From assembly GCA_040756155.1 (NCBI GenBank), contig JBFLZU010000024.1, positions 7,880 to 48,812 of the forward strand: a stretch of 40,933 bases of DNA. The letters are read 5' to 3'. Position numbers and translations under genes: made by a program. The number at the start of each line of letters is the position of its first letter. Position 1 is the first letter of the stretch. The notes under the pieces were generated by a model. It did no database searches and was not told the DNA's origin. It saw only the letters and a program-made list of their open reading frames with translations. This DNA comes from Nitrospirota bacterium (GTDB taxonomy: Bacteria; Nitrospirota; Thermodesulfovibrionia; JACRGW01; JBFLZU01). Shown in pieces: positions 1 to 40,933 of this stretch.

Positions 1-39
1 TGAAAATGTCAATTTATTTAATGCGTTTGTATTATTAAC

Positions 40-891
40 ATGCAAATAACAGGTAAAACGAAGATTGTAGGAATATTCGGTTATCCAATCGAACATACCT
101 TCTCACCACCGATGCACAATGCTGCGTTTAATGCACTCGGGATAGATTACTGTTATATACCATTCTCTGTGAAACCGGGAACACTCGCTACTGCAGTTTC
201 ATCAATAAGAGCATTAAACCTCAAAGGGGTAAATATCACTATACCACACAAGGAAAAGGTAATACCTTATCTTGATGAACTTGATAAAGAGGCTGAAATC
301 GCAGGTGCGGTTAATACTATTGTAAACAGAGATGGAAAACTTATTGGTTATAATACCGATGGAAGAGGATTTTTTAATTCTATGAAGGAATCAGGCGTAA
401 CCTTAGATGATAAGAGAATAATGGTTCTCGGAGCAGGTGGAGCTGCACGGGCAATTACATTAACAGCCGTCGCAAAGAATCCAAAACAGCTTACCATTGC
501 TAACCGCACACAGGAAAAAAGCGTAATCCTCGCACAACAAGTAATGGATGTATATCAATGCACAGATGTTGGTGCAATCTCACTTGAGGATATAGAATCA
601 TTATATAATTTTGATATACTCATAAATGCAACATCTCTCGGTATGAAAGAGGATGACCCATTCCCAGTTGACCCTGATTTAATTCACAACCGATTAACAG
701 TATGCGATATTGTTCCGAAAGTCACACCGCTATCAATAGAGGCAAGAAAGAAGGGGGCAAAAGTGGTTGATGGATTTGGTATGTTACTCCACCAGGGTGC
801 GCTCTCATTTGAACTCTGGACAGGCCTGACTCCTCCTCTCGAAGTAATGAGGGATGCCCTCCAGTCAAAAGTACCCCAAAAAGTCATTTGA
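40..891 (+). CDS. aroE: Shikimate dehydrogenase (NADP+)
   Basis: It reduces 3-dehydroshikimate to shikimate with NADPH in the chorismate pathway, in the cytoplasm. At 283 aa the length is normal for AroE. The N-terminal substrate domain begins GYPIEHTFSPPMHNAAF, with the shikimate-binding S-x-S-type site here reading TFSP, and contains NITIPHK with the catalytic lysine and NTDG. The nucleotide-binding fold shows VLGAGGAARA near residues 130-139, followed by ANRT. The C-terminus has the conserved GFGMLLHQGALSFELWTG. No Shine-Dalgarno is visible before ATG 40, but a -10-like TATTAT lies at 30-35, so the mRNA may be leaderless. The stop codon lies inside a palindrome shared with the convergent glnE. 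The identification is secure. Confidence 0.96.
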   Translation: MQITGKTKIVGIFGYPIEHTFSPPMHNAAFNALGIDYCYIPFSVKPGTLATAVSSIRALNLKGVNITIPHKEKVIPYLDELDKEAEIAGAVNTIVNRDGKLIGYNTDGRGFFNSMKESGVTLDDKRIMVLGAGGAARAITLTAVAKNPKQLTIANRTQEKSVILAQQVMDVYQCTDVGAISLEDIESLYNFDILINATSLGMKEDDPFPVDPDLIHNRLTVCDIVPKVTPLSIEARKKGAKVVDGFGMLLHQGALSFELWTGLTPPLEVMRDALQSKVPQKVI

Positions 892-901
892 CTTTTTGGG
901 G
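874..901. terminator. Palindrome shared by convergent aroE and glnE
   Basis: A perfect 13-bp inverted repeat (874-886 and 889-901) with a 2-nt centre forms CCCCAAAAAGTCA/TGACTTTTTGGGG. Its right arm starts with the aroE stop TGA (889-891). Its left arm ends with TCA, the glnE stop on the other strand (884-886). Each RNA strand would form a stem ending in a short U-rich arm, so a two-way terminator is likely. The same palindrome recurs at 5547-5573. Confidence 0.8.
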
Positions 902-3900
902 ATTACAAAATATCCGCTCGAAGATAACCTTCACTTTTTCTCTGTGATTTTCCAGCTGTTCAATAAATTGCATTGAAGAATTGAATCCCATACGTTTGGC
1001 AAACGATGTAAGTTTCTGTTGGTCCCTTGAAAGAAGGCTTGATGATTGGCTTTTTAAGAGTCTCAGCCTACTTTCGACTATCCTTAAGAACATGTAAGCA
1101 GAGCTAATAATCTCATATTCTTCGCATGTTATAATTTCTTTATTATATATCCTTTTAAAAGCAAGAAAGGTGTTAGGCACTCGTAGAAGTCTGTGCATTT
1201 TCCCATATCTAAGTTGTAGATATTGAATTAAAAATTCGATATCAACAATCCCTCCAGGGGCAAATTTGAGGTCTATAGTCTCTGTATCCTCTCTGGATAA
1301 CTCTGACTCCATCCTCTTTTTCATCTCCATTATCCTCTGTGCGGAATTATCCTGTAATGGTTCAAGATAGACAGTTGTATGTGCGACATCAAGAAAGTCC
1401 CTCCCGAGTGCTACGTCTCCCGCAATAAACCGTGACTTTATCAATGCCTGTCTTTCCCATAGTTCTGATTCACTGATATAGTAGTGTCTGAATCTATCAA
1501 GAGATTGTGCTATAGGTCCTTTTGAACCTGTCGGTCTCAGACGCGTATCTATCTTGAATGCAGAGCCCTCCTTAGTATATGCACTGAGAATATAACAAAC
1601 CCTTTCGGCAAGTTTTGAGAAATATTCATGATTGCTCATACCTTTATCTGTCTGCCCATCCCTCGAATACACAAACAGGATATCGAGGTCTGAACTGTAT
1701 GTAAGTTCTGCCCCACCAAGTTTTCCAAGACCTATTATGGCTATTCCTGCAGGTAAGCTGTCATCACCAATAGGAACACCAAACCTCTCTTTAAGTTCTC
1801 TCTCAGACAGCTCGAGAGATACTGTAAGGCATGTATCTGCAAGCCTCGTAAGCTCATGGGATATCTTTATGAAACCTGCATCTTTAACTAAATCTTCAAG
1901 TCCTATCTTTATTTCATAAAGGTATTTAAAACGCCTTATGGCATCCATCATCTCTCCAGATGTTCTACATCCAGAAACAGCATCGGAAAGTTCCTTTAGC
2001 ATCCCACTCCTGCTTCGCTTCTTCTCGATAGTAATCAGTGACTCTACAATCTCTGGATGACCGATCGCTATCCTTGACAGATACTCACTGTTACCAAAAA
2101 GATTAAGAAGGATATCTATTACTCTTATATCTTCCTTTATAAGTGTAAGAAAGGATTCTATCTGTTGCACCGAATTAAAGAATGATTCAAGGTGGTTGAG
2201 GGCAAGATCCGGGTCAGGCAGACTGATAATCTTCTCAAAGATATATGGCATAATATCCCTGAGTATCCTCCAGAATCTTGGAGTCCTATGGCTCATTGCT
2301 TCACCTTCTCTTATGCTTATGAGATTTCGATAAGCCTTCATTGGTTCATGGAATCCATATCCTGTAAGTATCCCTACCGCCCTCTTTTCGCTTATCTCAC
2401 CTTCGAGTAAGCTGCGTATGTTTGATTTTTCTGTATCAGGTTCAATCTTATATTGCTGAAAAAGGTTATCGTATATCCTGTGAACGGCTTCAGTATGTCT
2501 GTAGTAATCCTCCATCATTGCCTCAGATTCCTTTTGATTGCTTTCATCCCTGTAACCTATCCTCTTCGCAAGTTTCTCTATATCTTCAATTTGTGCAGGA
2601 ATTGTGTGAATCTGTCTGCCATCGGCAATCTGAAGCCTGTGTTCAACTGTCCTAAAAAATACATAAGCCTTTGAGAGAGTCAGGTGTTCTTCATGCGAAA
2701 GTAATCCCTTGAGACTGAGTTTATGCAGTGCCTTGAGGGTACTTCTCTCCTGTATGCTTTCTTCTCTTGCACCATATATGAGCTGGAGTGTCTGTATAAA
2801 GAACTCTATCTCCCTTATACCACCGTAGCCCCTCTTGACATCTCTGTCACCCCTTCCCTTGAGCATCACACTTCTATCTATCCTGGACTTTAGCGCCCTT
2901 ATCTCTTCTATTGCACTGAAATCGAGATATTTCCTGTAAATGAATGGTGTTATCCTGTTCATAAATTCTCTTCCAAGGCATTCGTCTCCAGCAATCGGTC
3001 TTGCCCTGAGCAACGCAATACGTTCCCATGTCTGTCCCCATGACTCATAATATAATTCAGAGGAATCAATAGACGCTGCAATATCACCCCGGCTTCCTGC
3101 AGGCCTGAGCCTCAGATCAACCCTGTATGCAAAACCATCCTCTGTAGCGGTGCTCAATACCTTTGTTATAAGCTCAGCGAGCTTGGTAAAATATTCATGA
3201 TTTGATATGCGTATATGTCCTGTCGTCTCACCTTTTGTCTCGGAGTATATATACATGAGGTCTATATCTGAGCTAAAATTGAGTTCTGTCCCACCAAGTT
3301 TTCCCATTGCAATGATTGCAAAGGCAGGGTTAGATGGAGTCCCATACTTCTTTTTAAGCTCTCTATCACAGATCGCATAAGCACTCTGAACAATAACCTC
3401 AGCAAGGGAAGAAAGTTCTTCTGCTGTCTCGGTAAAATCTGCCTTTCCTGTGAGGTCTCTGAGTCCGATTCTCAATATCTGTTTATTTTTGAATCTCCTG
3501 AGTATTGGAATCAGACCATCTATTGCCGTATCTTCTCTTCTAAGGCTTGAAAGCTCTCTCGTAAATGACCTCTTCTCCCCGGCAGAGCTCAATGTCTCAG
3601 ATTTCAGTATCCAGTCCAGCAATTCCTCTGGAGAAGTGAGGATAAAGTTTGAAAGAAATTGACTGCTGCTAAAGAGTGTAAGCAAGTTCTGCGTAGATGT
3701 TATATCTGTGAAAATCCCGTGCAGTTTGTCCTTTCTGGGATGACACGATGTAAGTCGTTCGAGGTTATTGAGAGCAATATCAGGGTCTGGTGTCTTTGAT
3801 ATCTGTTCTATGAGGGAGATGGTGAGCGCCTTATCTCTTATCTCGTTATTCAGCGACTCAATGTTTTTCTCTGCCCTCTGAATGTTTTTGAAACCATAAT

Positions 3901-3922
3901 CCCTTATATATTCTAAGAACAT
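884..3922 (-). CDS. glnE: Bifunctional glutamine synthetase adenylyltransferase/deadenylase
   Basis: It adenylylates and de-adenylylates glutamine synthetase in response to nitrogen status, acting with PII. The 1012-aa protein is slightly long for GlnE. It carries two nucleotidyltransferase domains. The N-terminal one has MGKLGGTELNFSSDIDLMY and the C-terminal one GLGKLGGAELTYSSDLDILF, each with the DxD metal-binding pair. Each is followed by a helical GlnD/PII-uridylyltransferase-like region with the GGIREIEFFIQ or GGIVDIEFLIQ signature. The gene stands alone on the minus strand, downstream of vapC, and converges on aroE with an 8-bp overlap of coding ends. Confidence 0.95.
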   Translation of the reverse strand: MFLEYIRDYGFKNIQRAEKNIESLNNEIRDKALTISLIEQISKTPDPDIALNNLERLTSCHPRKDKLHGIFTDITSTQNLLTLFSSSQFLSNFILTSPEELLDWILKSETLSSAGEKRSFTRELSSLRREDTAIDGLIPILRRFKNKQILRIGLRDLTGKADFTETAEELSSLAEVIVQSAYAICDRELKKKYGTPSNPAFAIIAMGKLGGTELNFSSDIDLMYIYSETKGETTGHIRISNHEYFTKLAELITKVLSTATEDGFAYRVDLRLRPAGSRGDIAASIDSSELYYESWGQTWERIALLRARPIAGDECLGREFMNRITPFIYRKYLDFSAIEEIRALKSRIDRSVMLKGRGDRDVKRGYGGIREIEFFIQTLQLIYGAREESIQERSTLKALHKLSLKGLLSHEEHLTLSKAYVFFRTVEHRLQIADGRQIHTIPAQIEDIEKLAKRIGYRDESNQKESEAMMEDYYRHTEAVHRIYDNLFQQYKIEPDTEKSNIRSLLEGEISEKRAVGILTGYGFHEPMKAYRNLISIREGEAMSHRTPRFWRILRDIMPYIFEKIISLPDPDLALNHLESFFNSVQQIESFLTLIKEDIRVIDILLNLFGNSEYLSRIAIGHPEIVESLITIEKKRSRSGMLKELSDAVSGCRTSGEMMDAIRRFKYLYEIKIGLEDLVKDAGFIKISHELTRLADTCLTVSLELSERELKERFGVPIGDDSLPAGIAIIGLGKLGGAELTYSSDLDILFVYSRDGQTDKGMSNHEYFSKLAERVCYILSAYTKEGSAFKIDTRLRPTGSKGPIAQSLDRFRHYYISESELWERQALIKSRFIAGDVALGRDFLDVAHTTVYLEPLQDNSAQRIMEMKKRMESELSREDTETIDLKFAPGGIVDIEFLIQYLQLRYGKMHRLLRVPNTFLAFKRIYNKEIITCEEYEIISSAYMFLRIVESRLRLLKSQSSSLLSRDQQKLTSFAKRMGFNSSMQFIEQLENHREKVKVIFERIFCNPQKVK

Positions 3923-4018
3923 ACATTATTCTATCTTTATCTCCACTGATTTGGCAAGCAAATGCTCGTAGGAATACTCTTTAAATCTTTTAAAGAGGAG
4001 GTAGACCCATGTATACAT

Positions 4019-4411
4019 TCACAGTAATTTTATTCCTAATTCTTTGGAAATGTCGTTGAAATGTCTATCGAGGGTATAGATGGAGCATCTGTGTTCTTTT
4101 GCAATCACAGCAATATAGCAGTCTATTAGATTTACACTCTTACCTTTTTTTCGTATACCGAATGAAAGTTTCCCAGCTTTGAGCCATGTATCTTCTTTTT
4201 GATCTACAATCTTAAATGCATCGAGAAAGTTAGCAATAACAGCGATTTCTTTCTCTGAATGAGCACCCTGTATGAGTCCAGCAATAACTATCTTCGGGAC
4301 AAATATCTGAGAATCCGAAAGAAGGTTCTCTAACTTTTCCGATAAATCTCTATTTGCCTTCTGGAAGTAATTAATCCATACAGAGGTATCTACGAGGACA
4401 TTACCGTTCAT
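4019..4411 (-). CDS. vapC: VapC-family PIN-domain ribonuclease toxin
   Basis: This is a PIN-domain RNase that would cut RNA unless held by the antitoxin. The start was set at ATG 4411, which gives about 130 aa beginning MNGNVLVDTSVWINYF, the usual VapC opening with the first acidic metal ligand. Further acidic residues occur in LIDCYIAVIA and in YTLDRHFND near the C-terminus, consistent with the three- to four-acid PIN site. The longer reading from 4441 adds ten residues that overlap vapB and is less likely. The start overlaps the vapB stop by 11 bp, the usual coupled toxin-antitoxin order with antitoxin first. Confidence 0.88.
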   Translation of the reverse strand: MNGNVLVDTSVWINYFQKANRDLSEKLENLLSDSQIFVPKIVIAGLIQGAHSEKEIAVIANFLDAFKIVDQKEDTWLKAGKLSFGIRKKGKSVNLIDCYIAVIAKEHRCSIYTLDRHFNDISKELGIKLL

Positions 4412-4598
4412 AGTGCCTGAGTTCTTCAGCGGTAAGGTCAAATTTCAACTTACCTTTCATAGACTTTATCTTTTCAATTTTTTTATGTCTTAGATACTCT
4501 GCTATAGCCTCTTTTACCGCTGTTGCCTTACTCTTCGCACCAGTCTCTTTCAGGAGCTCATCGAGTATATCTTTTTCGATCGTTATTGTTGACCTCAT
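4401..4598 (-). CDS. vapB: VapB-type antitoxin (ribbon-helix-helix)
   Basis: This small DNA-binding antitoxin is encoded directly upstream of vapC. The N-terminal MRSTITIEKDILDELLKETG is the classic beta-strand plus helix of a ribbon-helix-helix or type II VapB dimer. The next part, KSKATAVKEAIAEYLRHKK, is the second helix. The basic and acidic C-terminal tail (LKFDLTAEELRHYER) would wrap the toxin. I chose the internal ATG at 4598; an upstream ATG at 4622 would add eight residues. The protein probably represses its own promoter, but no operator can be pinned down by eye. Confidence 0.8.
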   Translation of the reverse strand: MRSTITIEKDILDELLKETGAKSKATAVKEAIAEYLRHKKIEKIKSMKGKLKFDLTAEELRHYER

Positions 4599-4663
4599 AG
4601 AACTATTATGATATATCTGCACATAAAAATCAAGTAATTTTATGCATTATTGATGCACAATTG

Positions 4664-5506
4664 TTACCTTAACCTCGGATCTATCGCATCTCTTATGCCT
4701 TCACCGAGAAGATTGTAACTGAGAACGGTCATGAGGATGGCAAGCCCCGGAAAAAGCGAAAGCCACCATGCTATCTCTATATTGTCTTTCCCTGAAGTAA
4801 GTATCCCACCCCAGCTCGGTGTTGGTGGCTGGACACCAAGTCCGAGAAAGCTGAGAGCAGATTCTGTAAGAATTGCACCTGCAACACCCATCGTAGCTGC
4901 AACAAGCACGGGTGAGAGGGCATTTGGCAGTATTTGTTTGAATATTATCCTTATATCACCAGACCCAACCGCCTTTGCTGCAGAGACATAGTCCCTCTCT
5001 TTGAGGGTAAGAAACTCTGCCCTTACAAGCCTTGCTACATCCATCCATGCGGTTACACCTATAACAATCATAATATTCCAGATACTCGGTTCAAGTATTG
5101 AGATAACCGCAAGGATAAGAAAAAATGTCGGGAAACAGAGCATTATATCCACAAAACGCATGAGGATATTGTCTACCCTTCCACCGTAGTAACCTGCAAT
5201 CGAACCAACGATTATTCCGATCATTATAGCTATTCCAACTGCTATAAAACCTACCTTGAGCGAAACCCTGGAGCCCAACAACATCCTTGAAAGTACATCC
5301 CTGCCGAGCTCGTCTGTGCCGAGTGGATGCGTCTTTGTTGGATGAGAAAGGATGTTATCCGTATCTATGAAGTTCGGGTCATAGGGTGCGATTGTCTCTG
5401 CAAAGAAAGATACTGCAAAAAGCAAAAGGACCACTATACCACCTGCTACACCGAGTGGATTTCTACTAAACCTCTTCCAGAAAAGATATGTGATGGTAAA
5501 CACCAC
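4664..5506 (-). CDS. ABC transporter permease, DppC/OppC/NikC type
   Basis: This inner-membrane permease belongs to a peptide or nickel class ABC importer. The 280-aa protein has an N-terminal OppC-type segment (RNPLGVAGGIVVLLLFAVSFF) and LGTDELGRDVLSRMLLGSR, typical of the family. The permease core carries the EAA-type loop KAVGSGDIRIIFKQILPNALSPV and ends in GEGIRDAIDPRLR. The start is GTG at 5506. It lies 88 bp downstream of the DppB-like gene, separated by a palindrome. No substrate-binding protein or ATPase gene is adjacent, so the substrate (dipeptide, oligopeptide or metal) cannot be named. Confidence 0.88.
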   Translation of the reverse strand: MVFTITYLFWKRFSRNPLGVAGGIVVLLLFAVSFFAETIAPYDPNFIDTDNILSHPTKTHPLGTDELGRDVLSRMLLGSRVSLKVGFIAVGIAIMIGIIVGSIAGYYGGRVDNILMRFVDIMLCFPTFFLILAVISILEPSIWNIMIVIGVTAWMDVARLVRAEFLTLKERDYVSAAKAVGSGDIRIIFKQILPNALSPVLVAATMGVAGAILTESALSFLGLGVQPPTPSWGGILTSGKDNIEIAWWLSLFPGLAILMTVLSYNLLGEGIRDAIDPRLR

Positions 5507-5521
5507 AGCACCTAACTGAGT

Positions 5522-5579
5522 CCCAAAAATCTTGTGATACTACCCTCCCCAAAAAGTCTACGACTTTTTGGGGTACCCC
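5522..5579. repeat. Dispersed palindromic repeat between the two permease genes
   Basis: CCCCAAAAAGTC at 5547-5558 and its perfect complement at 5562-5573 form a 12-bp stem with a 3-nt loop. It is followed by the palindrome GGGGTACCCC (5570-5579). Just upstream, 5522-5538 matches 26060-26076 at 16 of 17 positions. The stem also matches the aroE/glnE palindrome. It may attenuate or stabilise the mRNA between dppB-like and dppC-like genes. Confidence 0.75.
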
Positions 5580-5594
5580 TTAGTTGGGGTGTCC

Positions 5595-6566
5595 CTATTT
5601 TAATTTCACCCTTGGATCTACAACTGCATACGCTATGTCTGCAAGGAGGTTTCCTATCAATGTGAGAAACGCACCTATAACGAGTATCCCCATTATGGTT
5701 GGATAATCCCTTGCCATTGTTGATGCGTAAAAGAGCTGACCCATTCCCGGTATTGCAAATATTGTCTCAAATATCACGCTTCCACCAATCAGCCCCGGGA
5801 CAGAGAGTCCGAGTATCGTTACTATCGGCATGAGGGCGTTTCTCAGGGCATGTTTATATACAACATCTCTTTCAGATAGCCCTTTTGCTTTCGCTGTTCT
5901 TATATAGTCCTGCCTGATTACCTCAAGCATATTTGACCTTGTGTACCGTGAAAAGCCAGCAATTCCACCAAAAGCAGCAATAAAGACGGGCAGAATAAGG
6001 TGTTGTGCCCTGTCGAAAAGTAACTCGAGGGCAGACATGCCAGAGACATTAAGGCTCTGAATCCCTGATATCGGCAGCCATCCAAGTTTAACCCCGAAGA
6101 GTATCATAAGCAGGAGTGCAAGCCAGAATGTCGGAGTGGCAAATCCAATAAATACAAATACAGTGGTTATTTTATCAAAGAGGGAATACTGTTTTGTTGC
6201 TGAAAGGACACCAATCGGCACAGCAACAATAAAAATGAGTAACATGGAGAGCAGGTTTATAGTTATGGTTATAGGAATACGCTCCATTATCTTCTTTACA
6301 ACAGGCCTTCCATCAACAAAGGAAGTGCCAAAATCAAAGTATACAAATCTTTTTAGCCAATCAAGATACTGGACATGTAATGGCTTATCAAGACCGTAGA
6401 GTTTCTTAAGGTTTTCCCTCGCCTGTGCAGATGCCTTAAGGCTCATCTCTGTTTCTACCTCTGCTGGTCCACCGGGTGCAAGATGAATAACAATAAATGT
6501 GATTAATGTGATACCGATAATCAGGGGAATCATCGTCAATAATCGTCTTGTGAGAAAACCAGCCAT
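5595..6566 (-). CDS. ABC transporter permease, DppB/OppB/NikB type
   Basis: This is the partner permease of the downstream DppC-like protein. The start was set at ATG 6566, giving about 323 aa that begin [20 protein letters not shown], the standard family opening with an amphipathic start and the first membrane helix. The longer frame upstream of this encodes a non-family extension. Family marks are [26 protein letters not shown], the EAA loop [19 protein letters not shown] and the C-terminal [14 protein letters not shown]. It is divergent from cobQ with only 48 bp between starts. No ATP-binding subunits are nearby. Confidence 0.9.
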
Positions 6567-6614
6567 CAGAAAAAATATAGCATGAAATATAATAATTATG
6601 GTATAAAAAACTAT

Positions 6615-8156
6615 ATGGCTAAGTCTATTATGATACAGGGCACTGGCTCCTATGTCGGGAAAAGTGTGATAGTCGCCGGTCTCTGTCGTATTCTTAAACA
6701 GGATGGATTTTTTGTCGCACCTTTCAAGGCACAAAATATGGCGCTCAACTCATACATTACAGCAGAGGGAGACGAGATCGGAAGGGCTCAGGCAATGCAG
6801 GCAGAGGCTTCAGGTATCATACCAACGGTTGATATAAATCCTGTTCTTTTGAAGTCAAACTCTGATAACAGTGTGCAGGTTATTATTAAAGGAAAGGTCC
6901 ATGCTGCAAATATCTCTGGGTCTGATTACTACCGAATGAAGGATCTTGCGTGGGAGGCTGTCAGGGAATGTTACAGTCGTCTGTCATCGCAATATGAGGT
7001 CATAGTAATAGAAGGGGCTGGTAGCCCCGCTGAAGTAAATCTAAAGGAACACGATATCGTTAATATGCGTGTTGCTGAGATGTCCGATGCACCGGTGATC
7101 CTTGTATCTGATATAGATAGAGGAGGAGTCTTTGCTTCCATAATTGGGACTCTTGAACTTCTTGAAGAGGATGAAAGACAGCGGATCGCAGGTTTTATAA
7201 TAAATAAGTTCAGGGGTAATCTTTCACTCTTGAGACCAGGACTTGATTTTCTTGAGAAGAAGACAGGGAGACCTGTCCTCGGCGTCGTGCCCTTTTTCAA
7301 AGATATATACATCCAGGAAGAGGACGGCGTTGTATTCGATAGAGCACAGAGCACAGAGTATAGGGTACAGAACACAGAACACAGAACTAAGTTGAATATC
7401 GCTGTAGTGCGTCTTCCACATATCTCTAATTTTACAGATTTTGACCCCTTCAGGTTTGAGTCTGATGTAAAGATAAACTATGTCAACAGGCCTGAGAATC
7501 TAAGAAATGCCGATGCTATCATGCTTCCCGGGACAAAAAATACGATTGAAGACCTTATCGCTATAAAAAATTCAGGTATCGCAGATGTAATAGTAAATAT
7601 GGCATCTAAAGGCATACCTGTGATAGGGATATGCGGTGGATACCAGATGCTCGGTAAAGTCATAAAAGACCCCTATCATGTCGAGACACATACGACAGAA
7701 ATTGAAGGACTTGGACTGCTCGACATAGAGACCACACTTGAAAAGGAAAAAATAACATCACAGGTAGAGGCAGAATTAGTTCAAAGTTCAGAGTTGGGGG
7801 TATTGAAGGGTTATGAAATACATATGGGGAAGACATTGCTGGGTAATGGAGTCAGACCACTCTTTTCAATCAGAAGATTGACGAATAATAAGTCATCTGA
7901 AACCTCAAATCATCAACAAACTGATGGTGCTATAAACCCTGATGGTAGGATATGGGGCTGCTATATTCATGGCTTATTTGATAATGACTGGTTCAGAAGG
8001 AAATTGATAAACTTATGGAGGAATGACTGTCTCCAGAAGACATCAATCTACCAGATGGAAAGGGAAAAAGGTTTTAATAAATTAGCATCTTTACTCAGAA
8101 AACACATTGACATGAGTACTATTTATAGAATAATGGACAACTCAATGTATCTTTGA
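6615..8156 (+). CDS. cobQ: Cobyric acid synthase (adenosylcobyric acid synthase)
   Basis: It amidates four side chains of the corrin ring with glutamine and ATP in cobalamin synthesis. The N-terminal dethiobiotin-synthetase-like domain has [12 protein letters not shown] and [10 protein letters not shown]. The C-terminal class I glutaminase domain has the nucleophile in [10 protein letters not shown] and the histidine in YIHGLFDND. The start was taken at ATG 6615 because [11 protein letters not shown] matches the family start; the ATG at 6582 is alternative. A -10-like TATAAA at 6602-6607 suggests a near-leaderless mRNA. An in-frame low-complexity insertion ([17 protein letters not shown]) sits between the two domains. 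At 513 aa it is otherwise normal. Confidence 0.95.
7340..7390 (+). repeat. In-frame low-complexity insertion in cobQ
   Basis: Repeats of the type CACAGAG/CACAGAA encode [17 protein letters not shown] between the synthetase and glutaminase domains of CobQ. The sequence keeps the reading frame and differs from surrounding codon texture. Similar simple-sequence blocks occur in the two following cobalamin genes. Confidence 0.75.
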
Positions 8157-8187
8157 TTTTTAATCTTTGATTTTTGATTTTTATTAA
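8151..8187. repeat. TTTGATTTTT-type simple repeat between cobQ and cbiB
   Basis: The cobQ stop and the gap to cbiB consist of imperfect iterations of CTTTGATTTTT/AATCTTTG. No Shine-Dalgarno is visible before cbiB ATG 8188, so cbiB translation may depend on coupling or on an A/U-rich initiation region. Confidence 0.6.
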
Positions 8188-9201
8188 ATGATAACCCCAA
8201 TACAAACCCTGATTGCTTATCTACTTGATATTGCCTTTGGCGACCCTCGATGGCTACCCCATCCAGTAGTATGTATCGGAAGGGGAATTGGTGTCTTAGA
8301 GAAGATGCTCCGTTCCTATGCAAAAAATGCTTTACCAGAGAAAATTGGAGGCGCCATTATAGCAGTAGTTGTTATCGCCGGGACATATATCTTATCTACT
8401 ATTTTCATAACCGTATCCTACCGTATCTCAGATATATCGGGGACCGTGGTCACTATATTTTTAGCCTACACCACCCTTGCAACCCGTTCGCTGGGTGATG
8501 TCGCATATAAAATCATATATTCTTTGAAAGAGAGGTCAATCAGTGAAGCGAGAAAGAATCTCTCGATGATAGTTGGAAGGGATACAGAGTCGCTTGAAGA
8601 AAAAGAGATACTCAGGGCTTCTGTAGAAAGCATTGCAGAGAATACATCTGATGGCATTGTTGCCCCTCTTCTTTATTTAGCAGTAGGTGGTGTGCCAGCC
8701 GCCATGGCATATAAAGCAGTTAATACCCTCGATTCTATGTTAGGCTACAAAAATGAGCGGTATATCAATATTGGCTGGGCATCTGCAAGGATTGATGATA
8801 TAGTTAATTTCATACCTGCAAGGATAACAGGGGTCTTAATAGCTGCATCAGTTTTTGTTCTTTCACTAATTCGCAGGCTAAAGCCTGCGTCTACATCATT
8901 TTCTCGCTTCTCACTTCCCACTTCTCACTTCTCACTTAAGATAATGCTCAGTGATGGAAGAAAACATCCGAGTCCGAATGCTGGCATACCTGAGGCAGCA
9001 ATGGCAGGGGCACTTGGAGTTAGACTTGGTGGAGAGGCATCTTATTCAGGTATAAAGGATTTTAAACCTTACATAGGTGAGGGTATGAATACGCTGGACG
9101 CCTCCAAGGTTGAAGATGCGGTGCGGATTATGTATACTTCATCTCTGCTGATGTTATTATTTACACTATCAGTGCAAATATTGAAAGGTTTATTTATATG
9201 A
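8188..9201 (+). CDS. cbiB: Adenosylcobinamide-phosphate synthase
   Basis: This integral membrane enzyme attaches aminopropanol phosphate (or its precursor) to adenosylcobyric acid. It is called CbiB or CobD depending on the naming system. The 337-aa sequence begins with a membrane helix and LLDIAFGDPRWLPHPV, the family signature. It continues with RDTESLEEKEILRASVESIAENTSDGIVAPL and the C-terminal MLSDGRKHPSPNAGIPEAAMAGALGVRLGG. About 20 residues around 228-248 (PASTSFSRFSLPTSHFSL) are an in-frame insertion made from a palindrome and a CTTCTCA repeat. The gene sits between cobQ and cobD in the same direction. Confidence 0.94.
   Translation: MITPIQTLIAYLLDIAFGDPRWLPHPVVCIGRGIGVLEKMLRSYAKNALPEKIGGAIIAVVVIAGTYILSTIFITVSYRISDISGTVVTIFLAYTTLATRSLGDVAYKIIYSLKERSISEARKNLSMIVGRDTESLEEKEILRASVESIAENTSDGIVAPLLYLAVGGVPAAMAYKAVNTLDSMLGYKNERYINIGWASARIDDIVNFIPARITGVLIAASVFVLSLIRRLKPASTSFSRFSLPTSHFSLKIMLSDGRKHPSPNAGIPEAAMAGALGVRLGGEASYSGIKDFKPYIGEGMNTLDASKVEDAVRIMYTSSLLMLLFTLSVQILKGLFI
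8871..8940 (+). repeat. Palindrome plus CTTCTCACTT repeats inside cbiB
   Basis: CGCAGGCT (8872-8879) and AGCCTGCG (8882-8889) form a perfect 8-bp stem. They are followed by TCTACAT and then iterations of CTTCTCA or CTTCCCA up to 8938. The block is in frame within cbiB and encodes a serine-rich stretch with no family counterpart. Confidence 0.75.
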
Positions 9202-9254
9202 TATAGTCTCTTCAACATCTTAAAAGTGACATTTTCATTGAAATGGAGCTTACT

Positions 9255-10361
9255 ATGAATTATTTTCACGGTGGAAATATCTACAGTGCCTCGAGAAAAT
9301 ACAGGATAAAAGAAGAACGAATCATTGATTTCAGTGCCAGTATTAATCCACTGGGGGTCTCACGAAAGGCAAAGGCTACTATTAGAAAGGCAATAAAGAG
9401 GCTTCCTAATTATCCTGACCCCGATGTGGAAGCATTGAGAAGATTAATCTCCATCAGATATAACATCTCACCTGAGAGCATACTATGTGGTAATGGTTCA
9501 ACAGAACTTATATATCTTATCCCGATGGCATTTAAACCTCATGGTGTTCTAATACCTCAGCCAACATTCTCAGAATATGAAAGGGCATGCCAGATAAGTT
9601 CTGAGTTGAGAGTTATGAGTTATGAGTTAAAGGAAGAAGATGGGTTTAAGATAAATCCTGATGAGTTTATATCACTCATCACTCATCACTCATCACTATC
9701 CTTCAACATGGCATTTCTCTGCAATCCAAATAACCCCACAGGACATTTACTCAAGAAAGACGAGGTTATGCGGTTGTGCAGTGCTGCGTTTGAGAGGAAT
9801 ATAATGGTTGTTGTCGATGAGGCATTTATTGACTTTACACCAGAAGAATCCATCATCAGAGAAGCATCAGAAAGCAGGCATGTGATTTGTCTCAGGTCAT
9901 TCACAAAATTCTATGCACTCGCTGGATTGAGGATAGGATATGCAGTCACACACGCCGATACCGCGAAGCACCTCAAGGCGTTTAAAGAACCCTGGACGGT
10001 AAATACCCTTGCCCAGAAGGCATCTATAGTTAGCATGAAGGATAAGACATACATAAAGAATACATTTGAGGTAATAGCCAGTGAAAAGGAGTTTCTCCTT
10101 AAAGCGATTAAGAAGATAGATGGTCTTTCGCCTCTTCCATCTTCAGCAAATTTCTTGCTGATAAGGATTGAGGACGAGCGGTTCAATTCAACAAACCTGA
10201 GTGAAATACTTGCAAGAAGAGGAATGCTGGTCAGGGACTGTGCATCTTTTGGCATCGGGAACAGATACATCAGGATAGCTGTAAAAAGCCATGCGCATAA
10301 TGCAAAACTTGTAAAGACCCTTAAGGGGATTTTTGGGGAGACTGGTTTTAAGGATAGTTAA
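9255..10361 (+). CDS. cobD: Threonine-phosphate decarboxylase / HisC-like aminotransferase of the cobalamin pathway
   Basis: This PLP-dependent enzyme probably makes aminopropanol phosphate from threonine phosphate for the cobalamin lower loop. The start ATG 9255 has GGAG at 9245-9248. The beginning MNYFHGGNIYSASRKY and IDFSASINPLG match CobC/CobD-type decarboxylases rather than HisC. The PLP-lysine motif is LRSFTKFYALAGLRIGY, and FLCNPNNPTG and VVDEAFIDF are also present. Position directly after cbiB supports the cobalamin role. Two low-complexity in-frame blocks lie near residues 115-150. The end overlaps the convergent SQR-like gene by 14 bp. A histidinol-phosphate aminotransferase role is the main alternative. 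Confidence 0.87.
   Translation: MNYFHGGNIYSASRKYRIKEERIIDFSASINPLGVSRKAKATIRKAIKRLPNYPDPDVEALRRLISIRYNISPESILCGNGSTELIYLIPMAFKPHGVLIPQPTFSEYERACQISSELRVMSYELKEEDGFKINPDEFISLITHHSSLSFNMAFLCNPNNPTGHLLKKDEVMRLCSAAFERNIMVVVDEAFIDFTPEESIIREASESRHVICLRSFTKFYALAGLRIGYAVTHADTAKHLKAFKEPWTVNTLAQKASIVSMKDKTYIKNTFEVIASEKEFLLKAIKKIDGLSPLPSSANFLLIRIEDERFNSTNLSEILARRGMLVRDCASFGIGNRYIRIAVKSHAHNAKLVKTLKGIFGETGFKDS
9598..9698 (+). repeat. Two simple-sequence blocks inside cobD
   Basis: The first block (9598-9630) iterates GAGTTAT. The second (9671-9698) iterates ATCACTC four times. The two are roughly inverted complements (ATGAGT-type against ACTCAT-type), so the mRNA could pair across the 40-nt interval. Both keep the frame and encode RVMSYELK and LITHHSSL, which have no role in the family. 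Confidence 0.7.
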
Positions 10362-11535
10362 AGAACCTGTGTTTGAGATTCCACAAGTAGTATTTTTCAA
10401 AGGCAACCTTTACCCACCTCACCCACCGTCCCTTCTTAAACAAAGACCTGTTTCTTGGAGGAAGAACAGGATCTGCCATCATCAGTGCCCCTTCATCTCC
10501 CATATCCATAAGGCATGTTACACTTAATTCAGATGGAGAGATACTGCCACCTTTAATATCAGAATAGATGTGCCTTGCAGCTTTTTTTGCCATCTTTACT
10601 GTCATATTCCCTGTTTTTGGCACACCTGTTGGAACTGGGGTCTGTTCAGGAGGGGCAATAGCAACAGAGACACCCACTGCATAGATATTTTTGTATTTTG
10701 TATGTCTATAAAACTCATCTACAGGTATAAATGCCCTTGGGTTACCGAGTCCAGATACCTCTACTGCTTTTACCCCTTTAAAGGCAGGGACTATCATTGA
10801 GTATTTAAAAGGAAGGGTTGTTCCATCCTTCAATCTGATATTTCCAGGGGTAATCTCCTCTATTGCAACATTCGGTAGAACCTTGATATCCCTTATTGCA
10901 AATTCGTCCTCCATCAGTCTTTTTGAGTTCTTGAGCCCAGCGATTCCGAAATGTCCTACATATGGTTCTGATGTTATAAAAAACATCGGCACCTTATGTC
11001 TTTTCCTTATTCTCCTCACCATTGAGTCAATTTCGAATGCAAATTCATAAGCAGGTCCAAAACAACTGACGCCCTGTGCAGAGCCTATCACAATCGGTCC
11101 CAGTCCCTCAAGAAATCTCTTCCATCCATAATGTGCCTTTTCTGCATGTTCGAGTGTGCAGATGCAATCCGTGTATTTATCAGGTCCAAGCCCTGGGACC
11201 GCCTCAAATTCAAGGTATGCACCTGTAGCAATTATTAGATGATCGTAATGAACAAGACCTGATGTTGTATAAACTATTCCTTTCTCTGGATCAATCTTTT
11301 CTGCAGCGGCATGGATAAATCCGATGTCACCCTTATCAAGCAATGGTTTTAGTTTGATTGTTATGTCTCTGGCCTTTCTCAAACCAAGTGCTAACCATGG
11401 TAGAGATGGGATAAAGACAAAGGTATCTGTGTCAGAGACTATTGTGATTTCATGCTTCCTGCCGAGCAGTCTCTTGAGTTCAAAGGCTGTGGTCAGACCA
11501 CCAAAAGAACCACCGATGATAACAATGGTCAGCAT
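10348..11535 (-). CDS. Sulfide:quinone-oxidoreductase-like FAD flavoprotein
   Basis: This is a two-dinucleotide-fold flavoprotein of 395 aa that probably passes electrons from reduced sulfur to quinone at the membrane surface. The N-terminal FAD motif is VIIGGSFGGLTTAFEL and a second fold lies around GPIVIGSAQG. Cysteines at about 124/126, 158 and 341 are placed much like the three active-site cysteines of SQR. The C-terminal amphipathic part (WVRWVKVAFEKYYLWNLKHRFF) would bind the membrane. It is the last gene of the DsrE-type operon, 12 bp after the DsrH-like gene, so its substrate may be protein-bound or polysulfide sulfur. A related NADH dehydrogenase-like role cannot be excluded. Confidence 0.82.
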   Translation of the reverse strand: MLTIVIIGGSFGGLTTAFELKRLLGRKHEITIVSDTDTFVFIPSLPWLALGLRKARDITIKLKPLLDKGDIGFIHAAAEKIDPEKGIVYTTSGLVHYDHLIIATGAYLEFEAVPGLGPDKYTDCICTLEHAEKAHYGWKRFLEGLGPIVIGSAQGVSCFGPAYEFAFEIDSMVRRIRKRHKVPMFFITSEPYVGHFGIAGLKNSKRLMEDEFAIRDIKVLPNVAIEEITPGNIRLKDGTTLPFKYSMIVPAFKGVKAVEVSGLGNPRAFIPVDEFYRHTKYKNIYAVGVSVAIAPPEQTPVPTGVPKTGNMTVKMAKKAARHIYSDIKGGSISPSELSVTCLMDMGDEGALMMADPVLPPRNRSLFKKGRWVRWVKVAFEKYYLWNLKHRFFNYP

Positions 11536-11547
11536 GGCACCACCATG

Positions 11548-11856
11548 TTAAAAGCACCCAAGCACTCTGGTATTGTCCTTCATCATCCTGCTAACCAGGA
11601 TATTATAATCTATGGGCTTTACCTCGGGCAAGAGGTCATCGGGGCTGTAACCTCTTAATTTTATATCATCATCGATAACAAGTATCTCTGCATCCTTACA
11701 CAGTCCTTTATCAAGATTGCCTTTCAGCGTAAAGTATATCGCATCCTGTAAGAAACAGAGTGCCAACTTCGTGTTTTTACTAATCTCTTCGCTGATCTTT
11801 AATGCCCGTTTGAGCTCTTTTCCGGGCGGACTTGATAACAGAATCAATGTCTCCAT
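11548..11856 (-). CDS. DsrH/TusB-like sulfur relay protein
   Basis: A small protein of about 102 aa starting METLILLSSPPGKELKRALK. The start at 11856 has a GGAGG Shine-Dalgarno just upstream; the in-frame extension to 11883 is not needed. Length, position after two DsrE-like genes and the pattern KLALCFLQDAIYF, the usual DsrH/TusB beta-helix with one Cys, fit the DsrEFH/TusBCD superfamily. Those proteins pass persulfide sulfur along conserved cysteines. The motif near the C-terminus (VLGCF) offers another Cys. The assignment to DsrH rests on order and weak similarity. Confidence 0.65.
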   Translation of the reverse strand: METLILLSSPPGKELKRALKISEEISKNTKLALCFLQDAIYFTLKGNLDKGLCKDAEILVIDDDIKLRGYSPDDLLPEVKPIDYNILVSRMMKDNTRVLGCF

Positions 11857-11883
11857 ATGCACCTCCAATTGGTCATAGACCAA

Positions 11884-12246
11884 TCAAAAGATAAGAAATC
11901 CTTTTGACTCGCTTATAGTCTTTGCTATAAATTTCATGTTAGTTATTTTTATTCCCTCGACGAGATCATCTCCTGTTAAGCCTCTTTTTTTCGCAGATTC
12001 TTCTTCTGCGTAGACCTCAGGGCTTAACTCTTCTTCTGGTGAAATCATAGAGAAACTTTCCGCAAGATTTATCCACTCTGTTCCTTCTGTACTCTGACCC
12101 TTTTTACCAGTATAAACACCATCATCAACTAAAAAGAGGTAACCCTTAAAGTTATTTGACTCTGCACCGAGGAGATGTCTTATCGCCTCACCAGCATTGA
12201 CCGTACCATAGGGCGATCTCCTTAATATTATCGAAACCTTATCCAT
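11884..12246 (-). CDS. DsrE-family protein without the usual CxxC
   Basis: This 120-aa protein is a DsrE/TusD-type fold: MDKVSIILRRSPYGTVNAGEAIRHLLG is the opening strand and helix, then FLVDDGVYTGKKGQ, and RGLTGDDLVEGIKI is the C-terminal signature. In sulfur carriers the segment before RGL holds one or two cysteines; here it reads YAEEESAKKRGL with no cysteine. It may therefore be a structural partner of the upstream selenocysteine-type DsrE protein, much as one subunit of DsrEFH lacks active cysteine. It is 111 bp downstream of that gene, separated by a hairpin, and 27 bp upstream of the DsrH-like start. Confidence 0.8.
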   Translation of the reverse strand: MDKVSIILRRSPYGTVNAGEAIRHLLGAESNNFKGYLFLVDDGVYTGKKGQSTEGTEWINLAESFSMISPEEELSPEVYAEEESAKKRGLTGDDLVEGIKITNMKFIAKTISESKGFLIF

Positions 12247-12280
12247 CCTTACCTCCCTGTGAAGAATTTCATCTTATGAG

Positions 12281-12324
12281 ACCCTTCGCTGCCCCTTCGC
12301 TACGCTCAGGGCTTCGGCTCAGGG
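12281..12324. repeat. GC-rich interspersed repeat (CTTCGCTACGCTCAGG type)
   Basis: On the plus strand this segment holds CCCTTCGCT twice, then ACGCTCAGGGCTTCGGCTCAGG in imperfect inverted arrangement. It stands out against the AT-rich context. It lies in the gap between the two DsrE-like genes and could form a stable RNA fold. Comparable short GC-rich palindromes are common as dispersed repeats in bacterial genomes. Confidence 0.6.
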
Positions 12325-12360
12325 TAAATGCGATTATTAAAAATTTAGTAGTCGCATTTA
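12325..12360. repeat. Long hairpin over the stop of the first DsrE-like gene
   Basis: TAAATGCGA (12325-12333) and TCGCATTTA (12352-12360) are perfect inverted repeats. The inner parts continue pairing with a few wobble pairs, giving a near-continuous 17-bp stem around 12342-12343. The TAA stop of the upstream DsrE-like gene (12358-12360) is inside the stem. It may stabilise the 5' part of the operon mRNA or end part of the transcripts. Confidence 0.65.
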
Positions 12361-12714
12361 ACTACCAATATTCAAAAATACCTTGCTTTCTCTCAGCAAC
12401 TTAAAGAACTCCTTAAGCGATATCTTTGTGCATCCTTCGATAAAATCATCTTCCGCAGGACCACGGAAGTGGACACAACTCCCTCAGAGAAGCACCTTGA
12501 GGCCTTTCTGTATAAGTCTACTGAAGCCTTCAATCGCACTCGGTAGACCTTTTCCCTTCTGATTACGCATAAAACAGTATATACCGTCGCCAGATGCAAT
12601 GAGATTAACCTGATGTCCTGCATCAAGTGCTGCCTCTGCAAGCCTTATAGCAGTATAGGTGTTCTCGTGGGTATAAGGCGATGTGCTTAATACTAAGGTC
12701 AATATCTCTGCCAC
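12358..12714 (-). CDS. DsrE-like protein with in-frame TGA, probable selenoprotein
   Basis: Read through the TGA at 12484-12486, this gene gives 118 residues, the normal DsrE length. The TGA is codon 77. The first part runs from VLSTSPYTHENTYTAIRLAEAAL to GLKVLL. After the TGA the frame continues GSCVHFRGPAEDDFIEG and ends at TAA. DsrE proteins have a CxxC motif followed by RG and DDxxEG here, so the TGA replaces the first Cys: U-G-S-C. A SECIS-like hairpin follows at once. The start is GTG 12714 with GGAGGTGA upstream. It is the first gene of a sulfur operon behind a perfect promoter. Alternatives are a nonsense mutation or a sequencing error. Confidence 0.8.
12450..12486 (-). promoter_or_regulatory. 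Candidate bacterial SECIS element after in-frame UGA
   Basis: Fourteen nucleotides after the UGA (12484-12486), CUUCCG (12464-12469) and CGGAAG (12450-12455) form a perfect 6-bp stem with the 8-nt loop UGGUCCUG. A GGU in the apical loop at this distance matches the known SelB-binding hairpin of E. coli fdhF (loop with GGUC). The position is three nucleotides further from UGA than in fdhF, within the accepted range for bacterial SECIS elements. Confidence 0.72.
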
Positions 12715-12735
12715 ATTCTCACCTCCTTTACACTG

Positions 12736-12798
12736 CCCTCATATATTCAATTATTCTAATATTATTATATTTTAATGAAATTCGATTGTCAAGTTTTT
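12736..12798. repeat. 63-bp direct repeat, left copy
   Basis: Identical to 21903-21965 except for one base (T at 12751, C at 21918). It carries a leftward promoter. The two copies bound a 9.1-kb block of accessory genes. Confidence 0.95.
12764..12792 (-). promoter_or_regulatory. Consensus sigma-70 promoter for the sulfur operon
   Basis: On the minus strand, TTGACA (12792-12787), a 17-bp spacer and TATAAT (12769-12764) form a perfect consensus promoter. Transcription would start near 12757, giving a leader of about 43 nt before the GTG at 12714. It is carried on the 63-bp direct repeat. Confidence 0.88.
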
Positions 12799-12904
12799 CG
12801 GGGCTCAAGGTCTTTAAAAATTTCTTAATATGAGCATGTATAACAATCTCTATGCCTATTTTTATGTTAATATATTAATAAAAATATGATAGAATAATTT
12901 TGTA

Positions 12905-13822
12905 ATGAAAAATCATAGCCCTTTTAACTCAAGCGAAATTAACGTTCACCTATTGCGAACCTTTTATGTTTTAGCAAAAAAAGGAAGCTTTAGCCGAACT
13001 GCAGAAGAACTTTGTGTCACCCAGCCAGCAATAAGTATACACATTAAAACATTGGAAGACTATTATGGGGTTGGACTTTTTGATAAGGTAGATAAAAAAT
13101 ATGTTTTAACCGAGGCAGGGAAAGCGCTTTATCATTATACAGAAAGAATTTTCAATTTAATCGATGAATCAAAAAGGACGCTCAGTGGTTTTATTGATTT
13201 TCAACGTGGAAGTCTATCTTTGGGTGCAAGCAGTAATATAGGTGTTTATATTCTACCCTGTTTACTTGGTGATTTTAAGAATATATTCCCTAAGATAAAT
13301 ATCCAGGTCTCCATCGGCAATACAAAAACAATTGAGCAGAAGATATTAAATAACGAAATTGACATCGGGTTAGTAGAGGCGCAAATTCGTAGTCCAGAAG
13401 TGGTTATAGAACATTGGAGGGAGGAGAAACTTGTTTTGGTTACTTCACCAAAACATCCTTTTGTGAAACTTAAGAAGGTCAAGCCTTCTCAATTGACAGG
13501 TGAGCCATTTATTGTTGGTGAACGTGGGTCAGGTACACGTCGTGTATTGCAAGATAAAATACCTTCTATTGTAGATCACTTGAAGATTTTTCTAGAACTT
13601 GGAAGCACAGAAGCGGTTAAGAAAGCGGTTGAAGAAAACTTAGGTGTTTCAATTGTTGGAGAAAATACAGTTACTCGAGAGCTCAAAAGTGGCAGTTTGA
13701 AGTCAATTCAAATTGATGGGGTTGAATTGAAGAAAAAATACAATATAATTTATTTGAAAGGGAAAATTTTTACGCCTGTTATAAAGGAATTCATAAATTA
13801 CCTGCATACTTCTAAATGCTAA
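12905..13822 (+). CDS. LysR-family transcriptional regulator
   Basis: A 305-aa LysR-type regulator. The N-terminal winged HTH reads LLRTFYVLAKKGSFSRTAEELCVTQPAIS at about residues 16-44, followed by the linker helix. The C-terminal periplasmic-binding-like effector domain contains LSLGASSNIGVYILP and later GERGSGTRRVLQDK, a pattern seen in CysB/CbbR-like members. It probably controls the following dehydrogenase, SDR and transporter genes; the inducer is unknown. No Shine-Dalgarno is evident before ATG 12905, and a -10-like TAGAAT sits about 10 bases upstream. It is the first gene inside the repeat-bounded block. Confidence 0.93.
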   Translation: MKNHSPFNSSEINVHLLRTFYVLAKKGSFSRTAEELCVTQPAISIHIKTLEDYYGVGLFDKVDKKYVLTEAGKALYHYTERIFNLIDESKRTLSGFIDFQRGSLSLGASSNIGVYILPCLLGDFKNIFPKINIQVSIGNTKTIEQKILNNEIDIGLVEAQIRSPEVVIEHWREEKLVLVTSPKHPFVKLKKVKPSQLTGEPFIVGERGSGTRRVLQDKIPSIVDHLKIFLELGSTEAVKKAVEENLGVSIVGENTVTRELKSGSLKSIQIDGVELKKKYNIIYLKGKIFTPVIKEFINYLHTSKC

Positions 13823-13861
13823 ATTTGCAAAGCGTTTCAGAGAAAATGGGGAAAGTTAACT

Positions 13862-14893
13862 GTGACTTATAAAAAGCCTCTTGTATATTACACACACAAG
13901 GCACCACCAGAAGGTCCTGATTTACTTAAGCCTTTCTGTGAGGTGATTGAAAATGAGAGTTATGAAAGCCCTTCAAAGAGGGATATTATTCTAAGCGCCA
14001 AGAATGCCCATGCTTTATGTTGTTTTGTACTAGATCTTATAGATGAGGAAATAGTCGCCTCCTGCTCACAATTGAGAATTATATCAATATTCGCCAGAGG
14101 ATATGATAATGTTGATGTAGCTGCAGCAACAAGAAGGGGCATTTGGGTTACACAAGTACCTGAATTATTGACAGAGCTAACAGCTGATCTAACCTGGGCA
14201 CTCCTCTTAGCTGTTGCCCGAAAGCTTATTTCAGCCGATTCTTTTGTACGATCTGGTAAGTTTTCAGGCTGGAGTCATCCTACACCTTTTTTGGGAAGCA
14301 ATATCTTTGGAAAAACTCTGGGTATTATCGGAATGGGTGAGTTAGGAAGGGCTATTGCATGTCGTGCATCAGGGTTCAATATGACGATACTTTACTATCA
14401 AAGACATCGCCTTGATATTGACCGTGAGAGAAAGTTAAGTTTAATATACGTACCACGAGATGAGATATTCAGGCAATCTGACTTCATATGTATTGCTTCA
14501 CCTTTGACTAACGAAACATTCCACCAGATATCCACAAATGAACTCTCTTTAATGAAGCCTTCGGCTTATCTTATTAATACGGCACGTGGCTCAGAGGTCG
14601 ATGAAGAAGCAGTTGCAAAAGCACTCAAGGAGAAAAGAATTACTGGCTATGCTGCTGATGTATTCGAAATGGAAGATAAACAATTCCTTACCCATCCTTC
14701 CTATGTTAATAAATATCTTATTGATCATCCAGATTGTACCGTTTTAACGCCCCATCTTGGCGCTGCAGTTATGGAAACACGCATCGAAATGGCAAAAATA
14801 CAGGCTCTTAATGTTTTACAGGCTCTAAAAGGAGAAAGACCTTTCGGAACGGTTAATGATGTTCCTCTAAAGCCAGCAATAATAACTGACTAA
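13862..14893 (+). CDS. D-2-hydroxyacid dehydrogenase (NAD+)
   Basis: A 343-aa member of the D-isomer-specific 2-hydroxyacid dehydrogenases, which interconvert a 2-oxoacid and its D-2-hydroxyacid. The Rossmann motif is TLGIIGMGELGRAIACRA (about residues 153-170). The catalytic arginine lies in LINTARGSEVDEEAV. The histidine lies in TVLTPHLGAA. The start is GTG at 13862, only 39 bp after lysR. Family members include phosphoglycerate, glyoxylate, lactate and phosphonate dehydrogenases, and the sequence does not reveal the substrate. Position next to an OPA-type transporter hints at a phosphorylated or small organic acid, as inference only. Confidence 0.88.
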   Translation: MTYKKPLVYYTHKAPPEGPDLLKPFCEVIENESYESPSKRDIILSAKNAHALCCFVLDLIDEEIVASCSQLRIISIFARGYDNVDVAAATRRGIWVTQVPELLTELTADLTWALLLAVARKLISADSFVRSGKFSGWSHPTPFLGSNIFGKTLGIIGMGELGRAIACRASGFNMTILYYQRHRLDIDRERKLSLIYVPRDEIFRQSDFICIASPLTNETFHQISTNELSLMKPSAYLINTARGSEVDEEAVAKALKEKRITGYAADVFEMEDKQFLTHPSYVNKYLIDHPDCTVLTPHLGAAVMETRIEMAKIQALNVLQALKGERPFGTVNDVPLKPAIITD

Positions 14894-14986
14894 TGTAAAG
14901 GCTTATACTTACCCTCCTATCCTATCACCTTTGTCTTTATTGCGAAAACTATAAAATTATTTTAAAAAATTTAAAAAATTATTAAT

Positions 14987-15014
14987 TTGACTTATATTTT
15001 TAATGCTCTATAAT
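14987..15014 (+). promoter_or_regulatory. Promoter of the SDR-transporter-Usp operon
   Basis: TTGACT (14987-14992), a 16-bp spacer and TATAAT (15009-15014) lie in the 225-bp gap after the dehydrogenase gene. The transcript would start near 15021 and carry a leader of about 100 nt containing two strong Shine-Dalgarno-like stretches (15024-15031 and 15039-15043) well before the real start at 15119. Confidence 0.75.
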
Positions 15015-15118
15015 TGAAAGTAGAAGGAGGTGAATAACGGAGGATACCAACAGAAGTCGTAAGTAAAAATTATCTAATAAATGGTAAGGCAGTGAAGAAT
15101 GAAAGGAGAAAATGGAAA

Positions 15119-16075
15119 ATGAAAGAGGGGAAAATTGTAATGACTGGTGGCACAGGTTTTATCCTGTCTCATGCTGCTGAGAGATTAGCCGAAACAGGGA
15201 GGGAAATAGTTTTATTTGATAATAATGAGCAACACACTTTGCCTGAATATATCAAAGAGTTTCTCAACAAGAGAAAAAATGTTAAATATGTAAAAGGCGA
15301 TACCAGGGATAAAGCCGCTGTGGATGCTGTTATTAATAAGGACACAGAAGTTGTCTATCATTTCGCAGCTCTTATGGGAACGAGTTCACGTTTTAGAGAA
15401 TGGCAAATCCCAACAGTGGAAGTAAACGTTATTGGCACGATAAATGTTTTGGAAGCCTCTCTAAACGCTGGGGTAAAGTACTTCGTCCATCCTCCCAGGC
15501 CAGCCCTTGCCGTCTGGTTGACTCCATATATTATTAGTAAAACCGCACAGACACTATTTACCCAGATGTACAATATTGTTTTTGGACTTCCCACTATTGG
15601 TCACAATATTGCAAATTGCTACGGTCCAAGAGAGCGCGCTATACTCAACCCGAATCCATTACGGCCTCACGAGGGAAGGAAATTTATGGCATCGAATATC
15701 ATTGCTGCGCTTAAAAATGAACCTGTCATCGTCTTTGGAGACGGAGAACAATCTTCAGACTTTGTTTATGTTGACGATGTTGTGGATGCGATACTGATTC
15801 AAAAGGAATCTGCCATAGGCCAGGTTTGTGATATCGGGACTGGTATATCCACACCTGTAAAAAAGGTTGCTGAGATGATAATAGAACTAACCAAAAGCAA
15901 ATCGAAAATAGAATATTTGCCACTGAGGACAGGAGAAGTGAAGTTACATACTAAGGCTGATCTAACAAATGCCAAAAAATACCTCGGTTGGGAACCAAAA
16001 GTATCTCTCGAAGAGGGAATAAGAAAAACTATCCCCTATTACGCTAAGCTTTTGGGGATAAAATCCCCTGTATAA
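15119..16075 (+). CDS. NAD-dependent epimerase/dehydratase-like SDR
   Basis: An extended short-chain dehydrogenase/reductase of 318 aa. ATG 15119 has AGGAG at 15104-15108; a GTG at 15092 is less likely. The nucleotide motif is IVMTGGTGFILSHAAERL, followed by the acidic residue in LFDNNE. The catalytic pair is Y137-x3-K141 (TPYIISK). The segment before it is short (FVHPPRPALAVWLTP), and the usual Ser/Thr of the catalytic triad is not evident. The C-terminal half has GDGEQSSDFVYVDDVVDA and YLGWEPKVSLEEGI as in sugar-nucleotide epimerases. The substrate is unknown. It begins an operon with the transporter and Usp genes. Confidence 0.82.
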   Translation: MKEGKIVMTGGTGFILSHAAERLAETGREIVLFDNNEQHTLPEYIKEFLNKRKNVKYVKGDTRDKAAVDAVINKDTEVVYHFAALMGTSSRFREWQIPTVEVNVIGTINVLEASLNAGVKYFVHPPRPALAVWLTPYIISKTAQTLFTQMYNIVFGLPTIGHNIANCYGPRERAILNPNPLRPHEGRKFMASNIIAALKNEPVIVFGDGEQSSDFVYVDDVVDAILIQKESAIGQVCDIGTGISTPVKKVAEMIIELTKSKSKIEYLPLRTGEVKLHTKADLTNAKKYLGWEPKVSLEEGIRKTIPYYAKLLGIKSPV

Positions 16076-16160
16076 AGTCTGCTAAAGGATATAAGGAGGA
16101 AGGGAGATTTATGAAACCCAAAAGAAAAGTTTGAAATTAGATGATAAAGGAGTGAGAAAA

Positions 16161-17489
16161 ATGACAGCTAAAGAAGTTGTAAAAGCTTTAAAATGGCCCG
16201 AATTTGAGGGTCTCCCGCTAACAGAAGAACAAAAATTGGCTTACGATCGTTTCAGGTTCTGGCGGATTGTAATAGCCAGTTCAATCTGGTATAGTTTTTA
16301 TTATCTGGGGCGTCTGAATTGGGGAGTATGTATGCCCTGGATAATAAAAGATTTAGGATTTACCAAGATGCAATGCGGTATGGTCGCCACGGGTTTGCTC
16401 TGGTCTTATGCGATAGGAACTTTTCTCGCTGGACGTTGGGGCGATAGATATGGACCGAGGATAATGCAGACGATTGGAGGAGTTGGAACCACTATCTTAA
16501 ATATCCTCACCGCCCTCCAAAGCACATTTACAGGAATATTTACCACTTATACGATTAATGGCTTTGTGCAGGGTCAGGTATATGCGCCAACTAATATGTT
16601 GATTACCCAGTGGTACCCCAAGTCGAGAAGGGGATTTGCAACCGGTATTTATGGAACCTCGATGGGCGTTTCTTCACTGGTGGCATGGGCGATAACAGGA
16701 TATACCGTAGCTAACTATGGTTGGAGAGCAGCGTTTATATGGCCATTGCTCATATTCACCCTTCCTACAACAATTGCCCTTAGGTTTTTAGTCAAAAACA
16801 AGCCAGAAGATGCTGGCTTCCCACCATATAAAGAGAGGTTAGAGAAAAGCATCTCAGCCGAAGCGGAGAAGTTAAAAGATGAAGAAATAAAGGGTGTTAG
16901 GGCCTGGCTTATGTTATACAAGAATTGGAAATTTCTATTTATATGCTTATCCTCTTTTTTCGTCTACATTGGGAGATTTGGCCTTCTAACATGGATACCT
17001 CTATTTTATGCCGAGACTGCAGGAATTAAACTGAAGGCTGTACCAATTATGACCTTTGCATTACCTCTTGGAATGATGTTCGGTCCTATAACCGCTGGAT
17101 GGATATCTGACAAATTCTTTAAGGCCAAAAGATTTCAAATGATCTGCACCTATTTTGTTGGGTGTATAATAGTTCTTCTTTTAATGGGTTTTATACCCAT
17201 TAAGACGATGGGTCTTACTTGGGCCATAGTCTTACAGGTGCTCGCTGGTTTATTTGTGCTTGGAATAAATGGAGTTCTCTTTACGGCAGGCTGTGACTTT
17301 GGAGGTAGAAAAATGGCTGGGACTGCTGTAGGATCGCTCAACCTTTTTAACTATACTGGTGCGGGCGTTCAAGGAATATTGATTGGCGGTATCCTGACGG
17401 TGACAGGAGGAAACTGGAGTATTGTGTTTATAACTATCGCCGGATTGATGATAATAGGAACGGTCCTAACATTTTTAACTAAAGAATAA
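16161..17489 (+). CDS. MFS transporter, organophosphate:phosphate antiporter-like
   Basis: A 12-helix major facilitator of about 442 aa. ATG 16161 has AAAGGAG at 16146-16152; the TTG at 16131 is less likely. FYYLGRLNWGVCMPWIIKDLGF in helix 1 and GRWGDRYGPR in the loop between helices 2 and 3 resemble the OPA group (GlpT, UhpT, PgtP), as does GWISDKFFKAKR between the halves. The cargo is not readable from sequence; an organic acid or a phosphorylated metabolite used by the neighbouring dehydrogenase is a reasonable inference. A seven-codon open frame (16111-16134) with a strong Shine-Dalgarno precedes it. Confidence 0.9.
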   Translation: MTAKEVVKALKWPEFEGLPLTEEQKLAYDRFRFWRIVIASSIWYSFYYLGRLNWGVCMPWIIKDLGFTKMQCGMVATGLLWSYAIGTFLAGRWGDRYGPRIMQTIGGVGTTILNILTALQSTFTGIFTTYTINGFVQGQVYAPTNMLITQWYPKSRRGFATGIYGTSMGVSSLVAWAITGYTVANYGWRAAFIWPLLIFTLPTTIALRFLVKNKPEDAGFPPYKERLEKSISAEAEKLKDEEIKGVRAWLMLYKNWKFLFICLSSFFVYIGRFGLLTWIPLFYAETAGIKLKAVPIMTFALPLGMMFGPITAGWISDKFFKAKRFQMICTYFVGCIIVLLLMGFIPIKTMGLTWAIVLQVLAGLFVLGINGVLFTAGCDFGGRKMAGTAVGSLNLFNYTGAGVQGILIGGILTVTGGNWSIVFITIAGLMIIGTVLTFLTKE

Positions 17490-17506
17490 TCTAAAGGAGA
17501 TCTATT

Positions 17507-17965
17507 ATGTTTAAAAAAATACTTGTGCCATTGGACGGATCGAAATTAGCAGAAAATGCATTGGATCCCGTCGAGGTATTGGCAAAGCAATCCAACGCTG
17601 AAGTAATCCTTTTCCACGCTCTCAGTTATGTTACTGTCTATACAGATATAGAGCAGCCAGCAGGTATTTGCACAGTTTGCGAGGCAGATGAAAAACAAAA
17701 GGCAGTGGTAGAGAGGTATCTTTCTAAATTGGCTGGGCAGTTAAACTCAAAAGGGGTAAAGACTTCTTGGGTTGTTTCCACAGGTGAGCGTGTACCAAAC
17801 CAGAAAGAAAACAACATTAGTCTTATTGTTATGTCTACCTGTGGAGTATCCGGAGCCTATCCTGCGGTCTTGGGAAGCGTGGCTGAAAAGGTCATAAAGG
17901 GAGGGCCTGAAACAGCAATCCTTATAATGTGTCCAAAAGGCGTCGAAAAACTGTGTAGAGTTTAG
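17507..17965 (+). CDS. Universal stress protein (UspA family)
   Basis: A 152-aa single Usp domain. The N-terminus MFKKILVPLDGSKLAENAL is the family strand with the conserved Asp. The C-terminal nucleotide loop reads STCGVSGAYPAVLGSVAEKVI, a variant of G-x2-G-x9-G-S/T, so ATP may be bound. The sequence has six cysteines, including a CTVC segment in the middle, which is unusual and may reflect redox sensing. It follows the transporter by 17 bp with AAAGGAG before the start and closes that operon, ahead of the hairpin at 18002-18031. Confidence 0.9.
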   Translation: MFKKILVPLDGSKLAENALDPVEVLAKQSNAEVILFHALSYVTVYTDIEQPAGICTVCEADEKQKAVVERYLSKLAGQLNSKGVKTSWVVSTGERVPNQKENNISLIVMSTCGVSGAYPAVLGSVAEKVIKGGPETAILIMCPKGVEKLCRV

Positions 17966-18001
17966 CCTCCAGACAAACTGTGTTTAAAAAACGAGTATTA
18001 G

Positions 18002-18031
18002 TGGGCTCAATTGTGTAAGTGATTGAGCCCA
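18002..18031 (+). terminator. Terminator-like hairpin after the Usp gene
   Basis: TGGGCTCAAT (18002-18011) and ATTGAGCCCA (18022-18031) form a perfect 10-bp stem with a 10-nt loop. The following TTGTTAATC is only partly U-rich, so termination may be partial. It separates the SDR-transporter-Usp operon from the radical SAM gene. Confidence 0.65.
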
Positions 18032-18056
18032 TTGTTAATCAGGGTCTCCTTTATTA

Positions 18057-19436
18057 ATGAAAATAACGCTCATATACCCCCCATGGCAGTTTTGGTCTCC
18101 GAGTAAACTATACCCATTAGGTGTGACTTATTTAGCATCTCAGTTAATCCACTGTGGATTTGATAATGTTGATATTGTTGACTTGAACTTTGAAATATCC
18201 GAGCCCCAAAATGTCTTTAAAAAATCTGTGGAGTTAATAGAAAAAAGAAATGCAGATATCTTAGGATTAACATGCTGGACGGTTCATCTCCCATTCTGTA
18301 TAGAATTTGTTAAGATGTATAAAAAGAAATATCCAGATGTGAAAATCATTATGGGAGGTGTCCATGCATCCTCTCAACCAGAGGATCTAATGAAATTATG
18401 TCCGGTGGACATAATTGTGAGGGGCGAAGGAGAGGAGACGGTCGTTGATTTAGTCCGTGCAATCAAGAAAAATAAGGATCTGGGCGAAGTCACTGGTATT
18501 TCATATCGTAAGGATGGGGTAATTCATCATACTCAGGATAGACCCTTAATTAAAAATCTGGATGCTATCCCTTTTCCTGCCTATAATTTACTCCCACCAA
18601 TAGAAAAATACCAACCTCTTAATCGCAAATATGTTTTTTCCATTCTCGCCAGTCGCGGTTGCCCCTACAGATGTATTTTTTGTTCAGCCAATCGCTTATG
18701 GAAATTTCAAAGGAGAAGAAGCCCTGAGAATGTTTTGAAGGAGATTAAGTGGCTCGCAAATAAATATGAAGTTGGGTTTATAAGGTTCGAAGATGACACC
18801 CTTACAATTAATCGTGACTGGGCATTTAAATTATTTGATTCATTAAAAGGGTTATCTATTCACTTTGACTGCCTGACAAGGATTGATAAAGTTGATTTTG
18901 AGTTACTTAAAATGATGTTCAATGCTGGTTGTGAAGGAATCTATCACGGCGTAGAAAGCGCTTCTCCAAGATTATGGAAGCTTTTGCATAAAGGCTTTCC
19001 CGCATGGGTAGATATAGAATATATCAAAAAGTTGATTATAGAGGAAGTAAGTCTGGGTTTAAATCCTACAGTGTCCGCAATGATTGGTATCCCCACGGAG
19101 ACAAAAGAAGAAATAAATCTAACCTTTGATTTAATGTGTGAGATTAAGAGGCTTGGAGGGAGGACCCAACTCTGGATAATGACACCTTATCCCGACACAG
19201 AGGCAATCGCGCTATATAAAGAAAATTTAATCAGGATAGATAGGTGGCGAGAGCTTAAACAGTTTGATGTGTTTTCAATGGTTCCTCGCGAAGCGTATTC
19301 GCATCTGATAAAGAAATATGCACCATTAATTCCCGACAATTGGATTTTTAAAAATGAAATAAATGATTTTCGAGAAATGAAAGAGCTTTACTTAAGTGGT
19401 GCCAGTCGGATTTTGGGAGAATTAGAATTTGTATAG
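18057..19436 (+). CDS. B12-binding-domain radical SAM protein
   Basis: A 459-aa radical SAM enzyme of the cobalamin-dependent type. The N-terminal domain (about 1-140) starts MKITLIYPPWQFWSPSKLYPLG and contains IIMGGVHASSQPEDLM, the usual B12-domain pattern of this class, although the classic DxHxxG motif is absent. The 4Fe-4S motif is C202-PYR-C206-IF-C209. Later marks are RFEDDTLTINRDWA and GCEGIYHGVESAS. Such enzymes perform methylations and ring chemistry on lipids, cofactors or peptides; the substrate here is unknown. The next gene starts inside its 3' end, suggesting a coupled pair. Confidence 0.88.
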   Translation: MKITLIYPPWQFWSPSKLYPLGVTYLASQLIHCGFDNVDIVDLNFEISEPQNVFKKSVELIEKRNADILGLTCWTVHLPFCIEFVKMYKKKYPDVKIIMGGVHASSQPEDLMKLCPVDIIVRGEGEETVVDLVRAIKKNKDLGEVTGISYRKDGVIHHTQDRPLIKNLDAIPFPAYNLLPPIEKYQPLNRKYVFSILASRGCPYRCIFCSANRLWKFQRRRSPENVLKEIKWLANKYEVGFIRFEDDTLTINRDWAFKLFDSLKGLSIHFDCLTRIDKVDFELLKMMFNAGCEGIYHGVESASPRLWKLLHKGFPAWVDIEYIKKLIIEEVSLGLNPTVSAMIGIPTETKEEINLTFDLMCEIKRLGGRTQLWIMTPYPDTEAIALYKENLIRIDRWRELKQFDVFSMVPREAYSHLIKKYAPLIPDNWIFKNEINDFREMKELYLSGASRILGELEFV

Positions 19437-20517
19437 CTCAAAAGACATTAAAATTTATGCTATTGATAATGAATGTCACAGAATCTTTAATCAAGCATTT
19501 GCAAAAGACCCCTACTATCTTCCATCAGAGTTAATATTCCCCTCGAGTATTCAGGGCTTTACCCTGTGTGATAAAAAAAGTAAAACTCCTATTGCAAGCT
19601 TTTATTGTTTTCCCTATATCGCAAAACGAAGATGGAGAAAAGAAGGGGTTCTTCGAATAACGAGACCCCTTATACTTCAATGCGATACGAAACTTAAAAA
19701 AGAAGCAGTTAATATCTTGATGCAGGAAATCTACGAAATAGGCAACAGAGCTGGAGTTAATGCTATCGAAGTAGAACTTTACAGGGAGATCAATTCAAAA
19801 ATATTTTTCCCTTCTGCCAGTTGTGCCATAAATACATATAATACCACAGATTGGATACAGATATTCGAAAGCTATGGATTTGTATGTAGCAAAGTAACTC
19901 TTTGCTTTGAGTTGAATCTGGACGAATTTAATGAAGACAATGATCAACAAATACATATTCGAAAATATATAGCCGATGATGAGGAAGATAAAAAAATGTA
20001 TTATAAGCTATGGTCCCTCAGTGATGATTGCCCCTACTATTTTGGCAATTATGGTTTTTGGTATTCCAATGTCTTTGGATGGCCACGGGTCTGGTATTCA
20101 GAAATCGCACACATTTTAAACAGGGATGATTACATTCTATTTGCCGAAAAAGGCAAGGAAATTACAGGATTTATCCATTGGTGGCCCAATTTGTATTCAT
20201 TAATGATAAAAGGCGGACGCAAGGCTATCTTTGTTAAAGAAAATTATGTAGAAGAATTGCTTGACAATATCCAAGAAGGAAAGATTTTTAAAATTATTGT
20301 AAATAAGAAAATGAAAAATGATAAGGACCTGATTGAAAAGACTTTAATAAATGAAGCCGTAAAGATTATGAAGAAAAAATTTAAATTTAAAAGATGTCAG
20401 ATTGGAAATATTCCCATGGAAAACATAAATATATCTTCATTTATCCAGGAAAATGGTGGAAAGAAAGTCCATGAGGTTTGGTTAATGCGTAGTAAATATC
20501 ATGCCCGCTTCAGATGA
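19429..20517 (+). CDS. GNAT-like protein of unknown substrate
   Basis: A 362-aa protein whose TTG start (19429) overlaps the radical SAM stop by 8 bp. I cannot name the family with certainty. The first half (FNQAFAKDPYYLPSE, then ASFYCFPYIAKRRWRKEG) and the second half (EEDKKMYYKLWSLSDDCPYYFGN and YILFAEKGKEITGFIHWWPN) both look like N-acetyltransferase-type folds, so it may be a double-GNAT or FemAB-like acyl/aminoacyl transferase. It probably modifies the same substrate as the coupled radical SAM enzyme. It is rich in aromatic and lysine residues and AT-rich. No signal peptide is seen. Confidence 0.55.
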   Translation: MYSSKDIKIYAIDNECHRIFNQAFAKDPYYLPSELIFPSSIQGFTLCDKKSKTPIASFYCFPYIAKRRWRKEGVLRITRPLILQCDTKLKKEAVNILMQEIYEIGNRAGVNAIEVELYREINSKIFFPSASCAINTYNTTDWIQIFESYGFVCSKVTLCFELNLDEFNEDNDQQIHIRKYIADDEEDKKMYYKLWSLSDDCPYYFGNYGFWYSNVFGWPRVWYSEIAHILNRDDYILFAEKGKEITGFIHWWPNLYSLMIKGGRKAIFVKENYVEELLDNIQEGKIFKIIVNKKMKNDKDLIEKTLINEAVKIMKKKFKFKRCQIGNIPMENINISSFIQENGGKKVHEVWLMRSKYHARFR

Positions 20518-20530
20518 AATAATTGGCAGT

Positions 20531-21493
20531 CTATGAACTAACCGAAGAAAATATCTTATATCTGAATGTTTCTGGTTCAAAATAGTCTAAGGAATCCCCA
20601 TCTACTTCACAATAAGGATACATAAAATAATTTAAGGGAGTTTTATTCTGAGGTGGATTTAATGTAAAGTCCCTTGCATGGTTGAAGGCAAGCCAGTTAT
20701 CTTCCCAGTTACCAAATAGATATTCCTTTATCTTTTTGACCTTTGCATTTTTAAGTGATAAATCCTCCTCAAGGATAACCTTTCTCACATCTGCAGGGTC
20801 AACAGGAACCCATCCATATCCTGTTACATAGAACTCTGCCTTACAGTGTTGTGCCGTTGTTATATCCCCTTTCTTACCTAAGGATTGAGCTATATTAAAT
20901 TTATCAACCCTTATTCCAAAGACTTCTCTTGTGGGTATCTTAGAAGCCCTAACAAGGGCAACAAAGAGAGAGTTAATATCAACACACTTTCCACAAAATT
21001 TACCACTTTTAAGGATAGATTCTACATTTCCAAGTCCACACGCCTTAACTCTTGGCTCCCTGTATGTGTTTTCAATGACCCAATCATAGATTGCTTTTAC
21101 CTTTTCTACGACACTCTTCTTTTCCATTGTAATTCTATCAGCATATTCTTTGACGATTTTATCTGTTGGTATATGGAGGGTTGGCATTAAGAATATCTTT
21201 ATGTCCTCTGGAATATTTCCATCTTCATTCACTTTGCTCCATTCAGTGTTCCTTTCTCCTATCTCTACATCAATTTTCACCTCTATTTTTTTAGTTTTTC
21301 CTCCTCTCCACTCTATATAAAGCATTGGGGTGTCGTATATATCTTCTCTAAATACACCTGACTCTGAAAAATTTCCTTCACGATTAAGGGATATGAGTTT
21401 TTGATAATCAGTATCAACAGGTAAAGGTAACCAGACGGATGTTATTCTGCCTCTTTGATTTATCGATACACTATATAAGATTTTTACCATCAT
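20531..21493 (-). CDS. Transglutaminase-like (papain-fold) protein
   Basis: A 320-aa protein with the transglutaminase-like core: KCVDINSLFVALVRASKIPTREV supplies the Cys helix, TTAQHCKAEFYV the His strand and GWVPVDPADVRK the Asp. The first 100 residues form a beta-rich domain (VWLPLPVDTDYQKL) common in this family. There is no signal peptide, so it is presumably cytoplasmic. Such proteins often act as proteases or amidases rather than crosslinkers. It lies convergent to the GNAT-like gene and downstream of the small exported protein, separated from it by a strong hairpin. Substrate unknown. Confidence 0.82.
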   Translation of the reverse strand: MMVKILYSVSINQRGRITSVWLPLPVDTDYQKLISLNREGNFSESGVFREDIYDTPMLYIEWRGGKTKKIEVKIDVEIGERNTEWSKVNEDGNIPEDIKIFLMPTLHIPTDKIVKEYADRITMEKKSVVEKVKAIYDWVIENTYREPRVKACGLGNVESILKSGKFCGKCVDINSLFVALVRASKIPTREVFGIRVDKFNIAQSLGKKGDITTAQHCKAEFYVTGYGWVPVDPADVRKVILEEDLSLKNAKVKKIKEYLFGNWEDNWLAFNHARDFTLNPPQNKTPLNYFMYPYCEVDGDSLDYFEPETFRYKIFSSVSS

Positions 21494-21563
21494 GTCCTAT
21501 ATCCCGTTGCATCGAAGAAGTCTTACCTTTGCCAATCATCATCTTTCACTACCCTATTATAAT

Positions 21564-21587
21564 AAGAGGAGGCAATCGCCTCCTCTT
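21564..21587. terminator. Perfect 10-bp hairpin terminator
   Basis: AAGAGGAGGC (21564-21573), loop AATC and GCCTCCTCTT (21578-21587) form a strong stem. It lies between the small exported protein gene and the transglutaminase gene, both on the minus strand, and probably ends the short transcript from the right promoter copy. Confidence 0.75.
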
Positions 21588-21643
21588 ACTTTATTTCATA
21601 CTAACAACCTTCTATACCCTACATCTTAAGGGCTTGATACTTG

Positions 21644-21841
21644 CTATAGGCAACAATATTGGTCTGTAGACTTTGCATCGATTATCTTGCTTTTAAAAGC
21701 ATTCTGGGCGCAGAAAATCACATCTTCTTCATAGGCGATAGAGACAGTATTTTCCTTTGACACATCAACAGCTGCAAAGGCAACCGAGAAAATTAACCCA
21801 AGGACCATCATGGATAGCAGTGCTATCTTTAAAACTCTCAT
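21644..21841 (-). CDS. Small exported protein of unknown function
   Basis: The start ATG 21841 has GGGAGGG 8-10 bases upstream and gives 65 aa. Residues 1-23 (MRVLKIALLSMMVLGLIFSVAFA) are a clear Sec signal peptide with an AFA-A cleavage site. The mature part is about 42 residues, contains a single internal Cys (VIFCAQNAF) and ends QYCCL. I do not recognise a family. It is expressed from the right copy of the perfect-consensus promoter and ends before a strong hairpin, so it is a monocistronic, probably abundant transcript. It could also be a truncated relic of a longer periplasmic protein. Confidence 0.6.
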   Translation of the reverse strand: MRVLKIALLSMMVLGLIFSVAFAAVDVSKENTVSIAYEEDVIFCAQNAFKSKIIDAKSTDQYCCL

Positions 21842-21902
21842 TTTGTCTTCCCTCCCTTCTATCTTACATACCTTTGTCTGATCCATCTACTTCTTCTGTT
21901 CA

Positions 21903-21965
21903 CCCTCATATATTCAACTATTCTAATATTATTATATTTTAATGAAATTCGATTGTCAAGTTTTT
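21903..21965. repeat. 63-bp direct repeat, right copy
   Basis: Matches 12736-12798 at 62 of 63 positions. The sequences diverge at both ends of the unit. It contains the same leftward promoter and marks the right edge of the 9.1-kb block. Confidence 0.95.
21931..21959 (-). promoter_or_regulatory. Consensus sigma-70 promoter, right copy
   Basis: On the minus strand TTGACA (21959-21954), a 17-bp spacer and TATAAT (21936-21931) are perfect consensus. It drives the small exported protein gene at 21841-21644. Confidence 0.87.
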
Positions 21966-21981
21966 TTGTTGAGACTTTGGT

Positions 21982-22009
21982 TTTGCAATTTCTCACCGGA
22001 TATTATAAT
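21982..22009 (+). promoter_or_regulatory. Promoter of cysK
   Basis: TTTGCA (21982-21987), a 16-bp spacer and TATAAT (22004-22009) precede cysK. The start point would be near 22016, only a few bases before ATG 22020, so the mRNA would be nearly leaderless. Confidence 0.6.
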
Positions 22010-22019
22010 ATTTGATTTT

Positions 22020-22943
22020 ATGAAGATTCCTCAGAATATACTTGAACATATAGGCTCAACACCATTCGTAAAGTTACATAGGATCGTCTCCCCCTATATT
22101 GCAGAAATATGGGCAAAGCTTGAAGGGTATAATCCTGGAGGAAGTGTTAAAGACAGGATCGCCCTTTCCATGATAGAATCTGCTGAAAAAGATGGAAGAC
22201 TCAAGCCTGGTGGCACAATCGTGGAGCCAACAAGTGGAAACACAGGTATCGGGCTTGCAATGGTTGCTGCAGTAAAAGGATACAGGCTGATACTTACCAT
22301 GTCTGAGGCTATGAGCATTGAGCGAAGAAAAATCCTTCTTGCCCATGGGGCAGAACTTGTTCTAACCCCATTTGAAAAGGGAATGAAAGGTGCCATTGAG
22401 AAGGCGGAAGAACTTATAGCAGAGAATAAAGGATACTTTATGCCAGATCAGTTCGCAAATCCAGCAAATCCTGAGATACACAGAAGGACAACTGCACGAG
22501 AGATACTGGATGCCATTGGTAAGGAGACAGCAGCCTTTATTGCAGGTGTAGGGACAGGTGGAACTATTACAGGAGTTGGAGAGGTTCTGAAAGAGAAGAT
22601 TAAGGAGATAAAGATAATTGCAGTTGAGCCTGCTTTTTCCCCTGTGCTGTCAGGTGGAATGCCAGGTCCTCACAGGATTGAAGGGATAGGTGCAGGATTT
22701 ATACCCTCTGTTCTGAATACGAAGATTTATGACAGGATTATCGCCGTAACAGATGACGATGCCGAATATACGGCAAGGAGGCTTGCAAAAGAAGAAGGCA
22801 TCTTTGCCGGGACATCCTCTGGTGCATCTGCATGGGCTGCGATAAAGGTAGCAGAAGAAATAGGTAAAGGCGGAAAGGTGATTGTTATATTCCCCGATAG
22901 AGGTGATAGATACCTGAGCACAAAACTATTCGATTATGGCTAA
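22020..22943 (+). CDS. cysK: Cysteine synthase (O-acetylserine sulfhydrylase)
   Basis: It makes cysteine from O-acetylserine and sulfide, using PLP. The start was set at ATG 22020, giving 308 aa that begin [20 protein letters not shown]; the upstream in-frame extension to 21942 is not family-like and runs through promoter sequence. The PLP lysine is K44 in [14 protein letters not shown]. The substrate loop is TSGNTGIG. The phosphate loop is [22 protein letters not shown] is near the C-terminus. The end overlaps the convergent TIM-barrel gene by 18 bp. A sulfur-assimilation gene next to the sulfur operon's duplicated promoter is notable. Confidence 0.93.
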
Positions 22944-23699
22944 AAGCTCTGGCATTTTTGCAATACTTCGCTCTATTGCCTCTATTGTGTGCACCTCTAT
23001 TGTCAGCAGTGGATTAACTGAGGTTTCTTTCAACATCTTAAAGAATCCATGAAAATCTATATTCCCATCGCCTATGGCTAAATGGTCGTCGGACAGACCA
23101 TTATTATCATGGAGATGTAATTCCTTAATTTGGTTGCTGAGTCTTTTAACCCATTCCATGATATCTGCCTTTGAAAAGATGTTAAAATGCCCTATATCAA
23201 AGCATATCCCAAATCTCCCTGATGGGATATGATTTACCAGACTCTCAAGTGTTGATGGGTCTTCCTCGAATATGTTTTCTATCGCTATCAAGCATTTTAG
23301 AGGTTCTGTTTTCTCGAGTATTATACTCCATGTCTTAATGCTATTGGTGAGCCATTCATCTTTATGACCATGGAACCTCCATTTATTAAAACCTGGATGA
23401 AAGACTATTGCCTTTGGTCTTAAGATAAGCGCAATATCAATTAACTGAAGAAACCTCTTAAGGGTAACTTCTCTGACAAGTCTGTCCACCCCTCCTGGGC
23501 TCAGGTCTATGAATGGGGCATGAAAAGTCACAGAAGGTAAATAATCTAAATATCCCTTTAGTCTCTCTATATCAGTTCCGGTTACAGTATCAAGTGTATC
23601 TGCATTGAGGTATATCTCTAAATCAAGACGCCGTTTCCTTACAAGTTCTATATTTTCAACGAGTTTTTTGTATGGTAAATGGATATGAAGATGATTCAC
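22926..23699 (-). CDS. Xylose-isomerase-like TIM-barrel protein
   Basis: A 257-aa AP-endonuclease-2/xylose-isomerase-fold protein. Likely metal ligands sit in [32 protein letters not shown] and a final glutamate in LLTIEVHT. The start is GTG 23699, directly after the FmdB-like stop with no spacer. The family includes sugar isomerases and epimerases as well as endonucleases; the absence of the full endonuclease IV motif set argues against DNA repair, and nfo itself is at 38091. The substrate is unknown. Confidence 0.8.
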
Positions 23700-23972
23700 C
23701 TATGATTTTACCTCTGCTGGTTTATTTGCATCAGATTTCTTTTCTCTTTCCTCAGTCCTTACTTTTTCGGACTCCATAGCCTTTTTTCTTGACTCAGATG
23801 GATAATCAGTCACATACCATCCTGTCCCTTTCAGCACAAAGGCTGAAGGCGATAATATTTTCTTCACGGAACCACCGCAGACCCTGCACACTGTAACAGG
23901 GGGGTCATTGAACCTCTGAATGACCTCAAAGACTTCGCCACATTGGTTACATTCATACTCGTATACTGGCAT
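23700..23972 (-). CDS. FmdB-family zinc-ribbon protein
   Basis: A 90-aa small zinc ribbon. MPVYEYECNQCGEVFEVIQ and TVCRVCGGSVKKILSPSAF give the two CxxC pairs of the FmdB/CxxC_CXXC_SSSS regulatory family, and FVLKGTGWYVTDYP is the standard continuation. The tail is lysine- and glutamate-rich and probably disordered. ATG 23972 has a GGAGGTG Shine-Dalgarno. The family's role is unclear; members have been linked to regulation of formamidase and other genes. It is directly coupled to the downstream TIM-barrel gene. Confidence 0.9.
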   Translation of the reverse strand: MPVYEYECNQCGEVFEVIQRFNDPPVTVCRVCGGSVKKILSPSAFVLKGTGWYVTDYPSESRKKAMESEKVRTEEREKKSDANKPAEVKS

Positions 23973-24065
23973 CTAAGAACACCTCCAGACGAATTCTCAA
24001 ATTATAGTGTAAAGGTATAACATAATCCTGTGTGGAATTTCAATCAAACCGAAGTACCGGCAGGT

Positions 24066-25508
24066 TTAACCTTGAAGTCTCTTCCTTAGCAAATTATTCA
24101 CAACTGCAGGATTTGCCTTACCCTTCGTTGCCTTCATCACCTCTCCTACAAAGAATCCAAAGAGTTTTTCCTTGCCAGACTTGAATGCCTTTAATTCTGA
24201 GGGGTAAGATTCAAGGACATTATCTATCACTTTTATAATCTCTTCTTCGTCCGATATCTGAATCAGTCCTTTTTCCTTCACTATAGTATCTGCGTCCTTG
24301 CCTGTCCTGTACATCTCCTCAAATACCGTTTTTGCAATCTTTCCGCTTATAGTGCCATTATCGATAAGCTTGAGCATCTCGGCAAGCTGTGATGGCTTCA
24401 GGGAACATTCCTCGATAGACTTATTCTCTTCGTTAAGGAGTCGTGTGAGTTCTCCCATCACCCAGTTGCTTACGGCCTTAGGCCCGGAAACGCTCGGAGC
24501 ATATGATGCTGTAGCATCCTCGTACCAGTCGGCAAGGGGCTTTTCAGATGTGAGAAGGTCAGCATCGTATTCAGGAAGCCCATATTCTTTCATAAATCGT
24601 TCCCTCTTTGCATCAGGGAGTTCAGGGAGTGTTTTCCAGATGTCCTCTACCCATCCCTTATCAATTACGATTGGAACAAGATCTGGCTCAGGAAAGTAGC
24701 GGTAATCGTGTGCCTCCTCTTTTGTTCTCATGGAAAGCGTTATCCCCTGATTTACATCCCAGAGCCGTGTCTCTTGCTCTATAATCCCTCCCCTTTCTAT
24801 CACTGCAATCTGTCTTCTGATCTCATAATCCAGTGCAAGTCTTACATGCCTGAAGGAATTCATGTTCTTTATCTCGGTCTTTGTGCCAAGTTCCCCAGAA
24901 CCGGCTGGTCTTATAGAAACATTGGCATCACACCTGAGTGAGCCCTGTTCCATATTCCCATCACATACCCCTATGTAGCGGAGTATCGTTCTGAGTTTTC
25001 GCAGGTATTCAGCCGCTTCCTCGGGGCTTCTTATATCTGGCTCGCTTACTATTTCCATCAATGGGACACCTGTTCTGTTTAGGTCTACATGACTGGCACC
25101 AACTATACCTTCATGCAGGTTTTTACCTGCGTCTTCTTCGAGATGTATACGGGTTATACCGATTCTTTTCTTTTTGCCGTCCGAGAGGATCTCTATGAAT
25201 CCATTCCTGGCTATTGGTAATTCATACTGTGATATCTGATAGCCTTTTGGCAGATCGGGGTAAAAATAGTTCTTTCTTGCAAAACGGCTGTATTCGGCAA
25301 TTTCACAGTTCATCGTAAGTGCAGTCTTTATAGTGTATTCAACCGCCCTTTTATTCAATACTGGAAGCGCTCCAGGCATGCCTATGCAAACAGGACAGGT
25401 CTGGGTATTAGGTGTCTCACCAAACTTTGTGCTACACCCACAGAATATCTTTGAATCTGTTAATAGTTGGGCATGAACCTCAAGTCCTATAACCGCTTCG
25501 TATTTCAT
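24066..25508 (-). CDS. gatB: Aspartyl/glutamyl-tRNA amidotransferase subunit B
   Basis: It is part of GatCAB, which converts Glu-tRNA(Gln) or Asp-tRNA(Asn) to the amide form. At 480 aa the length is normal. It begins [20 protein letters not shown], with the zinc and kinase site [20 protein letters not shown]. The conserved [28 protein letters not shown] and [12 protein letters not shown] follow. The C-terminal tail domain (YqeY-like, [16 protein letters not shown]) is complete. gatA and gatC are not adjacent. It is 33 bp downstream of the metallo-beta-lactamase gene and may share its transcript. Confidence 0.97.
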
Positions 25509-25541
25509 CGTTCCTCTTACTATATTTTACAATTTTTCAGG

Positions 25542-26579
25542 TCAAATCTTCCATGCCTTCATCGCTTCATTGTAAAATTCTTCAGGGATTGAACGATATT
25601 TCGGAGAAAAATGAAAAATAGTGAGTTCACGGACATTTGCCTGTCTTGCTATTTCACCCACCTGTTTCGCAGTAAGGTGTCCCCTCATCATAGCCCTCTC
25701 CCTATCTCTGTCAAGGAATGAAGCCTCACAGTAAAAGATATCTGCATTAGCAGCTAAGGTGATTATCTTACGAATATTCTCATCTGTATATTGGGCGTCT
25801 GTAACATAGACTATCTTCTGTCCTTTTGTTATCATTGCTATCTCTCTGGTTATCTCACCAAGAGAGAATCTTTTCTCTTCTCTTTGTCCATTTGTCTTCC
25901 AGTATGCAATAAACGGGTAATCCTCTGGAAGACCTTTTCTTATACATTCTTTTAGATCGCTGAGCCATGGTCCAACAGGAATACCAGACTTTTGCAATCT
26001 ATCTTTGTTTATGTTTATTCGCATTTTCTCCTCGATAGAAAATGCTAGCGAAGGACATCCCCAAAAACCTTGTGATTTTGGGGAAACCTCCGAAGGTATA
26101 TTGTGATCAAGATGTTCGCATCTCACAAGAAACTCAGATTCGTCAAGGAGAATACCATTGAATCCTTTAGAACCTTCTATCTGCTTTTCAAATCTTTCTG
26201 TGCATCCAAATGTTGCTACATCTATCCTGTCAGTGTCCACTTCATGAACAATAAATCTCGATTGATAACCATCTATAAGATTCCATGTATACCCTGATAG
26301 TTTCCCTTCCACATTTGAAATGATACCGGATGGGCCAAATATCCTGAGTTCCTTCCCCCTTCCGAGAAGTACCCTTAGCATGTAGTCAAATCCGATAAAG
26401 TGGTCAATATGTGTATGTGATACAAATATATCCGATACCTTGAGGGCGTTTCTTGGCTCAAGGACATCCATGTGTCCGAGGTCAACAAGCAATGCCCTTC
26501 GTTCTCTCAGAATACTTATGAAGAGACATGGATCATCGAATGGACCATTAAGCATCTTTGAAACGAAAAACTGACTCAT
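25542..26579 (-). CDS. RNase Z-like metallo-beta-lactamase fold hydrolase
   Basis: A 345-aa protein with the metal motif SHTHIDHFIGFD at about residues 54-65, later VYVTDAQYTDENI, CEASFLDRDRERAMMRGHLTAKQ and TIFHFSPKYR, as in RNase Z/ElaC relatives. It may be a tRNA 3'-processing enzyme, but the lack of the canonical exosite leaves other phosphodiesterase roles open. An in-frame palindrome-derived insertion (KSQGFWGCP) occurs near residue 170. It follows atpI by 33 bp and precedes gatB by 33 bp on the same strand. Confidence 0.83.
   Translation of the reverse strand: MSQFFVSKMLNGPFDDPCLFISILRERRALLVDLGHMDVLEPRNALKVSDIFVSHTHIDHFIGFDYMLRVLLGRGKELRIFGPSGIISNVEGKLSGYTWNLIDGYQSRFIVHEVDTDRIDVATFGCTERFEKQIEGSKGFNGILLDESEFLVRCEHLDHNIPSEVSPKSQGFWGCPSLAFSIEEKMRININKDRLQKSGIPVGPWLSDLKECIRKGLPEDYPFIAYWKTNGQREEKRFSLGEITREIAMITKGQKIVYVTDAQYTDENIRKIITLAANADIFYCEASFLDRDRERAMMRGHLTAKQVGEIARQANVRELTIFHFSPKYRSIPEEFYNEAMKAWKI
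26059..26083. repeat. Dispersed palindrome inside the metallo-beta-lactamase gene
   Basis: CCCCAAAA (26059-26066) and TTTTGGGG (26076-26083) are inverted repeats around a 9-nt loop. Bases 26060-26076 match 5522-5538 at 16 of 17 positions. It is in frame within the coding region. Confidence 0.7.
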
Positions 26580-26612
26580 AAAGCAAATCTCTAAACCTGG
26601 GGACCCCCATTA

Positions 26613-26975
26613 TTAACTCCGTGAATAAATAATTCCTTCTATAATCATTATAACTGTTACGACCATAAATCCAAAGAGAAAAGCAAGTATATTCAAAAGT
26701 TGCATCTTCAAGATAGCATAGAGTATAAGGATAAGAAAAGAGAGCTTGATTATCGAGAGAAAGACAACCACTTTTTTAGCCTTCTGGTGACCTATCACAC
26801 CACTCACAGTAATGCTTATTAATCGCAGATTCCCCAATCCAATGAGTCCACCAATCATTATGCTTAAAGGGAAAATGACATTACCTCCAGCTATGATATA
26901 GGTTATAACCATTACAGGAAAGAGAATAATTACGCTTCTTTTCTCTATCCGTCTTAAAAGATTCTCTGTATCCAT
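26613..26975 (-). CDS. atpI: ATP synthase protein I-like membrane protein
   Basis: A 120-aa protein with four membrane segments (VIILFPVMVITYIIAGG, then VIFPLSIMIGGLIGLGNL, VVFLSIIKLSFLILILYAIL and LNILAFLFGFMVVTVIMI). This matches the AtpI group that assists c-ring assembly or Mg/Ca supply of F-type ATP synthase. Its start overlaps the AtpZ stop (TAATG). The usual downstream atpB is not here; a metallo-beta-lactamase gene follows instead, so the pair appears detached from the rest of the atp genes. Assignment leans on the AtpZ partner. Confidence 0.72.
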   Translation of the reverse strand: MDTENLLRRIEKRSVIILFPVMVITYIIAGGNVIFPLSIMIGGLIGLGNLRLISITVSGVIGHQKAKKVVVFLSIIKLSFLILILYAILKMQLLNILAFLFGFMVVTVIMIIEGIIYSRS

Positions 26976-27190
26976 TACTGTTGGGTTTTTTTAAACATCC
27001 TGACGAGATTTCTAAAACCTGCGATTAGACCGAGAAGGAAGAATAAAAGAGCCAACCACGGTGATGTTCCAAAGAGATTATCGAGATAAAGCCCTATTGC
27101 TAATCCTATCACTGTGGCGATTACGATTGTAAATCCAACAGTGCTGAGAACAAGCATCCTTCGGATAAACTTCTTATCTTCTTCTTTCAT
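26975..27190 (-). CDS. atpZ: AtpZ/AtpI family membrane protein
   Basis: A 71-aa protein with two membrane helices: MLVLSTVGFTIVIATVIGLAIGLYLDN and WLALLFFLLGLIAGFRNLVRM. The pattern G-x-x-I-G-x-x-x-D...F.LG..AG is diagnostic for AtpZ, which forms a small Mg/Ca channel or assembly helper with AtpI. Start and stop are coupled on both sides (TAATG with hemL and with atpI), showing one polycistronic message. Confidence 0.85.
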   Translation of the reverse strand: MKEEDKKFIRRMLVLSTVGFTIVIATVIGLAIGLYLDNLFGTSPWLALLFFLLGLIAGFRNLVRMFKKTQQ

Positions 27191-28479
27191 TATTTCAGGC
27201 TTTCATAGGATGCCTTTACAGTCTTTTCTATGTCTGTGGTGGTGTGTGCTATTGAAAGAAAACCAGACTCAAATTGAGATGGGGCAAGGTATATGCCTCT
27301 GCTTAGCATTCCTTTGAAATACCTTGCAAATACCTTTGTATCAGACATCTTTGCAGATGCGTAGTCCCATACATCACCATCTGTAAAGAATACACAGAAC
27401 ATAGAACCTACCCTATTAAAAGTAGCTTTTACACCTGCCTTTTTAGATGAGTCCTTAAGTCCTTCCTCAAGCATACCTGAAAGTCTATCGAGGTCTTTAT
27501 ATATTGACCTTCTATCTTTATACAGTATGCTGAGTGTTTCTACACCTGCTTTCATCGCAAGTGGGTTACCTGAAAGTGTTCCTGCCTGATAGACCTTCCC
27601 TTCTGGAGAGACAACAGACATGATATCCTTTCTACCACCATACGCACCTACAGGAAGACCTCCACCTAAAATCTTCCCCAGGCATGTCATATCTGCTTTT
27701 ATACCATAAAGTTCCTGAGCACCACCAAAAGCCACCCTGAAACCCGTAATAACCTCATCAAATATCAGCACAATATCGTATTTCTGTGTTATCTCCCTGA
27801 CACCCTGAAGGAATCCCTCTCCTGGAGGCACACAACCCATGTTGCCAGCTATGGGCTCTATTATCACACAGGCAATATCTTTATAAGACCTATCTATCGT
27901 TTTCTTCAACGCATTGAGATCATTATAGGGGAGTGTGCTGGTATTTTTTGTATAGTCTTTTGGCACACCCGGACTGTCTGGGACTCCAAAGGTTGCTGCA
28001 CCTGAACCTGCTCGCACAAGGAGACCGTCTGCATGTCCATGATAGCATCCATCAAATTTTATGACCTTATCCCTGCCTGTAAATCCCCTTGCTACCCTTA
28101 TAGCGCTCATTGTCGCTTCCGTCCCTGAACTGACCATCCTTACCATCTCTATCGATGGAAATGCCTTCTTAATAAGTGTTGCAAGCTCGATTTCGGCACC
28201 TGTTGGTGCACCATAACTTGTCCCATCTCTAACAGCATCTCTGAGTGCCTTTATTACCGAAGGGTGTGCATGTCCCAGTATCATTGGTCCCCAGGAGAGG
28301 ACATAGTCAATGTAGCTATTCCCATCTACATCGTATATCCTCGATCCCGATGCCCTTTTAATGAACACAGGAGAATATCCAACTGATTTAAATGCCCTTA
28401 CAGGACTATTTACCCCTCCTGGTATATGCTTCTTTGCTAATTTAAATAGCCTCTTTGATTCCCTGTGAGTCATAGTCAT
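27190..28479 (-). CDS. hemL: Glutamate-1-semialdehyde 2,1-aminomutase
   Basis: This PLP enzyme makes 5-aminolevulinate for tetrapyrroles through the C5 pathway. The start was set at 28479; a longer frame from 28506 would overlap the upstream gene. [40 protein letters not shown] and [14 protein letters not shown] are all family signatures. The PLP lysine lies in [17 protein letters not shown]. It lies 11 bp after the Lrp-like siroheme decarboxylase gene, which makes sense in a heme/siroheme context, and is coupled to atpZ. Confidence 0.95.
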
Positions 28480-28490
28480 AGAATAACATC

Positions 28491-28967
28491 TCAAAAATCC
28501 ATCCACCCAAAATACTTCATGCTTGTTTTTTTAAACTCTCTCGTGCTGTAAAGTATTCTGTAGTCCTTTATACCTGTGCGCTCCGATATCCGTCTTGCCA
28601 CATCCTCTACATCTTCTTTTGTCTTTCCATGTATCATTGTAAAGAGGGAATACTCCCAGTCAGGGAAGGTAGGTCTCTGGTAGCAGTGGGTCACCTCCTT
28701 GAATGATGCCATAATCCTGCCAACCCGTTCGATATCTTTCTCAGGAACTATCCATACACCCATACCGTTTGCCTCTATTCCTGCCTCTCTATGTCTCAGC
28801 GTAGCACCAAACCTGCGTATATATCCTTTATCCCGGAAATATTTTATCTTCCTGATAAGATGTTTTTCAGTTATCCCTGCCTTTTCTGCGATTTCTTTAT
28901 AAGGGGTTAAGGAAAGGGGTATGTCGTCCTGTATCATTGAAAGGATACGTTTGTCTATGTCAGTCAT
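28491..28967 (-). CDS. AhbB/NirDL-like siroheme decarboxylase subunit
   Basis: A 158-aa protein of the Lrp/AsnC-related group with an N-terminal HTH ([35 protein letters not shown]) and the alternative-heme family motifs [25 protein letters not shown] and [25 protein letters not shown]. AhbA and AhbB together decarboxylate siroheme to didecarboxysiroheme on the route to heme or heme d1. Only one subunit is seen here; the partner must be elsewhere or this works alone. The location before hemL strongly supports a tetrapyrrole role rather than transcription control. Confidence 0.85.
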
Positions 28968-29026
28968 TACGACTAAAAACTACCATAGCAGAAAGTTCTA
29001 TGTCAAGCCAAACGCTAATCTAATGC

Positions 29027-29055
29027 TTGAAATCCAGAGAAGACTTGGTTATACT
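29027..29055 (+). promoter_or_regulatory. Promoter of the deoxyhypusine-synthase-like gene
   Basis: TTGAAA (29027-29032), a 17-bp spacer and TATACT (29050-29055). The predicted start point (about 29062) coincides with ATG 29063, and no Shine-Dalgarno exists upstream, so the mRNA is probably leaderless. Confidence 0.6.
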
Positions 29056-29062
29056 TCAGGCT

Positions 29063-30022
29063 ATGACTAAGGTATATAAACCGATCTCGCTTGACAGGAT
29101 AAAGACCTATCCTCTAAAAAAACGGCGAAGCAAAGTTGATGTCAGTAAAACAGGCAGACCGTTTGAGGCAGGAGGAGATTTTAAAGGATTCTTAGAGACC
29201 TTACCTGACATCCTCGCTGCAAAGGATTTTAAAACGGTAGTAAGCTCCATCGTCAAAACCTATAAAAAGAAGGGGGTAGTTCTGCTCGGTATGGGTGCAC
29301 ATCCTATTAAGGTTGGCTTAAGTCCATTAATTATTGATCTCATGGAGAGAGGGATCATTACCGCTATTGCAATGAATGGGGCGTGTATTATACACGATTT
29401 TGAACTTACCTTTGCAGGATGTACCTCAGAGGACGTTGACAGGGAGATATCTACAGGTTCCTTTGGAATGGCTGAGGAGACAGGCAGGATGCTCAACAGG
29501 GCTATATCTGAAGGAGTAGCGCAGGGAATGGGAATCGGAGAGGTGGTAGGAAGGATGATTCAGAACAGTGATTTCCCACATAAAGATAAAAGCATACTCG
29601 CATCAGCAGTCAGACTCGGGATTCCTGCAACCGTCCATGTTGCAATCGGCACAGATATCATCCACATGCATCCTCAAGCCGATGGCTCATCCATAGGTGA
29701 GGGAAGTCACAGGGATTTCAGACTGCTCTGTGATATTGTCTCGAGGCTTGAAGGTGGCGTATACATAAATCTCGGCTCTGCTGTTGTGATGCCAGAGGTT
29801 TTCTTGAAGGCGGTTACTATTGTAAGAAACTTAGGTTACAGGCTGAAGCGATTTACCACTGTTAATATGGATTTCATCCAGCACTATAGACCACTCACGA
29901 ATGTGCTTAAAAGACCGGTCACAGGTGAAGGAAAGGGCTATGCACTTACAGGTCATCATGAGATAATGTTTCCACTGCTTGCGGCGGCGGTGAAGGAAGG
30001 GGTTAAGGAGTTTTTCAGATGA
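29063..30022 (+). CDS. Deoxyhypusine-synthase-like protein
   Basis: A 319-aa protein; the start is ATG 29063 and the TTG 36 bases upstream is unlikely. Motifs MGAHPIKVGLSPLI, IAMNGACIIHDFELTFAG and HVAIGTDIIHMHPQADG recall the NAD-dependent deoxyhypusine synthase fold. Bacteria lack eIF5A, and bacterial homologues include homospermidine synthases as well as uncharacterised groups. The substrate is therefore open. The ferredoxin gene starts within its stop codon, so the two are made together, which hints at a redox-linked reaction. The upstream divergent gene is the AhbB-like one. Confidence 0.6.
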   Translation: MTKVYKPISLDRIKTYPLKKRRSKVDVSKTGRPFEAGGDFKGFLETLPDILAAKDFKTVVSSIVKTYKKKGVVLLGMGAHPIKVGLSPLIIDLMERGIITAIAMNGACIIHDFELTFAGCTSEDVDREISTGSFGMAEETGRMLNRAISEGVAQGMGIGEVVGRMIQNSDFPHKDKSILASAVRLGIPATVHVAIGTDIIHMHPQADGSSIGEGSHRDFRLLCDIVSRLEGGVYINLGSAVVMPEVFLKAVTIVRNLGYRLKRFTTVNMDFIQHYRPLTNVLKRPVTGEGKGYALTGHHEIMFPLLAAAVKEGVKEFFR

Positions 30023-30210
30023 AACCGGTTGTTGACGAAGACCTTTGCGTTGGCTGTGGAAACTGCGAAGAGATATGTTCTGCAGTGTTTCAGGTCATAG
30101 ATGGCAAATCCCATGTCATAGACCCGGATAGTTGTGATCTTGTTGGCTGCTGTGAAGCAGCAGCAGAGAATTGTCCTGAAGGGGCAATCAGTTTCTCTGA
30201 AGAGGATTAA
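30019..30210 (+). CDS. Ferredoxin (single 4Fe-4S type)
   Basis: A 63-aa acidic ferredoxin: DEDLCVGCGNCEEICSAVF provides three cluster ligands and NCPEGAI the fourth. SCDLVGCCEAAAENC adds two cysteines that could form a disulfide, as in archaeal and clostridial monocluster ferredoxins. Its start overlaps the preceding stop (ATGA), so it is coupled to the deoxyhypusine-synthase-like gene. Confidence 0.92.
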   Translation: MKPVVDEDLCVGCGNCEEICSAVFQVIDGKSHVIDPDSCDLVGCCEAAAENCPEGAISFSEED

Positions 30211-30223
30211 GAAAAAGGTTGTT

Positions 30224-31357
30224 TCAGGGCCTCTCCTTCAATATAATCTCTAACTCCTGAAGGGTCTTACCTCTAAGGATAGTAATCTTTATCTTATCTC
30301 CTATCTTTTTATTTTTAAGGATGGCAGAGAGCTCCTCCATTGATCTCACAGGTTTATCATCTATCTTTGTGATAATATCACCACCTAAATAGACTATGAG
30401 ATCACCGATCCTTGCTTTTTCTTTTCCTCCTCTTATCCCTGCTTTTGCTGCTGGTCCACCAGGGACAACCTCAGAAACCAGAAGTCCCTCAGACACAGGT
30501 AGTCTTAGCGCCTCTGCAAGTTTTGGCCATATCGGGATTGTCACCACACCTACCCATGGTCTTTTTACCTTTCCATACGCTATCAAATCAGGAACTATCC
30601 CCTTTGCAATCTCTACAGGTATGGCAAAACCTATCCCTACACTCCCTCCCGAAGGAGAGAAGATAGCGGTATTAATCCCTATCATCTCTCCCTTTGTGTT
30701 AAGTAAAGGACCACCTGAATTCCCCGGGTTTATTGATGCATCTGTCTGTATCACATTCTCGATAAGTTTTCCTTCCTCTGTGGTCAATGGTCTCCCTACC
30801 GCACTTATTACACCTGTTGTAAGGGTGCGGTCAAGACCGAATGGATTACCGATTGCAAGAACCTTCTGCCCCACCTTAAGTCTTGTGGAATCCCCCATTT
30901 TTATAATGATCAATTTCTTATTTTCTGGATTTATCTTTATAACAGCGAGATCATTCTCAGGGTCTGTTCCGATGACCTTTGCTCTGTGATGACTTCCATC
31001 CGCAAGAACAACATCGAGTTCAGCCGCACCTTCAATCACATGGTAGTTTGTGAGTATAAACCCTCTTTCATCTATTATAGAACCAGAGCCTGCACCCTTC
31101 TGGGGATAGATAGAGAAAAAGTCTCGCACAAAGATTGTGGTAGTTATGTTGACTACGCCAGGACTTGCGATTCCATAAACCCTTATATTAATCTTTTCAT
31201 CTTCAGAGAGATATGAATCATCTTCTTTACCTGAGACAGCATATGAAAAAGTTGGGGGTTCAAAATGATACCTCTTTGTACTCTGGATGTATATACCAAT
31301 CAGCAGAAGGATTGTAAGCAATATTAATATAATTGATCTGATTCTTAAGATGACCAT
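30224..31357 (-). CDS. HtrA/DegP-like serine protease with PDZ domain
   Basis: A membrane-anchored protease of about 378 aa facing the periplasm. ATG 31357 directly follows the gmhA stop; the longer frame from 31423 overlaps gmhA. Residues 8-24 are a membrane helix. The catalytic triad is H106 (TNYHVIEG), D136 (PENDLAVIKI) and S214 (NPGNSGGPLL). One PDZ domain follows from about 280 (VVPGGPAAKAGIRGG). It resembles DegS/HhoA in having a single PDZ domain and an anchor. It is the last gene of the trxB-pyk-gmhA run. Confidence 0.93.
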   Translation of the reverse strand: MVILRIRSIILILLTILLLIGIYIQSTKRYHFEPPTFSYAVSGKEDDSYLSEDEKINIRVYGIASPGVVNITTTIFVRDFFSIYPQKGAGSGSIIDERGFILTNYHVIEGAAELDVVLADGSHHRAKVIGTDPENDLAVIKINPENKKLIIIKMGDSTRLKVGQKVLAIGNPFGLDRTLTTGVISAVGRPLTTEEGKLIENVIQTDASINPGNSGGPLLNTKGEMIGINTAIFSPSGGSVGIGFAIPVEIAKGIVPDLIAYGKVKRPWVGVVTIPIWPKLAEALRLPVSEGLLVSEVVPGGPAAKAGIRGGKEKARIGDLIVYLGGDIITKIDDKPVRSMEELSAILKNKKIGDKIKITILRGKTLQELEIILKERP

Positions 31358-31358
31358 C

Positions 31359-31946
31359 TTATTTTTCCCTTCTGTGTCTGCCAAATAGACTTTCTTCAAC
31401 CATCTGACATATGAGGTGTCCAAGCGTTATATGTGTCTCCTGTATCCTCGGTGTTGAATCTGAAGGAACCAGAAAGGCATAATCAACCTTTGATGCAAGT
31501 TTCCCTCCAGTGTTACCGGTAAAGGCAATAATCTTCATCTTTTTTCTCCTCGCTACATCAGCCGCCTTGAGTACATTCGGCGAATTTCCGCTGGTACTGA
31601 TAGCAATCACAATATCCCCTTCATTCCCTATTGCCTTTAACTGCCTTGCAAAGACATCTGAATATTCATAGTCGTTGGCTATACTTGTTATGATTGCCAT
31701 GTCTGTATTAAGTGCTATGGCAGGGAGTCCCGGGCGTTCTTTCTGAAATCTGTTAACAAACTCAGCCGCAATATGTGAGGCGTCCGTTGCACTTCCACCA
31801 TTTCCAAAGAGTATAAGTTTTTTCCCCGTATTGAAGACATCTGTTATCAGGTATACAACCTCGACAATCATATCCACATTTTCCTTAAAGAATTTTTCCT
31901 TTACTTTTATCCCTTCCTCAACCGCCTTGAGTATCCCATTCTTCAT
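31359..31946 (-). CDS. gmhA: Phosphoheptose isomerase
   Basis: It converts sedoheptulose 7-phosphate to D-glycero-D-manno-heptose 7-phosphate for lipopolysaccharide core heptose. The 195-aa SIS-domain protein has ILFGNGGSATDASHIAAEFVNRF, VIAISTSGNSPNV and the C-terminal IQETHITLGHLICQMVEESLF with zinc-binding histidine and glutamate. It implies a Gram-negative envelope. It lies between pyk and the HtrA-like gene on the same strand. Confidence 0.95.
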   Translation of the reverse strand: MKNGILKAVEEGIKVKEKFFKENVDMIVEVVYLITDVFNTGKKLILFGNGGSATDASHIAAEFVNRFQKERPGLPAIALNTDMAIITSIANDYEYSDVFARQLKAIGNEGDIVIAISTSGNSPNVLKAADVARRKKMKIIAFTGNTGGKLASKVDYAFLVPSDSTPRIQETHITLGHLICQMVEESLFGRHRREK

Positions 31947-32006
31947 TATTACTTCTCCATAAATCCAGCAATTAAGTTATATAAGCCAACGCTCAATACC
32001 CTAACT

Positions 32007-33413
32007 CTATTCACCTACTCTGTGCAGTTTCATCAGGTTCGTAGTGCCCTTTTTATATATGGGTGCACCTGAAAGTATCACTATTCCATCCCCCTTTTTT
32101 GCAAGCCTTTTTTCTATTATAACACGATCCACTTCATCTATCATCTCATCTGTGCTCACTATCTTCCTGAGAAGTAGCGGAATCACTCCCCAATAAAGTG
32201 ACATCCTTTTTCTTACAGCATCATCTGGGGTTAAGGCAATTATCGGCATAGGAGGACGCTGTTTTGAAATCAACAGGGCGGTAAGACCTGATTTTGTAAA
32301 GGCTACCATTGCCTTTGCTCCTATACTTTTTGCAGCCAGACTTGCTGCTCCTACGGTGGCTTCTGGAAAATCTGCAGAATGGATGTCCCAAAACCTCCTT
32401 CTCAGAAACACACGCTCAGTCTCCTCGATTATCTTTACCATCATCTTGAGGGATTCAACAGGATATTTCCCTAAGGATGTCTCTGCAGAAAGCATAAGGA
32501 CATCAGTCTCATCAAGCACTGCATTGGCAACATCAGATGCCTCTGCCCTTGTCGGTCTTGGGTGTTCTGTCATAGATTCAAGCATCTGTGTGGCTGTAAT
32601 AACAGGTATATTTGCCTCATTTGCCTTCTTGATTATTTCCTTCTGAATGATAGGAACCTTTTCAGGAGACATCTCTACCCCTAAATCGCCTCTTGCCACC
32701 ATAATCCCATCAGATAAGCCAAGTATCTCATCTAAGTTCTCTACAGCCTCTGGTTTTTCTATTTTTGCTATCACAGGGATGTCTGCTCCATGTTTGCATA
32801 TGATATCCTTAACTGACTTTATCTCTTTAGAGCTTCTCACAAAGGAAAGAGCAATATAATCCACCTTATGTTCTAATCCAAATGCAATATCTTCTATATC
32901 CTTTTTAGTGATAGTTGATGCAGAGATACTTACACCTGGAAGGTTCATGCCCTTATTGTCCTTTAGCATGCCTCCATCTATAACCCTGCAGTTTATATCC
33001 TTTCCATTAACTCCGAGCACCTCGAGTTTTATTATTCCATCATCAAGAAGTATGCAATTTCCTTTCCGTACATCAGATGGCAGCCCTTTGTAGGAAGTGG
33101 AAACAATCCTCTCATCTCCAGAGACATCCCTCGTCGTAATTGTAAACCGTGTCCCTGTCTTAAGAAATGCCTCTCCTTCCCTGAACTTCCCTACCCTTAT
33201 CTTCAGTCCCTGCAGGTCCTGGATTATTGCTACAGGACTATTGAATCTACCTGCTATCTCCCTTATAAGTCTTATCACCCTTCCATGTTCTTCGTGTGTT
33301 CCGTGAGAAAAGTTAAGCCTTGCGACATCCATTCCGTTTTTTATCAAGGACGATAGTATCCTCTTTGAGTTGCTGGCTGGTCCTATTGTGCAGACTATCT
33401 TTGCCCTACGCAT
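32007..33413 (-). CDS. pyk: Pyruvate kinase
   Basis: It transfers phosphate from PEP to ADP in glycolysis. The 468-aa protein starts MRRAKIVCTIGPASNSKRIL and has VARLNFSHGTHEEH, the catalytic signature IPVIAKIEKPEAVENLDEI, MVARGDLGVEM and TATQMLESMTEHPRPTRAE. It has no C-terminal PEP-utiliser extension. It follows trxB by 28 bp on the minus strand. Confidence 0.97.
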   Translation of the reverse strand: MRRAKIVCTIGPASNSKRILSSLIKNGMDVARLNFSHGTHEEHGRVIRLIREIAGRFNSPVAIIQDLQGLKIRVGKFREGEAFLKTGTRFTITTRDVSGDERIVSTSYKGLPSDVRKGNCILLDDGIIKLEVLGVNGKDINCRVIDGGMLKDNKGMNLPGVSISASTITKKDIEDIAFGLEHKVDYIALSFVRSSKEIKSVKDIICKHGADIPVIAKIEKPEAVENLDEILGLSDGIMVARGDLGVEMSPEKVPIIQKEIIKKANEANIPVITATQMLESMTEHPRPTRAEASDVANAVLDETDVLMLSAETSLGKYPVESLKMMVKIIEETERVFLRRRFWDIHSADFPEATVGAASLAAKSIGAKAMVAFTKSGLTALLISKQRPPMPIIALTPDDAVRKRMSLYWGVIPLLLRKIVSTDEMIDEVDRVIIEKRLAKKGDGIVILSGAPIYKKGTTNLMKLHRVGE

Positions 33414-33441
33414 GTCTTACCCCTTAATCCTTTAATCCTTA

Positions 33442-34344
33442 TCACTGTTTTTCAATATATTCCTCTGCCATCACTGCTGCTAATGCACCATCTCCAACTG
33501 CTGTTGAGACCTGACGCAGTAGTTTAGTTCTGCAATCCCCTGCAGCAAATATTCCAGGTATTGATGTCTCGAGATTTTCCTTCGTTCTGATGAAGCCTGA
33601 TTCATCCTTTTCTATATCTATAAATCCTGTATTTGGTTTTATACCAACAAATATAAAAACTCCATCGGTCGGAATCTCCATGCCCTCCAGTGTCTTTACA
33701 TTCTTTGTGATAACCCTTTCAACACTATCTCTACCTGCTATCTCTTCAACAATCGAGTCCCATATAAAATTGACCTTTGGATTTGAGAATGCCTTCTCCT
33801 GTATTATCTTTTCTGCCCTGAGTTGGTCCCTCCTGTGGATGATTGTAACCTTCTTTGCCATCTTTGTAAGAAATACAGCCTCCTTTATGGCTGTATCCCC
33901 ACCACCGACAACGACTACATCCTTATCTCTGAAGAAGAATCCATCACAGGTTGCACAGTAAGAGACCCCCCTTCCTGAAAAGGTATCCTCTCCCTTTACA
34001 CCTAATCTCTTTGGCTGTGACCCTGTGGCAATAATAATCGCCTTTGTTTTATATTCTGCCTCTGAGGTCACAACCGCCTTATAGTCTTCTCTATCCTCTA
34101 CTTTTTCTACCTCTTCAAACTTAATCTCAAGCCCCAGTCCTCTCGCATGCTCCTCAAATTTCTTCCCGAGGTCAAATCCGCTTATGCTCGGAAATCCTGG
34201 ATAGTTCTCTATAACATCCGAGAGGGCTATCTGCCCTCCTGCACCTGTCTTTTCAATGAGTATGGTATTGAGTTTTGCCCTCATGGCATAGATCCCTGAA
34301 GTCAATCCCGCAGGACCTGCACCGATAATTATGAGGTCATACAT
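33442..34344 (-). CDS. trxB: Thioredoxin reductase
   Basis: A 300-aa low-molecular-weight thioredoxin reductase. The FAD motif is LIIIGAGPAGLTSGIYA, the redox pair C130-x-x-C133 is in SYCATCDGFFF, the NADPH motif is VVVGGGDTAIKEA and the C-terminal FAD motif is GIFAAGDCRTK. It starts one base after the rubredoxin stop, so the two are translated together, suggesting an oxygen-protection pathway through rubredoxin and thioredoxin. pyk follows. Confidence 0.96.
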   Translation of the reverse strand: MYDLIIIGAGPAGLTSGIYAMRAKLNTILIEKTGAGGQIALSDVIENYPGFPSISGFDLGKKFEEHARGLGLEIKFEEVEKVEDREDYKAVVTSEAEYKTKAIIIATGSQPKRLGVKGEDTFSGRGVSYCATCDGFFFRDKDVVVVGGGDTAIKEAVFLTKMAKKVTIIHRRDQLRAEKIIQEKAFSNPKVNFIWDSIVEEIAGRDSVERVITKNVKTLEGMEIPTDGVFIFVGIKPNTGFIDIEKDESGFIRTKENLETSIPGIFAAGDCRTKLLRQVSTAVGDGALAAVMAEEYIEKQ

Positions 34345-34345
34345 G

Positions 34346-34507
34346 TTAATCTATCCTTTCGAACTCACTCTTGGCTGCTCCACATACAGGACAGTGCCAT
34401 GTGTCAGGTAATTTCTCAAATGGTGTCCCCGGCGGTATCTCGCCATCAGGATCTCCTGCTTCCGGATCATAAACATAACCACAAACCGAACACTGATACC
34501 TTGACAT
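34346..34507 (-). CDS. Rubredoxin
   Basis: A complete 53-aa rubredoxin. It begins [20 protein letters not shown] and ends with the second Cys pair in [16 protein letters not shown]. The four Fe ligands are C6, C9, C39 and C42. A GGAGGG Shine-Dalgarno lies 7 bases before ATG 34507. The stop is followed after one base by the trxB start. A longer open frame over the same bases on the same strand is only a shadow. It carries electrons to oxygen- or peroxide-reducing enzymes in anaerobes. Confidence 0.96.
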
Positions 34508-34573
34508 AATTTACCCTCCTTTTCCCAATTCAATTGCTTCCCGAGTTTTGGACTCAAGTTTTGTGATAAACTT

Positions 34574-34753
34574 CTACTGCAGCCTTTCGTTGCCCTTTAT
34601 TTTTCTTCCTTTCTTCCATGTATTTGGACAACTTTTAAAGTTAACACCAACAATCTCGTGGATTGCCCTGTCAATATCTTTCTTGTTATTCTTGGTTATC
34701 TCTATGCCTGTAGAACAAATATTATCCTTTATATGCCTGAAGTAGTAAGACAT
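34574..34753 (-). CDS. Small protein of unknown function (59 aa)
   Basis: The frame from ATG 34753 to TAG gives MSYYFRHIKDNICSTGIEIT at the start and ends with GVNFKSCPNTWKKGRKIKG in the second half. Basic and helical, with two cysteines (C12 in NICS and C42 in SCPNTW). Codon use looks natural and the order is helix, loop and VGVNFKSCPNTWK, which reads like a conserved small family, but I cannot name it. It lies 66 bp upstream of rubredoxin on the same strand. Confidence 0.6.
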   Translation of the reverse strand: MSYYFRHIKDNICSTGIEITKNNKKDIDRAIHEIVGVNFKSCPNTWKKGRKIKGNERLQ

Positions 34754-34811
34754 TTATCCACGATGATCTTAGTTAATGTCAAGCAAAACGTCCAAATGCC
34801 ATTTTATTAAC

Positions 34812-36500
34812 TTAGTCCACATTTTCCTTTTTATTTTTTATCGACTTGTCTTTTTGATATATTTTATACAATTTATCTTTGAACTCCTGAGCATTATTCC
34901 CATAAATATTTTCAAAAGCTTTACGATTTTTAGTAATCATCCCTTTTGTGTAGTAAAACATAAGCGACAGCTTCAAAGCTCTTAATAATTCTTTATCCCA
35001 TCTATCAGATATATACTGTCCATTGATATTATCGATAGGACGATAACGCATCGGATATGCTAATGCTCCCAATTTATTGATTTCATTGATCCTATAATAA
35101 AAATATTCTGGTGTGTCATGATTGTCATTAGAGTTGTATAAGACATAAACTCTAATATCCTTAAATCCATATTTTTGAGCTAATTCTATAGCCTTTTGTA
35201 TATATCCATCTTCTGAACTATTATCGAATGCAAGTCTTAATGGCTTGATTTTTATCTGACTCAATAGTTTTACTTTATCTTCATTAATTAATCTACAATC
35301 TAGCCCCTGATTAAAATCAATCTGTGTTATTCCTATTTTCCGAAATTTCATCAATCGTTTAACATCTTTTTCAAAGTTGGGTGATGCAAGCCAATTGTTA
35401 TCCCAAAATATTATTCCTGTTTTAGTAATATCTATATCTTCTACCCAGTTTTCTTTTACAATAAATTTAGGCTCGTGCTTTCTCACAGCACAGAAATGGC
35501 ATCTTCTGGGACATCCTCTAGTTGTAAAGGTAATCGAGTATGATAAGTTAGGAAACCAAGAATAGTCTGGAGAACAGTTTTCAGCACCTCGGAGTAGACC
35601 AACATGAGGCTCTATACCGGTCTTTTCCTTAATATATTCTGGTTTGAATGTTATAAATATATCTTCCACTAATTTTGTATATCCATATCTCCAATTTGGC
35701 AATATTAGAAGGGGGTCTATTCTCAAGCGTATCTTATATCCAACATCTTGACATTTTTTAGCAGCGGCCAATCTTTTTGTAGGTGATGGGCTTCCTATCT
35801 CATATTTCTGAGCAAATTCTTCAGCATTGAGGCTCCAAGAAAGAACAGTATTCTTAGTCATATTTGAATTCTCTCTTGCAATATTAATGAGATTATTTAC
35901 ATTATCACTTTTTGTGAGCATTAATAAGGTGGAATGTTCTAATTCATGAGTTTCAGCGAAGAAAGGGACGAGAATTTTGCTTAATTCTAAGTAATTATCA
36001 AATGATAAAGAATCAAGTTTTTCTCCACAATTGAAATCTGAACCTCGATTATTTAGAGACCATTCTTTTTTTACTGCATCTATTATGGCTTTTTTAAGCT
36101 CATCTAAGTTAACATTAATCTTAATGTAAGGGAAAACACCCCTATAGGTAATTTGCAGATAGCAATACATACACGAATAATAACATCCATTGTTTAATGG
36201 AGTTATGCAATAAAACCCTGGACATAAGCAATCGAGTTTATTTCTGAATCTTTCAACGAATTGATTTCGGCTTGCTGTTCCAATAACCAAAAGTTTTTTC
36301 GCAAGGTTTACAATACCAGCATTTTTATTATTTGTGTTAATCTTGGCAAATCTATATTCACGTTTTCGGATTGTGCTTGGGAGTTGATCAGGTATATATT
36401 CAATTTTTACATTTGGAAATTGAGAAATAATTTGCTTTGCCATCTTATCATTTTTGACTTTTTCATAAATAAAGATGCTATCTATATTAAAAGTGTTCAT
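34812..36500 (-). CDS. Tandem double radical SAM protein (SPL-like N-half)
   Basis: A 562-aa protein with two full CxxxCxxC 4Fe-4S motifs: C106/C110/C113 (NNGCYYSCMYCYLQ) and C330/C334/C337 (RGCPRRCHFCAVR). The first half (about 60-290) resembles spore photoproduct lyase: SRNQFVERF before the cluster, then LTKSDNVNNLI, SWSLNAEE and SPSPTKRLAAAKKCQDVGYKIRLRIDP. The second half (about 300-540) is a separate radical SAM domain with ITFTTRG, GIIFWDNNW and FNQGLDCRLI. The function is unknown; DNA, RNA or protein modification are all possible. The gene is markedly AT-rich and next to a toxin-antitoxin pair, suggesting transfer. Confidence 0.8.
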   Translation of the reverse strand: MNTFNIDSIFIYEKVKNDKMAKQIISQFPNVKIEYIPDQLPSTIRKREYRFAKINTNNKNAGIVNLAKKLLVIGTASRNQFVERFRNKLDCLCPGFYCITPLNNGCYYSCMYCYLQITYRGVFPYIKINVNLDELKKAIIDAVKKEWSLNNRGSDFNCGEKLDSLSFDNYLELSKILVPFFAETHELEHSTLLMLTKSDNVNNLINIARENSNMTKNTVLSWSLNAEEFAQKYEIGSPSPTKRLAAAKKCQDVGYKIRLRIDPLLILPNWRYGYTKLVEDIFITFKPEYIKEKTGIEPHVGLLRGAENCSPDYSWFPNLSYSITFTTRGCPRRCHFCAVRKHEPKFIVKENWVEDIDITKTGIIFWDNNWLASPNFEKDVKRLMKFRKIGITQIDFNQGLDCRLINEDKVKLLSQIKIKPLRLAFDNSSEDGYIQKAIELAQKYGFKDIRVYVLYNSNDNHDTPEYFYYRINEINKLGALAYPMRYRPIDNINGQYISDRWDKELLRALKLSLMFYYTKGMITKNRKAFENIYGNNAQEFKDKLYKIYQKDKSIKNKKENVD

Positions 36501-36543
36501 CGAGTTTTTTATATTTTGAATAGTTTTATCTAACCCCTTCCCA

Positions 36544-36978
36544 TTATTTAAAAGCCTTCTCTTTTAATTCATTTAATACTCTAAATTTATATCTTTCAAC
36601 TATCCTCCTATGATTTTTATTTAAAATTGGACTCATAAAAACTCTATCCGAATTTATCATTTCTTCAGCCAATAAAACATCGGCATAGAGTGATAGTCGT
36701 CTGATACATTCTCCAACACTCAAGCGATTCATCTCAACAAAAATTACACCCCAATGACCTTCCCCTTCTTGTGTCAGCGAATTTGCTATCTCAAGGAAAT
36801 GATGGTCGTGTGTAAAGATAACAGATTTCAGATTATTCGCATATCTGAAATGTTCGATATCTGAAGCACCAACCATTTCTTTTTCATTAGCAGAGAATGC
36901 TTCTACGCCACGCTTTCTTAGACCAGATGCAATCCTTATATCAACATTTTCATCGGTGTATATCTTTAATTTTGCCAA
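36544..36978 (-). CDS. DUF5615 PIN-like toxin
   Basis: A 144-aa protein with acidic residues typical of the PIN-like DUF5615 family: KIYTDENVDIRIASGLRKRGVEAF at the start and VIFTHDHHFLEIA in the middle. Such proteins are paired with DUF433 antitoxins and are thought to be RNases. The start overlaps the upstream DUF433 gene by 29 bp. It follows the usual order of antitoxin first. The C-terminus is lysine-rich (ERYKFRVLNELKEKAFK). Confidence 0.85.
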   Translation of the reverse strand: MAKLKIYTDENVDIRIASGLRKRGVEAFSANEKEMVGASDIEHFRYANNLKSVIFTHDHHFLEIANSLTQEGEGHWGVIFVEMNRLSVGECIRRLSLYADVLLAEEMINSDRVFMSPILNKNHRRIVERYKFRVLNELKEKAFK

Positions 36979-37282
36979 TCTTTTTCTCCAGAACCGATGG
37001 ATAAGCTTTTCTCATTGAATCTGCTTCTTTAATTGCACTTTTCCATTCCTTATCAATATCTGACTTGTGCTCGTAGTAGTATGACAAAGCGTCATGAACC
37101 TGTGAAAGGTTTAGGTGCGGAAGTGCAGTTATTATATCCTCAGGCGACATCCCCATAACTTCATATCTAATGGCTATGTCCAGAACTCGAATCCCTGTGC
37201 CGGCAATGATCGGTACTCCACCTCTAACCTTTTTATCTCTTGTAATATAAGGATGTTTAACCTGCTTCACTGCTAGGTTCAT
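36950..37282 (-). CDS. DUF433 antitoxin
   Basis: A 110-aa DUF433 protein with a small HTH-like domain: HPYITRDKKVRGGVPIIAGTGIRVLDIAIRYEVMGMSPEDII is the complete signature with GTPI-like GTGI. It neutralises the DUF5615 partner and may repress its own promoter. A GGAGG Shine-Dalgarno lies just upstream of ATG 37282. The C-terminal part (SIKEADSM-type helices) would contact the toxin. Confidence 0.87.
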   Translation of the reverse strand: MNLAVKQVKHPYITRDKKVRGGVPIIAGTGIRVLDIAIRYEVMGMSPEDIITALPHLNLSQVHDALSYYYEHKSDIDKEWKSAIKEADSMRKAYPSVLEKKIGKIKDIHR

Positions 37283-37317
37283 AAATACTCACCTCCTTTA
37301 ATATCCTCTCTGGTATT

Positions 37318-38031
37318 TTACTCGCCAGAGAACTTTTTCGCAACCATCGTCCTCTTTATTTCTGCTATTGCCTCAGTAGGACTAAGGTTTTTCGGGCAGA
37401 CCTCCTGACAGCTCATAATCGTATGACATCGCCAGATCCCGTGTAGTCCATCAACTATCTGAAGTCTTTCTCCCTTAACCCCATCTCTGCTGTCCTTGAG
37501 AAATCTATTTGCCTTCAATAGCGCTGCAGGACCAATGTATTTTTCATCTGTCCCAGTGACAGTGCAGGCACTAAAACACGAACCGCACAGTATACAGTCA
37601 ATCATATCATCAAGCCTTTTTCGTTCATCAGGGGTTTGTATCCTTTCCTTTTCAGGTGGAGGAGAACCAGCCATGAGGTATGGCTTCACTTCTCTGTAGC
37701 ACTGCCAGAACCTATCCATGTCAACAAAGAGGTCTCTTATCACAGAGAGGTGTCCAAGTGGCTGGATGGTTATAGTATTCTTCTTTATATCAAGCACCTG
37801 TGTCTCACAGGCAAGGCGATATTTACCATTAATATGCATGGCACACGAACCACAGACTGCTCCTCTACATGAAAACCTGAAGGCAAGAGAAGGATCGATA
37901 TTCTGCTGTATATAAAACAGCCCTTCGATAACCGTTGTCCCCCGCTTGACAGAGACATTAAAGGTATCAAAGTATGGTTTTTTATCTTTATCAGAATCAA
38001 ACCTGAAGACCTTGAAGGTTTTCACTATCAT
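37318..38031 (-). CDS. sdhB: Succinate dehydrogenase/fumarate reductase iron-sulfur subunit
   Basis: It links the flavin subunit to quinone through three iron-sulfur clusters. The start was set at ATG 38031, giving about 237 aa starting MIVKTFKVFRFDSDKD. The 2Fe-2S site is FRFSCRGAVCGSCAMHINGKYRLAC. The 4Fe-4S and 3Fe-4S ligands are in DCILCGSCFSACTV and MSCQEVCPKNLSPTEAI. The flavoprotein and membrane subunits are not on either side, so the gene is separated from them, and the direction (fumarate or succinate) cannot be told. It is divergent from nfo. Confidence 0.92.
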   Translation of the reverse strand: MIVKTFKVFRFDSDKDKKPYFDTFNVSVKRGTTVIEGLFYIQQNIDPSLAFRFSCRGAVCGSCAMHINGKYRLACETQVLDIKKNTITIQPLGHLSVIRDLFVDMDRFWQCYREVKPYLMAGSPPPEKERIQTPDERKRLDDMIDCILCGSCFSACTVTGTDEKYIGPAALLKANRFLKDSRDGVKGERLQIVDGLHGIWRCHTIMSCQEVCPKNLSPTEAIAEIKRTMVAKKFSGE

Positions 38032-38090
38032 TCTCCAAAAGAAATACCAGAAATCGTGCAAAGATGCAATAATTTTTTGTATATTATCTT

Positions 38091-38933
38091 ATGCGGCGAC
38101 TTGGATTTCAGACATCCATTGCAGGTGGCATACATAGAGCCATTGAGCGGGCAAGGGATTTAGGGTGCACCACTGTGCAGATATTTTCCCATAATCCAAG
38201 GGGCTGGACAGTTAAAGGCATCTCTGACACAGATACAGATGCATTTAAAAAGTTAAGAGAAAAATACAACATCACACCTGTATTCATACACACCTCTTAC
38301 CTGATAAATCTTGCATCGGTGAATAATACCCTCTTGAAAAAGTCAATAGATATGCTTGTTGTGGAGATGGAGAGGGCTGATGCAATAGGTGCAGAGTATG
38401 TAGTCATTCATACAGGAAGCTCATCTGGAGATAAGCCATCTGATGCAAGGAAGAGGGCTATAGAAGCGTTGAATGTAGTAGCAAGTAGAGGTTCATGGAA
38501 GGCAGGGCTTCTTATTGAAAATACTGCAGGAGAGCGAGGAGATATATCATCAAGCATCAAGGAGATGGCAGAGATAATAAATGCTGTAAAAGGCACCCTA
38601 ATCAGTGGGATATGCATAGATACCTGCCATGCCTTTTCAGCAGGCTATGACATCTCAAAGGATAACGGAATAGAAATGATAGCAAGAGAGATAAAAGAAC
38701 ACATTAGAATTGAAAACCTGAAACTTATCCACCTGAATGATTCAAAGGCAGGTTGTGGCTCTGGCATAGACAGGCATGAGCATATAGGAAAAGGAAAAAT
38801 CGGGATGAAAGGACTTGCGAGCTTTATAAACTACCCACCGTTCAAAGATATCCCCCTTATCCTCGAGACACCTAAGAAAACCGAGGACGACGACAGGATG
38901 AATCTTGAACGGGCGATGTCAATGCTGAGGTAA
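38091..38933 (+). CDS. nfo: Endonuclease IV (AP endonuclease)
   Basis: It cuts DNA 5' of abasic sites in base excision repair. The 280-aa TIM-barrel protein begins MRRLGFQTSIAGGIHRAIERA and has FSHNPRGW, VFIHTSYLINLAS, EYVVIHTGSS, LLIENTAG, ICIDTCHAFSAGYDI, LIHLNDSKAGCGSGIDRHEHIGKG and LILETPK, covering all three-zinc ligands. A -10-like TATATT/TATTAT sits 4-10 bases before ATG 38091 without a Shine-Dalgarno, again suggesting a leaderless mRNA. It shares a 59-bp divergent promoter region with sdhB. Confidence 0.97.
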   Translation: MRRLGFQTSIAGGIHRAIERARDLGCTTVQIFSHNPRGWTVKGISDTDTDAFKKLREKYNITPVFIHTSYLINLASVNNTLLKKSIDMLVVEMERADAIGAEYVVIHTGSSSGDKPSDARKRAIEALNVVASRGSWKAGLLIENTAGERGDISSSIKEMAEIINAVKGTLISGICIDTCHAFSAGYDISKDNGIEMIAREIKEHIRIENLKLIHLNDSKAGCGSGIDRHEHIGKGKIGMKGLASFINYPPFKDIPLILETPKKTEDDDRMNLERAMSMLR

Positions 38934-38952
38934 GGCTTAATGTTTACATTTT

Positions 38953-38973
38953 GCAAGTGGGTCTTCCACCTGC
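38953..38973 (+). terminator. Hairpin after nfo
   Basis: GCAAGTGG (38953-38960) and CCACCTGC (38966-38973) pair with one mismatch and are followed by ATTTT. It probably ends the nfo transcript. Confidence 0.5.
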
Positions 38974-39084
38974 ATTTTAAAAGATTAGCCTTAAGTCTAT
39001 CTATTCTAAGGGAAGTCAAACTCACGCAAGCCCCGTCCAAGCCCCGGATGAAGCATTGAAGGTTTTATGTATTAGAGAAAATCC

Positions 39085-40110
39085 TTATGAAACAAAATCA
39101 ATACTAACCAGTTTAAGCAGCAAAGGGTCATAAGGTGAGAGTTTTTCTTTCTCAATATATAGTTTACCCTCCAGAAATTCCGATATATCCTTCAGGAGCT
39201 TTTTCCAGCTTTTATGGTTATTTTTATAATTCCTCCAAACCGCCCTCAGATTTTGGAGTCTCTTTTTTGTAAGGCTGACTGACATGAGCTTTTCTTTTAT
39301 TTTCTCCCATCTTTCTTCCGCTTCTTTATCTTCCGGGAAGTCAAGAAGATACTCGTCCAACCTCAAATCTATTTCCCTTATAATGCTTGATATAAACTTC
39401 TTGCTCTTATCGCTGGTGAATTCTCCGAGTGTCGGGTCAACCGTTTCTCTTTGCTCTACTTCTTTATATATTTCTTCTATATCACGGATTATTTCTGCAT
39501 TTGCCTCATAAACCCTTTCGAAGAAATCAGGTATAACCCTTGTCTCCTCAGGAGAGCAGGCTATGTAATCAAGTATCTTTGTCTTGTTTTTTATCATTTC
39601 ACCTGTTATGAGGTCATATAGATACCAGAAGTGGAAATCGTCGCTGTACTTGTAGTAGAAAAAAATTCCTTTTGTTCCTCTCTTAAGCCCGCTGTGAATC
39701 CCAAAGGGAATAGATTCCAGTTCTTTTGCAGTCTTTGCCCTCAGGTAATCCATCAATGGCTGATAAAATTTTTCTCCACCTCCGAAGACCTCTTTCTCTA
39801 ATTCGTCAAAGATTGTTTCATCCTGCTCTCGTATTCTCCTTATAATCCCAAATACCTTGGGATTTACTTCCTCTCCAAGGACAGTGGTGTCAAGTCCCAC
39901 AGAGCTGTCAATATTTCTGATCTTATTCTGATTAAGGAACTTGACATGATTTGCCACGCTCTTTCTAAATGCCTCAACACTGCTTTCAAGTCTCTTTAAA
40001 AGAATAGTCCTGAAGATGCCATCCAGGGCTATCATTCTTCCTAAAGCCATCTCTTCTGCCTTTGAGAGTTTTTCCACCTTTTTATATTCAAGAATACGGT
40101 AGTAAGCCAT
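39085..40110 (-). pseudogene. Middle linker fragment of a SNF2/PLD-type helicase
   Basis: The 341-codon frame from ATG 40110 (TTG 40116 upstream) contains ILLKRLESSVEAFRKSVANHVKFL, the characteristic segment that lies between the two ATPase lobes of SNF2-type helicases with an N-terminal PLD domain. Walker A, DEAH and the helicase C-terminal motifs are all missing. The frame ends SPYDPLLLKLVSIDFVS, near where the second ATPase lobe should begin. With the PLD fragment 17 bp upstream, it looks like a gene that has lost both motor lobes. It could still be expressed as a small protein. Confidence 0.65.
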
Positions 40111-40126
40111 GGTCAATTTCTCACCG

Positions 40127-40582
40127 CTAGAGAAACGGCTTTAATTCAGTATTATGTGTTAAGCCTGAAGGAGTAAAATTTGATGAGCCAATAACAACGA
40201 GTTTGTCAAAGATATATGTTTTACCATGCAGGAATTCCTTATCATACAGCCTGACCTCTACATTCTCTTTATTGAGAAACCCTATGAATTCCTTAACAAG
40301 GCTATTCTTTTCCTTTGATAAGTCAAATCCTTCAACTTCTTCCCTTATCATCTTCAAGAGCACATCTCCGAGGGTTGTCTCACTCCTTATCTCCGGAGCC
40401 CTTCCAAGCAGAAGGCGAAAACCCTTGACGCCCTGAATATTCTTCTTTATTAAGGCGTATGCCTGGATGTTAAAAAAAGCTGTAGCGATGTCAAATCGAG
40501 TATCAGGAATTTCCTCAAGAACGCTGTTGAGGAAGGCTGACAGCTTTAACTCACTGTTATCTATGATTTTCTTTGGTATCAT
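40127..40582 (-). pseudogene. PLD-like nuclease domain, N-terminal part of a broken helicase gene
   Basis: A 151-aa phospholipase-D-like domain. The single HKD motif is LHGKTYIFDKLVVIGSSNFT at about residues 118-137, followed by SGLTHNTELK, the usual sequence in PLD-SNF2 helicases just before the motor. It stops at TAG shortly after. Such domains mostly serve as nuclease or DNA-binding modules of restriction-like helicases. Here it is probably the remnant of the same gene as the downstream linker fragment; a stand-alone PLD nuclease is the alternative. Confidence 0.7.
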
Positions 40583-40598
40583 AGCTTTAATTTAGTGC

Positions 40599-40629
40599 TT
40601 GACATCTATGCGTGTGCATGTCATATTAT
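40599..40629 (+). promoter_or_regulatory. Promoter of the structured small RNA
   Basis: TTGACA at 40599-40604 is followed by CATATT (40622-40627, 17-bp spacer) or TATTAT (40624-40629, 19-bp spacer). The predicted start point of 40634-40636 coincides with the first base of the RNA's closing stem. Confidence 0.65.
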
Positions 40630-40633
40630 AAAT

Positions 40634-40724
40634 GAGCGATAAGACCTGTGTAGGTTCCTCTGGTGTTCCCTTCCATAGGTTGGCTAAGCCAGGGGGCACG
40701 CACCTGCAGGGCACGCTCTTTTTT
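40634..40724 (+). ncRNA. Candidate structured small RNA, about 91 nt
   Basis: The RNA folds as one long rod. GAGCG (40634-40638) pairs with CGCUC (40714-40718). CCUG-UG-UAGGU (40645-40655) pairs with ACCUGCAGG (40702-40710). CCUCUGG (about 40657-40663) pairs with CCAGGGG (about 40689-40695). The apical loop is about 25 nt and can form a smaller UGGC/GCCA hairpin. Six U residues follow the closing stem (40719-40724), a factor-independent terminator. It does not show the GGAA/AGCA core of SRP RNA nor tRNA features. The family is unassigned. Confidence 0.62.
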
Positions 40725-40815
40725 ATGGCAAATAGATGTCATCATATTTGATCTTACCCTTAAAAACATTAAACCATTCTCTATCATTTTTTTCGTATTT
40801 ACGGAATATTGTCGA

Positions 40816-40907
40816 GTATCAGCGAAATTCCCCAGTTAGTATCAAAATAATTCCCCACCTGGTATCAGAATAATTCCCCAGTTAGTATCAAAGTAATTCC
40901 CCACTTT
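40816..40907. repeat. Four 23-bp tandem units, IS21-type end candidate
   Basis: Four units begin at 40816, 40839, 40862 and 40885, each starting GTATCA and containing AATTCCCCA, at an exact 23-bp period. Unit 1 differs most. The segment then runs into TTTTTCCACA. Reiterated binding sites near a terminus are typical of IS21-family elements. No transposase gene is in the window. From 40725 to 40815 I see no gene. Confidence 0.7.
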
Positions 40908-40933
40908 TTCCACAATAGTGATATAAGATTTCC

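Follow-up and report, generated by a model that had tools for sequence, protein, structure and literature searches.

A DsrE-like gene with a predicted selenocysteine codon in a DsrEFH-like, SQR-containing operon of Nitrospirota

In the genome of a Nitrospirota bacterium, the reading frame of a DsrE-like gene is interrupted by a UGA at codon 77. Does this codon end the protein, or is it read as selenocysteine (Sec), and which task would then fall to selenium in an operon whose other genes point to sulfur metabolism? Here, we follow up a sequence-only reading, which had proposed a probable selenoprotein at this place. The analysed stretch of DNA, referred to as the window, has a length of 40,933 nucleotides; its relevant features are collected in Table 1.

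The gene and its reading frame

The sequence-only reading had described a DsrE protein of 118 residues with an in-frame TGA at codon 77 and a terminal TAA. All of these details hold, and the strand, which had been left unstated, is the minus strand. On the plus strand, the corresponding frame was considered as well and was ruled out, as it contains three stops. Read through the TGA, the minus-strand frame carries the motifs U-G-S-C, RG and DDFIEG ahead of its TAA, and it matches the Pfam model DsrE (PF02635) over the full length (69.7 bits, cutoff 22.7). Standard ORF calling returns only 76 aa (12484..12714), just as had been predicted for automated annotation. Since gene callers truncate the protein in this manner, DsrE(Sec) is likely misannotated in many genomes.

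It had also been stated that the TGA takes the place of the first Cys in the CxxC of the family. Motif and position are right, but CxxC is not general to DsrE proteins, since E. coli TusD has the first Cys only, whereas YchN has CxxC. Other single-TGA frames were scanned across the window, and a second selenoprotein candidate was not found among them.

Table 1. Features of the DsrE(Sec) locus, in window coordinates
Feature	Coordinates	Strand	Remarks
LysR-family regulator, divergently transcribed	12905..13822	+	NCBIfam selenium-associated LysR 226 bits, below cutoff 250
Shine-Dalgarno-like sequence AAGGAGGTGA	12719..12728	-	upstream of GTG start; read from sequence
Sec-containing DsrE-like gene (predicted)	12358..12714	-	118 aa with U77; GTG start 12714, TAA stop at 12358
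In-frame UGA, predicted selenocysteine codon 77	12486-12484	-	first position of U-G-S-C
SECIS-like stem-loop	12450..12469	-	6 bp plus U-G closing wobble, loop UGGUCCUG; z -2.6 in window
DsrF/TusC-like subunit	11884..12246	-	120 aa, no Cys; Pfam DsrE 45.1 bits; conserved next gene
DsrH/TusB-like subunit	11548..11883	-	Pfam DsrH 37.3 bits; conserved operon position
Sulfide:quinone oxidoreductase (SQR)	10348..11535	-	395 aa; best solved match Aquifex SQR 3hyv, E 1.4e-99

Decoding of codon 77

The codon aligned with residue 77 was read codon by codon in 95 related loci. It is TGA in 87, TGC in six and TGT in two of them, and nothing else occurs, as is expected for an exchange between Sec and Cys. 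Thus, Cys stands at this position wherever the TGA is missing (eight loci), which is what the sequence-only reading had hoped to see in an alignment of homologues. A search of 101 relatives yielded about 50 matches with 40-62% identity and exactly one TGA each. Of 396 genomes surveyed across the phylum, 106 gave a match at E <= 1e-12, with one TGA in nearly all of the close ones. In a scan of genome contigs, matches were found almost only in loci titled Nitrospirae/Nitrospirota or Thermodesulfovibrionales; a search of a plasmid collection returned remote DsrE proteins only (haloarchaea and others, 28-37% identity). Four close orthologs in one family carry Cys, in the motif C-G-T-C. On a tree of 82 sequences two changes between the Sec and Cys labels are needed; the tree rests on few columns and does not fix whether this Cys group lost Sec or never had it.

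The source assembly (2.26 Mb, 97% complete, 129 contigs) contains all four genes of Sec synthesis and insertion that were to be sought in the rest of the genome, each above its curated cutoff: selA (612 bits, cutoff 268), selB (389 bits, cutoff 242), selD (345 bits, cutoff 125) and selC, the tRNA-Sec gene (75.6 bits, gathering score 47). The selD gene (contig C15:7597-8508) itself has one in-frame TGA (E 2.9e-103) and very probably encodes a selenoprotein too, as in many bacteria. Among relatives, selA is present in nearly all TGA genomes tested and absent from all ten tested genomes with distant Cys homologues. Two TGA genomes lack a selA match, probably through an assembly gap, because tRNA-Sec exceeds the gathering score in both. 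Three of the four genomes with the C-G-T-C version retain selA, so that Sec is not strictly required by the operon.

A hairpin with GGU in its loop had been noted 14 nt after the TGA. It consists of a perfect 6-bp stem, CTTCCG-TGGTCCTG-CGGAAG (12469-12450), and proves to be conserved, correctly placed and tied to the TGA. For the 28 nt from +14 to +42, the folding energy was set against that of synonymous-codon shuffles drawn from the codon usage of each locus. All 76 distinct TGA sequences are more stable than their shuffle mean (mean z -3.03), and the hairpin of the window reaches p 0.005 (z -2.6). Elsewhere upstream and downstream the same measure is close to zero, except for a weaker value of -1.1 at the UGA itself. 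The conserved stem spans +17 to +36. Its apical loop has G25 in 76 out of 76 TGA sequences, corresponding to 12461 in the window, and the following U26 in 73 out of 76. Stem pairs vary on both sides in places, e.g., C-G and U-A at columns 20/33 and 23/30; these changes partly coincide with codon synonymy, and the shuffle test is therefore the stronger evidence. In the seven distinct Cys sequences the stem-loop is weak or absent. Judged by these sequence comparisons, the SECIS is under selection as an RNA element, over and above its protein-coding content.

How else could the UGA be explained? Ordinary termination or a pseudogene would leave a fragment of 76 residues, in line with standard gene calling and with the use of UGA as the end of other genes here, e.g., of dsrF, the next gene. 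Yet the protein past the TGA is conserved to its end in all relatives, and 87 loci from independent assemblies have TGA at this very codon, so that this account is highly improbable. Equally improbable is a sequencing or assembly error in a Cys codon: the window does come from a fragmented assembly, but the same codon recurs in dozens of independent genomes and is accompanied by the downstream hairpin. We regard error, pseudogene and ordinary termination as effectively excluded. Least credible of all is a code change that would make UGA a codon for tryptophan or some other standard amino acid. We found nothing in its favour, and against it stand the UGA that terminates dsrF within the operon, the homologues with a sense codon, which have only Cys at position 77, and the Sec machinery. 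Nor did we encounter any of the observations that had been named in advance as speaking against a selenoprotein, i.e., a genome devoid of Sec machinery, a corrected base, or homologues that all stop at this codon. Hence the machinery, the restriction of the codon to TGA or TGY in 95 loci and the conserved hairpin all back the original proposal, and codon 77 is almost certainly decoded as selenocysteine, which would make the gene product a selenoprotein.

Active-site position, operon and proposed role

The structure predicted for DsrE(Sec) (pLDDT 90) has A. vinosum DsrE as its best PDB match (2hy5_A, TM 0.87), followed at lower rank by DsrF (2hy5_B), YchN and, lower still, TusD. Designed pentatricopeptide-repeat proteins, which also appeared in the profile search of solved structures, were discarded as artefacts, their scores being sums over many weak repeats. 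In the profile alignment U77 falls on the first Cys of the C-K-T-C of YchN and on Cys78 of E. coli TusD, the latter with a score that is weak by itself. Cys78 is the cysteine that carries sulfur in TusD. Fold (compared for the DsrE subunit), the gene trio E-F-H and the position of Sec77 at Cys78 are thus shared with A. vinosum DsrEFH (2HY5) and E. coli TusBCD (2D1P), whereas Sec in place of Cys, the additional Cys80, the co-encoded SQR and the lack of a conserved DsrH Cys20 set the present system apart; sequence identity is low, about 16% on the structural match. E. coli YchN (1JX7), the best sequence match among solved structures, has its CxxC at the same place, but no Sec. It is a stand-alone protein with no known function.

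Most loci with sufficient flanking sequence show the same gene order, DsrE(Sec)-DsrF-DsrH-SQR, and so does a shorter Sec group with U-T-G-C. A DsrH or SQR gene went undetected in some loci at the threshold used, or lies beyond the fetched sequence. We name the operon DsrEFH-like, because the curated NCBIfam models for TusD, TusC and TusB give 22.7, 44.9 and 31.5 bits, all below their cutoffs of 89, 94 and 49. DsrH probably starts at an internal ATG ten codons into the frame. Cys20 of DsrH, which A. vinosum cannot do without in vivo, is not conserved in the DsrH of the operon, and E. coli TusB likewise lacks it. As DsrF has no Cys at all, Sec77 and Cys80 would here be the main reactive residues in the putative complex. 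The SQR resembles those of Aquifex (3HYV) and Acidithiobacillus (3SZ0) in its three redox Cys (124, 158 and 341), which are conserved among the operon SQRs. It is not a selenoprotein and scores far below the cutoff for the Sec-containing type III SQR (NF049943). The divergent LysR-family protein possibly regulates the operon; its gene is not conserved beside the operon in related loci.

In the window, dsrF and dsrH share one reading frame (11548-12273, minus strand), parted only by the TGA stop of dsrF, which is an in-frame UGA in a genome that decodes Sec. This arrangement is most likely due to chance, because dsrF and its relatives agree at their C-terminal end, where this TGA lies.

For the function of the protein, A. 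vinosum provides the closest model. There, DsrE-Cys78, which is indispensable in vivo, binds sulfur and hands it over to Cys111 of DsrC (PMC3397948). From the sequence evidence on decoding, active-site position, fold and operon we infer, in the spirit of the sequence-only reading, which had placed selenium in sulfur transfer, how the parts may form a complex, relay sulfur in one direction and employ Cys80. The SelA/SelB/tRNA-Sec/SelD system of the genome would read the UGA as Sec, guided by the downstream SECIS hairpin, and the product would take the place of DsrE in a DsrEFH-like complex. SQR would oxidise sulfide to sulfane sulfur. Sec77 would attack this sulfur and bind it in a selenosulfide (Se-S), where A. 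vinosum DsrE forms a persulfide on Cys78. As the resolving partner within U-x-x-C, Cys80 may then help to release the sulfur to an acceptor (e.g., DsrC or TusA), or else the sulfur may go straight on to DsrC/TusA. In the genome, dsrAB is present too, as are two genes for DsrC and several TusA proteins. Compared with Cys, Sec is the stronger nucleophile and the better leaving group.

The main rival to this sulfur relay accepts the selenoprotein, but assigns Sec77 and Cys80 to a thiol-disulfide or polysulfide reductase pair that forms a selenenylsulfide and protects or recycles SQR and DsrEFH, rather than carrying sulfur. U-x-x-C is the classic redox motif, Cys80 is nearly invariant in the alignment, and published selenoprotein lists count DsrE-like proteins among the thiol-based redox proteins (PMC1088965). 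Such a role agrees less well with the grouping of the gene with those for DsrF, DsrH and SQR, with a DsrE fold in which Sec occupies the site of the sulfur-carrying Cys78, and with the absence of the second Cys from distant Cys homologues. Altogether, we consider the redox pair rather unlikely, while the evidence leans slightly towards a sulfur-relay role of Sec-DsrE. The combined account of a selenoprotein that acts as DsrE-type subunit of an SQR-linked, DsrEFH-like relay is, taken as a whole, the best explanation and a probable one. For the fuller proposition, a DsrEFH-type relay that has Sec as its sulfur carrier, is coupled to SQR within a single operon and extends through the Nitrospirota, the chances appear evenly balanced.

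If it is true, selenium carries sulfane sulfur in energy metabolism, a chemistry undescribed in the literature searched. With Sec at the residue that carries sulfur in A. vinosum, the operon would give a concrete candidate role for selenium in sulfur-based energy metabolism within a large environmental phylum.

Known DsrE-like selenoproteins and further family members

The novelty implied by the sequence-only reading was overstated. DsrE-like UxxC selenoproteins were reported from the Sargasso Sea in 2005 (PMC1088965) and from Desulfovibrio vulgaris in 2006 (PMC1794560), DsrE 1 and DsrE 2 selenoproteins followed from GOS in 2008 (PMC2398784), and a 2026 review lists such proteins, with WP_014524487.1 as example, and describes the functions of nearly all such proteins as uncharacterised (PMC13188914). 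DsrE-like UxxC selenoproteins have thus been catalogued since 2005-2006, and the gene described here is a further member. Compared by description, the published proteins (PF02635) share the DsrE domain, Sec as first residue of U-x-x-C and a bacterial SECIS directly downstream, whereas the DsrF-DsrH-SQR context and a function are absent from the searched papers. No paper combining DsrEFH with a selenoprotein was found in the literature searched, which covers few subscription journals, and the papers retrieved for Nitrospirota and selenoproteins concern unrelated matters according to their titles and abstracts. The phylum-wide DsrEFH-SQR setting of Sec-DsrE therefore appears unreported in this literature. 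For proteins that were first listed two decades ago and still lack an assigned function, an operon with DsrF, DsrH and a sulfide oxidase offers a testable role.

The shorter Sec-DsrE group mentioned above comprises ten loci. Its members mostly carry U-T-G-C and are shorter by four residues, and in three genomes they are found together with the first group. The SECIS loop of this second group is GGUCUU, close to the GGUCU of E. coli fdhF.

In the genome studied here, the canonical dsrAB and DsrC genes sit on contig C37, where a second DsrE-family protein, of Cys type or stop-free and 31% identical, adjoins dsrAB (C37:13912-14214). On another contig (C117:18227-22277) lies a second dsrAB-like pair with its own DsrC; it reaches 334 bits to dsrA, below the cutoff. 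Stop-free DsrE paralogs similar to the one on C37 occur in most relatives searched.
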